A stretch of 57,992 bases of DNA from Vasconcelosia minhoensis LEGE 07310 (GTDB lineage: Bacteria; Cyanobacteriota; Cyanobacteriia; Phormidesmidales; Phormidesmidaceae). The notes below the pieces were generated by a model. It was not told where the DNA came from, did not search any database, and was given only the letters and a program-made list of their open reading frames with translations. The first letter of the stretch is position 1; each line of letters starts with the position of its first letter. Of this stretch, positions 1 through 57,992 are shown piece by piece. Both the position numbers and the translations under genes were made by a program. The stretch covers positions 1-57,992 of the forward strand of contig NZ_JADEXG010000028.1 in the NCBI RefSeq assembly GCF_015207255.1. Reading direction: 5' to 3'.

Positions 1-2
1 GG

Positions 3-1460
3 GCCGGGCTGGGGGCGACCTACCACCTGACGAAGCAGGGCTATGACGTAACCCTGCTGGAGGCCGGTGCCCACCCCGGCGGCCTGGTCGCGGGCTGGCA
101 AACGGCGGCGGGTCGAGCCGTCGAAGCGGGCATCCATGGCTTTTGGTATCCCTACCACAACATTTTTGGCCTGGTTGATGAGCTGGGGCTCCAGCCCTTC
201 ACCCCCTTTACTCGCTCGGCCCAATATTCTCCCGCCGGGCTAGAGGTCGAGTCGCCCCTATTTCAGGAAATGCCCTACCTGCCGACCCCCTTGGGCACCT
301 TTATCTATACCCGGTTCAAACGGCTGCCGCTGCGCGATCGCCTGTCTGCCCTGCCGCTGCTCTACGCCGTTGTTGACTTTGACAATTCCGACGACGCCTG
401 GCGGCGCTACGACGGCGTCACGGCACGGGAGCTATTCAAGCAGTTTGGTGTCTCGGAACGGCTCTACAAAGAGTCCTTCGAGCCGATGCTGCTAGTGGGC
501 CTGTTCGCGCCGGGTGAGCAATGTTCAGCGGCGGCGGCTTTGGGCATGCTCTACTACTTTATCCTGGCCCACCAGCCCGACTTTGACGTGCGCTGGTGTC
601 GCGGCACCGTCGGCGAAATGATCTTTCGCCCCTGGGTAAAAAAGATTGAGCAGCTGGGCGGACGAATTCTGGCGAATCGCCGGGTGAGCGATGTCCAGGC
701 GAATTCTAACGGCGCAGTGACGGCGGTGATCTGTGGCGATGAGGCGTTTGCCGCTGATGCTGTTATGTTTTCCGTGGGCATTACCGGCATGAAGAAGATT
801 GTTGCGGGCAGCCCCAGCCTGCGTCAGCGAGAGGAGTTTCGCAACTTCAGCAACCTCGGCGCGGTGGATGTTTTGGCGACGCGGCTGTGGTGCGATCGCA
901 AGATAGATGTGCTGCTGCCGTCCAATGCCTGCTTTGGCTTCCACCCCACCACCGGCTGGACGTTCTTTGACCTCAACGCGCTGCATGACGAGTATCGCAA
1001 TGAACCCGGCAGCGTGATCGAGGCCGATTTTTACCATGCCAATCAGCTGCTGCCGCTGGATGATGCAGAAGTTGTTGCTCAGGTGCAACAGGATCTGGCA
1101 GGCTGCCTACCCGCTTTTGCCGAGGCTAAAGTGATAGACCATAGCGTGATTCGCTTACCGCAGGCGGTCAGCCACTTTGCCCCCGGCAGCTACCGCTATT
1201 TACCGACTGTTACCACCAGCTTCCTCAACCTGTTCATGAGCGGCGACTGGATTGCTAACCGGCACGGTTCCTGGTCGCAGGAAAAAGCCTTCGTAACCGG
1301 TTTAGAAGCCGCAAATCAGGTGATTGACTATCTCCAGGTCGGTCAAAAAGCAGCTATCAAAGCCGTCACCCCAGATGAACCACACATTCAAGCCGCCCGG
1401 CAGCTCAATCGGGCAGTGCGTACCGTTACCGATCCTCTGACGCAGTTTTGGCTGCCCTGA
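3..1460 (+). CDS. FAD-dependent oxidoreductase, carotenoid-desaturase-like (5' end outside window)
   Basis: Flavin-dependent amine-oxidase/phytoene-desaturase-like protein. The reading frame is open from base 3, so the gene starts upstream of the window; 485 residues are visible. The first visible residues (AGLGATYHL, then a hydrophobic strand ending LLEAG and HPGG) are the tail of the N-terminal Rossmann dinucleotide-binding fold, so only a short N-terminal piece is missing. The C-terminal stretch around FMSGDWIANRHGSW, followed by EKAFVTGLEAAN, is the typical FAD-contacting end of zeta-carotene desaturase/phytoene desaturase relatives. In cyanobacteria such proteins act on membrane lipids or carotenoids. 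The substrate here cannot be told; it could be a CrtQ paralogue or an uncharacterised lipid oxidoreductase. Family confident, reaction not. Confidence 0.85.
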   Translation, partial: AGLGATYHLTKQGYDVTLLEAGAHPGGLVAGWQTAAGRAVEAGIHGFWYPYHNIFGLVDELGLQPFTPFTRSAQYSPAGLEVESPLFQEMPYLPTPLGTFIYTRFKRLPLRDRLSALPLLYAVVDFDNSDDAWRRYDGVTARELFKQFGVSERLYKESFEPMLLVGLFAPGEQCSAAAALGMLYYFILAHQPDFDVRWCRGTVGEMIFRPWVKKIEQLGGRILANRRVSDVQANSNGAVTAVICGDEAFAADAVMFSVGITGMKKIVAGSPSLRQREEFRNFSNLGAVDVLATRLWCDRKIDVLLPSNACFGFHPTTGWTFFDLNALHDEYRNEPGSVIEADFYHANQLLPLDDAEVVAQVQQDLAGCLPAFAEAKVIDHSVIRLPQAVSHFAPGSYRYLPTVTTSFLNLFMSGDWIANRHGSWSQEKAFVTGLEAANQVIDYLQVGQKAAIKAVTPDEPHIQAARQLNRAVRTVTDPLTQFWLP

Positions 1461-1500
1461 GGGGATAGCCTAAAATTGGCCGCTCGCAAAAACGCCCGAG

Positions 1501-1770
1501 TCATTCCTCAAGTAGCCGATCTATCTTGTTTTCAATTGAACTGAGCCGCTGCAGAATGGTTGGCCGATCCTGATCCAGGGCGCTTAAAAGATTGGCAATT
1601 CTCAAGGTGGCTGCCCTCAGCTCGGCTCTGTCTGATTCCGCCTCACGCTGTACCCGAATCAGGTCTGCAATTTCACTGCCTAGCGTTTCGCCCATTGCCT
1701 GAATTGAGCGAGCGTTAGACTCGACTAAGGCTTCAATTCGAGCCAGGCGCTCTTCAGATGAGTTGGCCAT
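1501..1770 (-). CDS. Small coiled-coil hypothetical protein (89 aa)
   Basis: An 89-residue protein, mostly charged heptads with no membrane segment. It starts MANSSEERLARIEALVESN and continues as an almost unbroken amphipathic helix to an end rich in leucine and acidic residues, so a coiled coil is the only structural call I can support. Short proteins of this build (RLA-R-IE-A-LVESN...) are common in cyanobacteria and have no assigned function. It converges on the flavoenzyme gene with a 40-nt gap. I know of no motif that identifies a partner. Real gene likely from coding periodicity and the fitting ATG. Confidence 0.6.
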   Translation of the reverse strand: MANSSEERLARIEALVESNARSIQAMGETLGSEIADLIRVQREAESDRAELRAATLRIANLLSALDQDRPTILQRLSSIENKIDRLLEE

Positions 1771-1933
1771 GATGCTGCTTTCCCCAGAATTGGGGGACTG
1801 TAGAGCTTGCTCTTCTCGAAGAGTGGGGCCTCAGTATGAGGATGTTCCTTAGGGTGTTTGAGGTCAGCAGCTGATTGACTCGTTTCAGTCATCAACGTTG
1901 CTTGAAGGCTCGACATACTAGGGATTCTAGGCT

Positions 1934-1969
1934 CCCTCTCCCAAGCTTGGGAGAGGGCTGGGGTGAGGG
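1934..1969. repeat. REP-like palindrome with GGGGTGAGGG tail
   Basis: A perfect 24-nt palindrome (CCCTCTCCCAAG / CTTGGGAGAGGG, 1934-1957) followed by GGGGTGAGGG at 1960-1969. The same architecture, a CCYTCTCCC arm, its complement and a purine-rich GGRTGAGGG tail, occurs at 49188-49230. This kind of palindromic intergenic repeat is widespread in bacterial genomes. The 1771-2037 gap otherwise shows nothing I can name. Confidence 0.7.
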
Positions 1970-2037
1970 CGCTCCGAGAATTGGTAGGCATGGAAGTTAT
2001 ACAATTTCTATTCCTACGCTTGCCCTGGACTCAAACG

Positions 2038-2652
2038 CTATTCCAAAGGAGTTGCAACAAATTCCGGCAGCCGCTCGGCGTCGTTAGAAAACTCGGCCAG
2101 GGCTGGATAGGTCGCTTTCTCAATCACCTCAGGCAGCATCAGCTGGGTAAATCGCCAGGCGACGCAGACGGTAATATCGGGCTGCATCAGCTCCGTTGTC
2201 ACCAACCAGGGCGATCTCTGGGCGGCAGACTGCTCCAGCAGATCGTAGGCGGCCACGAGCTGGCCATTCACCCGGTCTAGCCAGGGCTGATACTGCTTTT
2301 CAGCCGGGCGCAGGGTGCGCTCATAGACAATTTGAACCGTTTTTTCACAGGCCCCCAGCGCCAGGCCAATCAGCCGCAGAGACTGCTGATGCTGGGGATT
2401 GCCGCTCGGCATCAAGCTCTTATCTGGTCCAGCCATTGTCTCGATGTATTCCAGGATCAGCGTGGAGTCTAGCAGCACCGTACCGTCATCACAGACCAGA
2501 GTAGGCGCTTTAACGAGGGGATTGGTCTGGCTAAAATCGTCGAAATTTTGGAAGACAGACAGGGAACGATGCTTAAAGGGAATGCCCAGCCGCTTTAGGG
2601 AAATCGCTACGCGGCGAACATAGGGGGAATCAAGCATACCGATGAGTTGCAT
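2038..2652 (-). CDS. Glutathione S-transferase family protein
   Basis: Cytosolic GST-fold protein of 204 residues. The N-terminal thioredoxin-like domain begins MQLIGMLDSPYVRRVAISL, the usual beta-alpha entry with a Ser/Pro pair (DSPY) where glutathione thiol contacts lie. It is followed by ...LVKAPTLVCDDGTVLLDSTLILEYI in short pieces: V-K-A-P-T is the cis-proline glutathione-backbone site and DST the gamma-glutamyl site. The rest is the all-helical GST_C domain. I chose the ATG at 2652 rather than the upstream one at 2676, because the eight extra residues precede the first strand of the fold. The physiological substrate is unknown. It stands alone, divergent from the M50 peptidase gene. Confidence 0.85.
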   Translation of the reverse strand: MQLIGMLDSPYVRRVAISLKRLGIPFKHRSLSVFQNFDDFSQTNPLVKAPTLVCDDGTVLLDSTLILEYIETMAGPDKSLMPSGNPQHQQSLRLIGLALGACEKTVQIVYERTLRPAEKQYQPWLDRVNGQLVAAYDLLEQSAAQRSPWLVTTELMQPDITVCVAWRFTQLMLPEVIEKATYPALAEFSNDAERLPEFVATPLE

Positions 2653-2829
2653 AGAGACGCCTGCCAAAAACAACATTCTACTCTAGCGCTGGTACCGTCA
2701 CCGCTGTTGCCCTGCCGAGCCTGATCGGCCCGACGAAAAAGGGAAGGGATAGCCCAAACGCTGAAGGCTAAGATAGGGGCATATTTACGCTGCCATGCTG
2801 CCAGCGTATTGCCTCTACTGAGTTCTGCA

Positions 2830-3963
2830 ATGACCGACTTTTCCGACCTGACTGCTCTGATCGCGGGCTTAATCTGCGTCCAAACCCTCTGGCAGCTATC
2901 CCAAAACTGGTCAAAGTTCTGGGATGACCCGGTAACGCCGGAGGACCAGCAGCTGGCCCAGCGGTTGGCGATATTTGCTTTGGTTCCGATTGGGGTGCTG
3001 CTGCATGAGATTGGGCACTGTCTGGCGACCTGGCAGGTGGGCGGAACCGTTATCGCTTTCCAATGGCGATTTTATTGGGGATACATCATCCCGTCGGGAA
3101 GTTTTAGCCCGGTCGAGCAGTGGTGGATTGCTTTCAGTGGCAATTTGGTCTCTATTCTGTTGGGGCTCGTCGCCATTCCGTTTATTCCCCTTGTGCGCAA
3201 GCGGATTGTTGGAGAACTGCTTTACTTTTTCGCCCTTGTTGAGCTGATTTATGCCCTAATCGGCTATCCGCTGTTGTCTTTAAGTATAAGGGGGGGAGAC
3301 TGGGTTCAAATCTACAACTTCGACGTTCAGCCCTATGCAACGATCACGTTAATAGGCCACGTGGGGCTGCTATGGGGGCTGTGGCAGCTGTATCACAGCC
3401 GTAGGGCAATTCGCTGGCGGCTGGATCGCAACGCCTCTACCTTAGACGAATGGGAAATGCTGGAGGCAAACGCGGCCGAACATCCGAATCAGCTACAGCC
3501 CCAGCTAGAGCTGGCCTATTTTTTGATACAGCACAGCGAGATGCGCGAAGCTAGGCAGGTAAGCCGAAAAATTTATCGGCTCGCCCCTGAGGATGAGCGG
3601 GTAAAGATTTTTCAGGTCGCGATGCTTTCTTCCCGCCGGGCCTACCGCAAAGCCATTCAAGCCGGACAAAACTTACTCAACTCTAACCCTTCAGCCGAAG
3701 CCCAGATCCGAATTTACCGAATCCTCTGTCACTCAGCCTACTCATCAAACCAACTGAAAGCAGCTCTTTCCTATGCTAACCGGGGATTAGCGATCTCGCC
3801 CAAAGACTACAAGCTAAGATACCATAGCGCCATTGCCCATTGGATGTCGAAGCTGCCTCAGAAAGCAAAAGCAGATTTCGACATTGCCTTGGAGAATGCT
3901 CCTGATGAAGAGATCCGTCAGCAGATACAGCAGTGGTTAGGTCAGCATTTCAAACGCTATTGA
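2830..3963 (+). CDS. M50-type membrane zinc metallopeptidase with C-terminal TPRs
   Basis: Integral-membrane peptidase of 377 residues. A HEIGH zinc motif (residues 59-63) sits inside a hydrophobic helix, as in site-2-protease-like M50 enzymes. Several further membrane helices follow to about residue 200, and a GGDW segment before the last of them may supply the third zinc ligand. From about residue 215 the protein becomes soluble and helical with tetratricopeptide-like units (LAYFLIQHSEMREARQ; ...ANRGLAISPKDYKLRYHSA). The TPR part probably recruits a substrate or partner. A TTG seven codons upstream is possible, but the ATG at 2830 is preferred. Its 3' end overlaps the convergent Uma2 gene by 14 nt. 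Substrate unknown; regulated proteolysis of a membrane protein is inference. Confidence 0.75.
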   Translation: MTDFSDLTALIAGLICVQTLWQLSQNWSKFWDDPVTPEDQQLAQRLAIFALVPIGVLLHEIGHCLATWQVGGTVIAFQWRFYWGYIIPSGSFSPVEQWWIAFSGNLVSILLGLVAIPFIPLVRKRIVGELLYFFALVELIYALIGYPLLSLSIRGGDWVQIYNFDVQPYATITLIGHVGLLWGLWQLYHSRRAIRWRLDRNASTLDEWEMLEANAAEHPNQLQPQLELAYFLIQHSEMREARQVSRKIYRLAPEDERVKIFQVAMLSSRRAYRKAIQAGQNLLNSNPSAEAQIRIYRILCHSAYSSNQLKAALSYANRGLAISPKDYKLRYHSAIAHWMSKLPQKAKADFDIALENAPDEEIRQQIQQWLGQHFKRY

Positions 3964-4501
3964 ACACCTCAGCTACGGTTAAACGCAACCCCTCCAGGTA
4001 GGCATCTTCGATCACCTGACTTTCCATAAAGGTCTGGGGCGAAGCATCGGGTAAAAAAACGGTAATGCTTTTGGCCCTTGGATCGACAATCCACACTCTG
4101 GTAACCCCGGCGGCGAGATAGTCTGCGGCTTTGGCAGCCATGGTGCCAAAACTCTGATCAGGCGAAACCACTTCGATAGCCAAATCCGGCGGCACCGGCG
4201 AAGGGGCATCCTCGTCCCAGTCTCGAGGAAGGCGATCATAGGAAACAAACATCAGATCGGGAATAGGCACCCAGGGCTCTCCCTGACGCGTGAGCACCAC
4301 CGACCACTCAGGATAAAAATGGCCTCGCTCCTCTGCCCAGCCATCGAGTAGCTTCAGCAGTGCTTTTTGGGTTTTAGCATGAAACCGCTTTGGAGACATC
4401 TTAGGAATGGCCTCGCCATCGATTAATTCGCAGCGATCGCCGATTTCAGCAGAGGTCAGAAAGGTGTCGAGGCTAATAAATTTAGGAAGCGACTGTACCA
4501 T
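3950..4501 (-). CDS. Uma2 family (DUF820) endonuclease-like protein
   Basis: A 183-residue Uma2/DUF820 protein, a PD-(D/E)XK nuclease-fold family vastly expanded in cyanobacteria. Fold-defining pieces are the ELIDGE strand near residue 25, PIPDLMFVSYDR (the acidic residue of the active site) and PPDLAIEVVSPDQS (the E-x-V pattern replacing E-x-K), followed by a KAADYLAAGV helix and VWIVDP. Biological role is not known for most members, and many are thought to be mobile or host-defence related. It converges on the M50 gene and lies upstream of the vapBC remnant. A second, diverged Uma2 gene is at 13562-14137. Confidence 0.85.
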   Translation of the reverse strand: MVQSLPKFISLDTFLTSAEIGDRCELIDGEAIPKMSPKRFHAKTQKALLKLLDGWAEERGHFYPEWSVVLTRQGEPWVPIPDLMFVSYDRLPRDWDEDAPSPVPPDLAIEVVSPDQSFGTMAAKAADYLAAGVTRVWIVDPRAKSITVFLPDASPQTFMESQVIEDAYLEGLRLTVAEVFNSV

Positions 4502-4586
4502 AATAGTTTAGAGAAAGTTGTGTTTTTAGCTCGAGAGAATCAAAATAATGAACTTCGAGGTTCAAAATAGGCAGGTGTAAGCCAGC

Positions 4587-4711
4587 TTAGCTATCCTCTA
4601 ACCAGTTTTCTAAAGCGACGTTGGAATAAATCTGAAAGCCTTCAAGATTGTTAGTCACTACCGTTAGGTTCAAGCTCTTAGCATGGCTTTAATATCGAGC
4701 ATATATTTCAC
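4587..4711 (-). pseudogene. vapC: vapC toxin remnant (internal deletion plus frameshift)
   Basis: A GTG at 4711 overlaps the vapB stop codon, the classical coupling of an antitoxin-toxin pair. It reads VKYMLDIKA, a match to the MKYMLDTN start of VapC PIN-domain ribonucleases, then stops after 14 codons. In the next frame the DNA reads NLTVVTNNLEGF and ends ALENWLEDS, which is the VapC C-terminus. About a hundred central residues, including most PIN catalytic acids, are therefore missing and the two ends are out of frame. The toxin cannot be active. Reading done by eye on the reverse complement; confident that it is a remnant. Confidence 0.8.
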
Positions 4712-4941
4712 AGAGTTTCTCGCTCCTGAGTTCCCTGATCTGGTCGCCCTTCGGTCATAAAGTCATCTGAAAAAGCTGCAAATTTATTTAAAGCATGTGT
4801 TAGAGGTTCACCTACAGGTCGAATAATCAAGCTATCGCCTCGGCGTTCAATTTCGTAATCGATGTCTGAGCGCTCAAACTGCAATTCTTTAGGAATTCGA
4901 ACTGCCTGGGAGTTACCGCTTGGAAATACATGAGGACGCAT
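4708..4941 (-). CDS. vapB: VapB-type antitoxin (AbrB/SpoVT fold)
   Basis: A 77-residue antitoxin. The N-terminal swapped-hairpin AbrB/MazE-type DNA-binding domain is recognisable in FPSGNSQAVRIPKEL (residues 6-20), the standard VapB motif. The acidic C-terminal half, around LNKFAAFSDDFM, would wrap the toxin. In an intact module VapB neutralises VapC and the complex represses its own promoter. Here the following vapC is reduced to two out-of-frame ends, so this is an orphan antitoxin. It may persist by neutralising a VapC elsewhere or as a leftover. A possible operator lies 42-59 nt upstream. Confidence 0.85.
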   Translation of the reverse strand: MRPHVFPSGNSQAVRIPKELQFERSDIDYEIERRGDSLIIRPVGEPLTHALNKFAAFSDDFMTEGRPDQGTQERETL

Positions 4942-4982
4942 TAGGGACTCTCCTCTAAGCAGAAAAAGGGCAAAGAATGACC

Positions 4983-5000
4983 GTATCTACAAGTGTATAC
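4983..5000. promoter_or_regulatory. Imperfect dyad upstream of vapB, possible VapB operator
   Basis: GTAT-CT-AC-AA-GT-GT-ATAC is a partial dyad 42-59 nt upstream of the vapB start. VapB-family antitoxins usually bind such dyads at their own promoters. Assignment rests on position and symmetry only. Confidence 0.3.
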
Positions 5001-5049
5001 GTAGAAATTTATTTTGTCTTCAACGCTAGTATGCATGAGACAATAGGGT

Positions 5050-6591
5050 TTAGACGATCGCGATCGCGCCATCTCGCCGCTCATCCCCAGCCGCCTGAAA
5101 TTGTCCCTCGGCATCGACGCCAACGCTGTGAACACCGCCAAAGAACATATTGGCCTGAGGCCACCAGAGCGGCTGCTCGGAGCCGAGAAGATTGGATTGT
5201 TCAATCGCAACCCGGTCAAAACCCGGCTCCAGGTTGAAAATCTCTCGTTCCCAGTGTATCCGAGGGGCAGAGACCGCTTCTGCTAATGGCAGGTTGAAAT
5301 CGACAAGGTTGGAAATGACCTGCAAAATCGCCGTACGGATTCGGTTGGAGCCGCCGGAACCCAGGACGAGCTGGGGCTGGCCGGATTGCAGCAGCATCGT
5401 CGGAGCCATCATCGAAGATATCCGCTGGTTGGGTTGCCATTGGTGAAAGCCCTGGGGATTCAAATCCTCCTCGCCCAGCATATTGTTGGCCATAATCTGA
5501 GTGCCAGGGATGACATAGGACGAACCTTCGCCATTGGATGTTGTGACGCTGGCGGCATTGCCCTCGCTGTCGATGACGCTGATATGGGTGGTGCTGCCCC
5601 ACTTATTGACCGCTTCAGCTAACGCCTGCCGATAGGGCTCGACATGCCCATCGGCCAGGAAACGTTCAGCTACATCAGCCTCGTACAGCCTGGCATCGTA
5701 GCCGTCGCGGCGGGCCTCATTGGTCATTTTCATGGCCTGACTGAGCAGCTTCAGGTGAGCCGGACTGCCGCGCGTAAGCTGAGATAAATCAAATTTGCTG
5801 AGCAGGTTTAGGCAAAAGGCAATCAGCGCCCCGCCAGAGCTGGGGGGCGGATTGGTCAGCAGCGTCCGATTGCGGTAGGTCAGCCTGAGCGGCTGCCGCT
5901 CGATTACGCGATAGTTTTGCAGGTCAGCCTGGGTAAGATAGCCGCCCTTGACCTGACAGTCCTGCACCAGCTGATGGCCGATAGCGCCTCGATAAAATTC
6001 TTCAAACCCGACTTTGACCAGCATTTCCAGCGTATCGGCCAGTGCTGGCATCCGCAGCCGATCGCCCTTTTTTAGCCGCTTCCCACTGGGCGCATAGATT
6101 TCCCGAGCCGCCGGATTGGCCGTCAAAATAGCGTCAAGAATTTGATAGCAGTAGCTCTGAAAAGCATCGACGGTGACGCCGGTTCTGGCCCAGTGAATCG
6201 CCGGAGCCGCGATCGCGGCCAGCGGCAGCCGTCCCAGTCGCCGATGCACGTGGGCCAATCCTGCCGGTAATCCGGGTACTGCGATCGCGCCTAGCCCAAC
6301 GTGAAACTCCTGCACCGTATTGCCAAAATTGGCATCAATCGGATAGAAATCCGGCGGCTGTGCCGTCGTTTGCTGGCCCGGGGTTTGGGTAAAAAAGTCG
6401 AATAGGAGATCCTCCTGCGGCGTATGGGCCAGCAGAAAGCCACCGCCGCCCAGCGACGTCAGGGCCGACTCGGTGACGCAGGCCGTGAGGACAGCCGCGA
6501 TCGCGGCGTCGAAGGCATTGCCCCCCAGCCGCAGCATCTCAGCCCCGGCGGCGGCAGTTTGAGGATGACCGGCGGCGACTGCACCCGGCAT
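5050..6591 (-). CDS. ggt: Gamma-glutamyltransferase (gamma-glutamyl transpeptidase)
   Basis: Ntn-hydrolase that cleaves or transfers the gamma-glutamyl group of glutathione and related compounds. The 513-residue precursor has the family opening (VAAGHPQTAAAGAEML), the glycine-rich LTSLGGGG loop, and the autoprocessing site before Thr334 in GSTTHISVID. Cleavage there would give a small subunit of 180 residues starting at the nucleophilic Thr. SSMMAPT and GSGGSNRI are further substrate-pocket motifs. No signal peptide precedes the domain, unlike periplasmic GGTs, so a cytoplasmic enzyme is likely unless a start further upstream is used. The 6592-6939 region behind it is filled with dispersed repeats. 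It is monocistronic as far as I can see. Confidence 0.92.
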   Translation of the reverse strand: MPGAVAAGHPQTAAAGAEMLRLGGNAFDAAIAAVLTACVTESALTSLGGGGFLLAHTPQEDLLFDFFTQTPGQQTTAQPPDFYPIDANFGNTVQEFHVGLGAIAVPGLPAGLAHVHRRLGRLPLAAIAAPAIHWARTGVTVDAFQSYCYQILDAILTANPAAREIYAPSGKRLKKGDRLRMPALADTLEMLVKVGFEEFYRGAIGHQLVQDCQVKGGYLTQADLQNYRVIERQPLRLTYRNRTLLTNPPPSSGGALIAFCLNLLSKFDLSQLTRGSPAHLKLLSQAMKMTNEARRDGYDARLYEADVAERFLADGHVEPYRQALAEAVNKWGSTTHISVIDSEGNAASVTTSNGEGSSYVIPGTQIMANNMLGEEDLNPQGFHQWQPNQRISSMMAPTMLLQSGQPQLVLGSGGSNRIRTAILQVISNLVDFNLPLAEAVSAPRIHWEREIFNLEPGFDRVAIEQSNLLGSEQPLWWPQANMFFGGVHSVGVDAEGQFQAAGDERRDGAIAIV

Positions 6592-6616
6592 AGTTTGATC
6601 CTGTAGGTTGGATCAA

Positions 6617-6790
6617 TTTTAGGGTAGAGGGGGGAGGGGGGGTAGCGGGTAGTGGGTAGTGGGTAGAGAGTGATGGGGTGTTCGCGAAGCGTGGCCGTAG
6701 GCGTTAGGAGTGATCGGGTGGATGGGTAGGGGCTTGGTTTCCAAGCCTACGCGGAGAGGTGATGGAGTTAGGGATGGGTGGGATGGTAGG
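6617..6790. repeat. Dispersed intergenic element, copy B (GATGGGG units, core, hairpin)
   Basis: Between ggt and the TIR-like gene (6592-6939, no gene). Short G-rich tandem units (GGTAGTGGGTAGTGGGTAG) lead into a 34-nt core at 6679-6712 (TGTTCGCGAAGCGTGGCCGT, continuing AGGCGTTAGGAGTG). A hairpin follows: GGCTTGG 6731-6737, loop TTT, CCAAGCC 6741-6747. The same order occurs at 37314-37375 with a compensated hairpin stem, and a mutated core occurs at 54736-54769. The remainder of this gap, 6790-6939, shows nothing I can identify. Confidence 0.75.
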
Positions 6791-6939
6791 TTACGATTCG
6801 CACATAAAGCGTTTTGCGGCGCTGAGTAGTACTGGTATACTGATAAAACAAGACCCACCATGGGCTAAAATCACGTAAAAATCAGGAATCGCCAGCCTTT
6901 CAGCTGAGCCCCTGGTAGTACCGATGAGGCGAGGCAGGT

Positions 6940-7707
6940 ATGGCTATTATTGCGCTGAAGGCTTGGTACCTTCAGGAATATGAACCTATTCGCGAGTTGG
7001 CAGATCGGCCTCACGATCTCCGCTTGGCTAAAAATAGCCTGCTCAAGTCGGCGCTGCGGGCTGACTTTTTAGAAGACGTTGAGGAGGTGAAGCAGGCTGA
7101 CTGGTTTCAGCGCTACCTGGAAGGCGACCGGGTCGAGTTTTATATCGAAGGCAGCGGCACCTACGCGATCGCGAATATCGACCTGATCAGCCATGAGATT
7201 TACTTTGCCAAGCAAGATTCGCTGGCGAACCTGGAACCGACGATTTTTCTGTCTTACCAAACCGAGTTTGCCGATTCCAGCGAGCTACTGCGGGAAGAAC
7301 TAGAGGCATTTATTGAAAAATTTAATGGGCGATCGCGCCTGCCGCTGGAGCTGGTCGAGTCCCACCGCCTGAGTCAGGGACCGGTCCGACTCAGCAGCGC
7401 CCTGATGCGCCGGATTCGCCGCTCCCTGGTCTACATCGCCGATGGTACGCCGATTATGGGCTTTGATGCCAGCCCGCCCCAGCTGATTCCTAACCCTAAA
7501 GTCTGCGTGGAGATGGGCTACGCTCTACAGGCCAAGCGTCCCGAGCAGATTGTCCTGGCCCAGATGGAACGCAGCGACCTGCCCGGCCAGTTTCCCTTTG
7601 ATCTGCCGACCCGTAGTCGGTTCAGCTTCAAGAATAAGTCGGAAATTCGCAAGGAGCTGCCTAAGCTTTTGGAGGCTAAGCTCCAGCGGTTTAATTTGGC
7701 TGGCTAG
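6940..7707 (+). CDS. TIR-like / nucleotide-binding domain protein of unknown function
   Basis: A 255-residue soluble protein. Residues 1-95 form a domain I cannot name (charged, SHEIYFAKQ near its end). Residues 100-250 have the pattern of bacterial TIR-like and nucleoside-deoxyribosyltransferase-like flavodoxin folds: strand TIFLSYQTE, helix, strand LVYIADGTPI, then NPKVCVEMGYAL with Glu191 and strand IVLAQMER. This resembles the N-P-N-V-x-x-E-x-GYA signature of PF10137-type TIR effectors. Many TIR proteins cleave NAD+ on activation in anti-phage defence. No partner sensor, cyclase or nuclease gene is adjacent, so the role is open. Assignment from motif memory only. Confidence 0.55.
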   Translation: MAIIALKAWYLQEYEPIRELADRPHDLRLAKNSLLKSALRADFLEDVEEVKQADWFQRYLEGDRVEFYIEGSGTYAIANIDLISHEIYFAKQDSLANLEPTIFLSYQTEFADSSELLREELEAFIEKFNGRSRLPLELVESHRLSQGPVRLSSALMRRIRRSLVYIADGTPIMGFDASPPQLIPNPKVCVEMGYALQAKRPEQIVLAQMERSDLPGQFPFDLPTRSRFSFKNKSEIRKELPKLLEAKLQRFNLAG

Positions 7708-7708
7708 G

Positions 7709-7745
7709 GAGTAGGGGAGTGGGGGAGTGGGGGAGTGCGATCGGT
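7709..7745. repeat. Short tandem GGGGGAGT repeats
   Basis: GGGAGTAGGGGAGTGGGGGA and two further GTGGGGGA units follow the stop codon of the TIR-like gene. It is a run of about four imperfect octamers and belongs to the G-rich unit type found at the other dispersed sites of this window. Confidence 0.7.
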
Positions 7746-7751
7746 GGGTTC

Positions 7752-9266
7752 TTAGCTGGGGCTGGCAAGCTGTCTCAGGTGGCGGGTGAGGCCGGTTAGG
7801 AGCAGGCCTAAGATGAGCCACTGGAGTAGGATGGCTGCGATTGCAAAGCCGATGACGTCGGCATCGCCTAAGTAGGGATAGCCAAATAGGGTCCAGGCGA
7901 ACTGAGAGGCTGGAACGCGGTCGGGGTTGAGCTGCAAAATGCCGAGGACGATGGCGGGAATAAAGGCGATTACCAGGACAGTGACAGCCGCCCAGATTTG
8001 CGGATTGCGCAATTTAGCGGCAAAGATGCGCTGGGTTAGGGCAGCGTAGATCAGCAGTGCGCTGGTGGTTGAGATTGCAGATATCAGGGCAATGACTGCG
8101 GCCCCAGCTCGGTCGGCGGGCTCGCTGAGCAAGATAAACCAGGGGACGATGAGCGCGATCGCGACCAGGCAGTTAATCCCGATGGCTAGAACGGCTGGGC
8201 TTTTATCGGCCCAGATTAGCGGCTGCCAGCCCGAGCGGCCCATTCGGTAGCGCACCCAGTCGGCCAGCGCCTGTCGCGAGGGGGAGAGGGCAAAAGTCAG
8301 CACTAGGATAAAGACGGCACTGAGCAGGTACATCGCGATCGCGCCGCTGGTTGCACTGCTGACAGAAACTTGGCTAGATAGAAAAAAGCCCAGTCCTAAA
8401 ATTTCTAGATAGGCAACCAGCGCATAGCTCTGGCGCTTGCTCAGCAGGCTGGCGCTGGGTTGCCGAAAGCGCCGTCTGAGCACCCGCCAGCAGAGTGCTG
8501 TGAATAGCCCCACGTTGATCAGAGTAAAGCCGTGCGACAGGAGCCAATTTTGATTGATCGGCAAATAGCTCCATTCCACCACGCTATTCACGTCCCATTC
8601 TGGCCGCTGCGGTAGCAGCGGCTGCCAGGTCACCAGCTGATTCCAGAGCATAAACATCGGCACCAGTGTCGTCAGCGTCAGCCCAGCAAACACAAAGGCC
8701 GATAGCGACTGTGGCCCTACTACACCCGAGCTACCGCCCTGTAAGCCCACCAGCATGGCCAGACTAAAGAAGAGGACAGCTCCGGCAGCCAGCATCAGGT
8801 AGTAGCTCAGTAGCAGCAGCGGCGATATCTGGCCAGACGCGATCGCGGCGGCCCCATGCAGCGGTACGGCTACTAATATGCTGAGATAGGCCAGCAGCGG
8901 CACCCCTAGCAGCTTGCCCAAAAGAATTTCCTGACTGGGGCGCGGACTGGAGCGAACAAAGCTCAGCGTGCCGCGCTTCTGCTCCTGCATCAGGTCAATG
9001 ATGATAAAAAAGGTGCCGCTGGTAAACAGCACATAGGGCAGCGTCCAGGTTAGGGCGTTCCAGATCAGATACCACTGTTTCTCATAATCAATCTCTCCCA
9101 GGGGTGGTGTCCGCGCATTCTCATGGCAGATCAGCCAGATTAGGCCCTGCACCAGCAGCGACAGCCCAACCGCCGCTATCAAGCTGCGGGGTTTCAGCCG
9201 CCCTCGACATTCCCGCAGCAGCTGCGGATTCCAGTCGCCCAGTTGATTAATCCAGGTAGAAGTCAT
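7752..9266 (-). CDS. ABC-2 type exporter, membrane permease subunit
   Basis: Permease of 504 residues with about a dozen hydrophobic helices. It opens with a soluble segment (NPQLLRECRGRLKPRSL) that leads into the first helix, and has the segment EQKRGTLSFVRSSPRPSQEI, whose E-x-x-x-G-T-L-x-x-x-x-x-S-P pattern is the coupling region of ABC-2 membrane subunits. It lies 100 nt downstream of the ATP-binding subunit on the same strand, so the two form one exporter. Substrate cannot be read; relatives include gliding-motility and drug or lipid exporters. A dispersed G-rich repeat occupies the gap between the two genes. Confidence 0.85.
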   Translation of the reverse strand: MTSTWINQLGDWNPQLLRECRGRLKPRSLIAAVGLSLLVQGLIWLICHENARTPPLGEIDYEKQWYLIWNALTWTLPYVLFTSGTFFIIIDLMQEQKRGTLSFVRSSPRPSQEILLGKLLGVPLLAYLSILVAVPLHGAAAIASGQISPLLLLSYYLMLAAGAVLFFSLAMLVGLQGGSSGVVGPQSLSAFVFAGLTLTTLVPMFMLWNQLVTWQPLLPQRPEWDVNSVVEWSYLPINQNWLLSHGFTLINVGLFTALCWRVLRRRFRQPSASLLSKRQSYALVAYLEILGLGFFLSSQVSVSSATSGAIAMYLLSAVFILVLTFALSPSRQALADWVRYRMGRSGWQPLIWADKSPAVLAIGINCLVAIALIVPWFILLSEPADRAGAAVIALISAISTTSALLIYAALTQRIFAAKLRNPQIWAAVTVLVIAFIPAIVLGILQLNPDRVPASQFAWTLFGYPYLGDADVIGFAIAAILLQWLILGLLLTGLTRHLRQLASPS

Positions 9267-9312
9267 CGGCTATCTATAAATAACTGTTAACACCGAAAAT
9301 CGTCACCAAAAT

Positions 9313-9372
9313 AACCCAGTTACTCGTTCACCCCTTTACCCCATTACCCGATCACCCCATTACTCCCTACGC
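9313..9372. repeat. Dispersed GGGGTGAT-type repeat between the ABC genes
   Basis: CACCCCATTACTCC-type units on the plus strand (GGAGTAATGGGGTGATCGGG on the minus strand) fill the gap between the ATPase and permease genes. They belong to the same family as the arrays at 38470-38550, 46332-46361 and 54672-54775. Confidence 0.65.
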
Positions 9373-10335
9373 CGTCTTCTGATAACCCAATTTGATAAAG
9401 ATATCCTCCAGCGTCTCCTGCGTCTGGTGAAACTCGGTAATCGCGTGACCGGACTGGATCAGCGATCGCAGCACCTCCGCCAGCTCCACATCTGTTCCGG
9501 CAAAGGCAAAGCCTATTTTTTGGTCGGGCAGGACTTCGCAAACCTGGACTCCGTCAAACGCCTGGACCGCCGTCTGCAAAGCTGCGGCCTCGCCTAGGCT
9601 GGCGGTAATAATCCGCCGCTGGCTATCGCGGCCATAGAGCGCTCGCAGCTGCGAACTTTCGACCAGGCGTCCCTGCTCCATAATCCCAATAGCGGTGCAG
9701 AAGTCCTCCAGATCGCTGAGGATATGGGATGAAATTAAAATCGTCATGCCCTGCCGCTGGAGTGCCTTAATGGTCTGGCGATACTGAATGCGGGCAATTG
9801 GATCGAGGCCTGAGACGGGTTCGTCCAGCAGCAGTAGGGTAGGCCGGTGGATGACGGTACGCGCTAGGCTGAGGCGCTGTTTCATGCCCCGAGAAAGCTG
9901 ACGAATAGGGCTACGCTGCTTATCTTCTAAACTGACTAGCTCAATGACTTCTTGAATACGCTGGGTAAGCGTAGGCTCCTTCAGGTAGTAGAGGCGGGCG
10001 AAGTAGTCGAGGTAGTCCCATACCGTCAGGTCGTCGTAGAGCGGAAAGTCATCGGGCAAAAAGCCGATCTGCTGCTTGATGCTGGGATTGGCCTGGTCGC
10101 GAATCAGCCGCTGTCCGCCAATGTGGATTTCGCCAGCGGTGGGCTCGTCGATGGTGGCCAGCATTCGGATCAGGGTGGTCTTACCCGCGCCGTTAGGGCC
10201 AATCAGCCCGTAAATTTCGCCTGGCGAAATCTGCAAGTTCACTGCGGCGACAGCATTCTGGTCGTCGAACTGCTTGGTCAGCTGAGTCGTTTCGACAATC
10301 AGCTGAGTGGTTTCGACAGCTGGAGCTTCGGTCAT
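9367..10335 (-). CDS. ABC-2 type exporter, ATP-binding subunit
   Basis: ATPase of 322 residues. Walker A GPNGAGKTT is at 46-54, the signature LSRGM at 147-151, Walker B LLLLDEP at 167-173, then the D-loop SGLD and an H-loop in ISSHILSDL. The C-terminal extension (about residues 230-322) is the usual regulatory tail of CcmA/GldA-type ATPases. It energises the permease encoded next. The first 20 residues contain a repeated T-T-Q-L-(I/T) phrase of no known function. The gene is divergent from the polyamine genes; the 235-nt intergenic space (10336-10570) carries no feature I can support. Confidence 0.92.
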   Translation of the reverse strand: MTEAPAVETTQLIVETTQLTKQFDDQNAVAAVNLQISPGEIYGLIGPNGAGKTTLIRMLATIDEPTAGEIHIGGQRLIRDQANPSIKQQIGFLPDDFPLYDDLTVWDYLDYFARLYYLKEPTLTQRIQEVIELVSLEDKQRSPIRQLSRGMKQRLSLARTVIHRPTLLLLDEPVSGLDPIARIQYRQTIKALQRQGMTILISSHILSDLEDFCTAIGIMEQGRLVESSQLRALYGRDSQRRIITASLGEAAALQTAVQAFDGVQVCEVLPDQKIGFAFAGTDVELAEVLRSLIQSGHAITEFHQTQETLEDIFIKLGYQKTA

Positions 10336-10570
10336 GGAATCGCCCTCTACCGGTTCGACTGTTATACCGTACCCGAGTCCAGGCTTCCCGACCAGACGGC
10401 GGTTCTTTCAGCCCGGTAGCGCTGGAGCCGAGATCGCTCACCAGGGGGAGTACACTGAAGGGCGTTTGTCTGTAACTCCATTAACTGAGTCCTCGGTGCC
10501 CCTGAGCCGCCCCCTTAATCGTTAGACTTTAAAGACCTATCCTGAACCGTTAAACCTACCCTGATTTGCC

Positions 10571-11869
10571 ATGAAATCGCTTGGACGCCACATACTAGTT
10601 GAGTTTCACGGTTGCTCTGCCGAAATTCTAAACGATGTTCCCCGGATCGAGAGCAGTATGCTCGACGCCGCTAAGGAAGCGGGGGCGACGATTATTAGCT
10701 CAGTCTTTCATCATTTTTCACCGTTTGGCGTGTCTGGCGTGGTGGTGATTCAGGAAAGCCATCTGGCTATTCATACCTGGCCTGAATATCGCTATGCGGC
10801 GGTGGACCTGTTTACCTGCGGCTATTCGGTTAGCCCCTGGGTATCTTACGAAAGCCTCAAGGCTGCCTTCCAGGCGGAACACGGCTCGGCGATTGAGCTG
10901 AATCGCGGCCAGCTGGAGCTGCTGGAAAAATCCGACATCGACCTGGGCGACCTGCGCGACCAGGCGACGCAGAAGCTGATGCCGCCTAAAATCAGCCGCA
11001 GCGTTTGGTTTACGGACAAAAACGAAAACATTGCCCTCTCAATTCGGCATAAGGGCGATCGCATTTTTCAAGAAAGATCGCCTTACCAGCTGGTTGAGAT
11101 CTTCGACACCTTTAAGTACGGCAAAATGCTCACCGTTGACAAGATGGTGATGTGTAGCGAAAAAGACGAGAAAGCCTACCACGAGATGATCATCCACGTG
11201 CCGCTGCTGACCAATCCCGGTGTTCGAGAGGTGCTGGTGATTGGCGGTGGCGACGGCGGCAGCGTGCGCGAAATTTTGCGCCATCCCCAGGTGGAAAAGG
11301 TGACCATGGTAGAAATCGATGAAGTGGTGGTGCGGGCTTCGCGGCAGTTTTTACCGTCTCTTTCGTCATCGCTGGACGACCCTAAGCTAGAGCTGAAGAT
11401 TGCCGATGGCATTGACTATGTTAGGGAGGCTGCCGACGAGAGCTTTGACATGGTGGTAGTCGATTCCTCTGACCCGGTAGGGCCGTCGGAAGGGCTGTTT
11501 AACCCGTCTTTTTATAAAGATGTCTACCGCTGCCTGCGACCCGGCGGTGTAATGACTGCCCAGAGCGAGTCACCCCGCTTTAACCAAGAGGCTTTCGTAG
11601 ACCTGAACCACTGCCTCAAGGGAATTTTTCAACCCGACAGCGTCCATTGCTACTTGGCCTTTATCCAAACCTACCCCACCGGCATGTGGAGCTTCACCTA
11701 CTGCTCCAAAGACGGCACGCATCCGCTGCAGGACTTTGACCCGGTGACAGCGGCTGAGTTTTCGGCCCAGCACGACCTTCAGTACTACAACAGTGGCATC
11801 CATCAGGCCGCCTTTTGCCTGCCCACGTTCATTCAAACGATGCTCAATGTCCAACAAAGTGCCCAGTAA
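10571..11869 (+). CDS. speDE: Fused S-adenosylmethionine decarboxylase - spermidine synthase (SpeD-SpeE)
   Basis: A single 432-residue polypeptide that joins two consecutive polyamine enzymes. Residues 1-130 are a class 1b prokaryotic AdoMet decarboxylase. Self-cleavage would occur between Glu62 and Ser63 in [12 protein letters not shown], making the pyruvoyl group; His68 and Cys83 (FTCG) match the processing and proton-donor residues. Residues 140-420 are an aminopropyltransferase: GGGDGG at 225-230 binds decarboxylated AdoMet, VEID ends at 250, and [10 protein letters not shown] around Asp298/Asp301 holds the catalytic aspartate. Fusing the two would pass unstable decarboxylated AdoMet straight to the transferase. 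The stop codon lies 23 nt inside the next gene, which points to translational coupling. The acceptor (putrescine or agmatine) is not settled. Confidence 0.93.
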
Positions 11870-12911
11870 AGGGCCAGATAAAGCGACTATTCTCAAAACC
11901 TTCGATCCCAGTCAGGTCGGGCTAGAGAATGGCAATATCTTTGGCTTCCCGTTCGACTATGACACGGCGGATATTGTTGTCTTCGGGGTGCCCTGGGAGG
12001 TGACGGTCTCCTTCCACTCGGGTACCGCCCAGGGGCCGCAGTCGGTGCTGCAAGCCTCGCCCCAGCTCGACTTCTACGATTTAGACCATCCCGACGGCTG
12101 GAAGCAGGGCATCTATATGCCGCCGGTGCCGGACTGGATCGGGCAGCAGAATCTGGCGCTGCGATCGCGGGCCGCCACCGTCATTCAAGCTCTGGAAAGC
12201 GGTCAGCCCACCCCGGCAGATGCCCTAGCCGAAGTCAACCAGGGCGGCCAGCGGCTGAACGACTGGCTGCGCCAGCAGACCCGGGCGGCGCTCAAGCAGG
12301 GTAAAACAGTCGCGGTCATCGGCGGCGACCACAGCGTTCCTCTGGGCTGTTTGCAGGCTCTGGCCGAGCAGTACCCGGAGTTTGGCATTCTCCACATCGA
12401 CGCCCACTGCGACCTGCGCGATCGCTACCAGGGCTTTCGCTTTTCTCACGCCTCCATCATGCACAATGCGCTAGAAATTCCCCAGATTTCCAAGCTGGTC
12501 CAGGTCGGCATTCGCGATGTTTCACAGGTGGAGATAGACGCGATCGCGGCTGCAAACGGACGGGTCGTCACTCACTTCGACAGCCACCTGAAGCAGGCCC
12601 GATACGCAGGTACCCCCTGGCTCCAGCTCTGTCAGCAAATTGTGTCCGACCTGCCCCAGCAGGTCTACATCAGCTGTGATGTCGATGGTCTGGATCCCAA
12701 ACTTTGCCCCGGTACAGGCACCCCCGTCCCCGGCGGGCTGGAGCTGGAGGAAGCATTTTGTTTATTTCGAGAAGTGGTGAAGCGCGATCGCCAAATTATT
12801 GGCTTTGACCTCTGCGAAGTCGGCAATAGCGACTGGGACGGCAACGTCGGCGCTCGCATTGTCTACAAGTTGTGCAACCTGATCGGCTATCCAAACAGGG
12901 TAGAACAGTAA
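11847..12911 (+). CDS. speB: Agmatinase-family ureohydrolase
   Basis: Binuclear-manganese ureohydrolase of 354 residues. Metal ligands are visible in GGDHS (159-163), DAHCDLR (185-191) and SCDVDGLDP (276-284). Its start overlaps the end of the SpeD-SpeE gene by 23 nt; the ATG at 11847 is preferred to one 18 codons upstream, because those residues merely repeat the fusion gene's DNA in another frame. The simple reading is agmatine to putrescine plus urea. Given the overlap, an alternative is hydrolysis of N1-aminopropylagmatine to spermidine as in Thermus. Other ureohydrolases (guanidinase, arginase) share these ligands, so the substrate needs proof. Confidence 0.85.
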
Positions 12912-13026
12912 AAGCCATAAACAAAAATGCCAATGTTTTAATGAATATCCTTTGAAACAATGGCTTATAGGGTTGACAGCTCACTGAACGCAAATCGGCC
13001 TGGAAATTTGACTTTGTAAACTCAAT

Positions 13027-13551
13027 ATGTATAAGTTTGCTCCAGCCTCAGAAAATGAGTCCATTGTGTTTGGGTCTAGCCGACCGGGATATACAAACGA
13101 ACAGGTCAACTTGTGGATTGAATTTATGCAAGCCCAGAATATTCAGCGCGTCTGCTGTTTGCTCACTGAATCTCAACTCAGCAGATACTCTGGTTTGCTC
13201 TATCTTTACCGAAAGACATTTGGAATCAACCAAATATGTTGGTCACCAGTGAAGGATTTTCACCTTGTCACAATTCAAGCCTGTACTCAGCAGATTCTGC
13301 CGTTTTTAAGACTTGCGGACCGGTGTCAAGAGAAAGTAGTTGTTCATTGTTCCGGTGGAATGGGTCGCACAGGTCACGTTTTGACAGCTTGGCTTGTAGC
13401 TGGAAGGGGGCTTTCTAACAAAGCAGCGATTTCTGCCGTGCGTAAAACTGGTAGAAATCCTTATGAAGCTGTTTTAGCTGCTCCGTTGCGAGGACGTAAT
13501 CCCTGGAGAGTTACGACAGATCTCAGTGCTTTGCTAAATGCATGCAAGTAG
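13027..13551 (+). CDS. Dual-specificity/tyrosine phosphatase family protein
   Basis: A 174-residue cysteine phosphatase. The P-loop VVHCSGGMGRTG places the nucleophile at Cys108 and the phosphate-binding Arg at 114; Asp77 in SPVKDFHL is the likely general acid. The size and layout resemble CDKN3-like and archaeal-type dual-specificity phosphatases rather than low-molecular-weight PTPs. It is unpaired with any kinase here. It sits 115 nt after speB with no good reason to share its transcript, and converges on a Uma2 gene with a 10-nt gap. Soluble, cytoplasmic. Substrate unknown. Confidence 0.85.
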   Translation: MYKFAPASENESIVFGSSRPGYTNEQVNLWIEFMQAQNIQRVCCLLTESQLSRYSGLLYLYRKTFGINQICWSPVKDFHLVTIQACTQQILPFLRLADRCQEKVVVHCSGGMGRTGHVLTAWLVAGRGLSNKAAISAVRKTGRNPYEAVLAAPLRGRNPWRVTTDLSALLNACK

Positions 13552-13561
13552 AGATTTTTGC

Positions 13562-14137
13562 TTACCAAATGTTGCCGATGGTCAGCGAGAAGCCGGGCAA
13601 AACATTTTCACCGTATATTACAGATAGATTTTCTAATAGTTCAATCGGCTTGCCTAGACGAAAAATGGCAACTCGCTTATTTTCGGGGTCAATTAGCCAT
13701 CCTAGCCGAGCTCCGTTTGCTTGATATTCGGTCATTTTGTTCAAAAGGTCTTCCCAGGTATCGCTGGGTGACATCAGTTCAACAACAAAATCCGGGCAAA
13801 GCGGCAAAAACCGTCTGCGCTGCTCCGGGCTGAGGCCCTCCCATTTGGCTTGAGGAATCCAGGCAGCGTCGGGGGAGCGCTCGGCTCCGTTGGGCAGCTT
13901 AAACCCCGTGGAAGAATCAAAAACGACGCCTAGCTTAGCCTGGCGGTTCCAGAGGGCCAGTTCTAAATTGATGTCAGAATTTCGCTTGCCGGTTTCACCA
14001 CCCGTTGGGGACATTATGGCGAGTTCTCCAGTGGCGCTGCGCTCAAGCCTGAGTTCTGGATTTTTTGCACATAGGTCATAGAACTGATCGTCGCTCAGGC
14101 AAATGACGGGGCTGAGATCAAGCAGTATAGCTGCCAT
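13562..14137 (-). CDS. Uma2 family (DUF820) endonuclease-like protein
   Basis: A second Uma2 protein, 191 residues, of the longer subtype that begins with a DQFYDLC segment. Recognisable pieces: LAIMSPTGGETGKRN, RSPDAAWIPQAKW (acidic active-site residue), LCPDFVVELMSPSDTW (the E of the PD-(D/E)XK core), then KMTEYQANGARLGWLIDP. No catalytic lysine follows the E, as is usual for Uma2. The phosphatase and this gene are convergent. Function is unknown for the family beyond nuclease-fold membership. Confidence 0.87.
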   Translation of the reverse strand: MAAILLDLSPVICLSDDQFYDLCAKNPELRLERSATGELAIMSPTGGETGKRNSDINLELALWNRQAKLGVVFDSSTGFKLPNGAERSPDAAWIPQAKWEGLSPEQRRRFLPLCPDFVVELMSPSDTWEDLLNKMTEYQANGARLGWLIDPENKRVAIFRLGKPIELLENLSVIYGENVLPGFSLTIGNIW

Positions 14138-14297
14138 AGGCTAATAAAGCTCCCTTGTATGAGTATGAATAAATGCGTACCAAAACACAAAATCTACATA
14201 GGAATTTTGGGATAGCTAAAGACTTATTTCAAAGACCCCAGGGTGGGTAATTTAGGGGCGCTTGAGCACAGCCAAAGCTATTATATATGCTATAGCT

Positions 14298-14894
14298 ATG
14301 ATCCTGAACGAACCGACCCCACGATTGGCTCATGCAATGGACTTCATCCATCAAACTGATAAAGTAGAAGTTGTTCCCTACAATCTAAAGTGGCGAGAAT
14401 CGTTTGAGACCGAGTCAAAAAGCATCGCTGACGCTTTAGGTGATAGCGTTGTCGCCATTCACCATATCGGCAGTACGGCGATTCCGGGTATCTATGCCAA
14501 GCCAATTATCGATCTGCTGGCAGAAGCTCAGGATCTTCAGAAAATAGACCATAACAGCTCAGCTTTAGAGTCGCTGGGCTATGCTGCTATGGGTGAGTTT
14601 GGCATTCCCGGTCGCCGTTATTTTCGCAAAGACAACCCAGATGGTGATAGAACGCATCATCTTCACATTTTCGAAGTGGGTTCAGCGCAGGTAGAGCGCC
14701 ACCTGACCTTCCGAGACTATATGATCGCCCATCCTCTAGATGCTCACAAGTACAGCGAGCTCAAGCGTAAATTAGCAAAGCAGCATAGACACAGTATAGA
14801 GAAATACATGGACGGTAAAGATGGCTTTATCAAGGAAATGGACAGTAATGCAACCCGGTGGCGAAACCAACAGATTAATCCAAATCGCTCATAG
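14298..14894 (+). CDS. GrpB family (UPF0157) nucleotidyltransferase-like protein
   Basis: A protein of about 198 residues in the GrpB/UPF0157 family, which has a nucleotidyltransferase fold. Diagnostic pieces are VEVVPYNLKW, IHHIGSTAIPGIYAKPIIDL (H-I-G-S-T-[AS]-[VI]-P-G) and the THHLHIFE strand. The start is uncertain: the ATGs at 14298 and 14337 are both in frame, the family core begins just after the second, and no ribosome-binding site decides between them. The biochemical function of the family is not established; some members resemble adenylyl- or dephospho-CoA-related transferases. Stand-alone. Confidence 0.82.
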   Translation: MILNEPTPRLAHAMDFIHQTDKVEVVPYNLKWRESFETESKSIADALGDSVVAIHHIGSTAIPGIYAKPIIDLLAEAQDLQKIDHNSSALESLGYAAMGEFGIPGRRYFRKDNPDGDRTHHLHIFEVGSAQVERHLTFRDYMIAHPLDAHKYSELKRKLAKQHRHSIEKYMDGKDGFIKEMDSNATRWRNQQINPNRS

Positions 14895-15020
14895 GTTGGC
14901 CAGTAAAATTAATCACGCTTGCTTGAAAAAGATGTCGCTGGGCGGGAGGTCATCGCTGGGGACAAGGACGGCTGCTTCTATTGTGAAGAAACCGATCGGC
15001 GACGGTCACCTTTGCTGGGC

Positions 15021-15341
15021 CTATGTCGAAGGGAGGGGAGCTCCAGCTGAGAATAGGGCAATCAGCGTAATCACGCCAGCAATCACCATCAGGCCAGCGG
15101 GCATAAACTTGCGGGTTTTGACCAGACGAATGATAAACACAATCACCAGCACTAGGGTGACAATTTGCGCGAGTAAAAGTCCTACCGGATTGCCACCGCT
15201 ATAGAGGACCGCGCCGGCAATCAGCAGCAAGCCACTGACGATGCCGGAAATTAAGGAAATCTTGCTGCCCGCCTTGGTGTAGCCGAGAACGCCGCCAATC
15301 ACAGCCAGCAGACCGTAAGCGAGAGTGATGAGGATAGGCAT
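15021..15341 (-). CDS. TMEM14 family small membrane protein
   Basis: A 106-residue protein with four hydrophobic helices and short glycine-rich loops. GGVLGYTKAGSKISLISG is the hallmark of the TMEM14/UPF0136 family, whose eukaryotic members (FAX1, TMEM14C) move fatty acids or porphyrin precursors across organelle membranes. In cyanobacteria the location would be thylakoid or plasma membrane and the cargo is unproven. It is divergent from the DUF815 ATPase, 51 nt apart. Start at 15341 fits the first helix. Confidence 0.82.
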   Translation of the reverse strand: MPILITLAYGLLAVIGGVLGYTKAGSKISLISGIVSGLLLIAGAVLYSGGNPVGLLLAQIVTLVLVIVFIIRLVKTRKFMPAGLMVIAGVITLIALFSAGAPLPST

Positions 15342-15392
15342 AGGCGTAAGGCTGGTAGGCTAGGAGGGCTATCAGGTTGGAACGGGCGGAAA

Positions 15393-16706
15393 ATGGGTGA
15401 ACTAAAGCAAAGGAAGATCGGACTGGGTCAAGACGCGATCGCAGCTATCTCATCCTACCGCCAGCAGGCCGCTTCCCTCCTACTTTACCAGGCAGTATTA
15501 GCGGATCGAATCGGTCAGGCCTTTTTACAGCTACTGGCCGCTTTAACGCAAGGTTCCGCAGCCGACATCCTCAGCGCTTACGGGGACTGGTTTCAGGCGC
15601 TAGCGGCGGGACAGCAGAGCTGGCAGCAGCACCTGGTTAATCGTATTTTGCAGGCTGAAAATCCGTTGACGAGCCAGCTGACGAATCCAAACCAGGCGCT
15701 GGTCGAGGCGGCCCGACACGATTTGCAGATTCTGCAAACCCTCTATAGCTGTGAGCCGCAGCAGGTGGCGCAGTGGGTAGAGATGGGGGGCGCGCGATCT
15801 CATCTCCCGGCCTGGACAGTACCAACCGCAGACCTGCCCGTCACATTTCCTGACCTGCCCGACTGGCGAGAGGGCTTGGATGAGCTGATGGACTATTACC
15901 GCGCTCAGGGTACGGGCCTGCTGGCTCAGTTCAAAGCCCTGCGCTGGCAGCAGGGCGAGCTGATCGGCATCCCTCACGCGGATCCGATCCGGCTCGATCA
16001 GCTGGCGGGCTATGACAGGCCGAAGCAGCAGCTGATTCAGAATACGCGGTTTTTGCTGGCAGGCTATGCGGCGCTGCACATGCTGCTCTACGGCAGTCGC
16101 GGCTCGGGCAAGTCCTCGCTGGTTAAGGCACTGCTGAACGAGTACGGCAGCCAGGGACTGCGGCTGATTGAGGTGGCCCCAGAGCAGATGCGGGATTTGC
16201 CGCTGATTGTCGAACGGCTACGCGCCGCGCCGCAAAAGTTCATTATCTTTGTAGACGACCTGTCCTTTGAATCCGATGATGAGGCGTTCAAGGCCTTAAA
16301 GCGGGTGCTGGAGGGTAGCGTCACAGCACGGCCTCAGAACGTGGTGGTCTATGCCACCTCCAACCGGCGGCACCTGGTGCGCGAATTTTTTGACGAACGC
16401 CCGTCGCCGGGTCAGGCTGAAGAACTTCAAGCGTGGGATACGTTACAGGAAAAGCTGTCCTTTAGCGATCGCTTTGGTCTGACCTTGACCTTTGAACCGG
16501 CAGACCAGCCGACCTACTTAACCATTGTCAGGCATCTAGCAAAACAGGCCGGGATTAGGCTAGAGCCGACTGATCTCGACCATCGGGCGCGTCAGTGGGC
16601 CACCCGTCACAACGGCCGTTCAGGCCGCAGCGCCCGGCAGTTTGTTGATTTTTTGCAGGCCGAGCTGGCTTTGCAGTGGGAAGCTTCGTCGTCAGTGGTA
16701 CCGTAG
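15393..16706 (+). CDS. DUF815 AAA-type ATPase
   Basis: A 437-residue P-loop ATPase of the DUF815 family. Residues 1-200 form a helical N-terminal region with no named domain. The ATPase follows: LLYGSRGSGKSSLVKALL (Walker A near 234-242), IIFVDDLSFE (Walker B near 284-291), a sensor asparagine in VVVYATSNRRHLV, then RFGLTLTFEPAD and a helical lid with GRSGRSARQF. It reads like a clamp-loader/AAA+ relative. Role unproven. A TAXI-type binding protein follows 44 nt downstream on the same strand and may be cotranscribed. Confidence 0.85.
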   Translation: MGELKQRKIGLGQDAIAAISSYRQQAASLLLYQAVLADRIGQAFLQLLAALTQGSAADILSAYGDWFQALAAGQQSWQQHLVNRILQAENPLTSQLTNPNQALVEAARHDLQILQTLYSCEPQQVAQWVEMGGARSHLPAWTVPTADLPVTFPDLPDWREGLDELMDYYRAQGTGLLAQFKALRWQQGELIGIPHADPIRLDQLAGYDRPKQQLIQNTRFLLAGYAALHMLLYGSRGSGKSSLVKALLNEYGSQGLRLIEVAPEQMRDLPLIVERLRAAPQKFIIFVDDLSFESDDEAFKALKRVLEGSVTARPQNVVVYATSNRRHLVREFFDERPSPGQAEELQAWDTLQEKLSFSDRFGLTLTFEPADQPTYLTIVRHLAKQAGIRLEPTDLDHRARQWATRHNGRSGRSARQFVDFLQAELALQWEASSSVVP

Positions 16707-16750
16707 GCTTAGAGCCCACAGTTGGGTCTGAAGGACGGCCGGGAAAGGTC

Positions 16751-18043
16751 ATGCAAAAAGTGAACCGCTGGGTTTGGCTGACGGGAGTGACGCTGAGCAT
16801 TGGCGTGGCGCTGGTGTCTGGCTATCAGCTGCTGCGCGAACGCCAGGTGTATACGGTGCGGCTGGCGACTGGCGGCGCAAGCGGTGAGTATTATGCCTTT
16901 GGCACCGCGATCGCGCAGGTGGTTGCGGCGCACGAGCCCAAGATCAAAATTGAGGTGGTCGAGTCAGCTGGGTCGCCGCAGAATATGCAGGCCGTCCAAG
17001 CGCGACGGGCAGACCTGGCTCTGGTGCAGAGCGATACGCCGGTGCTGCCAGCAGTACAGGCGGTGGCTCAGCTCTATCCAGAAATGTTTCACCTGATTGC
17101 AGACACAGCGGCAGAGATTGACAGCATTGCTGACCTGCAGGGCAAGCGGATTGCCCTAATGCCAAAAGGCAGCGGTTCCTATACGCTGTTCTGGCCGCTG
17201 ATTGCCCACTATGGGCTACAGCCAGAGGACTTTCAAGCCTTTCCGATGAGCCCTACGGAGGCCCATGCGGCATTGCTGCGAGGAGACGTAGATGCCCTAT
17301 TTCGGATTATTGGCCTGGGGAATGAATCTGTGGCGGCGCTGCTGCGTGACCCAGCAGTAGAGCTTGTTCCCATTCAGCAAATTGAAGCCCTGAGGCTGTC
17401 TCAGCCCTACCTGCAGCCGACGATCATCCCCCAGGGGGCCTACGACGGTAGCCCGCCGACACCAGCGGCAGACCTGCCGGTTGTAGCGGTAAATGCGCTG
17501 CTTGTGGCCCATCAGGCGGTCCCTCTAGAGGTCGTCAAAGCGGTCACTCGGACGCTCTATGAATCGCGAAATGAGCTGATCCGAGCCAATCCTCACACGG
17601 CTCAGATTCAGTCGCCCAGCGTCAGCCAGAACTTGGGAATTCCTCTGCACCCGGGTGCTCAAGCCTACTATTATCAGGACGAGCCCAACTTTTTTGTCGA
17701 ATATGCCGAGCCGATGGGGCTGCTGCTATCGGCAACGATTATTGTCGCCTCTGGCATCTGGCAGTTCCGACTTTGGCTGGTCGGTCGTCAAAAAAACCGA
17801 GCCGACATGTACAATCTGGAAATCCTGGCGCTGATTGAGCAGGTGCATAGCGCTAGCTCGCTGGAAGAGCTGCGATCCATTCGGCAGCAGCTGTTTGAAA
17901 TTTTGCAGCAGGTCGTCGTTGATCTGGATATCGATCGAATTTCGCCCGAGTCATTTCAGTCGTTTACTTTCCCCTGGCAGGTGGCCATTGACACAATTCG
18001 ACACCGGGAAATGATCTTAATGAATCTGACCGGAACTCGATAG
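16751..18043 (+). CDS. Membrane-anchored TAXI family solute-binding protein
   Basis: A 430-residue TAXI (TRAP-associated extracytoplasmic immunogenic) protein. An N-terminal hydrophobic helix (about 7-27) leads into a periplasmic binding domain with LATGGASGEYYAFG and VVESAGSPQNM, the standard ligand-site motifs, then ADLALVQSD and KRIALMPKGSGS. Unusually, the binding domain is followed by a second membrane helix (about 318-337) and a helical cytoplasmic tail of some 90 residues. No TRAP permease gene is near, so it may work as a receptor or with a remote permease. I chose the ATG at 16751; upstream in-frame codons read through the intergenic region. Confidence 0.85.
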   Translation: MQKVNRWVWLTGVTLSIGVALVSGYQLLRERQVYTVRLATGGASGEYYAFGTAIAQVVAAHEPKIKIEVVESAGSPQNMQAVQARRADLALVQSDTPVLPAVQAVAQLYPEMFHLIADTAAEIDSIADLQGKRIALMPKGSGSYTLFWPLIAHYGLQPEDFQAFPMSPTEAHAALLRGDVDALFRIIGLGNESVAALLRDPAVELVPIQQIEALRLSQPYLQPTIIPQGAYDGSPPTPAADLPVVAVNALLVAHQAVPLEVVKAVTRTLYESRNELIRANPHTAQIQSPSVSQNLGIPLHPGAQAYYYQDEPNFFVEYAEPMGLLLSATIIVASGIWQFRLWLVGRQKNRADMYNLEILALIEQVHSASSLEELRSIRQQLFEILQQVVVDLDIDRISPESFQSFTFPWQVAIDTIRHREMILMNLTGTR

Positions 18044-18326
18044 CTTGAAGCGATACCCAACGGTGATACCGCTGTGGTTCTCAGTCTCTGGAGAAAAATT
18101 TAACGCCTGCCATAAAATTTATCAAATCCATACATATCAGGCCATATTGCTCAATCCCTACGATTGAAGGAATGGTATGAAAGTTGATGACTGAGTAATG
18201 AAATTAACAATATAGGCCCTCATAAAGTGATATGAACTAATTCAACCGCGCAGTTTTAACCGTAACTCTTGGAATATTGATTTGGTATTCCCAGAGCCGT
18301 TTTGGCGTTTTAACTGGTTTTGCGAT

Positions 18327-18359
18327 CGCGTTGAGCCGCTAAGCTAGCGGCTCAACGCG
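18327..18359. promoter_or_regulatory. Perfect 15-bp inverted repeat ahead of the AGCS symporter gene
   Basis: CGCGTTGAGCCGCTA, loop AGC, TAGCGGCTCAACGCG, ending 61 nt before the symporter start. No T-run follows it, so it is not a plain terminator. It could be an operator, an mRNA hairpin in the leader, or a mobile palindrome. The rest of the 18044-18420 gap is ordinary AT-richer DNA in which I see no riboswitch consensus. Confidence 0.6.
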
Positions 18360-18420
18360 AAGTAAGCTCGGAGGCGATAGCAAGTTCCACACCTTAGACT
18401 CACTTGATTCACTTAGAGTT

Positions 18421-20034
18421 ATGAAGAAAAAGACAACCCCTGGCAGCGGCTGGCGATCAGCAGCGCCCAACGTCCTCCGCCTTCTCGACGGGTGGGTTAG
18501 CAGCTGCAGAGGCATCTATGGGATTCCCATTTTGCTAGTGCTAATGGTTGTTACTACCCAGCCAGCGCTGGCTCAGGACGCCGAGACCACAAACGCCGTC
18601 GATGCTATTTTCAGCCCGATTGTCGCATTCTTAGACGCGATCTTCTTCTTCAAGGTGGGAGGTGAGAATGGATTTCCGTTTATTGTTCTATGGCTGATTG
18701 TTGCAGCGGTTTTCTTCACCTTTCGCCTGGGTTTCATCAATCTGCGGGGCCTGAAGCATGCCATTCAAATCGTCCAGGGCAGGTTTGACGATCCCGAAGA
18801 TGAAGGTGAGGTTTCTCACTTTCAGGCGCTGGCGACGGCGGTTTCAGGCACGGTTGGGTTAGGTAACATTGCTGGGGTCGCGATCGCGATCCAGCTAGGC
18901 GGCCCGGGGGCGATGTTCTGGCTGACCCTAGCCGGGTTCTGTGGCATGGTCACCAAGTTCGTAGAATGTACCCTATCGGTTAAGTATCGCCGTCGGCTAG
19001 AAGACGGTACGGTGCTCGGTGGGCCGATGTACTACCTTACCCGAGGACTATCGCCCAGGGGAATGCGTCCGCTGGGGCAGGGGCTAGCAGTCCTGTTTTG
19101 CATTCTCTGCCTGGGCGGCAGCCTGGGCGGCGCGAATATGTTCCAGTCCAATCAGGCCTATTCCTCCATCGAAAATATTTTTCCCGGACTGCCTGCCTGG
19201 ATTTTTGGCCTGGTGCTGGCGGTGCTTGTCGGTGTGGTGATTATCGGCGGTATCAGGCGGATTGGTGCGGTAGCCGAAAAGCTGGTTCCGGCTATGGCGC
19301 TGATCTATATCGTGGCCTGCCTGTTTGTAATTATCGTCAATATCGCTCAGGTGCCTGCCGCGATCGCGACCATTTTTACCCAGGCGTTTTCACCGGAAGC
19401 CGTTGCTGGTGGGATTGTCGGCGTTATCGTGCAGGGGTTCCGGCGCAGTGCCTTTTCCAATGAGGCTGGGGTTGGATCAGCCGCGATCGCGCACTCCGCC
19501 GCCCGTACGGACGAACCGATCCGGGAAGGGCTGGTAGCGCTGCTGGAACCGCTAATTGACACAATCATCATCTGTAACCTGACGGCAATCACGATTGTGC
19601 TTACCGGGGTCTATCAGGACAGCGGCAGCGAGCTGAGCGGCGTCGCTATGACCGCTAGCGCCTTTAATACGGTGATCGGCTGGTTCCCGGCAGTGCTCAG
19701 CGTAGCGGTTTGCCTGTTTGCCTTTTCTACGATTGTCTCCTGGAGCTACTACGGTGTTCAGGCCTGGATCTATCTGTTCGGCGAGCGCAGCACAATCGTG
19801 TTCAAATTCATCTACATCACCTGCACCTTCCTAGGAACAATGATCAGCCTGGGGGTGCTGATTGACCTGAGCGACTACCTGCTGCTGGGGATGGCGTTCC
19901 CCAACCTGATTGGCTGCTACATTCTGTCGAATGAGGTTGCAGCTGACCTGAAGGACTACTGGAATCGCCTAACCTCAGGGCAGATGCCCACTTACGAACA
20001 GCAGCTGGCGGAGATGACAACAGCCGATCGCTAG
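18421..20034 (+). CDS. AGCS family sodium:amino acid (alanine/glycine) symporter
   Basis: A 537-residue symporter that imports alanine or glycine with Na+. Family motifs: FQALATAVSGTVGLGNIAGV, GGPGAMFWL, CTLSVKYR, GGPMYYL and a late FSNEAGVGSAAIAHS, all in their expected order, with about eleven membrane helices. Before the transport core there is an N-terminal extension of about 52 residues ending in a hydrophobic stretch and TQPALAQ, which looks like a cleavable signal peptide. Such a prefix occurs in some AGCS members. A 33-nt perfect hairpin lies in its leader. It is followed by a small minus-strand gene. Confidence 0.93.
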   Translation: MKKKTTPGSGWRSAAPNVLRLLDGWVSSCRGIYGIPILLVLMVVTTQPALAQDAETTNAVDAIFSPIVAFLDAIFFFKVGGENGFPFIVLWLIVAAVFFTFRLGFINLRGLKHAIQIVQGRFDDPEDEGEVSHFQALATAVSGTVGLGNIAGVAIAIQLGGPGAMFWLTLAGFCGMVTKFVECTLSVKYRRRLEDGTVLGGPMYYLTRGLSPRGMRPLGQGLAVLFCILCLGGSLGGANMFQSNQAYSSIENIFPGLPAWIFGLVLAVLVGVVIIGGIRRIGAVAEKLVPAMALIYIVACLFVIIVNIAQVPAAIATIFTQAFSPEAVAGGIVGVIVQGFRRSAFSNEAGVGSAAIAHSAARTDEPIREGLVALLEPLIDTIIICNLTAITIVLTGVYQDSGSELSGVAMTASAFNTVIGWFPAVLSVAVCLFAFSTIVSWSYYGVQAWIYLFGERSTIVFKFIYITCTFLGTMISLGVLIDLSDYLLLGMAFPNLIGCYILSNEVAADLKDYWNRLTSGQMPTYEQQLAEMTTADR

Positions 20035-20075
20035 CCGATCGCTGGGGTCAGGCGGCGGTTGAGGATTGGGCTCAT

Positions 20076-20261
20076 TTACCTAAATTTAGGCGCTTGAGCC
20101 TGACCTTTAACAATCTTTTGAACATACTTCTGGCGCTCGGTGAGAGACCGCGATTGGTACTCACCGTAGAAGTTGCTAAATCGCCAGAACCACTTGAGGG
20201 CGGCGACTAGCCGGTTTGGCTGGGGCTGAGCGCTAGAAATTGGAAAAGCGATGCGGGTCAT
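20076..20261 (-). CDS. Small hypothetical protein (61 aa)
   Basis: Sixty-one residues, basic and aromatic-rich (ALKWFWRFSNFYGEYQ, then SRSLTERQKYVQKIV). The composition is not that of random noise, and AGG precedes the ATG by seven bases (AGGTAACCCCATG). No membrane segment. I do not recognise the family and cannot assign a function. It lies between the symporter and usp genes on the minus strand. Confidence 0.45.
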   Translation of the reverse strand: MTRIAFPISSAQPQPNRLVAALKWFWRFSNFYGEYQSRSLTERQKYVQKIVKGQAQAPKFR

Positions 20262-20388
20262 GGGGTTACCTAGATTGAATGAACACTTTCAGTCTAGGAA
20301 CCGGCGCTCGAATGTTCAAAAGCCGCAGTCGATAGCGGCTATGGCAAAAATGCATCGATGCCTGTGAGCCTGCTATAGCAAACCCAAC

Positions 20389-20425
20389 CAAAGCGCCCGG
20401 AAGGCCTGACCTTCCAGGCGCTTTG
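20389..20425 (-). terminator. Hairpin terminator of the universal stress protein gene
   Basis: CAAAGCGCC-CGGAAGG, loop CCTGA, CCTTCC-A-GGCGCTTTG: a 15-pair stem with one mismatch, 15 nt past the usp stop codon. On the minus strand it is followed by TTGGTTGGGTTTG, a weak T-tract. Confidence 0.7.
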
Positions 20426-20439
20426 ACTCAAAATCGAGC

Positions 20440-20868
20440 TTAGTCGCGGATCACTAAAACAGGGCAGTGAGCAAATCGAATGACGCGATCCGTCACCGAG
20501 CCCAGGAAAAACCGCTCTAGCCCGGTCCGGCCCCGCGAAGGCATGACGATTAATTGAATCTGATGGGTCTTAGCGTAGTCGATAATTTCGGCACTGGGGT
20601 CGCCGATGGCGACCGTAAACTGCATTCCCTCGTGATCGGTTCCGGCTAACCTTTCGTGCAGAGCTTTCTCTACATTTTGCTTCCGCGTCTCGTCGTCTAG
20701 TGTATCCCATACAACGCCTGGCTCGGTGGCCTCACGGCGGCTGATGACGTTGAGGGCATGTAAATTAGCATTGCTCTCAACAAACGCTAGCGCCTCTTTA
20801 AGGGCTAGCAGTGAAGCTTCGGAAAAGTCAATCGGAACTAAAACGCGGTCTTTTGAAAATAGGGCCAT
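20440..20868 (-). CDS. Universal stress protein (UspA family)
   Basis: A 142-residue single-domain USP. It opens with VLVPIDFSEAS, the ATP-pocket aspartate strand, and ends with GRTGLERFFLGSVTDRV followed by HCPVLVI, the G-x-x-G-x9-G-S/T nucleotide-binding signature. It is therefore expected to bind ATP. Such proteins respond to starvation, redox or osmotic stress; the specific role is unknown. Monocistronic with its own hairpin terminator. Start at 20868 fits the MALFSKDRVLVPID opening. Confidence 0.92.
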   Translation of the reverse strand: MALFSKDRVLVPIDFSEASLLALKEALAFVESNANLHALNVISRREATEPGVVWDTLDDETRKQNVEKALHERLAGTDHEGMQFTVAIGDPSAEIIDYAKTHQIQLIVMPSRGRTGLERFFLGSVTDRVIRFAHCPVLVIRD

Positions 20869-21144
20869 TTCTCAATTCTCGGCGTGAACCGAGGTAACTA
20901 CTGTGAACAAAATTTGACATGAACAAAATTCAAACGGATTGGCTGCAGCTTACGCCAGTTGATTGAACGGCTGGCAAAGCCCTAAGATTAACCGCAATCT
21001 TAGGAAGTGATTGGTATTCTCCCTAAGATACCAGGAAGTTGCGATCGCGCAACCCGCCCTATCACAACGCTTGTCATTACGCAGTCGGGATTGCGGTAAG
21101 CTGTGATAGTTGCCGCCCAATTTAGCCCCGCAAAAATCGTCCCA

Positions 21145-21498
21145 ATGGCCCTGAAAATATATGGTATCCCCACCTGCGCCACCTGCAAGAAAGCGCTTCA
21201 GCAGCTAGATCAGGCTGGGATTGCCTACGAATTTATCAATACTAAAACCGCTCCGCCGTCCCGCGAAACAATTGCCGACTGGGTTGGCGAGCTGGGTGCC
21301 AAGCCGCTGCGAAATACCTCAGGCAAAGCCTATCGGGCAATCGGCCCAGAAAAGCAAACCTGGGATGATTCCCAATGGGTGGATGCTTTCGCCAAGGACG
21401 CGATGTTGCTCAAGCGCCCAGTCTTTGTCAAACAGGGGAAAGCCGTTATGGTTGGCTTTCGTAATCCTGAAGCAGCGATTAGAGCCTGCCTTGAGTAA
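21145..21498 (+). CDS. ArsC/Spx family thioredoxin-fold protein
   Basis: A 117-residue protein of the ArsC/Spx/YffB family. YGIPTCATCKKAL places a C-x-x-C at Cys11/Cys14, the redox switch of Spx/MgsR members. LLKRPVFVKQGKAVMVGF is the conserved C-terminal RP-loop region. It could be a redox regulator or a glutaredoxin-type arsenate reductase; the Spx/YffB subtype is a better fit than true ArsC. The in-frame ATG 14 codons upstream (21103) is rejected because the fold begins at MALKIYGIP. No ars genes are nearby. Confidence 0.85.
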   Translation: MALKIYGIPTCATCKKALQQLDQAGIAYEFINTKTAPPSRETIADWVGELGAKPLRNTSGKAYRAIGPEKQTWDDSQWVDAFAKDAMLLKRPVFVKQGKAVMVGFRNPEAAIRACLE

Positions 21499-21565
21499 CG
21501 CTGATCCGTGCTTCACGACCGATTAGATCATAATCTAAGTTATTGCGACCCTCTGGGGTTTTGCC

Positions 21566-22177
21566 ATGACCCAGTCTACCCAACAGCGAAAAAAAAGCTT
21601 TTCAAGCTTTTCCTATAAAGAGGCATTTAAGCAGCTGGGAATTACAACCCTCAACCGTTGGAAATTAACAGCTGAACCAGTGCCCATTAGCGACTTCTTT
21701 CGGCAGCGCCTGGAGCGGCTGCGGCGGTTTGACCTGGAAAGCCTTGAGGTATCAAAAACGTTGCTAATTGATGCGATCTGTGAGGAAGGCCTGGAAGGCG
21801 TCGAGCGGCTCAAGGTATGGAAAGGAGCTTACCTGGAAGCAGAAACGGTCTGCGGCAATGTAGACTATCTGATTGCTGAGCAGCGGGCCTATCTGGAAGG
21901 GCCATTTGTCTGCGTGGTTGAGGCCAAGAAAGATGATTTTGAGCAGGGGACAGCCCAGTGCCTGGTGGAGATGCAGGCTTGCCAATGGGCGAATCAGCAG
22001 CTAGGAAAAGCCATTGATATCTATGGCATTGTGACCAACGGCGAAGGGTGGAAATTCTATCGGCTAGCGGTGGCGGGTGAGGTTCATGAGACGCTACTGC
22101 ACGGAATTGCCGATATGCCTCAGCTGCTTGGTATTTTGAAAGCGTTCTTCCAACGCTGTGCAGACAACTTAGCCTAA
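21566..22177 (+). CDS. PD-(D/E)XK nuclease-like hypothetical protein
   Basis: A 203-residue soluble protein of a type frequent in cyanobacteria. Residues 95-131 read as a nuclease-fold core: GNVDYLI with Asp100, VCVVEAKK with Glu119 and Lys121, then QGTAQCLVEM with a following glutamine-containing helix. The pattern matches restriction-endonuclease-like enzymes and the R subunits of type I systems, but no methylase or specificity gene is near. The N-terminal 60 residues are helical and basic. It overlaps the convergent CpeT gene by 4 nt. Function unproven. Confidence 0.65.
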   Translation: MTQSTQQRKKSFSSFSYKEAFKQLGITTLNRWKLTAEPVPISDFFRQRLERLRRFDLESLEVSKTLLIDAICEEGLEGVERLKVWKGAYLEAETVCGNVDYLIAEQRAYLEGPFVCVVEAKKDDFEQGTAQCLVEMQACQWANQQLGKAIDIYGIVTNGEGWKFYRLAVAGEVHETLLHGIADMPQLLGILKAFFQRCADNLA

Positions 22178-22848
22178 AGCTGCTCCAGCCATCGATAGCG
22201 ATAGGGCTCATCCTCCGCCCCCCAGATCTGCGTGCCGTCAGCAGCAAAGCCGCGGTCCCAGGTATCCATACCGCGATCGTGGAGCACGATGACATTCTGC
22301 ACCCGCACCGCCCCCCGTACCGTAGTCGCGCATCCGGCTGTCGGCGTACTGCCGACATAGCCCAGGGCCGAAGGCCGCAGCTCAACCGTGCAAACCGCCT
22401 CGCCCAGGTCGGCTATGGTCACAGTTCTGCTAGGCTCTGGCTGCTCGCATAGTCCCGTCCATTCCTCGGAATTAACTGGACGAAAGGATCGAGACTCAAC
22501 CCGTTGCCCAGACTCGCCCAGCGCCACTTGAATAAACCGCTGCCGATAGGGCTCATCGAGCGAGTCGGAAAGCGCCTGTTCCTGATACAGAAAGGTGCCA
22601 GGTGCAGAATCCGCGACGGTGATCGGGCAGGTCGTCATCCGCACGCTGACTTTATCAGGGTTGCCCCGAGCCTGCTCAGCAGTGCTCATGCTCCCGGTTA
22701 GGTGGTCAACGACACCCGCAATATCGGCCTCGGTCAGCGGCGCAGATAGGGGGAATCCGCGATCGCTTCGCTGTCCCCAAGCCTCGCCGCTTAGCGCCAG
22801 ACTGAGCGCTATTGTGATAATCGGCAGCGCATTTCGCCCTTTAGCCAT
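22174..22848 (-). CDS. CpeT/CpcT family protein with N-terminal signal peptide
   Basis: A 224-residue protein of the CpeT/CpcT phycobiliprotein bilin-lyase family. Family landmarks are YRQRFI, VESRSFRP, WTGLC, GSTPTAGC, RGAVRVQNVI and GMDTWDRGF followed by QIWGAEDEPYRYRW. Known members attach phycocyanobilin to beta-phycocyanin Cys153 or chaperone CpeZ-type lyases in the cytoplasm. This one begins with a basic and hydrophobic stretch (ALPIITIALSLALSGEAWG) that looks like a Sec signal peptide cleaved near residue 25. That would take it out of the compartment where phycobilisomes are made. No phycobilisome genes lie nearby, so a divergent role is likely. Confidence 0.85.
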   Translation of the reverse strand: MAKGRNALPIITIALSLALSGEAWGQRSDRGFPLSAPLTEADIAGVVDHLTGSMSTAEQARGNPDKVSVRMTTCPITVADSAPGTFLYQEQALSDSLDEPYRQRFIQVALGESGQRVESRSFRPVNSEEWTGLCEQPEPSRTVTIADLGEAVCTVELRPSALGYVGSTPTAGCATTVRGAVRVQNVIVLHDRGMDTWDRGFAADGTQIWGAEDEPYRYRWLEQL

Positions 22849-22937
22849 CGGCTTTCCCTATTGCCACCCGTCCCATTTCGGTTTCCCTTCATCCCTATCC
22901 AACCTTACCAAATCCTTGATTCTACTTCCCCATGCTC

Positions 22938-25004
22938 CTATCCCTCCGGCTCTCCGAACAGCACTACCGAACCATCAAACCGCCGCAGTACCTCCGTCGT
23001 CATATCGCTCACCGTCAGCCCCGGACTCGCCATCCGTCGGGTCGCCCGCAGCACCACCAAGTCGTACTGGGAGGCCACTCGCAGAATCACCTGGGCAATA
23101 TCGCCGTGGGGAACGACCTTGTATCGGTCAGGGCTGGCGGCAGCGTCCTGGAGCTGGTCGTATAGCCGCTGGCGAAAGCGGGCTTTAGCGGGTTCTGTGG
23201 TATGGGCCGGGCAGACGTGGACCAGCGTCATTGCCGCGCCCAGGGCCGTCGCCAGGTAGCGAGCAAACTGAATTAGGCGGAGGCTAGAAGGGGCTAGGTC
23301 ACGGATTGGGACTAGGATTTGTCGAATCTGCTGGGGTTGCACCTGAAGGCGGATGATGGCGACGGGGCAGTGAGCCGTCGTGAAGACGTGGGCGATTACG
23401 CTGCCAAATAGGCGCGCTTGCAGGCTAGCCGTTTCGCCATAGCCCATCACGATGAGCTGCGTATCGTGCTCCCGGGCCGCCCGGCTGATGCCCAGACCGA
23501 CGTCGCTGTCGATGCGCAAAATTGGCTCGGCAGTAATCCCCAGGCTATGGCTGATGGTGTTCGCCTGCTGAAGCCGCTGACGGCTTAGCGCGATCGCGTT
23601 TGTCAACTCTGCTTCGGTGGGGTTGAGGTGGGCCTGGGCAATCGCGATCGCGGCCAGCTTGCCCCCGGCCTGACGGGCCAGTAGCGCCCCAACTTCAATC
23701 AGCCGCGCCTCAGTCGTCGGGTTATATACCGGTACCAGTACGGCAAAATCCTGCCTGGCAGGCGGTGCAGCTGGGTAGGGCGGCTCCCAGGGTTCGACTG
23801 GGCGATTGGACTGATTGATATCGGGGACGGTCAGCCGTTTGGCAAAGCGCTGGGTTAGCAGCGGCCCCAGTACCGACGTCACCAGCATGAGAACAATTAC
23901 TGTGTTAAAGACGGCATCGGTCAGCAGCCCGGCCTGTCGCCCCACCAGCGCCGCCGCCAGGGTCGCAGCCACCTGCGGCATGGAGAGCGACCACATCACC
24001 ATCGCCTCGCTCCAGCGATAGCCATAGCGCAGCCGTACTACTAGGACAGCCAGCAGCTTACTCGCCAGCAGCCCCAGAACTACGGCGCTGACCAAGGCCA
24101 GGTGGCGACTCAGCGTAGAGACAAAGGCGGGCAGGTTCAGCAGCAGCCCCATGTCGATGAAGAAAAAAGGAATGAACAGAACGCCGCCGACAAACTCCAC
24201 CTTTTCTTTCACCGCGCCCTTGCCCAGCACGTCATTCACCGCCAGTCCCGCTAGGAAAGCGCCGATAATGCCTTCAATCTGGATTACCTGCGCCCCTACC
24301 GCAGCCAGAAAGACCGCTAGTAGGGTAAACAAAAACTGGCTGCCTTGGTCATCGCCCGTCTGGCGAAAGTAGCGCCGCCCGGCCCAGCGAAAGCCAAAGA
24401 GCACAATCACCGCATAGACGACCAGCGCCGCCATCTGTACCGCCAGCCGCAGCCAGGAAAACTCGCCGGCGCTGATCGATACGCAGATTGCCAGCACCAG
24501 TAGGGCAGCAATGTCGGTAAAGATCGTTGCGCCGACCGTCACGGTGACGGCTTCGGCCTGAGCCACGCCAAGCCGCTGGACGATGGGGTAGCCTAGCAGC
24601 GTATGAGAGGCAAGCAGCGACCCAATCAGAACGGCGGAAATCCATTCAAAGCCAAACAGCCGCCCGATGGCGATGCCGAACAGTAGGGGAATCAAAAAGG
24701 TGGCGCCGCCGAAGCTGAGGGAGCGATTCCGGGTTTTGCGAAACTCCTTTAGGTCAATCTCTAGCCCGGCCACAAACATCAGATAGATTTTGCCGATGTC
24801 GGACAGCAGCACGACGGTTTCAGCTTTGGGATCCAACAGCTGTAGACCGCTTGGCCCCAGCAAGACGCCAGCCGCCAGCAGCCCGACCAGCCCCGGCAGC
24901 CGCAGCCGCTCAAAAATCGGCGGAATCAGCAGGCTGGCCAGCAGCATCAGGGTGAAAATTGAAACCGGACTGCCCAGCAATCCGCCTAACGCGTCCAGAC
25001 CCAT
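22938..25004 (-). CDS. CPA2 family cation:proton antiporter with two universal-stress domains
   Basis: A 688-residue monovalent-cation/H+ antiporter (KefB/NapA type). The membrane domain spans residues 1 to about 385 with twelve or so helices; LPGLVGLLAAGVLLGPSGL is the N-terminal CPA2 signature, and FLAGLAVNDVLG and FFFIDMGLLL mark the core. It is followed by tandem UspA-like domains (about 410-540 and 545-680, with LIVMGYGET in the first). These are probably cytoplasmic and regulatory, as in Slr1595/NhaS relatives. It lies 102 nt downstream of corA on the same strand and could be the last gene of the ion-transport operon. Ion specificity (Na+ or K+) not read. Confidence 0.88.
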   Translation of the reverse strand: MGLDALGGLLGSPVSIFTLMLLASLLIPPIFERLRLPGLVGLLAAGVLLGPSGLQLLDPKAETVVLLSDIGKIYLMFVAGLEIDLKEFRKTRNRSLSFGGATFLIPLLFGIAIGRLFGFEWISAVLIGSLLASHTLLGYPIVQRLGVAQAEAVTVTVGATIFTDIAALLVLAICVSISAGEFSWLRLAVQMAALVVYAVIVLFGFRWAGRRYFRQTGDDQGSQFLFTLLAVFLAAVGAQVIQIEGIIGAFLAGLAVNDVLGKGAVKEKVEFVGGVLFIPFFFIDMGLLLNLPAFVSTLSRHLALVSAVVLGLLASKLLAVLVVRLRYGYRWSEAMVMWSLSMPQVAATLAAALVGRQAGLLTDAVFNTVIVLMLVTSVLGPLLTQRFAKRLTVPDINQSNRPVEPWEPPYPAAPPARQDFAVLVPVYNPTTEARLIEVGALLARQAGGKLAAIAIAQAHLNPTEAELTNAIALSRQRLQQANTISHSLGITAEPILRIDSDVGLGISRAAREHDTQLIVMGYGETASLQARLFGSVIAHVFTTAHCPVAIIRLQVQPQQIRQILVPIRDLAPSSLRLIQFARYLATALGAAMTLVHVCPAHTTEPAKARFRQRLYDQLQDAAASPDRYKVVPHGDIAQVILRVASQYDLVVLRATRRMASPGLTVSDMTTEVLRRFDGSVVLFGEPEG

Positions 25005-25106
25005 CGGTTTGTGCCCGCTGTAAAGGATATTTCTTACGCTAGCGCTCCGAAAGATACCTGACGGTCCCTAGTTGATTCTAAGGCAATTTAGCGTATTTGC
25101 TCAATT

Positions 25107-26243
25107 TCAGCGGGCTGTAAACCAGCCCCGCCGCCAAAAAAAGTAAACTAGGCTAGTTGCTACAGCAATCATCAGACACCAGACAGCTGGATAGCCCCAG
25201 TACCAGTTCAGCTCGGGCATATTGAAGGATGAGGCTTCTGGATTGAAGTTCATGCCATAAATTCCGGCAATGAAAGTGAGAGGAATGAAAATGGTCGAGA
25301 TGATTGTCAAAATTTTCACGATCTCGTTCATCCTATTACTGACAGCGGATAGATAAACATCCATCAGGCTTGAGGCTAGTTCCCGATAAGTTTCCAACAT
25401 GTCTAGAACTTGAATAACATGCTCATAACAGTCTCGTAGATAAACTTTTACAGCAGGGCTAATCAGGGTACAGTCATCTCGCAGCAGAACAGAAATTGCT
25501 TCTCGCTGCGGCCAAATGGAACGCCGGAGGGCTAAAAGCTCCCGCTTGATTTGGTGAATCTCGGTGAGGGTCTGAGGAGTAGGTGCATCCGTCACCTGAG
25601 CTTCTAATGCTTCAATGCGTTCGCCATAGCGCTCTAGTACCGGGAAAAAGCCATCTATGATCGCATCGAGTAAGGCGTATAGCAAATAGTCGGCTTTGCG
25701 CTGACGAATAGTTCCTTTTTTGAAGCGGATGCGATCGCGGATTGGGCCGAAGCAGTCATGCTGGGGCTCTTCTTGAACCGTCAGCAGATAGTTTTTTCCT
25801 AAAATGAAGCTAACCTGTTCATGGAAAAACTGAGCCTGCTCGGAAACCATCATAATCATATGTAGGACAACAACTAGCTGTTCACCGTAATCTTCGCTCT
25901 TAGGCCGCTGAGGGACATTCACTACATCCTCTAAAACGACCGGATGCAGCTCGAACACCTCACCAATCTGTCGCCAAAAAGTTTCTTCTCCCAATCCTTG
26001 GACATCAATCCAGGAGATTGATTCCGTATCTAGGTAGGCAGCACAGTCTTTGGCAGCGGCTACTGACACCCGTACTGCCTCGGTCTCGTTATAGTCAATC
26101 AGGACAATTTGAGACGGCAAGGCGTCAGCTTTAATTTGTAAGGTTCCGGGTAAACTGCCTGGCTGGTCATAGGTGTAGTTCACGTACCTTTGCTCTATAG
26201 GCTGACTTAGCCGATGACTGAATTTTGAAGGTGAGTTGGTCAT
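25107..26243 (-). CDS. corA: CorA family Mg2+/Co2+ channel
   Basis: A 378-residue CorA channel. The large N-terminal cytoplasmic alpha/beta domain ends in a long helix. Two transmembrane helices close the protein, with the Mg2+ selectivity motif Y-GMN (330-332) at the end of the first; the basic C-terminus FFWRRGWFTAR follows the second. Passive Mg2+ (also Co2+, Ni2+) uptake gated by intracellular Mg2+ is the family role. It follows the exoD gene by 20 nt, so it is surely cotranscribed with the SLC13 and P-type ATPase genes upstream. The MTNSPSKF start is preferred. Confidence 0.94.
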   Translation of the reverse strand: MTNSPSKFSHRLSQPIEQRYVNYTYDQPGSLPGTLQIKADALPSQIVLIDYNETEAVRVSVAAAKDCAAYLDTESISWIDVQGLGEETFWRQIGEVFELHPVVLEDVVNVPQRPKSEDYGEQLVVVLHMIMMVSEQAQFFHEQVSFILGKNYLLTVQEEPQHDCFGPIRDRIRFKKGTIRQRKADYLLYALLDAIIDGFFPVLERYGERIEALEAQVTDAPTPQTLTEIHQIKRELLALRRSIWPQREAISVLLRDDCTLISPAVKVYLRDCYEHVIQVLDMLETYRELASSLMDVYLSAVSNRMNEIVKILTIISTIFIPLTFIAGIYGMNFNPEASSFNMPELNWYWGYPAVWCLMIAVATSLVYFFWRRGWFTAR

Positions 26244-26263
26244 TTACTATTTCCTTTCGAACT

Positions 26264-26884
26264 TTACTGCAGCCAGCGTATAACCAGTTCGGGCGATTGC
26301 CACAGGCCGTATATCAGCAAGCCAAAAATTCCAGTGATGAGCCCTGTGGCAACATACCCTACACACATCATCAGCCCATCTGCTTCAAGAGTAGCCGCCA
26401 CAAAAATTAAAATTCCTACAGTTGGAATTGGGTTAGTCATCGGAATAGGCGCTATCAGTAACAGTGTTAACCAGCTGATGCAGACTCCATTGATTTGCCA
26501 GATATGAGCGCTTTGAGCCAGTCCGGTTAATCGAGGGCGAATAAATCGCTCTGTTAGGCGAGTAACCCGCTTCAGGTTGCTGAGTATCTGCCGCGTTAAC
26601 ACGGGCGGAAACTGAAACTGTGTAACTCGCCGGGGTAGCCAGGGCGATCGCCGTCCTAAAGCCATTTGTAGCGACAGCAGCAGACAGGCCGAACCTAAGA
26701 CAGTGGTAAAGCCTGGCGGCATCGGAAATAGAAAAGGTAACACTAGTAATCCAATCACCAGGCTAGATCCCCGCTCGGAGGTTTCAGCGAGTAAATGGGC
26801 TAAGGTCAGAGGCTGCTGAGCCAGTCGCTCTAGCAAGGTTTTAATTTCCTGAGAAAAGCTCAGGCGATTCGGATCAGAGACCAT
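26264..26884 (-). CDS. exoD: ExoD family membrane protein
   Basis: A 206-residue integral-membrane protein of the ExoD family, named from rhizobial exopolysaccharide mutants. The opening TLAHLLAETSERGSSLVIG and the LLVLPFLFPMPPGF loop are the family signatures, followed by a basic loop and three more hydrophobic segments. Its molecular activity is not known; ExoD mutants in rhizobia are alkali-sensitive, which would fit an ion/pH-homeostasis operon. Its start overlaps the end of the SLC13 permease gene by 11 nt, pointing to translational coupling. CorA follows 20 nt later. Confidence 0.85.
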   Translation of the reverse strand: MVSDPNRLSFSQEIKTLLERLAQQPLTLAHLLAETSERGSSLVIGLLVLPFLFPMPPGFTTVLGSACLLLSLQMALGRRSPWLPRRVTQFQFPPVLTRQILSNLKRVTRLTERFIRPRLTGLAQSAHIWQINGVCISWLTLLLIAPIPMTNPIPTVGILIFVAATLEADGLMMCVGYVATGLITGIFGLLIYGLWQSPELVIRWLQ

Positions 26885-28661
26885 AGAAGGCCATGATGAG
26901 CGGTGGAGTAATTAGAGCCATCAATAGGTTCATGGGAGTACCCACCCAGAGAAAGTCGGTAAAGCGATAGCCGCCCGGGCCGTAGACCATCGTATTGGTT
27001 TGGTAGCCGATCGGCGTCATAAAGCTATTAGACGCCGCAAACATGACCGTGAACATAAAGGCGTAGGGATTGAGGCTTAAGGTTTCAGCAACCTTGGCAG
27101 CGATTGGCAGCAGCAGAACGACACAGGCATTATTGGAGAGAATCTCGGTCACCAGGGACGTGATGACGAAAAACAAAGTTAGCAGTCCGTAGCCGGACCA
27201 TTGCCCGCCCAAGGCCACCATGGCGTCTGCCAGCCACTGGGTTGCGCCAGATTTTTCCATGGCAATTCCGAGAGGAATTAGCCCCGCTAGTAGAAAAATG
27301 ATGTCCCACCGGACCGCCTGATACAGCTCTCCTGGCCTGAGGCAGCTTGTCAGCAGCATTAACACAACGCCAATCCAGGCGCTGACTAAAATAGGCACCC
27401 ACTCTAGAGCCGCTAGCACGACTACACCAATGAGAATTGCGATCGCGATACCCGCCTTCTCCCGACGAAACGTTCCTACCTCTTTTTGCTCTATCAAAAC
27501 CCAGCCTGGGCTAGTTTGCAGTCCCAAAAGGCTTTGTTTGGGTCCCTGCACCAGTAGCACATCGCCAAATTGAATCGGAACCTGCCCTAAGCGATCGCGC
27601 CGGACAGCTTGCCCTTGCTGAATGGCTAATACGGTTGCGTTATAGCGCTGGCGAAAGCGGGTTTCCTTTAAGGTTGAGCCTACGATCTCTGCATTTGGCA
27701 GGATTAAGACTTCAGCAATGCCTTCTGAAGCGGTGAGCGCGGGTTCCGCGTCCAGCTGGCCAAATTGGACTTCTGGTAAAATTTCGATCCCCTGGGCTTC
27801 TTTAATCCTCAATAAACAGTCGGGTCGTCCTCGAACCAGTAAAACATCACCAGCTTGCAGCACCTTATCCGCAATCGGTTGGGAGAAATGCTCCCCGTTG
27901 CGAATTAGCTCCATCACATCCATGTCGAATTGACGCTGCAGCTGGCTGGAGCGAAGCGACTGACCGACCAGGGTAGAGCCGGGGGAAATTACAATCTCAC
28001 TGATGTAGCCATTGAGACCATAGCGCTGAAGTACTGGATCAGTTGCCAGGGCCTGACGGTTCGGCAGCCAGCGCGGTGCAATAAAGGCTAAATAGAGTAA
28101 CCCAACAGAGCCTGTAATCAGCCCGACTGCGGTAAATTCAAACAGTCCAAAAGCTTGATACCCTAGCTGTTCTGAGAGACCACTGGCAAGAACGTTGGTA
28201 GAGGTGCCGATGACGGTTAACATGCCTCCTAGTACAGTCACATAGGAGAGCGGCATCAATAGCTTAGAGGGAGAAATTCCCTGTTTTCGACACCAGTCTT
28301 CCACAATCGGTAAAAAGACGGCAACGACAGCCGTATTGTTGATGAAGCCTGAGATCGGGCCTACAATGGCTCCCATTACTAAAATCTGGCGACTGGGTCG
28401 TTTTCCACCCCAGGTTATAAACCAGTTGCTCACCACCTGAACAGCTCCGGTTCGGGCAATACCTGCACTCAGGATAAACATTGCCAGTACGGTGATCGTT
28501 GCTGAATTACTAAAGCCCGAGATCCCCTCCTCTGGAGTGACCAGGCCCAAGGTCATGAGGATAACCATGACCGCGATCGCCGTAATATCCGCTGGAAACC
28601 ACTCTCCTACAAAACAGATTAGCGCCAGCAAAACGACACCCAAAGTCATTATAATCGTCAT
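26874..28661 (-). CDS. SLC13 family permease with two RCK_C (TrkA-C) domains
   Basis: A 595-residue DASS/CitMHS-type permease. Two blocks of membrane helices flank a cytoplasmic insert (about 200-390) with two RCK_C domains: ISPGSTLVGQSLRSSQL...GDVLLVRG and PNAEIVGSTLKETRFRQ...GDVLLVQG. The last block has FAASNSFMTPIGYQTNTMVY, the substrate-site signature. Synechocystis members of this type act as sulfate or Na+-coupled anion transporters; the ion is not readable here. RCK_C domains in K+ transporters bind c-di-AMP, which matters because a c-di-AMP-type riboswitch lies 4 kb away. Its start codon overlaps the stop of a 54-residue membrane protein gene (ATGA), and exoD overlaps its end. Confidence 0.9.
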   Translation of the reverse strand: MTIIMTLGVVLLALICFVGEWFPADITAIAVMVILMTLGLVTPEEGISGFSNSATITVLAMFILSAGIARTGAVQVVSNWFITWGGKRPSRQILVMGAIVGPISGFINNTAVVAVFLPIVEDWCRKQGISPSKLLMPLSYVTVLGGMLTVIGTSTNVLASGLSEQLGYQAFGLFEFTAVGLITGSVGLLYLAFIAPRWLPNRQALATDPVLQRYGLNGYISEIVISPGSTLVGQSLRSSQLQRQFDMDVMELIRNGEHFSQPIADKVLQAGDVLLVRGRPDCLLRIKEAQGIEILPEVQFGQLDAEPALTASEGIAEVLILPNAEIVGSTLKETRFRQRYNATVLAIQQGQAVRRDRLGQVPIQFGDVLLVQGPKQSLLGLQTSPGWVLIEQKEVGTFRREKAGIAIAILIGVVVLAALEWVPILVSAWIGVVLMLLTSCLRPGELYQAVRWDIIFLLAGLIPLGIAMEKSGATQWLADAMVALGGQWSGYGLLTLFFVITSLVTEILSNNACVVLLLPIAAKVAETLSLNPYAFMFTVMFAASNSFMTPIGYQTNTMVYGPGGYRFTDFLWVGTPMNLLMALITPPLIMAFYGL

Positions 28662-28822
28662 AGTTTGGGTTCCTGAAGGCTAGATGCGGGACTAGGTAAT
28701 GGTTTAGGGTCAGATTGGGAATAAATCCAGCCTATAGACGTTGCAGTAAAGGTCATCATCCCCAGCGCGATGAGTAGTAACAGCGGCCACGGTCCTGATG
28801 CAAAGTTGATTAGTTTTTTCAT
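28658..28822 (-). CDS. 54-residue membrane protein between the P-type ATPase and SLC13 permease genes
   Basis: A small gene found by reading the reverse complement of the gap. MKKLINFASGPWPLLLLIAL opens it, one hydrophobic helix runs through GMMTFTATSIGWIY, and a short proline/serine-rich soluble tail ends it. A Lys-Lys start and Ser-Gln-Ser tail suggest a single-pass protein with the tail outside. Its TGA stop overlaps the ATG of the SLC13 permease gene in the sequence ATGA, and it begins 27 nt after the ATPase stop codon, so it is built into the operon. Ribosome-binding site is weak. It could be a small regulatory subunit of the ATPase or permease; no homologue comes to mind. Confidence 0.75.
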   Translation of the reverse strand: MKKLINFASGPWPLLLLIALGMMTFTATSIGWIYSQSDPKPLPSPASSLQEPKL

Positions 28823-28849
28823 AGAGGCTTTTGCTGAACAGAGGGAAGG

Positions 28850-31663
28850 TTACTTGGATTGAGCTCGTTTCATAGCCTGTCTGATAAACAGCTTTTCGGC
28901 TTCCAGCCAAACAAAAACGAGTGAGCTAAAGCCAAAACAGATGGCTAGTTCTATAGCAGACAGGGCATAGAGCCCAAAGAACTGCTGGAATATGGGCACA
29001 TAAATAAGGAGCACCTGTAGCCCTGTTGTCAACAGCACGGCTCCCCAAACATAGAGGTTGGAAAAGGGACTCAGCTGCAGCGTCAGCTGGGTATCTGAGC
29101 GAACAGCTAATGCATGGCCCATCTGGGCTAGACAGAGGGTTGTAAACACCATCGTCTTCCAGGTATCTGGGTCGCCTGAATAGGTTGCTGCATGGGTGTG
29201 GCGGTAAGCCCAGGCCATCAGGCCAATGGTGAGGATCGCCAGCAGCAGCCCAACTCGTAGCATGTATGCTCCCAGTCCACGGGCAAAGATGCTTTCTTTG
29301 GGGTTATGGGGCGGACGCTGCATCACGTTGGGCTCAGCGGGCTCCATTGCCAGCGCTAATGCCGGAAAGCCATCAGTCACCAGGTTCATCCAGAGAATTT
29401 GCAGCGGTGTTAAAGGCACACCCCCCAGTCCGAGTAAGGGAGCGGCAGCAATGGTTAGTACCTCGCCGATATTACTGCCAAGGATGTACTTGATAAAACG
29501 GCGAATATTGTCATAAACGACTCGTCCTTCTTCAGTAGCCGCAACGATAGTGGCAAAGTTATCGTCGAGCAATACCATATCACTGGCCTCTTTACTGACA
29601 TCGGTGCCTGTGACACCCATCGCAATCCCGATGTCAGCCTGTTTTAGAGCAGGGGCATCGTTGACGCCATCCCCAGTCATCGCAACAAACTCCCCTCGCT
29701 TCTGGAGGGCCTGCACAATTCGAAGTTTATGCTCTGGAGCCACCCTGGCATAGACGCTGACATTGGGAACGGTTCTCTCTAATTCTGCTGTGGAGAGCTG
29801 AGTCAGGTCATATCCGGTCAGAACGGCGTTCCCCGGTTGAGCAATGCCTAAACTTTCAGCGATGACCTGTGCTGTTAGCTGGTGATCGCCTGTGATCATA
29901 ACAGGGCGGATGCCTGCTCGCCGACAGGCGGCTACGGCAGTCCGCACCTCGGGGCGGGGAGCATCCAACATTCCCACTAGCCCCAGCCAAATCAGATTTT
30001 GCTCTTCCGTTTCCAGGTTCTCAGTGGATGAGGCTTCTAATGGCTTCATCGCAAAACCGAGAACTCGCAGTCCTTGAGCAGCCATCCTGTTGTTTGCAGC
30101 TAACACTCCCTGTTTTATATCGGCAGTTAGAGGCTCAACTTCGCTTTCTTTCTGTACAAAGCTGCATTGATCTAGCACTAACTCAGGCGATCCCTTCATA
30201 AACATCATTGGGCTTTCCGGCATAAGCGAGAGCAGTTCCGCCGCACAAGCCTGGATGACGACGCTCATCCGCTTACGCTCAGAAGTAAAGGGAATTTCAG
30301 CAACGCGATTGCTTGATTTTTTTAGCCTGGACTGGTCGAATCCTCCTTTGCCGGCTAAGGCTAAGAGCGCCCCTTCCGTTGGATCGCCTAATATCGTCCA
30401 TAGACTACCTTCATGGTTCAAGTTGGCGTCATTGCAAAAAACGCTAGCGATCAATAAGGCTTCTAGGGCTGGGCACTCCTCGACCTTCACCGCCTGATCG
30501 TTTTCTAGAATTCTGCCGATTGGAGAGTATCCTTCTCCAGTTATCTGATACTGAGTATCGAAGGTTTGTACTTGCTGTACCACCATCTTGTTTTGGGTTA
30601 AGGTGCCCGTTTTATCAGAACAGATGGTGGTGACAGATCCCAGAGTTTCTACCGCTGGCAGCTTGCGGATGAGGGCATGGCGGCGTACCATGCGCTGAGT
30701 TCCCAACGCTAAGGTAACGGTGATAACAGCAGGAAGACCTTCAGGTACCACCGCCACCGCCATGCTGAGGGAGACTTCTAGTAACTCATCAAACAGACTA
30801 AGGTCGCCTGAACGCAATAGGCCAATCACGACAACTAGCGCCACTAGCACCAGCGAGCCAGATACCAGCACATTTCCCAGTTGACCCATGCGCTGCTGCA
30901 GTGGGGTAGGTTCGGTTTCTACTGACTGGATCAGGGTCGCAATGCGTCCTAGTTCCGTCTGCATACCCGTCTGCGTAACCAGTACGGTGCCTCGCCCTTG
31001 CAGCACTTCGGTGCCCTGATAGACCAGGTTGACGCGATCGCCTAAGCTTGCTTCATCCGGCAGCGTGACCTCAGGCCGTTTGATGATTGCCTCCGATTCG
31101 CCTGTCAGCGCCGCTTCGCGAATCTGGAGGTTCGAAGCATTCAACAATCGCCCATCAGCAGGCACCTGAACCCCGGCTTCTAGCAGTACAACATCCCCTG
31201 GTACCAGGTCTTTAGCATCTTGCTCTTGCTCTCGGCCACTGCGAACCACCCGAACTCGCGGCGACGTCATATTTTTGAGGGCAGCTAAGGCTTTTTCAGC
31301 GCGGCTTTCCTGAAAATATCCCAGAATGCCGTTCAGGAGCACAATCGCGAAAATTGCGATCGCGTCCTTGGGAAAGCCTCCTTCCTGCAAGTCGAGTATT
31401 AAAGATACGATAGCGACGGCGATCAGCATCAGCAGCATGATGTTCTTAAACTGATCCCATAGAATGACCCAGGGGCTGCGAACCGTGCCTTCTTTAAGTT
31501 CGTTGAGACCATAGCGATCCTGACGGTGCCTCGCCTTATCATCGGTCAATCCATTTGGGTCACTCTCCAGCGGACTCATCGCCTGCTGGGAAGTTAGCGT
31601 ATGCCAGGCATTGCCTAGAGGACGGGTAGAGGACGGGATGCTAGGAATTGGGCGAGAAACCAT
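28850..31663 (-). CDS. P2A-type cation ATPase (calcium-transporting type)
   Basis: A 937-residue P-type ATPase. TGES (187-190) belongs to the actuator domain, VVPEGLPA (PEGL 307-310) to the ion-binding M4 helix of P2A pumps, [10 protein letters not shown] carries the phosphorylated Asp350, and [18 protein letters not shown] is the hinge motif. The N-terminal cation-ATPase domain and C-terminal six-helix block are complete. The PEGL loop and overall order fit Ca2+ (PacL) or Na+/K+-like pumps rather than heavy-metal P1B pumps. It starts a minus-strand operon with a 54-aa protein, SLC13 permease, ExoD and CorA. Divergent from the P-loop-like gene at 31751; the 87-nt gap holds short dyads. Confidence 0.94.
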
Positions 31664-31719
31664 AAGTGCAACCTATCAAAGCGAAGTGGTACTATCCGAA
31701 CGTACATAACGGACAGTTA

Positions 31720-31740
31720 TAGCACTAAAAAATAGTGCTA
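31720..31740. promoter_or_regulatory. TAGCACT-N7-AGTGCTA dyad in the divergent promoter gap
   Basis: Perfect 7-bp dyad TAGCACT (31720-31726) / AGTGCTA (31734-31740) just upstream of the plus-strand gene start. TAGTGCTA recurs at 32871-32878 in the putative riboswitch promoter. It may be a regulator site serving the divergent genes and the permease; it is short, so chance is not excluded. Confidence 0.4.
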
Positions 31741-31750
31741 GATCGGTTTG

Positions 31751-32839
31751 ATGAAAATTTTTTTTACTCCTCAGGGACTAATCGGTCGAGAAGCCGAGCT
31801 AAAACAGGTCTGTCAATTGCTACAGGAAGATAGGGACTGTGCAGTTACCGGGATTCCCGGAATAGGACGCCGCAGGCTACTTCGCACGGCTGCCAAACAA
31901 GTAGGCTCCCGTTCTCTAGAGATTGACTGCCTTCGCTGCCACAGTGCGAGACAGTTTCTCAGGCTTCTGGCCGATAGTCTAATAGATGTTTTTTCTGACC
32001 CTGCTGAGCTAGCCAAAATTCAACAGTGGAGCCAGGGGCAGCCGCTGACGTTGGATCGAATACAGTCGCCCAAGGTGCGGCTAATATGGCCAACGTTAGC
32101 TGGCAAAGAATGGGCTCTATTTCAAGGGCTACTCGCTTTGCCGCAGCAGATGGCCGAATGGCTTGGCTGTCGGGTGGTGGTTATGTTTTACAACTTTCCC
32201 CATATCCGCTCATGGGATCGTCAGGGTAAGTGGGAAACATACCTACGTCAGGAAATCCAGCTGCAGAGTCGGGTCAGCTACGCCCTAATCTCGACAGTCG
32301 CTGAACCTTGGGTCTACGCGAGTCAGCTGCCCGTAATTCATCTTGCTCCACTGACTGATGCAGAACTACAGCCTTGGCTAATGAATAGTTTTGCCCGAGC
32401 TGGTCTCAAGTTCGATTCTGAAAGCCAGGCTGTGAAGCTGTTTTTGAGCTACGTACAGGGCCATATCAAAGATGCCATTACTCTGGCTCAGCGGCTCTGG
32501 TTAAATCATCAGGCGACTGAGAAGTCTACTTCAGGCATTCTTTACGCCGATCAGGTGCACAGCAGTATGCTGTCATTAGTACAGGATATCGGTGTAACCT
32601 TTGAAGCTTTGCTCTTGCTACTCCCTCTGACCCAAGCCCGCCTATTGGAAAGTCTGGCCCTGGATCCTACCCATAGCCCTCAGTCCACGGCCTATATTAA
32701 AAAGCATCAGCTCTCGCGAGGTGGCGGCCTACAGGGAGCGCTTAACAGCTTAGAGCAGAAAGGACTGATCTACGGTCCTAGATTTGGCTACCGGATTGCC
32801 CTACCTCTACTCGATTTTTGGTTGAAGCAGCGATTGTAG
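31751..32839 (+). CDS. P-loop NTPase-like protein with degenerate Walker motifs and C-terminal winged helix
   Basis: A 362-residue protein laid out like archaeal-type/STAND ATPases: LIGREAELKQV at the entry, a P-loop-position segment, an alpha/beta core, then a helical region and a C-terminal winged-helix domain (HQLSRGGGLQGALNSLEQKG, then PLLDFWLKQRL). The Walker A place reads GIPGIGRRR (34-42), without the Lys-Ser/Thr that holds phosphate. The Walker B place reads VVVMFYNF (142-149), without the Asp. It probably does not hydrolyse ATP. The start is ATG 31751; the TTG three bases earlier is possible. Divergent from the calcium-ATPase operon and 247 nt ahead of the riboswitch-led permease; regulator or scaffold is a guess. 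Confidence 0.7.
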   Translation: MKIFFTPQGLIGREAELKQVCQLLQEDRDCAVTGIPGIGRRRLLRTAAKQVGSRSLEIDCLRCHSARQFLRLLADSLIDVFSDPAELAKIQQWSQGQPLTLDRIQSPKVRLIWPTLAGKEWALFQGLLALPQQMAEWLGCRVVVMFYNFPHIRSWDRQGKWETYLRQEIQLQSRVSYALISTVAEPWVYASQLPVIHLAPLTDAELQPWLMNSFARAGLKFDSESQAVKLFLSYVQGHIKDAITLAQRLWLNHQATEKSTSGILYADQVHSSMLSLVQDIGVTFEALLLLLPLTQARLLESLALDPTHSPQSTAYIKKHQLSRGGGLQGALNSLEQKGLIYGPRFGYRIALPLLDFWLKQRL

Positions 32840-32853
32840 TAAAGTTACTTGAG

Positions 32854-32882
32854 TTGCCGACTCTATAAACTAGTGCTATTCT
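32854..32882 (+). promoter_or_regulatory. Candidate sigma-70 promoter of the riboswitch-permease transcript
   Basis: TTGCCG (32854-32859), 17-bp spacer, TATTCT (32877-32882). The predicted start near 32889 is just ahead of the riboswitch. TAGTGCTA at 32871-32878 overlaps the -10 region. Confidence 0.45.
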
Positions 32883-32894
32883 TAAGAAAATTTA

Positions 32895-33030
32895 TCTGAG
32901 CCGTTGCCTAATTCGGTCATACCGAAGCGGAGGACCCAACTTTGGGGCGTACCCTGCAAATGCAGGGAGGAGACTCTCACTCCTAGCCCGTCAGCTAACT
33001 TCGTCGGCGTTGAGAGGAGATAGCATTCTA
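32895..33030 (+). promoter_or_regulatory. c-di-AMP (ydaO-yuaA type) riboswitch
   Basis: The leader carries the strongly conserved blocks of the ydaO c-di-AMP aptamer in the right order: CCGAAGCGGAGGACCCA at 32922-32938, GGGGCGTA at 32944-32951, a CCCTGC-AAAT-GCAGGG hairpin, and then AGCCCGTCAGCTAACTTCGT (32985-33004) with CGGCGTTGAGAGGAG after it. Class known to be mostly an OFF switch for ion, osmolyte and wall genes. Edges are approximate. It leads the interrupted permease gene at 33087. Alternative riboswitch classes do not share this set of blocks. No covariance search was run. Confidence 0.88.
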
Positions 33031-33040
33031 AGGAAGCCCG

Positions 33041-33081
33041 TCTCCTGGTTTTACTGTTCAGATTTCACCTCATCCAGGAGA
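33041..33081 (+). promoter_or_regulatory. Stem that can sequester the permease ribosome-binding site
   Basis: TCTCCTGG (33041-33048) is the complement of CCAGGAGA (33074-33081), which contains the AGGAG ribosome-binding site six bases before the ATG at 33087. The upstream arm lies directly after the aptamer, so ligand state could switch this stem and hence translation. Mechanism inferred from pairing only. Confidence 0.6.
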
Positions 33082-33086
33082 TCGCT

Positions 33087-34421
33087 ATGGAAAGTTGGTC
33101 TGCCAGTGTGTCACTAGCCGTGTTTATTGGCGTGCTAGCCTGCATTATTGCTGAACGACTCCCTCTGACAATTGCTGCCCTGCTGGGGGCGCTGCTGTTG
33201 GTATTTCTAAACGTGCTTACCCTAGCAGAGGCTGTTGAGTACATCGCCCAGAGCCATGCAACCCTTGCCCTCTTTTTTGGAGTCATGGTCATGGTACGAG
33301 CGTTTGAACCAACCCAAATATTCGACTATCTTGCGACTCAAATGGTGCTGCTAGCCAAAGGGCAAGGTAAACGACTGCTGATTGGCATTGTGGCTATTAC
33401 CACTCCTATTTGCGCCGTTCTGCCCAATGCTACAACAGTCATGCTGCTAGCCCCACTGATTCCACCGATGGCGACAGAGCTAGGGATAAATTTTGTGCCG
33501 CTGCTAATCCTCATGGTATTCGTAGCGAACAGCGCTGGCCTGCTTACCCTGGTCGGAGACCCGGCCACATTCATCGTAGGTGATGCAATCAATATCAGCT
33601 TTATGGACTATCTGAAGTCGCTGAGCTTGGGAGGTGCGATCGCGCTTGGCGTCATCGTTTTTATGTTGCCAATATTATTTCCTTCCATTTGGAATAGGCA
33701 ACTCGATAATCTTAATCAGCTCCCTCATCCTAAAATTAATCATCCCCGGGTCTTAATTTTAGGTGGGGTCATTGCAGCTCTAGTCCTGCTATTCTTTGTG
33801 ATTGGAGAAACCTTACCTGTTCCGGTTTCTCCTGCAACGGTAGCTCTAGTCGGAGCCACACTCTGCATGCTCATTACGCATCAAAGTCGGATTGACGCTG
33901 TCCAGAATGTTCTAAGAGATGTGGACTGGAGTACTCTAATCTTTTTCATGAGTACCTTTGTGCTAATTGGCGGATTAGAGTAGACAGGCGTTCTCAGTGC
34001 CGCTTCTAATGTCTTAGCCTTTATCCTCAGGCAAAACATCGCCTTGGGCGCAATTTCCTTGATGCTGATAGTTGGAATCCTTTCAAGCCTTGTACCCAAC
34101 ATTCCATTGGTGGTTGCAATGGTACCTCTGCTCAAAGAATATATCGTCAATGTAGGACTCTCGCCAACTGACATTCTCGACCCTAATTTTACTGGCAACC
34201 TCCCGCCAGAGGTACTACCCCTGTTTTATGCTATGATGTATGGAGCAACCTTAGGCGGTAACGGAACTTTAGTCGGCGCATCATCCAATATTGTTGCGAT
34301 AGGGATCGCTGAACAACATGGTAAACGCATCTCTTTTCAAACATTTTTGCAGTATAGTGTTCCCATTACAGCCTTACAGCTAATCGTAGTTAGTCTATAC
34401 GTTCTGATTCGATTCTTCTGA
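33087..34421 (+). pseudogene. ArsB/NhaD-type (SLC13-like) permease interrupted by one in-frame amber codon
   Basis: Open frame of 444 residues broken only by TAG at 33981-33983 (codon 299): ...FVLIGGLE-stop-TGVLSAAS. Both halves are in the same frame and both read as membrane transporter. The first has VLPNATTVMLLAPLIPPMAT and LTLVGDPATFIVGDAINISF; the second has VPNIPLVVAMVPLL and GATLGGNGTLVGASSNIVA, the paired signatures of ArsB/NhaD-like ion transporters. A CAG (Gln) or AAG (Lys) codon changed by a single substitution would restore it. The lack of other damage indicates a recent mutation, a sequencing error or suppression. It stands behind a c-di-AMP-type riboswitch. Confidence 0.85.
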
Positions 34422-34515
34422 ATTTACCCATAATCTTCCCTTTCTGTATGTATTTTCAGACTGGAATACTAACCACTCAGTCACCAAACAAGAAAGATAC
34501 GGAGTCTAGAATAAT

Positions 34516-34572
34516 GTTTAAGACAGTTACAGTACAGCATTGTGTAGTGGAATTGCTGTAACTGTCTTAAAC
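34516..34572. repeat. Perfect 17-bp inverted repeat (23-nt loop) behind the permease gene
   Basis: GTTTAAGACAGTTACAG (34516-34532) and its exact complement CTGTAACTGTCTTAAAC (34556-34572). No T-run follows on the plus strand. It may be a terminator, a small MITE-like element, or a structured 3' UTR. It lies in the 536-nt space 34422-34957, whose only other content I see is the gene fragment at 34822-34932. Confidence 0.6.
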
Positions 34573-34821
34573 TTGTAACTGCAATATTAGCTAGTTAGCC
34601 GCGGCTGTCTTTGTTTAAATTTCTAACCGCTTTGAAGTCTGTATTAAGTTGGCAGATAATCCTGTGAAACCTGGAGCGGCTCATACGCTCCTGCTTCAGT
34701 GAGCCCAAATGCAAAAACCCACCTCTGTACTATTTTGCACGGCCCTATAGAGGCTGTCTATTGGCAATTTCTTCGGTCAAGGTGCGCAGCAACTTTTTCC
34801 TTGGTGTTCGGACACCTTGGA

Positions 34822-34932
34822 CGCTTAGCAGTGAATATGGCTGGAGCAAAAGGGCCTAATCCAAAGTCCCCAGTTTGGCTGTGGATTGTCTTGCTACTAC
34901 CAGATTTCTGGCTCAAGCAGCGGTTGACTTGA
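34822..34932 (+). pseudogene. Decayed 3' fragment of a paralogue of the P-loop-like gene at 31751
   Basis: From 34844 one frame reads EQKGLIQSPQFG, matching EQKGLIYGPRFG of the intact gene. After a frameshift the next frame reads LLLPDFWLKQRLT up to a stop at 34930-34932, matching PLLDFWLKQRL. Upstream similarity (CTTAGCAG against CTTAACAG) fades at about 34822. So the riboswitch-permease unit is flanked by an intact and a decayed copy of this family. Confidence 0.75.
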
Positions 34933-34957
34933 AAAGTTTGAATACCGCGATCACACT

Positions 34958-36385
34958 CTAAGCAATCGACCGACGGAAGTTAAAAAACTTCCGCAGCACA
35001 GTTTGCAGGAATTCGTTTTTGGCGTACTTCTGCTTGGTGAGCTGTAGGGCCGCCTTGCTGTTGATTTCCGACAGGGTAGGGTAGATGTGGATAAAGCTTT
35101 TCAGCGTGTCTATCTTCATTTTGTGGCTCATCGCCAGGACGACTTCGTGAATCAGTTCGCCTGCATGGGGGCCGACGATGTGAGCGCCCAGGATTTCGCC
35201 ATTGCTGCGGGTAATAAATTTGGCAAAGCCGTAGCCTGCCGCCTCGGCTAGAGCCCGATCGACCTCGGCAAACTCATGCTTGAGGATGTAGACATCGTCG
35301 CCGTAGCGATCGCGGGCCTGCTGCTCGGTCAGCCCCACCCGAGCCAGTTCAGGATTCGTAAAAGTGGCCCAGGGAATGACGCGGTAGTCGGCCTTTTTAG
35401 TCGGAAAAATCAGTGCGTTTTGCATGGCCACGGCGGCTTCGTAGCCCGCTACGTGGGTAAACTGGTAGCCACCGATGACGTCTCCAGCGGCGTAAATTCG
35501 CTTGTTGGTGGTCCGCAGCTTTTCGTCTACCTTGATCCCGGTCTTGCCGCATTCCACCCCGGCTGCTTCCAAATTGAGCGAGCCGACGTTGGGGGTGCGA
35601 CCCGTGGCGACCAAAATTTCATCAGCAACGACGACCTGATCGCCCACATAGAGGTGCTTTTTGCCGTCGATCACCTGAACTTTCTGCGCCCGGCTGTTGG
35701 TTAGAACGCGGATGCCCTCCCACTCAAACTGCTTCTGCACGACGCTGGCGGCTTCGGGCTCTTCTCTATGCATGATTGTGTCGCGGCTGGCAATCAGCGT
35801 CACCTCCGAACCCAGCCGCGAGAAGGACTGGCCTAGCTCGCAGCCGATCGGCCCGGCCCCGATTACCGCCAATGAAGCGGGTCGTGCTTTCATCGAGAAA
35901 ACCTGAACGTTGGTCAGGAAACCGGCTTCCTGCAAACCCTCGACTGGCGGCATGGCCGGATGGGAGCCAGTCGAAATCAGAAATGCCCGGGCACTCAGCC
36001 GCCGTCCATTGACCTCAAAGGTACGCGAGTCTAAAAACTGCCCCTGGCCGTAGATTACGTCTACACCGAGGGATTCAAAGCGCTCGGTAGAATCGTATTC
36101 TTGAATCATGCCGACCACCTGCTGAACGTGGCTGAGGGCTTTGGCAAAGTCAATCTGGGGGGCAGAGGTATGAATACCAAAGTCTGACGCAGTTTTAACA
36201 TCGTAGGCAATCTGCGCGGCATGGATCATCGACTTGCTGGGGACGCAGCCATAGAATAGACAGTCGCCGCCCAGCAGATGCTTCTCGACCAGGGCGACCC
36301 GGGCTTTGAGCTGAGCCCCAGCGCTGGCAGCGACTAACCCGGCTGAACCGCCGCCAATAATAACTAAGTCGTATTCTACTGACAT
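34958..36385 (-). CDS. Mercuric-reductase-like / dihydrolipoamide dehydrogenase family flavoprotein
   Basis: A 475-residue FAD-dependent pyridine-nucleotide-disulfide oxidoreductase. The N-terminal FAD site is IIGGGSAG, and the redox-active pair Cys42/Cys47 is in LLGGDCLFYGCVPSK. A second Rossmann site follows in VIGAGPIGCELGQ, then FAD motif ATGRTPNVG and AAGDVIGG. The dimerisation domain ends HIYPTLSEINSKAAL. It resembles the Synechocystis Slr1849 (SynMerA) enzyme, which reduces Hg2+ or uranyl in vitro. No heavy-metal-associated N-terminal domain and no mer operon is present, so the physiological substrate may be another disulfide or metal. Monocistronic. Confidence 0.88.
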   Translation of the reverse strand: MSVEYDLVIIGGGSAGLVAASAGAQLKARVALVEKHLLGGDCLFYGCVPSKSMIHAAQIAYDVKTASDFGIHTSAPQIDFAKALSHVQQVVGMIQEYDSTERFESLGVDVIYGQGQFLDSRTFEVNGRRLSARAFLISTGSHPAMPPVEGLQEAGFLTNVQVFSMKARPASLAVIGAGPIGCELGQSFSRLGSEVTLIASRDTIMHREEPEAASVVQKQFEWEGIRVLTNSRAQKVQVIDGKKHLYVGDQVVVADEILVATGRTPNVGSLNLEAAGVECGKTGIKVDEKLRTTNKRIYAAGDVIGGYQFTHVAGYEAAVAMQNALIFPTKKADYRVIPWATFTNPELARVGLTEQQARDRYGDDVYILKHEFAEVDRALAEAAGYGFAKFITRSNGEILGAHIVGPHAGELIHEVVLAMSHKMKIDTLKSFIHIYPTLSEINSKAALQLTKQKYAKNEFLQTVLRKFFNFRRSIA

Positions 36386-36509
36386 GCTTCAACTCCTTCA
36401 ATTCGCCGTTGCAGACCTGCGTTTTTCTGAGCGTAGAATGCTTACCTGAGTCTTTACTGAGAAACCTCCCTAATATTAAAGATTTTCACCGTAAGCTAAG
36501 GTGAACCAA

Positions 36510-37100
36510 ATGAGCGAACTTATCTTATATGCCTGCCCCACGGGCGAGCTGGCCGCCCAGCTGGAAGATTACTTTCGCCACAGCCGTCGCCGCTGTGGGC
36601 CAAATGCGGCCCATGCCTACATGCCGCACTGCACCCTAACCGGCTTCTTTCAGGCTGAAAGCCAGGCCATTCCCCGCTATGTGCAGGCGCTGGAGAAAGC
36701 GACCGCTCAGGTTTTGGAACAAAGGTCAGAAGCCGCGTATAGCCTAAGGGACAGCAACCCTTCGGTAATGGCTAGCGCTAGGGCAGAGCGTCTTCAAGGG
36801 AGAGTCGCCATTCAGTCTCTCCAGTTTCATCCCCTCTGGCATGGCTTGGAGCTCGCCTCTGACTGGCTCTGTCAGCTCGCAGCTCGCTTCGCCCGGTACT
36901 CCCCGTCAGCCCCCGCCCTGAGGCTAAAGGACTGGCTGCACCTCAGCTTGGCCTACGATTTCGACCCTGCTCAGGCCCCGGAGCTGGAGCAGCTGGCTCG
37001 GGCCAAAATTGACATACAGGCAGAAGTCCGCTGGGAGCTGCGTCTTTACGAAAGAAATGAGAACAGGACCTGGCACTGCCATCGCCAGCTCGCGGTTTAA
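36510..37100 (+). CDS. 2H phosphoesterase superfamily protein (cyclic phosphodiesterase / RNA ligase-like)
   Basis: A 196-residue protein of the 2H phosphoesterase superfamily. Two H-x-(T/S) motifs form the active site: HCT at 40-42 in YMPHCTLTGFF, and HLSL at 144-147 in DWLHLSLAYD. Members hydrolyse or ligate 2',3'-cyclic phosphate ends of RNA or small cyclic nucleotides. The ATG at 36510 has AAGGTG at 36498-36503; the GTG three codons earlier lies inside that site and is rejected. Cytoplasmic. It lies just ahead of the rmlD/rmlB remnant region but nothing links them. Confidence 0.85.
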   Translation: MSELILYACPTGELAAQLEDYFRHSRRRCGPNAAHAYMPHCTLTGFFQAESQAIPRYVQALEKATAQVLEQRSEAAYSLRDSNPSVMASARAERLQGRVAIQSLQFHPLWHGLELASDWLCQLAARFARYSPSAPALRLKDWLHLSLAYDFDPAQAPELEQLARAKIDIQAEVRWELRLYERNENRTWHCHRQLAV

Positions 37101-37207
37101 GTTGCCGGGGTTCCGCAATGGGTTAATATCTCCCCTATGACGTTGAGCGCCAGAGTAATGAAAACTCAACTGCCCCAGACCCGGCTGCTGCAGCCCCGAG
37201 GGTTTGA

Positions 37208-37342
37208 ATGACCCGGATTCTTCTATTTGGGGTGCAGGGTCAGGTCGGGCAAGAGCTGATCAGAACCTTATCGCCGCTAGAAGAGCTCATGGCCCGGGGC
37301 GAACTGTTTGGCGTGTTCGCGAAGCGTCGCCGTAGGCGTTAG
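37208..37342 (+). pseudogene. rmlD: rmlD (rfbD) remnant, truncated by a dispersed repeat
   Basis: From ATG 37208 the frame reads TRILLFGVQGQVGQELI followed by RTLSPLEEL. This is the N-terminus of dTDP-4-dehydrorhamnose reductase, with the GxxGxxG nucleotide loop. After about 35 codons it runs straight into the dispersed-repeat core (copy A, 37314 onward) and stops at TAG 37340-37342. The rest of the gene, some 250 codons, is absent. It directly precedes rmlB, its normal neighbour in rhamnose-precursor operons. Confidence 0.8.
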
Positions 37343-37375
37343 GAGTGATGGGGTAGGGGCATGGTTGCCATGCCC
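37314..37375. repeat. Dispersed intergenic element, copy A (core and hairpin)
   Basis: Core 37314-37347 is nearly identical to copy B at 6679-6712. The hairpin follows: GGGCATGG 37357-37364, loop TTG, CCATGCCC 37368-37375. Compared with copy B the stem has changed on both arms (CAT/ATG for CTT/AAG), preserving pairing. Confidence 0.8.
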
Positions 37376-37404
37376 GGATGGGTTGATGTAGCAATAGGGG
37401 TTTG

Positions 37405-38475
37405 ATGGCAGACGGTATGCGGCGGATTTTGGTGACCGGGGGGGCTGGGTTTATTGGCTCTAATTTTGTCCGGTGGTGGTGCGGGCAGAATCCTGGGCAG
37501 GTGGTGGTTTTGGATGCGCTGGTCTATTCGGGGAATCGGGCTAGTCTAGCGGAGTTGGGGGCGGAGCAGCTGCGGTTTGTACAGGGGGATATCTGCGATC
37601 GCGCCCTGGTCTCCAAACTACTAGAAGCAGCAGCCATTGATACAATCATTCACTTTGCGGCGGAATCTCACGTGGACCGCTCAATTTTGGGACCGGCAGC
37701 CTTTGTCCAAACCAACATGGTGGGGACGTTTACGCTGCTGGAGGCGTTTCGCGATCGCTGGCAGACCCAAGGCAAGCCGGCTGACTATCGCTTTTTACAC
37801 GTTTCGACGGATGAAGTCTACGGCAGTCTGGGGCCAGACGATCCGGCCTTTACAGAAACAACGCCCTACGCGCCTAACAGTCCCTACTCGGCTTCCAAGG
37901 CGGGCAGCGATCACCTGGTGCGGGCTTACTTCCATACTTACGGGCTGCCGACGCTGATTACCAACTGTTCAAATAACTATGGCCCCTACCAGTTTCCCGA
38001 GAAGCTAATCCCGCTGATGTGCGTCAACATTTTGCTGGGGCGCTCGCTGCCGGTCTACGGCGATGGCCAGAACCTGCGCGACTGGCTACATGTCAGCGAC
38101 CACTGTGGCGCGATCGCGACTGTCCTGAACCAGGCGCAGCCGGGCGAAGTTTACAACATCGGCGGCAATAATCAGGTCAAAAATATCGACATCGTCCACC
38201 AGCTCTGCGACCTGATGGATGATAGGGCTGGGGAACTGCCGGTCTTCCCCGCTCGCCAGCTAATTACCTTTGTCACCGATCGCCCGGGCCACGACCGCCG
38301 CTACGCTATGGATATCCACAAAATTCAGCGCGATCTCGGCTGGTCACCCCAGTTTGACTTTAGTACGGGCCTCAAGCAAACCGTCGAATGGTACCTCACC
38401 CACCGCGACTGGTGGCAGCCGCTGCTGTCTGAGGAATATCAAACTTTCTATCAAAAGCTCTATGGTCCGGGGTGA
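37405..38475 (+). CDS. rmlB: dTDP-glucose 4,6-dehydratase
   Basis: An extended short-chain dehydrogenase of 356 residues that converts dTDP-glucose to dTDP-4-keto-6-deoxyglucose. TGGAGFIGSN binds NAD+, TDE (135-137) and the Tyr161/Lys165 pair of YSASK are catalytic, and the TNCSNNYGPYQFPEKLIPL and DWLHVSDHC motifs are RmlB-specific. The ATG at 37405 is chosen because AGGGG lies 4-5 bases upstream; a second in-frame ATG is at 37417. It once adjoined rmlD, now reduced to a fragment upstream. rmlA and rmlC are not in the window. Product feeds rhamnose or other deoxysugar synthesis for cell-surface glycans. Confidence 0.94.
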   Translation: MADGMRRILVTGGAGFIGSNFVRWWCGQNPGQVVVLDALVYSGNRASLAELGAEQLRFVQGDICDRALVSKLLEAAAIDTIIHFAAESHVDRSILGPAAFVQTNMVGTFTLLEAFRDRWQTQGKPADYRFLHVSTDEVYGSLGPDDPAFTETTPYAPNSPYSASKAGSDHLVRAYFHTYGLPTLITNCSNNYGPYQFPEKLIPLMCVNILLGRSLPVYGDGQNLRDWLHVSDHCGAIATVLNQAQPGEVYNIGGNNQVKNIDIVHQLCDLMDDRAGELPVFPARQLITFVTDRPGHDRRYAMDIHKIQRDLGWSPQFDFSTGLKQTVEWYLTHRDWWQPLLSEEYQTFYQKLYGPG

Positions 38476-38550
38476 TCGGGTGATCGGGTGATCGGGTCAA
38501 GAGTACTCCCCTACGCCATCACGCCATCACTCCCCACTCCCCCTCTCACC
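38470..38550. repeat. GTGATCGGG tandem units and inverted CCATCACGCCATCAC partner
   Basis: Three GTGATCGGG units (GGTGATCGGGTGATCGGG and one more) are followed by CTCCCCTACGCCATCACGCC and a CACTCCCC run, the approximate inverse. It lies between the convergent rmlB and DMT genes and could fold as a long imperfect hairpin serving both 3' ends. Confidence 0.6.
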
Positions 38551-38911
38551 GCGATACCACCAAAACCACCCCGCAAATAATCAACCCCAGCCCCACCGCC
38601 CGAGTCAGCGGGATGGCTTCTTGAAAAATAAAGTAGCCAATTAGTACCGAGGATAGATAGATCAGCGAGGCGCTGGGGGCCGCGACGCTTAGCTTGACCC
38701 GGGTGAGTAGCAGGATATAGGCGATCGCGCCTACCCCGTAGGCCATTAGGCCAGCCACCAGTTCGGGCGTGGCGACAATGCTGAGTATGTGCTCAATCGC
38801 ATTGCCTGCGGTCACTTTGCCGAGCTTCACAGCGCCTAGCTTGAGCAGCAGCTGACCGATGGAGCTGGTCAGGATGGAAATCAGCAGCAGGCCAAATTCA
38901 GGTAGGGTCAC
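38546..38911 (-). CDS. Small EamA/DMT-type membrane protein
   Basis: A 121-residue protein with four hydrophobic helices, the size of small multidrug-resistance (SMR) or ArnE/ArnF-like half transporters in the drug/metabolite superfamily. SILTSSIGQLLLKLGA opens helix one and its lysine; LTRVKLSVAAPSASLIYLSS is the typical EamA central segment, and IPLTRAVGLGLIICGVVLV is helix four. Such proteins dimerise and export lipophilic or sugar-lipid substrates. There is no partner half gene beside it, so a homodimer is likely. Substrate unread. Confidence 0.8.
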   Translation of the reverse strand: MTLPEFGLLLISILTSSIGQLLLKLGAVKLGKVTAGNAIEHILSIVATPELVAGLMAYGVGAIAYILLLTRVKLSVAAPSASLIYLSSVLIGYFIFQEAIPLTRAVGLGLIICGVVLVVSR

Positions 38912-38974
38912 GCCGAGCTTGTAAGAATAGAATTCGGCTCATCATAACAGCTATTTAGGCCGCTATCGGGTCAG

Positions 38975-39931
38975 CTATCCAGCCAGATATTCGCGCATGT
39001 CGGCCTGTCGCTTGCGCAGCTTATTCAGGGCTTCTCGCTCGATCTGACGCACCCGCTCACGACTGATGCTGAGGAGTTCGCCAATTCTTGCTAGGGTCAT
39101 ATTCTGACCGTCTCTCAGGCCAAACCGCAGCGATAGGACTTCTTGCTGCTGCGGGGTGAGGTCGGCCATCAGCCGCGCTAGGTCTCGGCGTAGCGAGGTT
39201 TGGGTAGCGAAGTCTTCGGGCGACGGTCCCACGTCTTCGAGCAGGTCGCTGAGCTGGGTATTCTGGTTATCACCGACCCGTAAATCGAGGGAGAGGGGCT
39301 GCCGCGACTTGTCAATATAGTCGCGCACCTGCTTCGGCGTCAGGTTCACCGCTTCGGCTAGCTCAGCGATGGTCGCTGCTCGGCCCTCTTGCTGGGCGAA
39401 CTGGCGCTGGGCCTTTTTGATTTTGTTGAGCTTTTCAGTAATGTGGATGGGGAGACGGATGGAGCGGCTTTTTTCCGCGATCGCGCGAGTAATCGCCTGA
39501 CGAATCCACCAGTAGGCATAGGTCGAAAAGCGATAGCCCTTGGTCGGATCAAATTTTTCGACGCCGCGCTGCATGCCAATCGTGCCTTCCTGAATCAGAT
39601 CGAGCAGGTCAACATTGCGTTTGATGTACTTCTTCGCTACTGAAACCACCAGCCGCAGGTTGGCCTCAACCATCTTGCGCTTAGCCAGCTCACCCGCCTG
39701 AATCATGCGGTTTAACTCTTTTTCAGAAAGCTCGGCCGCTTCAGCCCATTCGTGTCGCTGCGGCTCGCGATCAAGCCGTTCTGCCAATTCAGCTCGCTGC
39801 TCTAGCAGCCCCATCATTTTCTGAACTTGCTTACCGTAAATAATTTCTTGCTCGTGGGTCAGTAGGGGAACGCGGCCAATCTCCTTAAGGTAAGTGCGGA
39901 CTAAGTCGTTGGACGTAGGAGCAGCTTTCAT
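38975..39931 (-). CDS. Group 2 sigma-70 factor (cyanobacterial SigB/SigD type)
   Basis: A 318-residue alternative sigma factor. The N-terminus [23 protein letters not shown] is region 1.2 of cyanobacterial group 2 factors, without the 1.1 domain of SigA. Region 2 ([20 protein letters not shown], then [17 protein letters not shown], about 108-152) binds the -10 element, and region 4.2 ([18 protein letters not shown], near 285) is the -35 helix-turn-helix. It directs RNA polymerase at stress, dark or nutrient-responsive promoters. The subtype (B, C, D or E) cannot be settled without a tree. A long, AT-rich upstream region (39932-40405) probably contains its promoter, which I cannot place. Confidence 0.92.
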
Positions 39932-40405
39932 ATGTTAAACAGGACTGAATAATGTAGACCTAGAAGCGAGCTGATATCGACTGGTATCAGGTGAGCACTG
40001 GCGTCAGAATAGCCCCACCCTGACGGCTTAAAATCCAATGGTCTTACTTTTTAACCGCAAAGCTAGTTAAAAACAGCCAATATCGCCACATGTGTAAAGT
40101 GATTGTAACAATAAAGCAGCGTTTATGAGAATAAAACTAGCCTCTCTAAAGATAGATTCGGATTAGCACCCTGCTGACCTGAAGTTTAGGTCGCCCCTGC
40201 CCAAGGCCTCGGAGCCGTTATCGCCGATAGGATAGCTGGTTCAGAGAAATCAGACTGCATCGATGATGACAAAATAGCGACTTTGATCCGCTTAAACTAA
40301 AATTAATTTTTGTTTTAAAACTTAATTTTATTTTTATAGAGTTTAAGTCAGCTGTTTTCAGATTGATTCAATTTTCGCTTCTTTTGCCGCCGCCAGCCAT
40401 AAAAC

Positions 40406-40434
40406 AAGCCAATGATCACCATGATCATTGGCTT
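40406..40434 (-). terminator. Rho-independent terminator of the SDR gene
   Basis: AAGCCAATGATCA, loop CCA, TGATCATTGGCTT: 13 perfect pairs with a 3-nt loop, 48 nt after the SDR stop codon. The minus strand reads TTGTTTTATGG after the stem, a T-tract. Between it and the sigma gene (39932-40405) lies AT-rich DNA with a TAAAATTAATTTTT-type tract near 40300; I see no gene there. Confidence 0.75.
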
Positions 40435-40482
40435 TCACCTTGTACTGACTAAGCTATAGCAGGCTCAGCTCGTAACGCCTGG

Positions 40483-41343
40483 CTATCCGCCGACTACAAC
40501 GCCGCCATTGGGATGCAGTACCTGACCGGTCATATAAGAAGCATCCTCCGAAGCCAGGAAGACAAAGCAGGTTGCGACCTCTACGGGCTGTCCCGGACGC
40601 TGCATCGGTACCTGTTTGCCAAAGCCCTCGACGCTTTCGGCTGGCATCGCATCGGGGATAAAGGGCGTCCAGATTGGGCCTGGGGCAACGCCGTTGACTC
40701 GGATTTTGCGGTCCATTAGGCGGCTAGCTAAAGAGCGGGTGAAGGCCAGATTAGCGCCTTTGGTGGTGGAGTAGCTGAGCAGCGATGCGTTGCCCTTGTA
40801 GGCATTGATCGAGGTGGTGATGATAATGCTGCTGCCTTCTTTCAGGTGGGGCAGGGCCGCATTGACGAAATAAAACATCGGAAAGACATTGGTGCCAAAG
40901 ATGCTGCCCAACCGAGCCGCATCAATTTCATCCATATCTCCCTCGGTGTATTGCTCGGCCGCATTGCTCACTAATATATCGAGCTGACCCAGCTGGTCTA
41001 CAGTCTGCTGCACGGCCTCGCCGCAGAACTGGTCGTTACTGATATCGCCGGGAATCAGCAGGCAGCGCCGGCCCTGAGCTTCGACCAGCTGCTGGGTTTT
41101 TTCGGCATCACCATGCTCATCTAAATAGACAATGGCAACGTCGGCCCCCTCTTTGGCATAGAGAACAGCCACTGAGCGACCGATACCGCTATCGCCGCCG
41201 GTAATCAGCGCGACTTTGCCCTTGAGCTTACCGCTGCCCTTGTAGCTATCGCGATCGTACTGAGGAGGAGGTGTCATTTCTGACTCTAGGGCAGGCTGGC
41301 GGTCCTGAGTCTGAGCTGGAATCTGGTCGGCAGAAATTGTCAT
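40483..41343 (-). CDS. Short-chain dehydrogenase/reductase with N-terminal extension (YhdF/GS39 type)
   Basis: A 286-residue classical SDR. After a 40-residue leader of low complexity (rich in Gln, Pro and Asp), LITGGDSGIGRSVAV gives the NAD(P) loop, VSNAAEQY the NNAG-like strand, and Ser179, Tyr192 and Lys196 (SYSTTK) the catalytic triad. APGPIWTPFIPDA, FLASEDASYMTGQVL and HPNGGVVVGG end the protein, as in B. subtilis YhdF/GS39 and glucose-1-dehydrogenase relatives linked with general stress. Substrate unknown; an aldehyde or sugar alcohol is common for the group. Terminated by its own hairpin. Confidence 0.9.
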   Translation of the reverse strand: MTISADQIPAQTQDRQPALESEMTPPPQYDRDSYKGSGKLKGKVALITGGDSGIGRSVAVLYAKEGADVAIVYLDEHGDAEKTQQLVEAQGRRCLLIPGDISNDQFCGEAVQQTVDQLGQLDILVSNAAEQYTEGDMDEIDAARLGSIFGTNVFPMFYFVNAALPHLKEGSSIIITTSINAYKGNASLLSYSTTKGANLAFTRSLASRLMDRKIRVNGVAPGPIWTPFIPDAMPAESVEGFGKQVPMQRPGQPVEVATCFVFLASEDASYMTGQVLHPNGGVVVGG

Positions 41344-41482
41344 AGGGTACTCCTGTAGAGGGTCAACAGATGGGTAACGTTTCCCAATACAGCGGCTGCG
41401 GCAGAAAATTTTAACTGTCCTAAAGTAGAGATCGCTAGGCCAAACTATTTCCTGCCTGAGTTGGAGGCGCGGTTAGAGGCGT

Positions 41483-41656
41483 TCACTCGCCATCGACGGG
41501 CTGGCCGCCGATGGTAATTGACACCAGGAGCTGAAAAACCAGGCCGCAGAGGGCGACAAATAGCAGCAGCATCAGGGGAGCCAGACCGGCCAGCGGAAAG
41601 ACGACTAACAGCAGCAGGCTTAGGAGTAAAGCCAGTTTCACCCAGGAATTTTGCAT
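41483..41656 (-). CDS. Small double-pass membrane protein (57 aa)
   Basis: Two hydrophobic stretches (VKLALLLSLLLLVVFPLAG and LMLLLFVALCGLVFQLLVSI) separated by one turn, with a polar C-terminus GGQPVDGE. The ATG at 41656 is favoured over one seven codons upstream because the preceding residues are polar and unlike a membrane start. Function unknown. Similar tiny double-helix proteins are common in cyanobacteria. Divergent from the lipoprotein gene at 41788. Confidence 0.55.
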   Translation of the reverse strand: MQNSWVKLALLLSLLLLVVFPLAGLAPLMLLLFVALCGLVFQLLVSITIGGQPVDGE

Positions 41657-41787
41657 CTTTGTAGTTTCTCTATCCAACGACTCGCTTCTTAGTGTAACGA
41701 ACGAGGTGAAAGTCCTTCTCTAGCCAGAGGGATGAAGGGAAACAGGTTCTGTAACCTCATGAATGGAGCTAAATCTAGGTATTTCAA

Positions 41788-42405
41788 ATGACTAAATTCA
41801 AATCTTTATTCAGCTGGCAGAAGCTGCGTAGCCTGGCTATTGTCTTTATCGCCGGGGCGCTGCTGTGGGTGAGCACCGCCTGTAGCCAGTCTCCTAATGC
41901 GGACATGAATGAAGCTGACTCGGTGTCCCAAAAGCGCACTAGCAATAACGGCCAGCCTGGCCAGCTGATGGATAATTACGATGAAGTGCAACCCCGTACC
42001 GGCGGCATGAATCAGTATGAAGATGTCGATCCGCGACGGGCGACATCGGACGTGAAAGGACGGGTGAACAATCTGCTGGATGAGGTTGACCGAAAGGCCG
42101 CCCAGAACGATGGCTTGGCTGAGAGTGTGACAGCAGCGGTTGAGGATGCGCCCTTGACCAACGCGGCTGAAGAAGCTACGGGTACTAATAACCTGACCGG
42201 CAAAAGGGCGGGTATCTCCAATAATAAGGACAATAGCAAAACCGAAGCGGCTATCAACCGGGCCAAGGCCAACCTTAGCGACACGGCTGAAAACGCCGAT
42301 CAGCTGGCTAGAGAAAGCGTTTCGCGAACTCAGCGGACGGCTGAGCGAGCTGGCGACTATATGCAGGAAAAGGCTGCTAATGCTGCCGATTCATTGGATA
42401 GTTAG
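41788..42405 (+). CDS. Lipoprotein, low-complexity stress (LEA-like) protein
   Basis: A 205-residue lipoprotein. The signal peptide ends with lipobox LWVSTAC, giving lipidated Cys32. The mature part is strongly hydrophilic, Ala/Asn/Asp/Thr-rich and mostly helical, with the repeated pattern of K-x-x-N-x-x-D-x-A (SDTAENADQLARESVSRT, then ERAGDYMQEKAANAAD). The tail resembles LEA-type or CsbD-like desiccation proteins, which stabilise membranes. Related cyanobacterial genes are annotated as low-temperature or salt induced; that is general knowledge and not proof. Followed by a direct repeat and a hairpin. Confidence 0.75.
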   Translation: MTKFKSLFSWQKLRSLAIVFIAGALLWVSTACSQSPNADMNEADSVSQKRTSNNGQPGQLMDNYDEVQPRTGGMNQYEDVDPRRATSDVKGRVNNLLDEVDRKAAQNDGLAESVTAAVEDAPLTNAAEEATGTNNLTGKRAGISNNKDNSKTEAAINRAKANLSDTAENADQLARESVSRTQRTAERAGDYMQEKAANAADSLDS

Positions 42406-42411
42406 GTCAGC

Positions 42412-42449
42412 ATAGACATCAGGCAGCGTTGAGATCAGGCAGCGTTGAG
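42412..42449. repeat. Direct repeat ATCAGGCAGCGTTGAG, two copies
   Basis: ATCAGGCAGCGTTGAG occurs twice in immediate succession after the lipoprotein stop codon. A small tandem duplication with no known role. Confidence 0.7.
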
Positions 42450-42493
42450 ATTTTCTCAACCGGCCTATTTCTTATATCCTGAGGCATTACAGT

Positions 42494-42538
42494 AAAAGCG
42501 TCGGAGTGAAGGATTTGGTCCTTTCATCCCGACGCTTT
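42494..42538 (+). terminator. Hairpin after the lipoprotein gene
   Basis: AAAGCGTCGG pairs with CCGACGCTTT; inner bases GTGAAGGA and TCCTTTCA pair imperfectly around a TTTGG loop. No strong T-tract follows, so terminator status is provisional. It is 90 nt past the lipoprotein stop and 24 nt before the next start. Confidence 0.55.
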
Positions 42539-42562
42539 AGGGTTGGCTGATATTATCGCGCT

Positions 42563-43306
42563 GTGACTTCAGAAACCGTTATTTTAGCTGGACTTTTAGC
42601 TTTAGGGCTGGCGTTCATCCATCTATACGGCTGCCGCCTACATTGGCTGCATCGCGTTCCTCGAAGTCGCTGGCTCTCTCTAGGCAGTGGTGTTTCAGCA
42701 GCCTACGTGTTTGTGCATATTCTGCCGGACCTGAGCTCGGCTCAAACTACGGTAAAGAGCCGCCTAGACGAAAACCTAAGCTATTTAGAACACCACGCCT
42801 ATCTAATGGCGCTGGTAGGGATGCTGATGTTCTACGGTCTGGAGCGGGTCGCGCGGCAGTCGCGTCAGGAAAGCCGAGAGCAGGGTAGGGGCGACTATAC
42901 GCATCCTGGTATTTTCTGGCTGCATATGGTTTCTTTTGCGCTCTATAACGCGCTGATTGGCTACCTGCTGCTGCATCGCGAAGAACCGGGCCTGGGTAGC
43001 CTGCTGATTTACGCAGGCGCGATGGCGCTGCATTTTGTCGTCAACGATTACGGCCTGCGGGAAGACCATAAAAAAGCCTATGACCACCAAGGCCGCTGGA
43101 TTTTGGCTGGGGCGGTGATTTTTGGCTGGGTGCTGGGCAGCCAGGTCAGTTTGAGTGAAGCCGCGATCGCGACCCTCTTCGCCTTTCTCGCAGGCGGCAT
43201 TATCCTAAACGTGCTCAAGGAAGAGCTGCCCGAAGAAAATGAAAGCCGCTTTTGGGTATTTGCCCTGGGCGCAGGCGGCTATTCGGCGCTGCTGCTGTCG
43301 CTGTAG
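42563..43306 (+). CDS. Polytopic membrane protein, ZIP-transporter-like
   Basis: A 247-residue protein with about seven hydrophobic helices. The second helix region GSGVSAAYVFVHILPDL and the last two helices (FAFLAGGIILNVLKEELPEE) recall ZIP divalent-metal transporters, where a helix carries H-x-x-P-D/E and another G-x-x-x-x-N-x-x-x-E-E. The metal-site histidines of helix IV-V are not all evident; HFVVNDYGLREDH holds one. It could be a distant ZIP member or an unnamed membrane family. The start is GTG 42563, close behind the hairpin. It converges on the MFS gene. Confidence 0.55.
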   Translation: MTSETVILAGLLALGLAFIHLYGCRLHWLHRVPRSRWLSLGSGVSAAYVFVHILPDLSSAQTTVKSRLDENLSYLEHHAYLMALVGMLMFYGLERVARQSRQESREQGRGDYTHPGIFWLHMVSFALYNALIGYLLLHREEPGLGSLLIYAGAMALHFVVNDYGLREDHKKAYDHQGRWILAGAVIFGWVLGSQVSLSEAAIATLFAFLAGGIILNVLKEELPEENESRFWVFALGAGGYSALLLSL

Positions 43307-43331
43307 CCCTATCAATCCCTATTGCTACAGA

Positions 43332-44750
43332 TTATTGAACCGAAGACTGCTGGTAGACGGCTTCAGCGGTCTCTGTAGCCGATTCTACCGGCTGCACGCG
43401 CTGCATCAGCAGCGCCGCCACCAGCATAAAGCTGCCGCCAATCACCACTGCGGTCAGGCGGTTCTCATCCAGCACGTTGATCATCAGCCAGCCCAGCCCT
43501 AAGGAGGCGATAATCTCAGGCAGCACGATAAAAAGATTGAAAATTCCCATATAGAGACAGCTTTGCTCGGGCTCTAAAGCGTCGATTAGCAGCGCGTAGG
43601 GCAGCGCCAGCAGACTAGCCCAGGCAATGCCTACCCCCACCATCGATAGCAGCACCATGTAGGGATCATGGATCAAGCCAAGGGACATCAGCCCAACGGC
43701 GCCCGCAATTAAGCAAAGCGTGTGCGTCAGCTTAGCGCCAATCGCCCGTACCAGATGGGGCAGCGCAAAGGCGAAGATGCAGCAGACAGCGTTGTATAGC
43801 GCAATGCAGAGTCCGGCCCAGGCAATGCCTTCGGCGTAGAGAGCCGACCCCTGACTGCTGGCACCCAGGATATTGCGCGCGATCGCGGGTGGAAAGTACA
43901 GAAACATGCAGAACATCCCCAGCCAGCTAAAGCTCTGCACCCAGGCCAGCTGCCGCATCACCGGCGGCATATGCCAGAGCGCTGAGCCCATCTCACGCAC
44001 CATGGTGTTCAGTCCTTCCCCCAAACCAGGCGAGGACTGCTCTTCAGTCGGTTCAGCCGGCGGTGCTTCGCGGACGCTGACCACGGTCCACAGTACCGAG
44101 ATCAAAAACGCCATGGCGCCGATATAAAACGACAGCTTCACCGCAAAGGGTACCTCGTTGCCGTCGGCCTCCGCCAGGTGAAAGCCGTGGGTCAGCACCC
44201 AGGGCAGCGCCGCCGCCGCGATCGCGCCTAGCCCCTGGAGCAGACTCTGTACCGAAAAACCCGCTGTCAGCTGATCCTCTGGCAGCAGGTCACCCACAAA
44301 AGAGCGAAACGGCGTCATGCTGACGTTGATCGAAGTATCTAAAACCCACAGCAGCCCGGCCACCATCCACAGGCTAGAAGCATTGGGCATCAGCACCAGC
44401 GCTACAGAGCTCAAGATGGCACCAGCCAAAAAATAGGGACGCCGCCGACCCAGCGGGCTGCGGGTGCGATCGCTGAGGTAGCCAATCACCGGCTGCACCA
44501 CCAGCCCAGTCAGCGGTGCCGCCAGCCACAGCAGCGGCAGCTGATGCGCGTCGGCCCCCAAATATTCGAAAATGGCGCTGGTATTGGCCATCTGCAGGCC
44601 CCAGCCCACCTGGATGCCAAAAAAGCCAAAGCTCATATTCCAGAGCTGCCAAAACCCTAGTCGATGCGGCGGTGGGGCTGAGTTGGGTTCAGTATTTTCT
44701 AAAGCTTTAATAGTTTCGATAGTTTCGACTGAGTTCCCAGCACCAGGCAT
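43332..44750 (-). CDS. MFS sugar transporter (SLC45 / glycoside-pentoside type)
   Basis: A 472-residue, twelve-helix major-facilitator protein. LGFWQLWNMSFGFFGIQVGW begins helix one; PVIGYLSDRTRSPLGRRRPY is the loop-2 signature of the GPH/SLC45 group, which moves sucrose, maltose or similar sugars with H+ or Na+. The N-terminal 30 residues are polar and may be cytosolic. A sugar- or heteroside-transport role is plausible in a cyanobacterium that makes compatible sugars; substrate unproven. It lies between two convergent or divergent neighbours and is probably expressed alone. Confidence 0.85.
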   Translation of the reverse strand: MPGAGNSVETIETIKALENTEPNSAPPPHRLGFWQLWNMSFGFFGIQVGWGLQMANTSAIFEYLGADAHQLPLLWLAAPLTGLVVQPVIGYLSDRTRSPLGRRRPYFLAGAILSSVALVLMPNASSLWMVAGLLWVLDTSINVSMTPFRSFVGDLLPEDQLTAGFSVQSLLQGLGAIAAAALPWVLTHGFHLAEADGNEVPFAVKLSFYIGAMAFLISVLWTVVSVREAPPAEPTEEQSSPGLGEGLNTMVREMGSALWHMPPVMRQLAWVQSFSWLGMFCMFLYFPPAIARNILGASSQGSALYAEGIAWAGLCIALYNAVCCIFAFALPHLVRAIGAKLTHTLCLIAGAVGLMSLGLIHDPYMVLLSMVGVGIAWASLLALPYALLIDALEPEQSCLYMGIFNLFIVLPEIIASLGLGWLMINVLDENRLTAVVIGGSFMLVAALLMQRVQPVESATETAEAVYQQSSVQ

Positions 44751-44860
44751 GAAATAGACCTATGGACAGCAAAGAGAAAATTGAGTTTCTCCCAATCACG
44801 AGTTAATTCCCAACCATTATAGGAAAAGACCGGCCCCAAGCCATTTCGGCTACCCGCCAA

Positions 44861-44990
44861 TCCCTACTCACCCCTCTTCTCTCTCCACCTATCCGTCCCC
44901 AACCCAATCATCGCACTGCATGGGCAGGGAGACCCAGCCCCTACCTACCCATCCACCCGCTACTCTCTACTCACTACCCTCCATCCACCC
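44861..44990. repeat. Dispersed intergenic element, partial copy with hairpin
   Basis: Pyrimidine-rich CTACTCACC-type units surround a hairpin GGGCAGGG (44922-44929), loop AGA, CCCAGCCC (44933-44940), next to CTACCTACCC. On the minus strand this reads GGGCTGGG-TCT-CCCTGCCC preceded by GTAGG, like copies A and B, with one stem mismatch. Confidence 0.6.
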
Positions 44991-46331
44991 CCGCATCTTC
45001 CCCGGATTCATCAGCCCATAGGGATCCACCTTCGCCTTAAACGCCAGCTGCCCTCGATCGACCCTCTTCCGCCCGCCGTCTTCCAAAATGCAGGTGTGGG
45101 GATTGGCGATGAAGGCTCCCCGGTCTTCGTGATAGCGAATAATTTCGTCCAGCCGCTCCGGCGTCGAGAAGCGCACCAGCTGCAGCCCGGCTGGCACAAT
45201 ATTGCCCTGAACCCGCAGAAATTCTAGGTGCATCATCACCTCGTTGCCAAAGTGGTGATACATCTCCTCTAGCAGCTTCAGCTCGGGATCGTAGGGAAAC
45301 AGGGTTTGCAGATAGGTCAAACTGGGGTCAACGTTGCGGGCATGGAGGGTGGTGTGGTTCCAGGTGAACTCGCCCAGGGCACTGCCCTTACTATCGGCGG
45401 CTCCCTTTTCAGCGGTTATGGTCCCGCCAAATTCCTTCACCAGCTCGCCCAGCGGCTCCAGGCAGGACTCGGACACGATGAGCAAAACCGCCGACTGCTC
45501 TGCGGGCAGGGCCGTCTGGAGGGCGGCAAAGTAGCTGGGAATCGGCCAGGCATGGACGCTGATTAGCTTAGAAATAATCCCGTCGCTGCTGCCCAGGCGC
45601 TGGCCAAACCGGGAGGCGGTCATGAAGTCTTCAAAGGTGACGATTACCTCAGCCCAGGGATAGGCGGCACCCAGAGGAATTTCTAGCTCGGTGATAATGC
45701 CATTGGTGCCGTAGGCGTGGTTGACCTGCTGGACGGCGTCGCCGCGCAGCTCAATCACCCGGGGTTCGTCCTCCAAGGTGACGACGCGGAGGGCGTGGAG
45801 GTTGCCGCGATCGCGCAGCTGCCCGTAGCGCACAGACCCAATTCCGCCGCTACCGCCGGCGATAAAGCCGCCAATCGTCGCCGTGCGATAGGTCGAGGGC
45901 GCCATGCGAATTTCCCAGCCCTGGGGCCGGGTGATCCGGTCGATTGCCGCGAGTCTGGCTCCCGGTTCAACGCAGGCCAGTCCGGGCTTTACCCATTTGA
46001 CGGCGTTCATGGCGGTCAGGTCGAGGATGACGCCGCCCTCAAGCGGGATCGCCTGCCCATAGTTGCCGGTGCCTGCGCCGCGAACTGTCAGCGGTACTCG
46101 ATTAGCCACACAGGCTCGCGCCACCTGTAAGACTTCAGCCTCGGTTTTGGGCCGCACCACCAGGTCACCGGTCTTATCGTCGAGGGCGGTTTTGAGAATG
46201 GGACTGAAGTAGTAATAGTCTTTAGAAAGCTTGGCCACCTGGATGGGGTCGCGGATGGTTTCGATGTCGCCTAGCTCGGTGGCGAAGGCGTCCCAGTTGA
46301 TAGCGGTATGAGTGGAGGTTTGGGGGGTCAT
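44967..46331 (-). CDS. FAD-binding oxidase, GlcD / lactate-glycolate dehydrogenase family
   Basis: A 454-residue protein of the FAD_binding_4 (PCMH/VAO) class. VPLTVRGAGTGNYGQAIPLEGG (84-100 in pieces RGAGTGNYGQ and PLEGG) is the flavin loop; FIAGGSGGIGSVRYGQLRD continues it, and the C-terminal domain ends GRKRVDRGQLAFKAKVD then GLMNPGKM, the shared end of GlcD, D-lactate and alditol oxidases. Glycolate dehydrogenase serves photorespiration in cyanobacteria, but several such paralogues exist. No GlcE or GlcF partner is adjacent, so substrate remains open. Ends in repeat DNA at both sides. Confidence 0.85.
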   Translation of the reverse strand: MTPQTSTHTAINWDAFATELGDIETIRDPIQVAKLSKDYYYFSPILKTALDDKTGDLVVRPKTEAEVLQVARACVANRVPLTVRGAGTGNYGQAIPLEGGVILDLTAMNAVKWVKPGLACVEPGARLAAIDRITRPQGWEIRMAPSTYRTATIGGFIAGGSGGIGSVRYGQLRDRGNLHALRVVTLEDEPRVIELRGDAVQQVNHAYGTNGIITELEIPLGAAYPWAEVIVTFEDFMTASRFGQRLGSSDGIISKLISVHAWPIPSYFAALQTALPAEQSAVLLIVSESCLEPLGELVKEFGGTITAEKGAADSKGSALGEFTWNHTTLHARNVDPSLTYLQTLFPYDPELKLLEEMYHHFGNEVMMHLEFLRVQGNIVPAGLQLVRFSTPERLDEIIRYHEDRGAFIANPHTCILEDGGRKRVDRGQLAFKAKVDPYGLMNPGKMRGWMEGSE

Positions 46332-46361
46332 GGAGTGATCGGGTGATGGGGTGATCGGGTA
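46332..46361. repeat. Dispersed GAGTGATCGGGTGATGGGG units
   Basis: GGAGTGATCGGGTGATGGGG followed by TGATCGGG lies immediately upstream of the GlcD-like start codon (minus) and 37 nt before the next plus-strand gene. Same family as the sites at 38470 and 54672. Confidence 0.7.
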
Positions 46362-46397
46362 CAGTGGCTGAGATGCGATCGCTAGGAGTTTGCTGTC

Positions 46398-46757
46398 ATG
46401 ACCATTCGTAAAGTAACCATTCGTAAAGTCGATGCGCTCTCTGCAGCTAAAATTCAGGGCAGCGTATTGGGGCTGTTCGGGCTGATATTGGCTGTACTAT
46501 TCGCACTTTTTCTGATGGCTGGCATCACATTGGACAGCGATGCTCCTGACTCTGCGATTCCAGGCGTGGTGGGTGGGGTAAGTATGATTATCTTTCTTCC
46601 GCTCTTTTACGCTATTCTCGGGTTTATTTTCGGGCTTGTCGGTGCCTTAATCTACAATCTGGTGGCTAAGGTCGTCGGTGGGATAGAGCTAGAGTTTGAC
46701 TACAATCAGGGGCAGCTGATCGAGCCTTTAGAGACCCCGGTCGAGCCCATGCAGTAG
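46398..46757 (+). CDS. Two-helix membrane protein, unknown
   Basis: A 119-residue protein. A basic start (MTIRKVTIRKVDALSAAKIQ, with a tandem T-I-R-K-V) leads to a hydrophobic helix, a short polar loop, and two more hydrophobic stretches ending GALIYNLVAKVVGGIELE. The last phrase recurs in unnamed cyanobacterial membrane proteins. No catalytic motif. It overlaps the convergent isochorismatase gene by 30 nt. The duplicated N-terminal pentapeptide reflects a 15-nt tandem repeat in the DNA (ACCATTCGTAAAGT twice). Confidence 0.7.
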   Translation: MTIRKVTIRKVDALSAAKIQGSVLGLFGLILAVLFALFLMAGITLDSDAPDSAIPGVVGGVSMIIFLPLFYAILGFIFGLVGALIYNLVAKVVGGIELEFDYNQGQLIEPLETPVEPMQ

Positions 46758-47516
46758 CTGGTCGGCGCTGGAGACAAAGCCAAAGCACTGGTTGACATTG
46801 TAGACCGTCGCCTGCATACAGTAGTCGGGCGACGTGGTGGCGGTGCAGTCGCGTAGCAAAATGCAGTCGTAGCCTAGAAAATTGGCGTCTTGCAGGGTGG
46901 CCATGACGCACTGATCGGCGTTCACCCCGGCAAAAAATAGCGTGGTTTTGCCCAGATTGCGTAGGATGCTGTCGAGGGGCGTATCCCAGAAGCCGCTCAT
47001 GCGGTACTTATCAATTTTAATATCGGCGGCTTCTTGAACTAACTCATCGATGACAGCGGCGGCCCAGCTGTCTTTGGTCAGTACGGGAGCGCCACGCTTG
47101 GGCAACGGACTGCCGAGCCCCACACCGTCTCCCGTCGGATTGTAGACATGGCGCAGCCCGGCGCTGATGTTGAGCAGGTCGGGCCGGTTGCCCCAGTTCA
47201 GCCAGATCACCGGTATCTTTGCCTGTCGCAGCTGGGGCAGCAGGCGCTGTAGCGGCTCTACCGGCTGGCTGGCAGCGGTCACATCGACGCCGATATGGGC
47301 CAGCCAGCCGTCGGGGTGGCAAAAGTCGTTTTGCATATCGATGACAATGCAGGCGGACTTGGCCAGGTCTAGCCGCAGCTGCTTAGTCTCAGTTGACAGC
47401 GCAATCACCCGCTGAGCTAAAGCCGGACGGGTGATATCAGCGCTATCGGCATCAACCTGCCAAGCATTGGGCGGCGGACCTAGCGTATGGAGAGGGCGGG
47501 TATGGGGAGGGCTCAT
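46728..47516 (-). CDS. Isochorismatase-family cysteine hydrolase
   Basis: A 262-residue cysteine hydrolase. The catalytic triad is visible: Asp60 in VIDMQNDF, Lys170 in DKYRMSGFWDT, Cys203 in GVNADQCVMAT, with the cis-peptide A-G-V-N-A before the cysteine. The YRMSGFWDTPLDSIL block resembles amide hydrolases of the RutB/biuret-amidohydrolase branch more than true isochorismatases. It hydrolyses an amide or carbamoyl compound; which one is not known. Residues 1-45 form a polar leader. It is convergent with the membrane-protein gene. Confidence 0.88.
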   Translation of the reverse strand: MSPPHTRPLHTLGPPPNAWQVDADSADITRPALAQRVIALSTETKQLRLDLAKSACIVIDMQNDFCHPDGWLAHIGVDVTAASQPVEPLQRLLPQLRQAKIPVIWLNWGNRPDLLNISAGLRHVYNPTGDGVGLGSPLPKRGAPVLTKDSWAAAVIDELVQEAADIKIDKYRMSGFWDTPLDSILRNLGKTTLFFAGVNADQCVMATLQDANFLGYDCILLRDCTATTSPDYCMQATVYNVNQCFGFVSSADQLLHGLDRGL

Positions 47517-47646
47517 AGTCTTCAGTCAGTACAAGCAGTATAGGTGAACGGGTTGAATAGCTGAGAGACATTGGCTCAACCCGTAGGCGCACAGGTTAAG
47601 CTTATTACGATTCAACTGAGACTAGTTTCTACACCGCGCTGCCTTC

Positions 47647-48033
47647 ATGCATTCTTCCTTCAGCCAGGCAAACGATCCGTCAGCCGACCCGAGCCGAGTT
47701 TCTATCGAAGAAAACCATCTTTTGTCTGTCGATGCCGTCCAAAAAATCCTGAATCGGTCCCGCGCCTCGGTCTATCGCTATGCGAACACCGACCCGCTTT
47801 TAATGAACCCACCCTTTGACCCCAACCGCCTCAATCCTGAGATCCGCGACCATAAGGAAGCGGCGCTGATGTTTCACCCCAACGAGGTCGCTCGCTTTGC
47901 CCAGGATGTCTTGGGGATCAAGCAGGTCACCATCGAAGTTAGCCCGCCCGCTGAAACGGTGACCCACCAGCTTTTGCAGCAGATCCTAGCTGAGCTGCAG
48001 TCAATTCGAGCGCTGCTTAAGGCACAGTCCTAG
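47647..48033 (+). CDS. Helix-turn-helix-like protein, unknown (128 aa)
   Basis: A 128-residue soluble protein. LSVDAVQKILNRSRASVYRY (about residues 26-45) has the spacing of a resolvase/MerR-type helix-turn-helix: helix, tight turn, recognition helix ending in R-Y. After a polar block with FHPNEVARFAQDVLG, the C-terminus is a leucine-rich helix (LLQQILAELQSIRALL) suited to dimerisation. It is likely a small transcription factor or DNA-binding regulator of a type that recurs in cyanobacteria. Start at 47647 is one of several candidates. Confidence 0.65.
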   Translation: MHSSFSQANDPSADPSRVSIEENHLLSVDAVQKILNRSRASVYRYANTDPLLMNPPFDPNRLNPEIRDHKEAALMFHPNEVARFAQDVLGIKQVTIEVSPPAETVTHQLLQQILAELQSIRALLKAQS

Positions 48034-48277
48034 CGGAAAACCGCCCATTAAGATCGGCAAATTTGCTGTGCTCAAGCTTGGTCAGCGGTGCTAACGTCAT
48101 AGGAAAGTGAGACGGTAGCTGATCACACGGAAAGTCTTCAGCAAAGACTTAACCTAGGGATAAGCTGTCTTGCCCGCCTAATCACTAAGATTATGGCTGA
48201 AAGGTAGATCACTCAGCAGGATTAAATCCCCTGACTGCCAGTTTCGTCCTTTCCTTTGCACCCTTTCCCCGTATTTT

Positions 48278-48463
48278 ATGCAATCGGTCAGTCAAACAGA
48301 TAAACCTCCGCAACCTCCGTCAGGCCGAATGGCCAGCTTTATTGGCTATTTCATTGCCCTGACGACCGTTGCCCTCCCTCTGTTTGTCATCGCGCACTTT
48401 TCCTCGGCTCAGGTGGAACCCTTCGAGCAGCCCTCCTATTCGTTTATGCGATTCCGAGAATAG
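48278..48463 (+). CDS. Small single-pass membrane protein (61 aa)
   Basis: Sixty-one residues: a polar, proline-rich start (QTDKPPQPPSG), one hydrophobic helix SFIGYFIALTTVALPLFVIA, and a short tail with PFEQPSYSFMRFRE. Similar single-helix proteins occur before housekeeping genes in cyanobacteria without function. No clear ribosome-binding site. The 48034-48277 space before it holds nothing I recognise, including no tRNA. Confidence 0.5.
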   Translation: MQSVSQTDKPPQPPSGRMASFIGYFIALTTVALPLFVIAHFSSAQVEPFEQPSYSFMRFRE

Positions 48464-48588
48464 CGCCTGTCACTGACTGCGACCCGTCCTTCTTCCCCTA
48501 AAATGCTAGCTGGGGAAGTCTGCTGACCGTGGCCTGCCGCCATGATCAGCAGACTTTTCCATGAAATTTAGCAATTTGGAGAAGCCCT

Positions 48589-49101
48589 GTGGACCTATCT
48601 CGCATTCCAGCCCAGCCCAAGCCTGGACTGATCAACGTGCTGATTGAAATTCCGGCTGGTAGCAAGAATAAGTACGAGTTTGACAAGGACATTGCCGCCT
48701 TTGCCCTTGATCGCGTTCTCTATTCGTCGGTGCAGTATCCCTACGACTACGGCTTTGTCCCCAATACCCTAGCTGACGACGGCGATCCGCTCGACGGTAT
48801 GGTGCTAATGGACCAGCCGACCTTTCCCGGCTGCGTCATCCCGGCTCGCCCGATCGGGATGCTAGAGATGATCGACGGCGGCGATCGCGATGAAAAAATT
48901 CTCTGCGTCCCCGATGCCGACCCCCGCTTCACCCAGGTCAAATCCCTGGACGATGTGTCGCCCCACCGGCTGGATGAAATTGCCGAGTTCTTTAAGACTT
49001 ATAAAAATCTGGAAAAGAAAGTCACCGAAATTCTCGGCTGGAAAGATATTGACCAGGTGCAGCCGCTGATTGAGGAGTGCATCGCTGCGGTTAAAAAATA
49101 G
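48589..49101 (+). CDS. ppa: Inorganic pyrophosphatase (soluble family I)
   Basis: A 170-residue family I pyrophosphatase that hydrolyses PPi to two phosphates and drives biosynthesis. [30 protein letters not shown] (the D-x-D-x-x-D Mg2+ motif) and VPDADPR are the family active-site segments. The start codon is GTG (48589) with GGAG at 48580; residues before it are not in the family. Followed by a strong hairpin at 49188-49220. Typical bacterial hexameric size. Confidence 0.95.
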
Positions 49102-49187
49102 GCCAGGCGAGGTTGGCTGCTGATTGACTAATAAATCTCTGTCCCCTCGTCCCCCAACCCCTCCGAGAGAGAAGGGGAGCTAGAATT

Positions 49188-49230
49188 CAAAATCCTTCTC
49201 CCCCCGGGAGAAGGATTTTGGATGAGGGAT
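49188..49230. repeat. REP-like palindrome, second copy
   Basis: CAAAATCCTTCTCCC (49188-49202), loop CCC, GGGAGAAGGATTTTG (49206-49220): 15 perfect pairs, then GATGAGGG. It may double as the ppa terminator, though the plus strand has no T-tract. Same layout as 1934-1969. The remaining 49102-49358 gap shows no gene. Confidence 0.7.
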
Positions 49231-49358
49231 AGGTAACTTTTGTCGGTTAACCCAGGGTTAGCGGTGTGATTTTTTTAGCAATATGCTGTGGTGGTATCGT
49301 CTAGCATGGGCTGCGGTAGCGCGATCGCGCCAATCCAATCCGATCATTCAGGAGCAGT

Positions 49359-51113
49359 ATGGATTTCATGGGACAATTTCGTCGCCGCTGGTGGGGCAGG
49401 TTCTTCAGCCTGTTTTGGGTAGCGCTGCTGAGCGTTGGACTGTTTGCCGCCTGCAACCAAAACAGTTCCCCTAGCTCAGACGCCGATACCCCAGCTTCTG
49501 AAGCCGCCGGGGGCTCCCTTCGCCTGCTCTACTGGCAGGCCCCAACCGTGCTCAACCCGCACCTTTCCACCGGGATTAAAGACATTGAGGCTAGCCGCCT
49601 GGTACTGGAGCCGCTGGCCGAATACAACGCGGATGAGGAGCTGACGCCCACCCTGGCGGCTGAGATTCCCTCGCGGGAGAATGGCGGCCTGGGCGAAGAC
49701 GGCACCACCGTCACCTGGACACTCAAGGACGACGTGCTCTGGTCTGACGGCGAACCCTTCACCGCTGAAGACGTGGCCTTCACCTATGACTTTCTCAGCA
49801 ATCCTGAAACCGGCGCCACCTCGACCGAGTTCTACGGCGACATTGCCTCGGTGGAAGCGGTGGACGACCAGACCGTGAAGATTACCTTTAGCCAGCCGAC
49901 GCCCGCCTGGTCGCAGCCCTTCGTCGGCACTAGCGGCATGATTCTGCCGCAGCATGTGTTTCAAGACTATGTGGGAGCTCAGGCCCGCTCGGCCCCGGCC
50001 AATACCCAGCCGGTCGGCACGGGTGCCTACCAGGTGGTCGAGTTCAAGCCCGGCGATACGATTATCTACGAGCCCAATCCCAACTTTCGAGGCGAACCCT
50101 CTGCCTTTGAGCGGTTAGAGCTGAAGGGCGGCGGCGATGCCGTCTCTGCCGCCCGCGCGGTTTTGCAGACGGGAGACGCGGACTTTGCCTGGAATGTGCA
50201 GGCTGAACCGGCGATTATTCAGGGCTTAGAAGCGGGCGGCCAGGGCGAAATGCGCTACGTGTTTAAGCCGCTGATGGAGCGCATTTTCTTCAACTTCTCC
50301 GACCCCAACCAGGAGGTCAACGGCCAGCGCTCCAGCGCTGAGACAGAGCACCCCTTCCTGTCTGAAAAAGCCGTGCGGCAGGCGATTAGCCTGGCGATTG
50401 ATCGGCAGACGATTACCGAACAGCTCTATGGCGAAGCCGGTGAGGTCGCAACCAACTTTATCGTTGCGCCAGATAAATATGTCTCGCCCAATACCGACTA
50501 TGAGTTCGACCTGGAGCAGGCCGCCGCTCTGCTGGACGAGGCGGGCTGGGTAGACAGCAACGGCAACGGCGTTCGTGACAAAGACGGCGTGGAGATGAAT
50601 ATCCTGTTCACCACTTCTGTCAATCCGGTGCGCCAGAAGACGCAGGAAATTATCAAGCAAAACCTCGAATCGATTGGCCTGGCGGTGGAGCTGAAGAGCG
50701 TTGATGCCAGCGTTTACTTTGGCGACCCGGCCAACCCCGACTCGGCCAGCCGCTTTAATGCCGACCTCCAGCTCTTTGCCTTTGATAGCGAAACGCCCGA
50801 GCCTGATTCCTACATGCAGCTTTACGCCTGCGACCAGATCTCGCAGAAGGAAAATCAGTGGGGCAAGGAAAACGTGTCTCGCTACTGCAATCCCAAGTAC
50901 GAAGCGCTGCTGACGCAGCTGGGCGAAACCCTCGACCCGGAGGCGCGGCAGGCCCTGCTGATCAAGATGAACGATCTGCTGATCGAAGATGTGGCCTTGA
51001 TTCCCCTAGTGCATCGGAGCGATCCCTTAGCCGTCAGTCAGACGCTCAGCAATCTGGACTTTACCCCTTGGAGCGCCAGCACCTGGAAGCTGAATACCTG
51101 GGGCAGTCAGTAG
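49359..51113 (+). CDS. Peptide/nickel-type ABC importer, solute-binding lipoprotein
   Basis: A 584-residue SBP_bac_5 (DppA/OppA-like) protein. The signal peptide ends with lipobox GLFAAC, lipidated Cys32. The binding domain has the family phrases YWQAPTVLNPHLS, LEPLAEYNAD and WSDGEPFTAEDVAFTY; later QAISLAIDRQTI. It would capture oligopeptides, nickel chelates or similar solutes in the periplasm. Two permease genes follow on the same strand (6-nt gap, then overlap), so this is the first gene of an importer operon. No ATP-binding subunit gene is in the window. The start ATG 49359 precedes a basic N-region RRRWWGR. Confidence 0.92.
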   Translation: MDFMGQFRRRWWGRFFSLFWVALLSVGLFAACNQNSSPSSDADTPASEAAGGSLRLLYWQAPTVLNPHLSTGIKDIEASRLVLEPLAEYNADEELTPTLAAEIPSRENGGLGEDGTTVTWTLKDDVLWSDGEPFTAEDVAFTYDFLSNPETGATSTEFYGDIASVEAVDDQTVKITFSQPTPAWSQPFVGTSGMILPQHVFQDYVGAQARSAPANTQPVGTGAYQVVEFKPGDTIIYEPNPNFRGEPSAFERLELKGGGDAVSAARAVLQTGDADFAWNVQAEPAIIQGLEAGGQGEMRYVFKPLMERIFFNFSDPNQEVNGQRSSAETEHPFLSEKAVRQAISLAIDRQTITEQLYGEAGEVATNFIVAPDKYVSPNTDYEFDLEQAAALLDEAGWVDSNGNGVRDKDGVEMNILFTTSVNPVRQKTQEIIKQNLESIGLAVELKSVDASVYFGDPANPDSASRFNADLQLFAFDSETPEPDSYMQLYACDQISQKENQWGKENVSRYCNPKYEALLTQLGETLDPEARQALLIKMNDLLIEDVALIPLVHRSDPLAVSQTLSNLDFTPWSASTWKLNTWGSQ

Positions 51114-51119
51114 GCCGCA

Positions 51120-52076
51120 ATGCTCCGATATGCGCTCAAACAAGCGTTAATCGCCATCCCTACTCTGATCGCGATTAGCATCATCCTCTACACCATCCTG
51201 GCCCTGGCACCGGGCGACCCGCTGGGAGAGCTGGCCAGCAGCCCGTCGCTCACTCCAGACGTGCGGGAGAACGTGCGCCGGGCGCTGGGGCTGGACCAGC
51301 CCGCCTATATTCGCTATTTCAAATGGGCGGGTTCGTTTGTCACCGGCAATATGGGCTATTCCTTCGTCAGTCCGGTGCCCGTGAGCAGTCTAATTTTGCA
51401 ACGGCTGCCGACGACGCTTTGGGTGGTGGGACTGGCCTATCTGCTGGCGATCGCGATCGCCTTCCCCCTCGGCATTCTCTCCGCCCTGAAGCGCTACTCA
51501 CTGCTCGACCAGGTTGTCACTACGCTGACCTTCGTCGGCTTTTCGATTCCGACCTTTTTCACCGGGCTCTTATTTATCATCCTCTTTAGCGTCTGGCTGG
51601 GCTGGCTACCCTTTATCTATGACAGCACCCTCCAAATTCGCAATTTCAGCAGCCTGCTCGCCCAGGTGAAGCAGTCGATTATGCCGATTGCCGTCCTGGG
51701 GCTATTTCAGGCCGCCGTGCTGATGCGCTATATTCGCACGGCGGTGATTGAAGAGCTGGGGGCGGACTATGTGCGGACGGCCTATGCCAAAGGGCTGACC
51801 GGCTGGGCGGTGGTCAATCGGCATGTCCTGCGCAATGCCCTGATCCCGGTGGTGACGCTGATCGCTCTGGATATTCCCACTATTTTTACCGGGGCGCTGG
51901 TGACCGAGCAGGTCTTTCGGGTGCCAGGGCTGGGGTCGCTGCTGATCGACTCGATTGGCCGCAGCGATACGCCGGTGATTATGTCCATCACCTTTATCTA
52001 TGCGATTCTGGTCGTGCTGTTTAACCTGGTTGCCGACCTGCTCTACGGCCTGCTCGACCCGCGCATTCGCTACTGA
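51120..52076 (+). CDS. ABC importer permease, DppB/OppB type
   Basis: A 318-residue integral-membrane subunit of the peptide-type importer. Helix one follows a short cytosolic start (LRYALKQALIAIPTLIAIS). The EAA-loop for the ATPase, YVRTAYAKGLTGWAVVNRHVLRNAL, lies near the end of the second third; IFTGALVTEQVF follows. Six membrane helices, the family number. Its stop shares one base with the start of the next permease (TGATG), so translation is coupled. Six nucleotides separate it from the binding-protein gene. Confidence 0.93.
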   Translation: MLRYALKQALIAIPTLIAISIILYTILALAPGDPLGELASSPSLTPDVRENVRRALGLDQPAYIRYFKWAGSFVTGNMGYSFVSPVPVSSLILQRLPTTLWVVGLAYLLAIAIAFPLGILSALKRYSLLDQVVTTLTFVGFSIPTFFTGLLFIILFSVWLGWLPFIYDSTLQIRNFSSLLAQVKQSIMPIAVLGLFQAAVLMRYIRTAVIEELGADYVRTAYAKGLTGWAVVNRHVLRNALIPVVTLIALDIPTIFTGALVTEQVFRVPGLGSLLIDSIGRSDTPVIMSITFIYAILVVLFNLVADLLYGLLDPRIRY

Positions 52077-52981
52077 TGACGTCTGCTCCGCCGCCAAACC
52101 TGAAACTAGCGCGCTGGCGAACCGCCTGGGCTCGCTTCTGCCGTGACCGAATGGCGGTGCTGGGCGGCCTAATCCTGCTGCTGATTTTGGTTGCGGTGCT
52201 GCTGGGTCCTGTGATTTATCCCATTTCCTACAGCGAAATCGATGTGACCCAGGCCACCGCCCCGCCGAGCTGGGCGCATCCGCTGGGCACCAACGCCCTA
52301 GGACAGGATCAGCTGGCTCGCATTCTCTGGGGCGGACGGGTTTCTGTCGCGGTGGGAATTACCGCGATGCTGGTTTCAATTTCGGTCGGCGTTCTGGTAG
52401 GTACGCTTTCTGGCTTTTACGGCGGCATCATCGACCAGGGGCTGATGCGCCTGACCGATCTGTTTCTCTCTCTGCCCCAGCTGCCGCTGCTGCTGCTGGT
52501 AATTTATTTATTTCGGGAGCCGGTACGCGCGATCGCGGGTCCTGAAATCGGCATTTTTCTGCTGATTATTTTGCTGATTGGCGGCCTCACCTGGATGACG
52601 CCGGCGCGGCTGGTGCGGGCCGGTTTTCTGACGCTAAAGCAGCGCGATTTCGTCACCGCCGTCCGCGCCCTCGGAGCTCAGCCCAGCCGGATTATCTGGG
52701 GCCATATCCTGCCCAATGTGATCGGCCCGGTGACGGTCGCGGCGACTCTGGGCGTCGGCAATGCGATCATCACCGAATCGACCCTCAGCTTCCTGGGCAT
52801 TGGCTTTCCCCCCGATGTGCCCACCTGGGGCCGGATGCTTTTCGACGCGCAGAACTATCTGGTCTCAGCTCCGCACATGGTGATTTTCCCCGGGCTCGCC
52901 ATTTTCTTTACCGTCCTCAGCATTAACTACGTCGGCGACGGCCTGCGCGACGCCCTAGACCCGCAGTCAAACCGCCCTTAG
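52076..52981 (+). CDS. ABC importer permease, DppC/OppC type
   Basis: A 301-residue second permease. The soluble N-terminal OppC region (RFCRDRMAVLGGLILLLILV) is followed by the sequence HPLGTNALGQDQLARILWG, the OppC/DppC hallmark, and the EAA-type loop FVTAVRALGAQPSRIIWGHI. Five to six membrane helices. It pairs with the DppB-type subunit and the lipoprotein; ATPases must be encoded elsewhere or be shared. Its stop overlaps the convergent Rpn gene by 4 nt. Confidence 0.93.
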   Translation: MTSAPPPNLKLARWRTAWARFCRDRMAVLGGLILLLILVAVLLGPVIYPISYSEIDVTQATAPPSWAHPLGTNALGQDQLARILWGGRVSVAVGITAMLVSISVGVLVGTLSGFYGGIIDQGLMRLTDLFLSLPQLPLLLLVIYLFREPVRAIAGPEIGIFLLIILLIGGLTWMTPARLVRAGFLTLKQRDFVTAVRALGAQPSRIIWGHILPNVIGPVTVAATLGVGNAIITESTLSFLGIGFPPDVPTWGRMLFDAQNYLVSAPHMVIFPGLAIFFTVLSINYVGDGLRDALDPQSNRP

Positions 52982-53811
52982 CTAGCCGTTTCCAACCACT
53001 GAACTAAATCGCTCTGCCCCTCAAAATCTAGCAGCGCCTCGCCCAGCATCTCTAGCTGCTCCAAAGGTAAAGACTCTATACGAGCGACTAACTCTGCGGG
53101 CACCGTTCCTACTAGTCGGCTTAGCTGTCGGACTATTAGCGTTATTTCTCCTTCCTGTCTCCCCTGTTGAAGACCCTGTTCTAATCCCTCAGCTTTAATG
53201 CTTTGGTAAACCACCGACTCTTGCATCAGCCTTCTCCCCAAAATCTGCCCGATTAATCCTTCCTCCAATACTAGCCCAGCCAGAATCGCCGCAGACGCGG
53301 CCAGGTTGACCTGAGTACTGCGCTCTGCAATCCCCTCAATTTGCCTAGCGACTTGACGCAAGGCCACTTCTGGACTGTCGGTGCGGCTGAGCGGGGCAAA
53401 GGGCAGAAGTCCCGGCAAGGATAAAAAAGGTTCCGTTGGCTGTTCCCATAGGCGAATCACCTCAAAGCAGTGACGGGTTTTTGCTAGCTCAAACGTAGTC
53501 TGCTCAACTAGAGGGGACTGAGTCTCTAGCAGATAGATGACGACCTGCCGAATCTCTCGCTCGGGCAGTCGGCGATGGATTCGTACCCAGTAGTCTAAAA
53601 GCCGAAAAGGGATAGCGGCGTCGGGCCGGGTTTGAAATTCCAAATGCAAAACTCGCTGCTCGGACTGGAGCAGCAGAGCGTCGGCACGGATGGGCTCTAG
53701 CAGCAGCTCTGACGGACTGAGTTCGCTAAAGCTAATGTCTTCTCCTAGCAACCATTGGGCGAAGTCAGCTGAAAAGGTCTCAACCAGATATTTACAAATT
53801 GCATCGAACAT
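52978..53811 (-). CDS. Rpn family / DUF4351 PD-(D/E)XK nuclease-like protein
   Basis: A 277-residue Rpn-like (recombination-promoting nuclease) protein, abundant in cyanobacteria. The start MFDAICKYLVETFSADFAQW is the common opening, and I chose the ATG at 53811 rather than one 16 codons upstream on that ground. Core acidic residues: Asp44 in IRADALLL and Glu58 with Gln60 in LHLEFQ (E-x-Q in place of E-x-K). A helical region rich in Glu/Gln (EQGLQQGRQEGE) and a C-terminal DUF4351 domain follow (QLSRLVGTVPAELVARIESL). Members are annotated as transposases, but no terminal repeats flank this gene. Confidence 0.85.
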   Translation of the reverse strand: MFDAICKYLVETFSADFAQWLLGEDISFSELSPSELLLEPIRADALLLQSEQRVLHLEFQTRPDAAIPFRLLDYWVRIHRRLPEREIRQVVIYLLETQSPLVEQTTFELAKTRHCFEVIRLWEQPTEPFLSLPGLLPFAPLSRTDSPEVALRQVARQIEGIAERSTQVNLAASAAILAGLVLEEGLIGQILGRRLMQESVVYQSIKAEGLEQGLQQGRQEGEITLIVRQLSRLVGTVPAELVARIESLPLEQLEMLGEALLDFEGQSDLVQWLETAS

Positions 53812-53946
53812 GTTCGCGATTTTAGCAGGCAGGCGATATGGCGGTTCCTCTACTGCCATGCCAAAGTCGTTTAAGGGATCAACAGCAGATAAACTGATAT
53901 CTCAGATGAAATTTATTTGAATCTGCTCACAGCCAAAGTTTTTACT

Positions 53947-54672
53947 ATGCCAGCTAATAAAACTGTTTCGGGGATCATTTCGGGGACGGCGCTTGTCCTT
54001 ACGGCTACTGTCCTAGCGAGCTGTAGCCCAGCGGGCTATGTCGAACGCGGGATTGAGCGCGAGCTGCCGAAATATATTGGCCCCGCTGATAGCTACGATG
54101 TCGATATTGAGGGCTTGCAGCTGCGGTCAAACCAGGCCGACCGCGTCTTTGCAGTAGGCGAGCGGGTGCGTCCAGACGGCTCTCCCGTTTTGGACCGGCT
54201 GGAACTGGAGCTGCGGGGCGTTGAATTCAACCGCGATCAGGGACGCCTAGAGCGGGTCGAAAGCGCTGGGGCGGTAGCGCTGGTCCGCCCCGATGATTTA
54301 GCGGTGTTTTTGGCGAATAGCCGCAATGTTCAGGATGCTGAGATTGCGCTTCTACCCCCCAACCAGGCCACCATTCGAGTGAGGCCCAGCATCGGTGAAT
54401 TTAATGCGCCGCCGGGCGTCACCGTCGATATCGCCGGTGAGCTGGTCGGGTCGGGTAGCCAGCTGAGCTTTGACGTTTCGTCAGTTCGGGCTGCCGGAAT
54501 TAACCTGGGGAGTGGCGTCGCTCAGCGGCTTTCTCGCGAAATTAATCCCCTGGCTGACCTGTCCGGGCTGCCGGTGACGCTAACGATTAAAGATGTTCGG
54601 GTAGATGACGGGGCTATTCGGGTGGAGGTGACTGGGGATCCGAGTAGTTTTCAGCTGCCTGTGGGGGAGTAA
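53947..54672 (+). CDS. LmeA-like (DUF2993) lipoprotein
   Basis: A 241-residue predicted lipoprotein. The ATG at 53947 gives a compact signal peptide with lipobox TVLASC (Cys26); the upstream in-frame ATG would add 10 residues and is less likely. The mature part is beta-rich: YVERGIERELPKYIGPADSY, then LELELRGVEFN and LPVTLTIKDVRVDDGAIRVE match DUF2993/LmeA proteins, which bind phospholipid and assist mannan or lipid assembly in actinobacteria. Role in cyanobacteria unknown. Divergent from the Rpn gene. Confidence 0.8.
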   Translation: MPANKTVSGIISGTALVLTATVLASCSPAGYVERGIERELPKYIGPADSYDVDIEGLQLRSNQADRVFAVGERVRPDGSPVLDRLELELRGVEFNRDQGRLERVESAGAVALVRPDDLAVFLANSRNVQDAEIALLPPNQATIRVRPSIGEFNAPPGVTVDIAGELVGSGSQLSFDVSSVRAAGINLGSGVAQRLSREINPLADLSGLPVTLTIKDVRVDDGAIRVEVTGDPSSFQLPVGE

Positions 54673-54775
54673 TGGTTAGAGGGTAGAGGGTGGAGAGTGG
54701 AGGGTGATGGAGTGGGGGAGTGATGGGGTGATGGGTGTTTGTGAAGTGTCGCTGTGGGTGTTAGGAGTGTGAGCT
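54672..54775. repeat. Dispersed intergenic element, copy C (mutated core)
   Basis: GGAGGGTGATGGAGTGGGGG-type units, then a core at 54736-54769 that differs from copy A at six positions; five of those are CpG in copy A read as TpG. No hairpin is seen in this copy. It lies between the lipoprotein gene and the GT39 gene. Confidence 0.65.
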
Positions 54776-54779
54776 GGCT

Positions 54780-56513
54780 TTAGCGGTGGACTCGGGCGAG
54801 CTGGTAGGTGCCTTTTTGTAAAAGCACTTCCTGAGTTTGGCCAGGCTGGAGGGTGGCGGCTACTTCCTCGGGGTGGCCAACCAGTAAGAAAGAGTCGCTA
54901 GGGGAATCGGCGAGTTCTCCGGCTACGGCGGCAGGGTCGCCGATATAGTTGACTCGCCGTTGGCTGTAGAACACCAGGCTGGGTTTCATGAAGCCGACCA
55001 TTACCACGGGCTCGTTTCTCTGCTGCTCGACGGCAACGGCGGTGGCGATTTGCTGAAGCGGCTGCTGGCGCAGGCTGTCGGCTAGCTGAAAGGCGGGCAT
55101 TATTGTGAGCAGCACGAAGGCGGCGATCGCAATCAAATTCACGCTCCACAGCCAAACGGCTCGCCGCAGGATAACCAGAACGCATCCTGCGATCGCGGCC
55201 ATGCCCCAAATCACCGCGGCCCGAGTGAATATGCCCGAGGCCCGGGCTAGATGGGGCAGGTTTGGCATGGTGGGGTCGTTGCCCATCCAGTTGGGGCTGT
55301 AGAGCGCGATCGCGCTGAGTCCCAGAAATAGCGCAATATTTGCCCAGGCGCTGGCCCAAAAGCCCCAGCCCAGCCGTCGAGGCTGGCTCAGGTAGTCACT
55401 CCAGGTGAGGCCGACTAAAATCCCGGCTGCTGGCATCAGCGGCAGGACGTAGCTCGGCAGCTTAGTCACTGATGCCGTAAAGAAGAGGAAAACGACGGCA
55501 AACCAGACTAGGGCAAACAGTCCCAGGTGCTGCGATCGCGGCAGCCTGCGCCAGTGCTGCACCCGCCAAAATTTCAGCCGAAAGATGGCTAGGGGCAAAA
55601 ATCCCGACCAGGGGAGAAAGCCGATGGTGACGACGAGAAAATAGAAAAACCAGGGAGCGGCGTGGCGATTGACGACGCTGGTAAACCGCTGAAAATTGTG
55701 ATAGCCAAAAAAGGAGTCTAGATAGGCTTCGCCATTCGCCAGCGTCACCAGGATGAACCAGGGCAGCGCGATCGCCAGAAACAGCAGCCCGCCCCGGAGC
55801 AGCCGCAGCTCCCGAAGGCCCTCGCGCAGCTTACCCAGGTAGAGCAAAAAGGAAATGATTGTCAGCCCTGGCAGCACCAGGCCCACCGGCCCCTTAGCCA
55901 GCACCGCCAGCGCCATGAAAACGTAGCCTGCGTAGTACCAGACCGCCTGTCGGTGGGGATATTCCGGCTGCGCATAGCCCAGAAAAAAGCTCAGCAGCGC
56001 CGAGCCTACGCAGGCGCTGAGCAACATGTCAGAAACGCCGATTCTGGCCCAGGCGATGGTTTCTGGATTGAGCGCGATCGCGGCTGCCCCAACCACGGCA
56101 GTCCAGAGCGCTGCTCCCGGCCGCTGCCCCACTGCCAGCTGGCCAAATCGCCGCAGCACATAAAAACCAAACCCGGTCAGCCCCGCTGCCGATAGCGCCG
56201 ATGGCAGCCGCACCGTCCATTCACTCACGCCAAACAGGTGAAAGCCCACCGCCATCAGCCAGTAGACCAGCGGCGGCTTGTCAAAGCGCGTCACCCCGTT
56301 GAAGTAGGGCGTCACCCAGTCGCCGGTTTCAACCATCTGCCGGGCCGCTTCGGCAAACAGCGGCTCTGTCTCATCGACCAGGCCTACACTGCCAAGCTGC
56401 CAGCCAAAGCCAATCCAGCTGAGCAAGGCAACCCAACCGATGGCCAGGGCAGTCAGCGAAAGCGCCTGGCGGTCGATCAGCCGCTGAGGTTTAGAAGCGT
56501 CCAGCTTGGCCAA
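54780..56513 (-). CDS. GT39/ArnT-like membrane glycosyltransferase
   Basis: A 577-residue polytopic glycosyltransferase of the PMT/ArnT fold. GLVDETEPLFAEAARQM carries the catalytic-loop acidic D-E pair, and FDKPPLVYWLMAVGF follows in the first loop. About eleven to twelve membrane helices fill the middle, with a soluble C-terminal domain after residue 470. Such enzymes use polyprenyl-phosphate sugars to glycosylate lipid or protein. Donor and acceptor unknown. It is preceded by, and possibly unconnected with, the sugar-dehydrogenase gene. The start ATG at 56513 fits the polar lead-in. Confidence 0.87.
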   Translation of the reverse strand: MAKLDASKPQRLIDRQALSLTALAIGWVALLSWIGFGWQLGSVGLVDETEPLFAEAARQMVETGDWVTPYFNGVTRFDKPPLVYWLMAVGFHLFGVSEWTVRLPSALSAAGLTGFGFYVLRRFGQLAVGQRPGAALWTAVVGAAAIALNPETIAWARIGVSDMLLSACVGSALLSFFLGYAQPEYPHRQAVWYYAGYVFMALAVLAKGPVGLVLPGLTIISFLLYLGKLREGLRELRLLRGGLLFLAIALPWFILVTLANGEAYLDSFFGYHNFQRFTSVVNRHAAPWFFYFLVVTIGFLPWSGFLPLAIFRLKFWRVQHWRRLPRSQHLGLFALVWFAVVFLFFTASVTKLPSYVLPLMPAAGILVGLTWSDYLSQPRRLGWGFWASAWANIALFLGLSAIALYSPNWMGNDPTMPNLPHLARASGIFTRAAVIWGMAAIAGCVLVILRRAVWLWSVNLIAIAAFVLLTIMPAFQLADSLRQQPLQQIATAVAVEQQRNEPVVMVGFMKPSLVFYSQRRVNYIGDPAAVAGELADSPSDSFLLVGHPEEVAATLQPGQTQEVLLQKGTYQLARVHR

Positions 56514-56562
56514 ATTGCTCCTGAGGTCATTTGCAGACTTACTCTACTATCGTTTGCCAGAT

Positions 56563-57909
56563 TTACGATGCCTCACCCGCATACTGAATCCGGTAAATGC
56601 GACCGTTGGCCTCTTCCGTCAGTAGCAGGCTACCGTCTGATAAAACCAGCAGCCCTACGGGACGGCCCCAAGTGGTTGGACCTGCCGGGTCAACCAGAAA
56701 GCCAGTCAAAAAGTCTTCGTAGTAGCCTAGCGGTCGCCCCGCGTTGTCGAAGGGAACGGAGACCACTTTGTAGCCCGTCCCCCGATCCCGGTTCCAGGAG
56801 CCGCGAAAGGCGACGAAGGCCCGGTTCCGGTAGGGCTCTGGGAACGTTATGCCGTCGTAAAACTGAAGCCCCAGGGCCGCCGAGTGCGACTGAAATAGGA
56901 CATCTGGCGTTTGGGTTTGAGCGGCCTGCTCTGGGGCTCGACTGCGACCGTTGGTGGTCTGGCGGGGGTCCAGATTGTCTGGCGTCAGGTAGGTATAGGG
57001 CCAGCCGTAGAATTCCCCTGGCTGAATCCGCGTTAGGTAGTCGGGGACAAGGTTGTCGCCCAGGCCGTCGCGCTCGTTTACCGTGGTATAGAGCTCGCCT
57101 GTCTCAGGATGAAAGTCCAGCCCAACCGGATTGCGCAGTCCCGAGGCAAAGGTCTGCTGATTGGCGCCGTCTAAGTCCATCACCTGCACCGAAGCCCGGG
57201 GCAGCGGCTCCTGACTCACGTTCGACCGCGAGCCGACTGAGACATAGAGCTGGTCACCGTCCGGCGCAGCCACGACATTGCGCGTCCAGTGCTGGTTGTA
57301 TCCCCCGCCTGGCAGGTCGGCGATCTTCTCGCCCCGTCCGTTCAAAGCCGTCTGCCCCGCCCGATAGGGAAATCGCACGACTGCATCGGTATTGCCCAGA
57401 AAGAAATAATCCTCCGCAAAGGCCATGCCAAAGGGAATGTTGAGCCCGTTGTTCGAACTGGCAAAGACGGTTTTTCCCTCAGCCACCCCGTCGCCATTCT
57501 CATCGCTCAGCCGCTGAATCCGATTTTGGCGCGTCTCCGTCACCAGTACGTCGCCCTCGGGCGTCAGCGCCAGCCAGCGCGGTCGGTCTAAGCCTTCGGC
57601 AAAAACGTTGACCTCAAAGCCTGGCGGCACCTGAAAGCTGGGGTTCTCAGGAATGGGGATGACGTTGGGCCTCTTGCTGGCGCTATCGGTCGCAAACGGC
57701 TCCGGCAGCTCTGCCAGCTCAATCTGAATCGGCTCTGGTGTGAACGACTGAACGGCAATTTGGCTGCTGCTGGGCGCGACGCTTACCGCAACATCCTCCA
57801 CCTGCTGGGGAGCTTCCTGAGCCTCTTGAGCAGCTTCCTGGGTTCGCTCTCCCCCAGAACTACAGGCTCCTGCCAGCAGCAGTCCAAGCAACCAAACGCG
57901 ATAGCGCAT
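56563..57909 (-). CDS. PQQ-dependent sugar (sorbosone) dehydrogenase-like lipoprotein
   Basis: A 448-residue exported lipoprotein (signal peptide WLLGLLLAGAC, lipidated Cys16) with a low-complexity Gln/Ala linker and then a beta-propeller of the soluble glucose dehydrogenase/sorbosone dehydrogenase type. LDRPRWLALTPEGDVLVTET, the histidine-containing GGGYNQHWTRNV, and GLDFHPETGELY, followed by FYGWPY, are the propeller signatures. Members oxidise aldoses with PQQ, and cyanobacteria often encode them without PQQ biosynthesis, so activity and cofactor are open. The 83 nt after its start hold pyrimidine-rich repeat DNA to the window end. Confidence 0.88.
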   Translation of the reverse strand: MRYRVWLLGLLLAGACSSGGERTQEAAQEAQEAPQQVEDVAVSVAPSSSQIAVQSFTPEPIQIELAELPEPFATDSASKRPNVIPIPENPSFQVPPGFEVNVFAEGLDRPRWLALTPEGDVLVTETRQNRIQRLSDENGDGVAEGKTVFASSNNGLNIPFGMAFAEDYFFLGNTDAVVRFPYRAGQTALNGRGEKIADLPGGGYNQHWTRNVVAAPDGDQLYVSVGSRSNVSQEPLPRASVQVMDLDGANQQTFASGLRNPVGLDFHPETGELYTTVNERDGLGDNLVPDYLTRIQPGEFYGWPYTYLTPDNLDPRQTTNGRSRAPEQAAQTQTPDVLFQSHSAALGLQFYDGITFPEPYRNRAFVAFRGSWNRDRGTGYKVVSVPFDNAGRPLGYYEDFLTGFLVDPAGPTTWGRPVGLLVLSDGSLLLTEEANGRIYRIQYAGEAS

Positions 57910-57955
57910 TGTCCTATTTTCCTAACGCCCCATCAATTCTAAAGTCTAAGCCCCC

Positions 57956-57992
57956 TGACTGTGCCCCACTCCCTACTCCCCCACGCCATCAC
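57956..57992. repeat. Dispersed CCACTCCC / CGCCATCAC repeat at window end
   Basis: CCCCACTCCCTACTCCCCCA then CGCCATCAC, cut by the end of the window. The minus strand reads GTGATGGCGTGGGGGAGTAG, the same units as at 38470-38550. Confidence 0.6.

Follow-up and report, generated by a model that had tools for sequence, protein, structure and literature searches.

In Vasconcelosia minhoensis LEGE 07310, a short mRNA that encodes a Slr0753-type anion permease (CitMHS/ArsB fold) begins with a c-di-AMP aptamer of standard type, which probably controls translation initiation, acting as an OFF switch in which a helix between the RNA 5' end and the loop of a Shine-Dalgarno (SD)-sequestering hairpin serves as the anti-sequestor. 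The stretch of DNA analyzed, hereafter the window, comprises 57,992 nucleotides, and the features described below are on its plus strand unless stated otherwise. The aptamer, the target class, and SD sequestration are of kinds already known, and the combination of switch and permease target is known in other cyanobacteria. On balance, we lean toward the view that, in a small cyanobacterial clade, translation is gated by pairing between the SD-hairpin loop and the 5'-terminal segment of the mRNA just outside the closing stem P1, which would act as an anti-sequestor or as a pseudoknot clamp, and that this represents an expression platform not described before. The clade-specific helix itself appears to be undescribed in the searchable literature, which excludes most subscription journals.

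The leader can be regarded as a genuine c-di-AMP riboswitch, for which ligand binding is predicted. Using cmscan, the Rfam RF00379 model (c-di-AMP, ydaO/yuaA) matched positions 32895 to 33024 over its full length (model positions 1 to 134) at 80.2 bits (E 4.5e-17), above the gathering score of 38, with P1 formed by 32905 to 32908 and 33006 to 33009. This match bears out the identity proposed in the first-pass annotation, which had recognized the ydaO motif blocks; these do follow one another in the expected order within 32922 to 33004. The aptamer is the only RF00379 copy in the 5.26-Mb genome. Since a diadenylate cyclase DAC domain (PF02457, E 3e-39) is encoded in the same genome (C102, 7082 to 7441), the host is predicted to make the ligand.

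Upstream of the aptamer, a promoter at 32854 to 32882 combines a weak -35 element (TTGCCG, 32854 to 32859), a 17-nt spacer, and an extended -10 element, TGCTATTCT (32874 to 32882). It had been described as canonical; TTGCCG-N17-TATTCT is indeed present, but it is weak by consensus, agreeing at 8 of 12 positions, and it goes unlisted in a simple promoter scan, whose threshold is 9. Among eight relatives, the -35 is only partly conserved, and the extended -10 pattern TGCTAnnnT precedes the aptamer in seven, with one relative giving no match. This conserved extended -10 outweighs the consensus score and supports the promoter assignment, from which the RNA 5' end is predicted at about 32888 to 32890.

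The regulated gene, at 33087 to 34421, is of the CitMHS/ArsB permease type (PF03600), with ArsB and VcINDY-type transporters as the nearest solved relatives. The earlier reading of the target as an ion permease thus holds as to type, but it overlooked that the frame is broken. A TAG at codon 299 (33981 to 33983), where seven relatives have a lysine codon (AAA), ends an open part of 298 amino acids (33087 to 33983; CitMHS PF03600/ArsB PF02040), and homology runs on through 33984 to 34421 as far as residue 443 of the family profile, with one TAG inside. The idea that this organism generally recodes TAG was rejected, since the neighboring upstream open reading frame also terminates with TAG (at 32839); the codon is an ordinary stop here. 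As the interrupted permease is present in a single copy, with no second one in the genome, it is possible, if doubtful, that the locus is decaying and that this strain retains a permease pseudogene behind a relic riboswitch. Against such decay, the aptamer and the SD hairpin are intact, and the part after the TAG combines low amino-acid divergence with near-saturated silent change, similarly to the intact relatives. Because this part is still constrained, the stop would have arisen very recently or reflect a wrong base in the draft assembly of 161 contigs, either of which fits the data as well as decay does. If the stop is not an artifact of assembly, the permease output here may be a truncated protein. 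By analogy, the intact protein would be a putative chloride exporter, chloride transport being termed putative even for slr0753.

Control at the level of translation is well supported by the conservation of the SD hairpin, by the enrichment of anti-SD sequences in related leaders, and by the lack of a detectable terminator. In the window, the anti-SD arm TCTCCTGG (33041 to 33048) and the SD arm CCAGGAGA (33074 to 33081) form an exact 8-bp stem, which buries the SD AGGAG (33076 to 33080) located 6 nt before the ATG, within an expression platform of 62 nt. Leaders from nine species (the window and eight relatives) all end in the same way: the start codon directly follows an SD arm that reads CCAGGAG or nearly so, and 21 to about 50 nt of loop separate this arm from an anti-SD arm with the sequence CTCCTGG or one close to it. 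Across their alignment, 97% of the stem cells are paired, in agreement with the stem proposed from the window alone; the arms are themselves conserved in sequence, which leaves little scope for covariation in this set. The proposed SD sequestration gains further support from a larger sample, as a perfect 6-nt anti-SD occurs between the aptamer and the SD in 16 of the 22 scorable leaders directly upstream of this permease (3.7 expected from shuffles). A terminator scan of 32600 to 33200 found no intrinsic terminator, which argues against a transcription-termination mechanism.

The second element of the platform, missed in the first-pass annotation, is a long-range helix. The RNA 5' end just outside P1 (32894 to 32904) is 82% complementary to a segment of the SD-hairpin loop (33053 to 33063), the paired strands being ATCTGAGCCG (32894 to 32903), recognized as one half of an inverted repeat, and 33054 to 33063 inside the loop. 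In the nine-species alignment, a small set of related species, 7 of 10 pairs show changes on both sides, a result equaled in none of 500 shuffles, and 74% of the cells are paired, versus 20 to 42% in slid controls. Duplex energies point the same way: cognate 5'-end:loop duplexes average -12.3 kcal/mol, versus -9.5 kcal/mol for permuted partners (P = 0.0019). The pairing is especially plain in the relative G037 (TTTAAGC/GCTTAAA) and in Kaiparowitsia (CTGAGCTA/TAGCTCAG), and the helix is missing in two of the nine species, PCC 6406 and T3Sed10. We consider this comparative evidence good but not final; it suggests a role as an anti-sequestor or as part of a pseudoknot.

The helix is specific to this clade, as a general pairing of 5' flank and platform was unsupported across all permease leaders (P ~ 0.4). 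A DNA-pattern search for further members of the platform, run with an overly narrow spacing, returned the window itself only. Separately, the 5' flanks of leaders of the NtrB type (e.g., L138, L141, L155, and L186) pair better, as a group, with their own platforms at +74 to +134 than with those of other leaders (P = 0.0004), and that lineage may have a similar long-range helix.

For the anti-SD arm, three partners can be found: the SD, the AGGAGA at the tail of the aptamer (33015 to 33020), and an AGGAGAC inside the aptamer (32968 to 32974). The tail AGGAGA is a copy of the SD, both a direct repeat of it and an inverted repeat of the anti-SD arm, with which it can pair in place of the SD in a duplex of -10.6 kcal/mol in the window; as it is conserved in sequence, covariation is silent on this pairing. 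An extension of P1, which in the window would pair TTATCT of the 5' flank with AGATAG of the aptamer tail, was also considered and rejected, cognate pairing being no better than permuted pairing in the clade (P = 0.49) or among all leaders (P = 0.12).

Taken with these pairings, a translational OFF switch is the most likely mechanism. At high c-di-AMP, the folded aptamer would leave the anti-SD arm (33041 to 33048) free to pair with the SD, turning translation off. At low c-di-AMP, the RNA 5' end would pair with the hairpin loop, and the tail AGGAGA or the internal AGGAGAC would capture the anti-SD arm, exposing the SD in a ligand-free ON state. In nested folding, the SD is less occluded in most species when the 5'-end:loop helix forms and the anti-SD arm is captured. 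When the native aptamer was enforced, the predicted occupancy of the SD hairpin rose in the window from 0.02 to about 0.20, so that the folding energies are compatible with the OFF model there; in G037, too, it increased for two of the three 5' ends that were assumed, and in Kaiparowitsia it fell. These energies vary between species and with the choice of 5' end, so they were not taken as proof of the sign of the switch; the OFF assignment matches the direction of the Bacillus kdp switch.

Two other arrangements of the same elements were weighed against the OFF switch with its anti-sequestor. In one, the 5'-end:loop helix and the SD hairpin would coexist as a loop-tail pseudoknot, clamping the SD shut on the folded aptamer. 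The geometry is suitable: in the seven species with the helix, the complementary segment always lies within the apical loop, a few nucleotides past the anti-SD arm and about 9 to 12 nt or more before the SD arm, and the helix begins beside P1. We nevertheless hold this clamp to be unlikely, as nested folding, with a program that cannot score pseudoknots, yields the helix in place of the SD hairpin for several species. In the other, ligand-stabilized P1 would bring the 5' end into position for pairing with the loop and so open the SD, giving an ON switch. Enforcing the native aptamer does increase the helix in Kaiparowitsia and leaves it dominant in Petrachloros and BC1307, yet the shift is in the opposite direction in the window, in G001, and, for two of its three assumed 5' ends, in G037, and the Bacillus kdp switch is OFF, which makes an ON switch quite improbable. 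The idea that the aptamer is a nonfunctional look-alike, whether degenerate or due to chance, can be practically dismissed, contradicted as it is by the bit score relative to the gathering score and by conserved synteny and covariation.

The permease is one of the three main partners of the c-di-AMP riboswitch in cyanobacteria. Of 291 genomes sampled from the class Cyanobacteriia, 155 contain RF00379. Of 113 cyanobacterial riboswitch loci, gathered regardless of the permease and counting strict-core-motif loci only, 40 had a gene for an NtrB-like ABC permease as the first one recognized downstream, 31 had one for a universal stress protein (USP), 28 had this permease, and 1 had a P-type ATPase, with none of these in the remaining 13. 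The permease had been called an uncommon target outside any described regulon; neither part of that view can be maintained, as it recurs behind the riboswitch throughout the class and, according to a review (PMC10117731), Synechocystis slr0753 is under a c-di-AMP riboswitch. The anion (putative chloride) permease therefore belongs firmly to the cyanobacterial c-di-AMP regulon, beside the NtrB-like ABC transporter and the USPs, and its membership is consistent with a role of c-di-AMP in ion and osmotic balance.

Gene order around these loci offers some further observations. The order riboswitch-USP-permease is conserved in several Nostocales (L055, L064, L069, L073, L082, L084, L105, and others). 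In L038 and L059, the permease is flanked by two c-di-AMP riboswitches, the rear one leading an NtrB-like ABC gene. In the genome G096, a riboswitch of this family (L113, 2083 to 2229) precedes a P-type cation ATPase (2551 to 5322) whose start lies about 320 nt after the aptamer. This ATPase, a further candidate target, is 68% identical to one encoded on the minus strand of the window (28850 to 31663), where, upstream of the riboswitch, a second CitMHS permease with TrkA_C domains (26874 to 28661) accompanies this PMR1-type cation ATPase. A similar CitMHS permease/ATPase pair surrounds the riboswitch-led permease in L091.

Within cyanobacteria, the leaders of ntrB-like ABC permeases and USPs share the RF00379 aptamer family with the window and differ from it in their first gene and in their different, mostly longer expression platforms. 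The closest known system is that of Synechocystis, in which the same aptamer family stands upstream of the same permease type: PMC10117731 states that slr0753, which encodes a putative chloride efflux transporter, is regulated by a c-di-AMP riboswitch and credits the verification to Mantovani et al. 2022, and for the gene itself PMC9896922 cites Kobayashi et al. 2006 and suppressor genetics. Our sample contains a Synechocystis-like genome, L111, with the order eno-riboswitch-permease and an orthologue that shares 68.7% identity with the window protein. Judging by this gene order, L111 is probably Synechocystis. Beyond the aptamer, its leader continues for about 320 nt, and the short CTCCTGG/CCAGGAG hairpin is missing from it, whereas the window has a platform of 62 nt and a gene interrupted by a TAG. 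In Bacillus, too, ydaO/yuaA switches place an RF00379 aptamer at the start of mRNAs for ion transporters. The B. thuringiensis kdp switch is an OFF switch that acts via intrinsic transcription termination (PMC6488665); in the window, by contrast, no terminator is seen and the SD is buried. While the best-studied c-di-AMP switches use transcription termination, the leader described here would be an example of a compact translational one.
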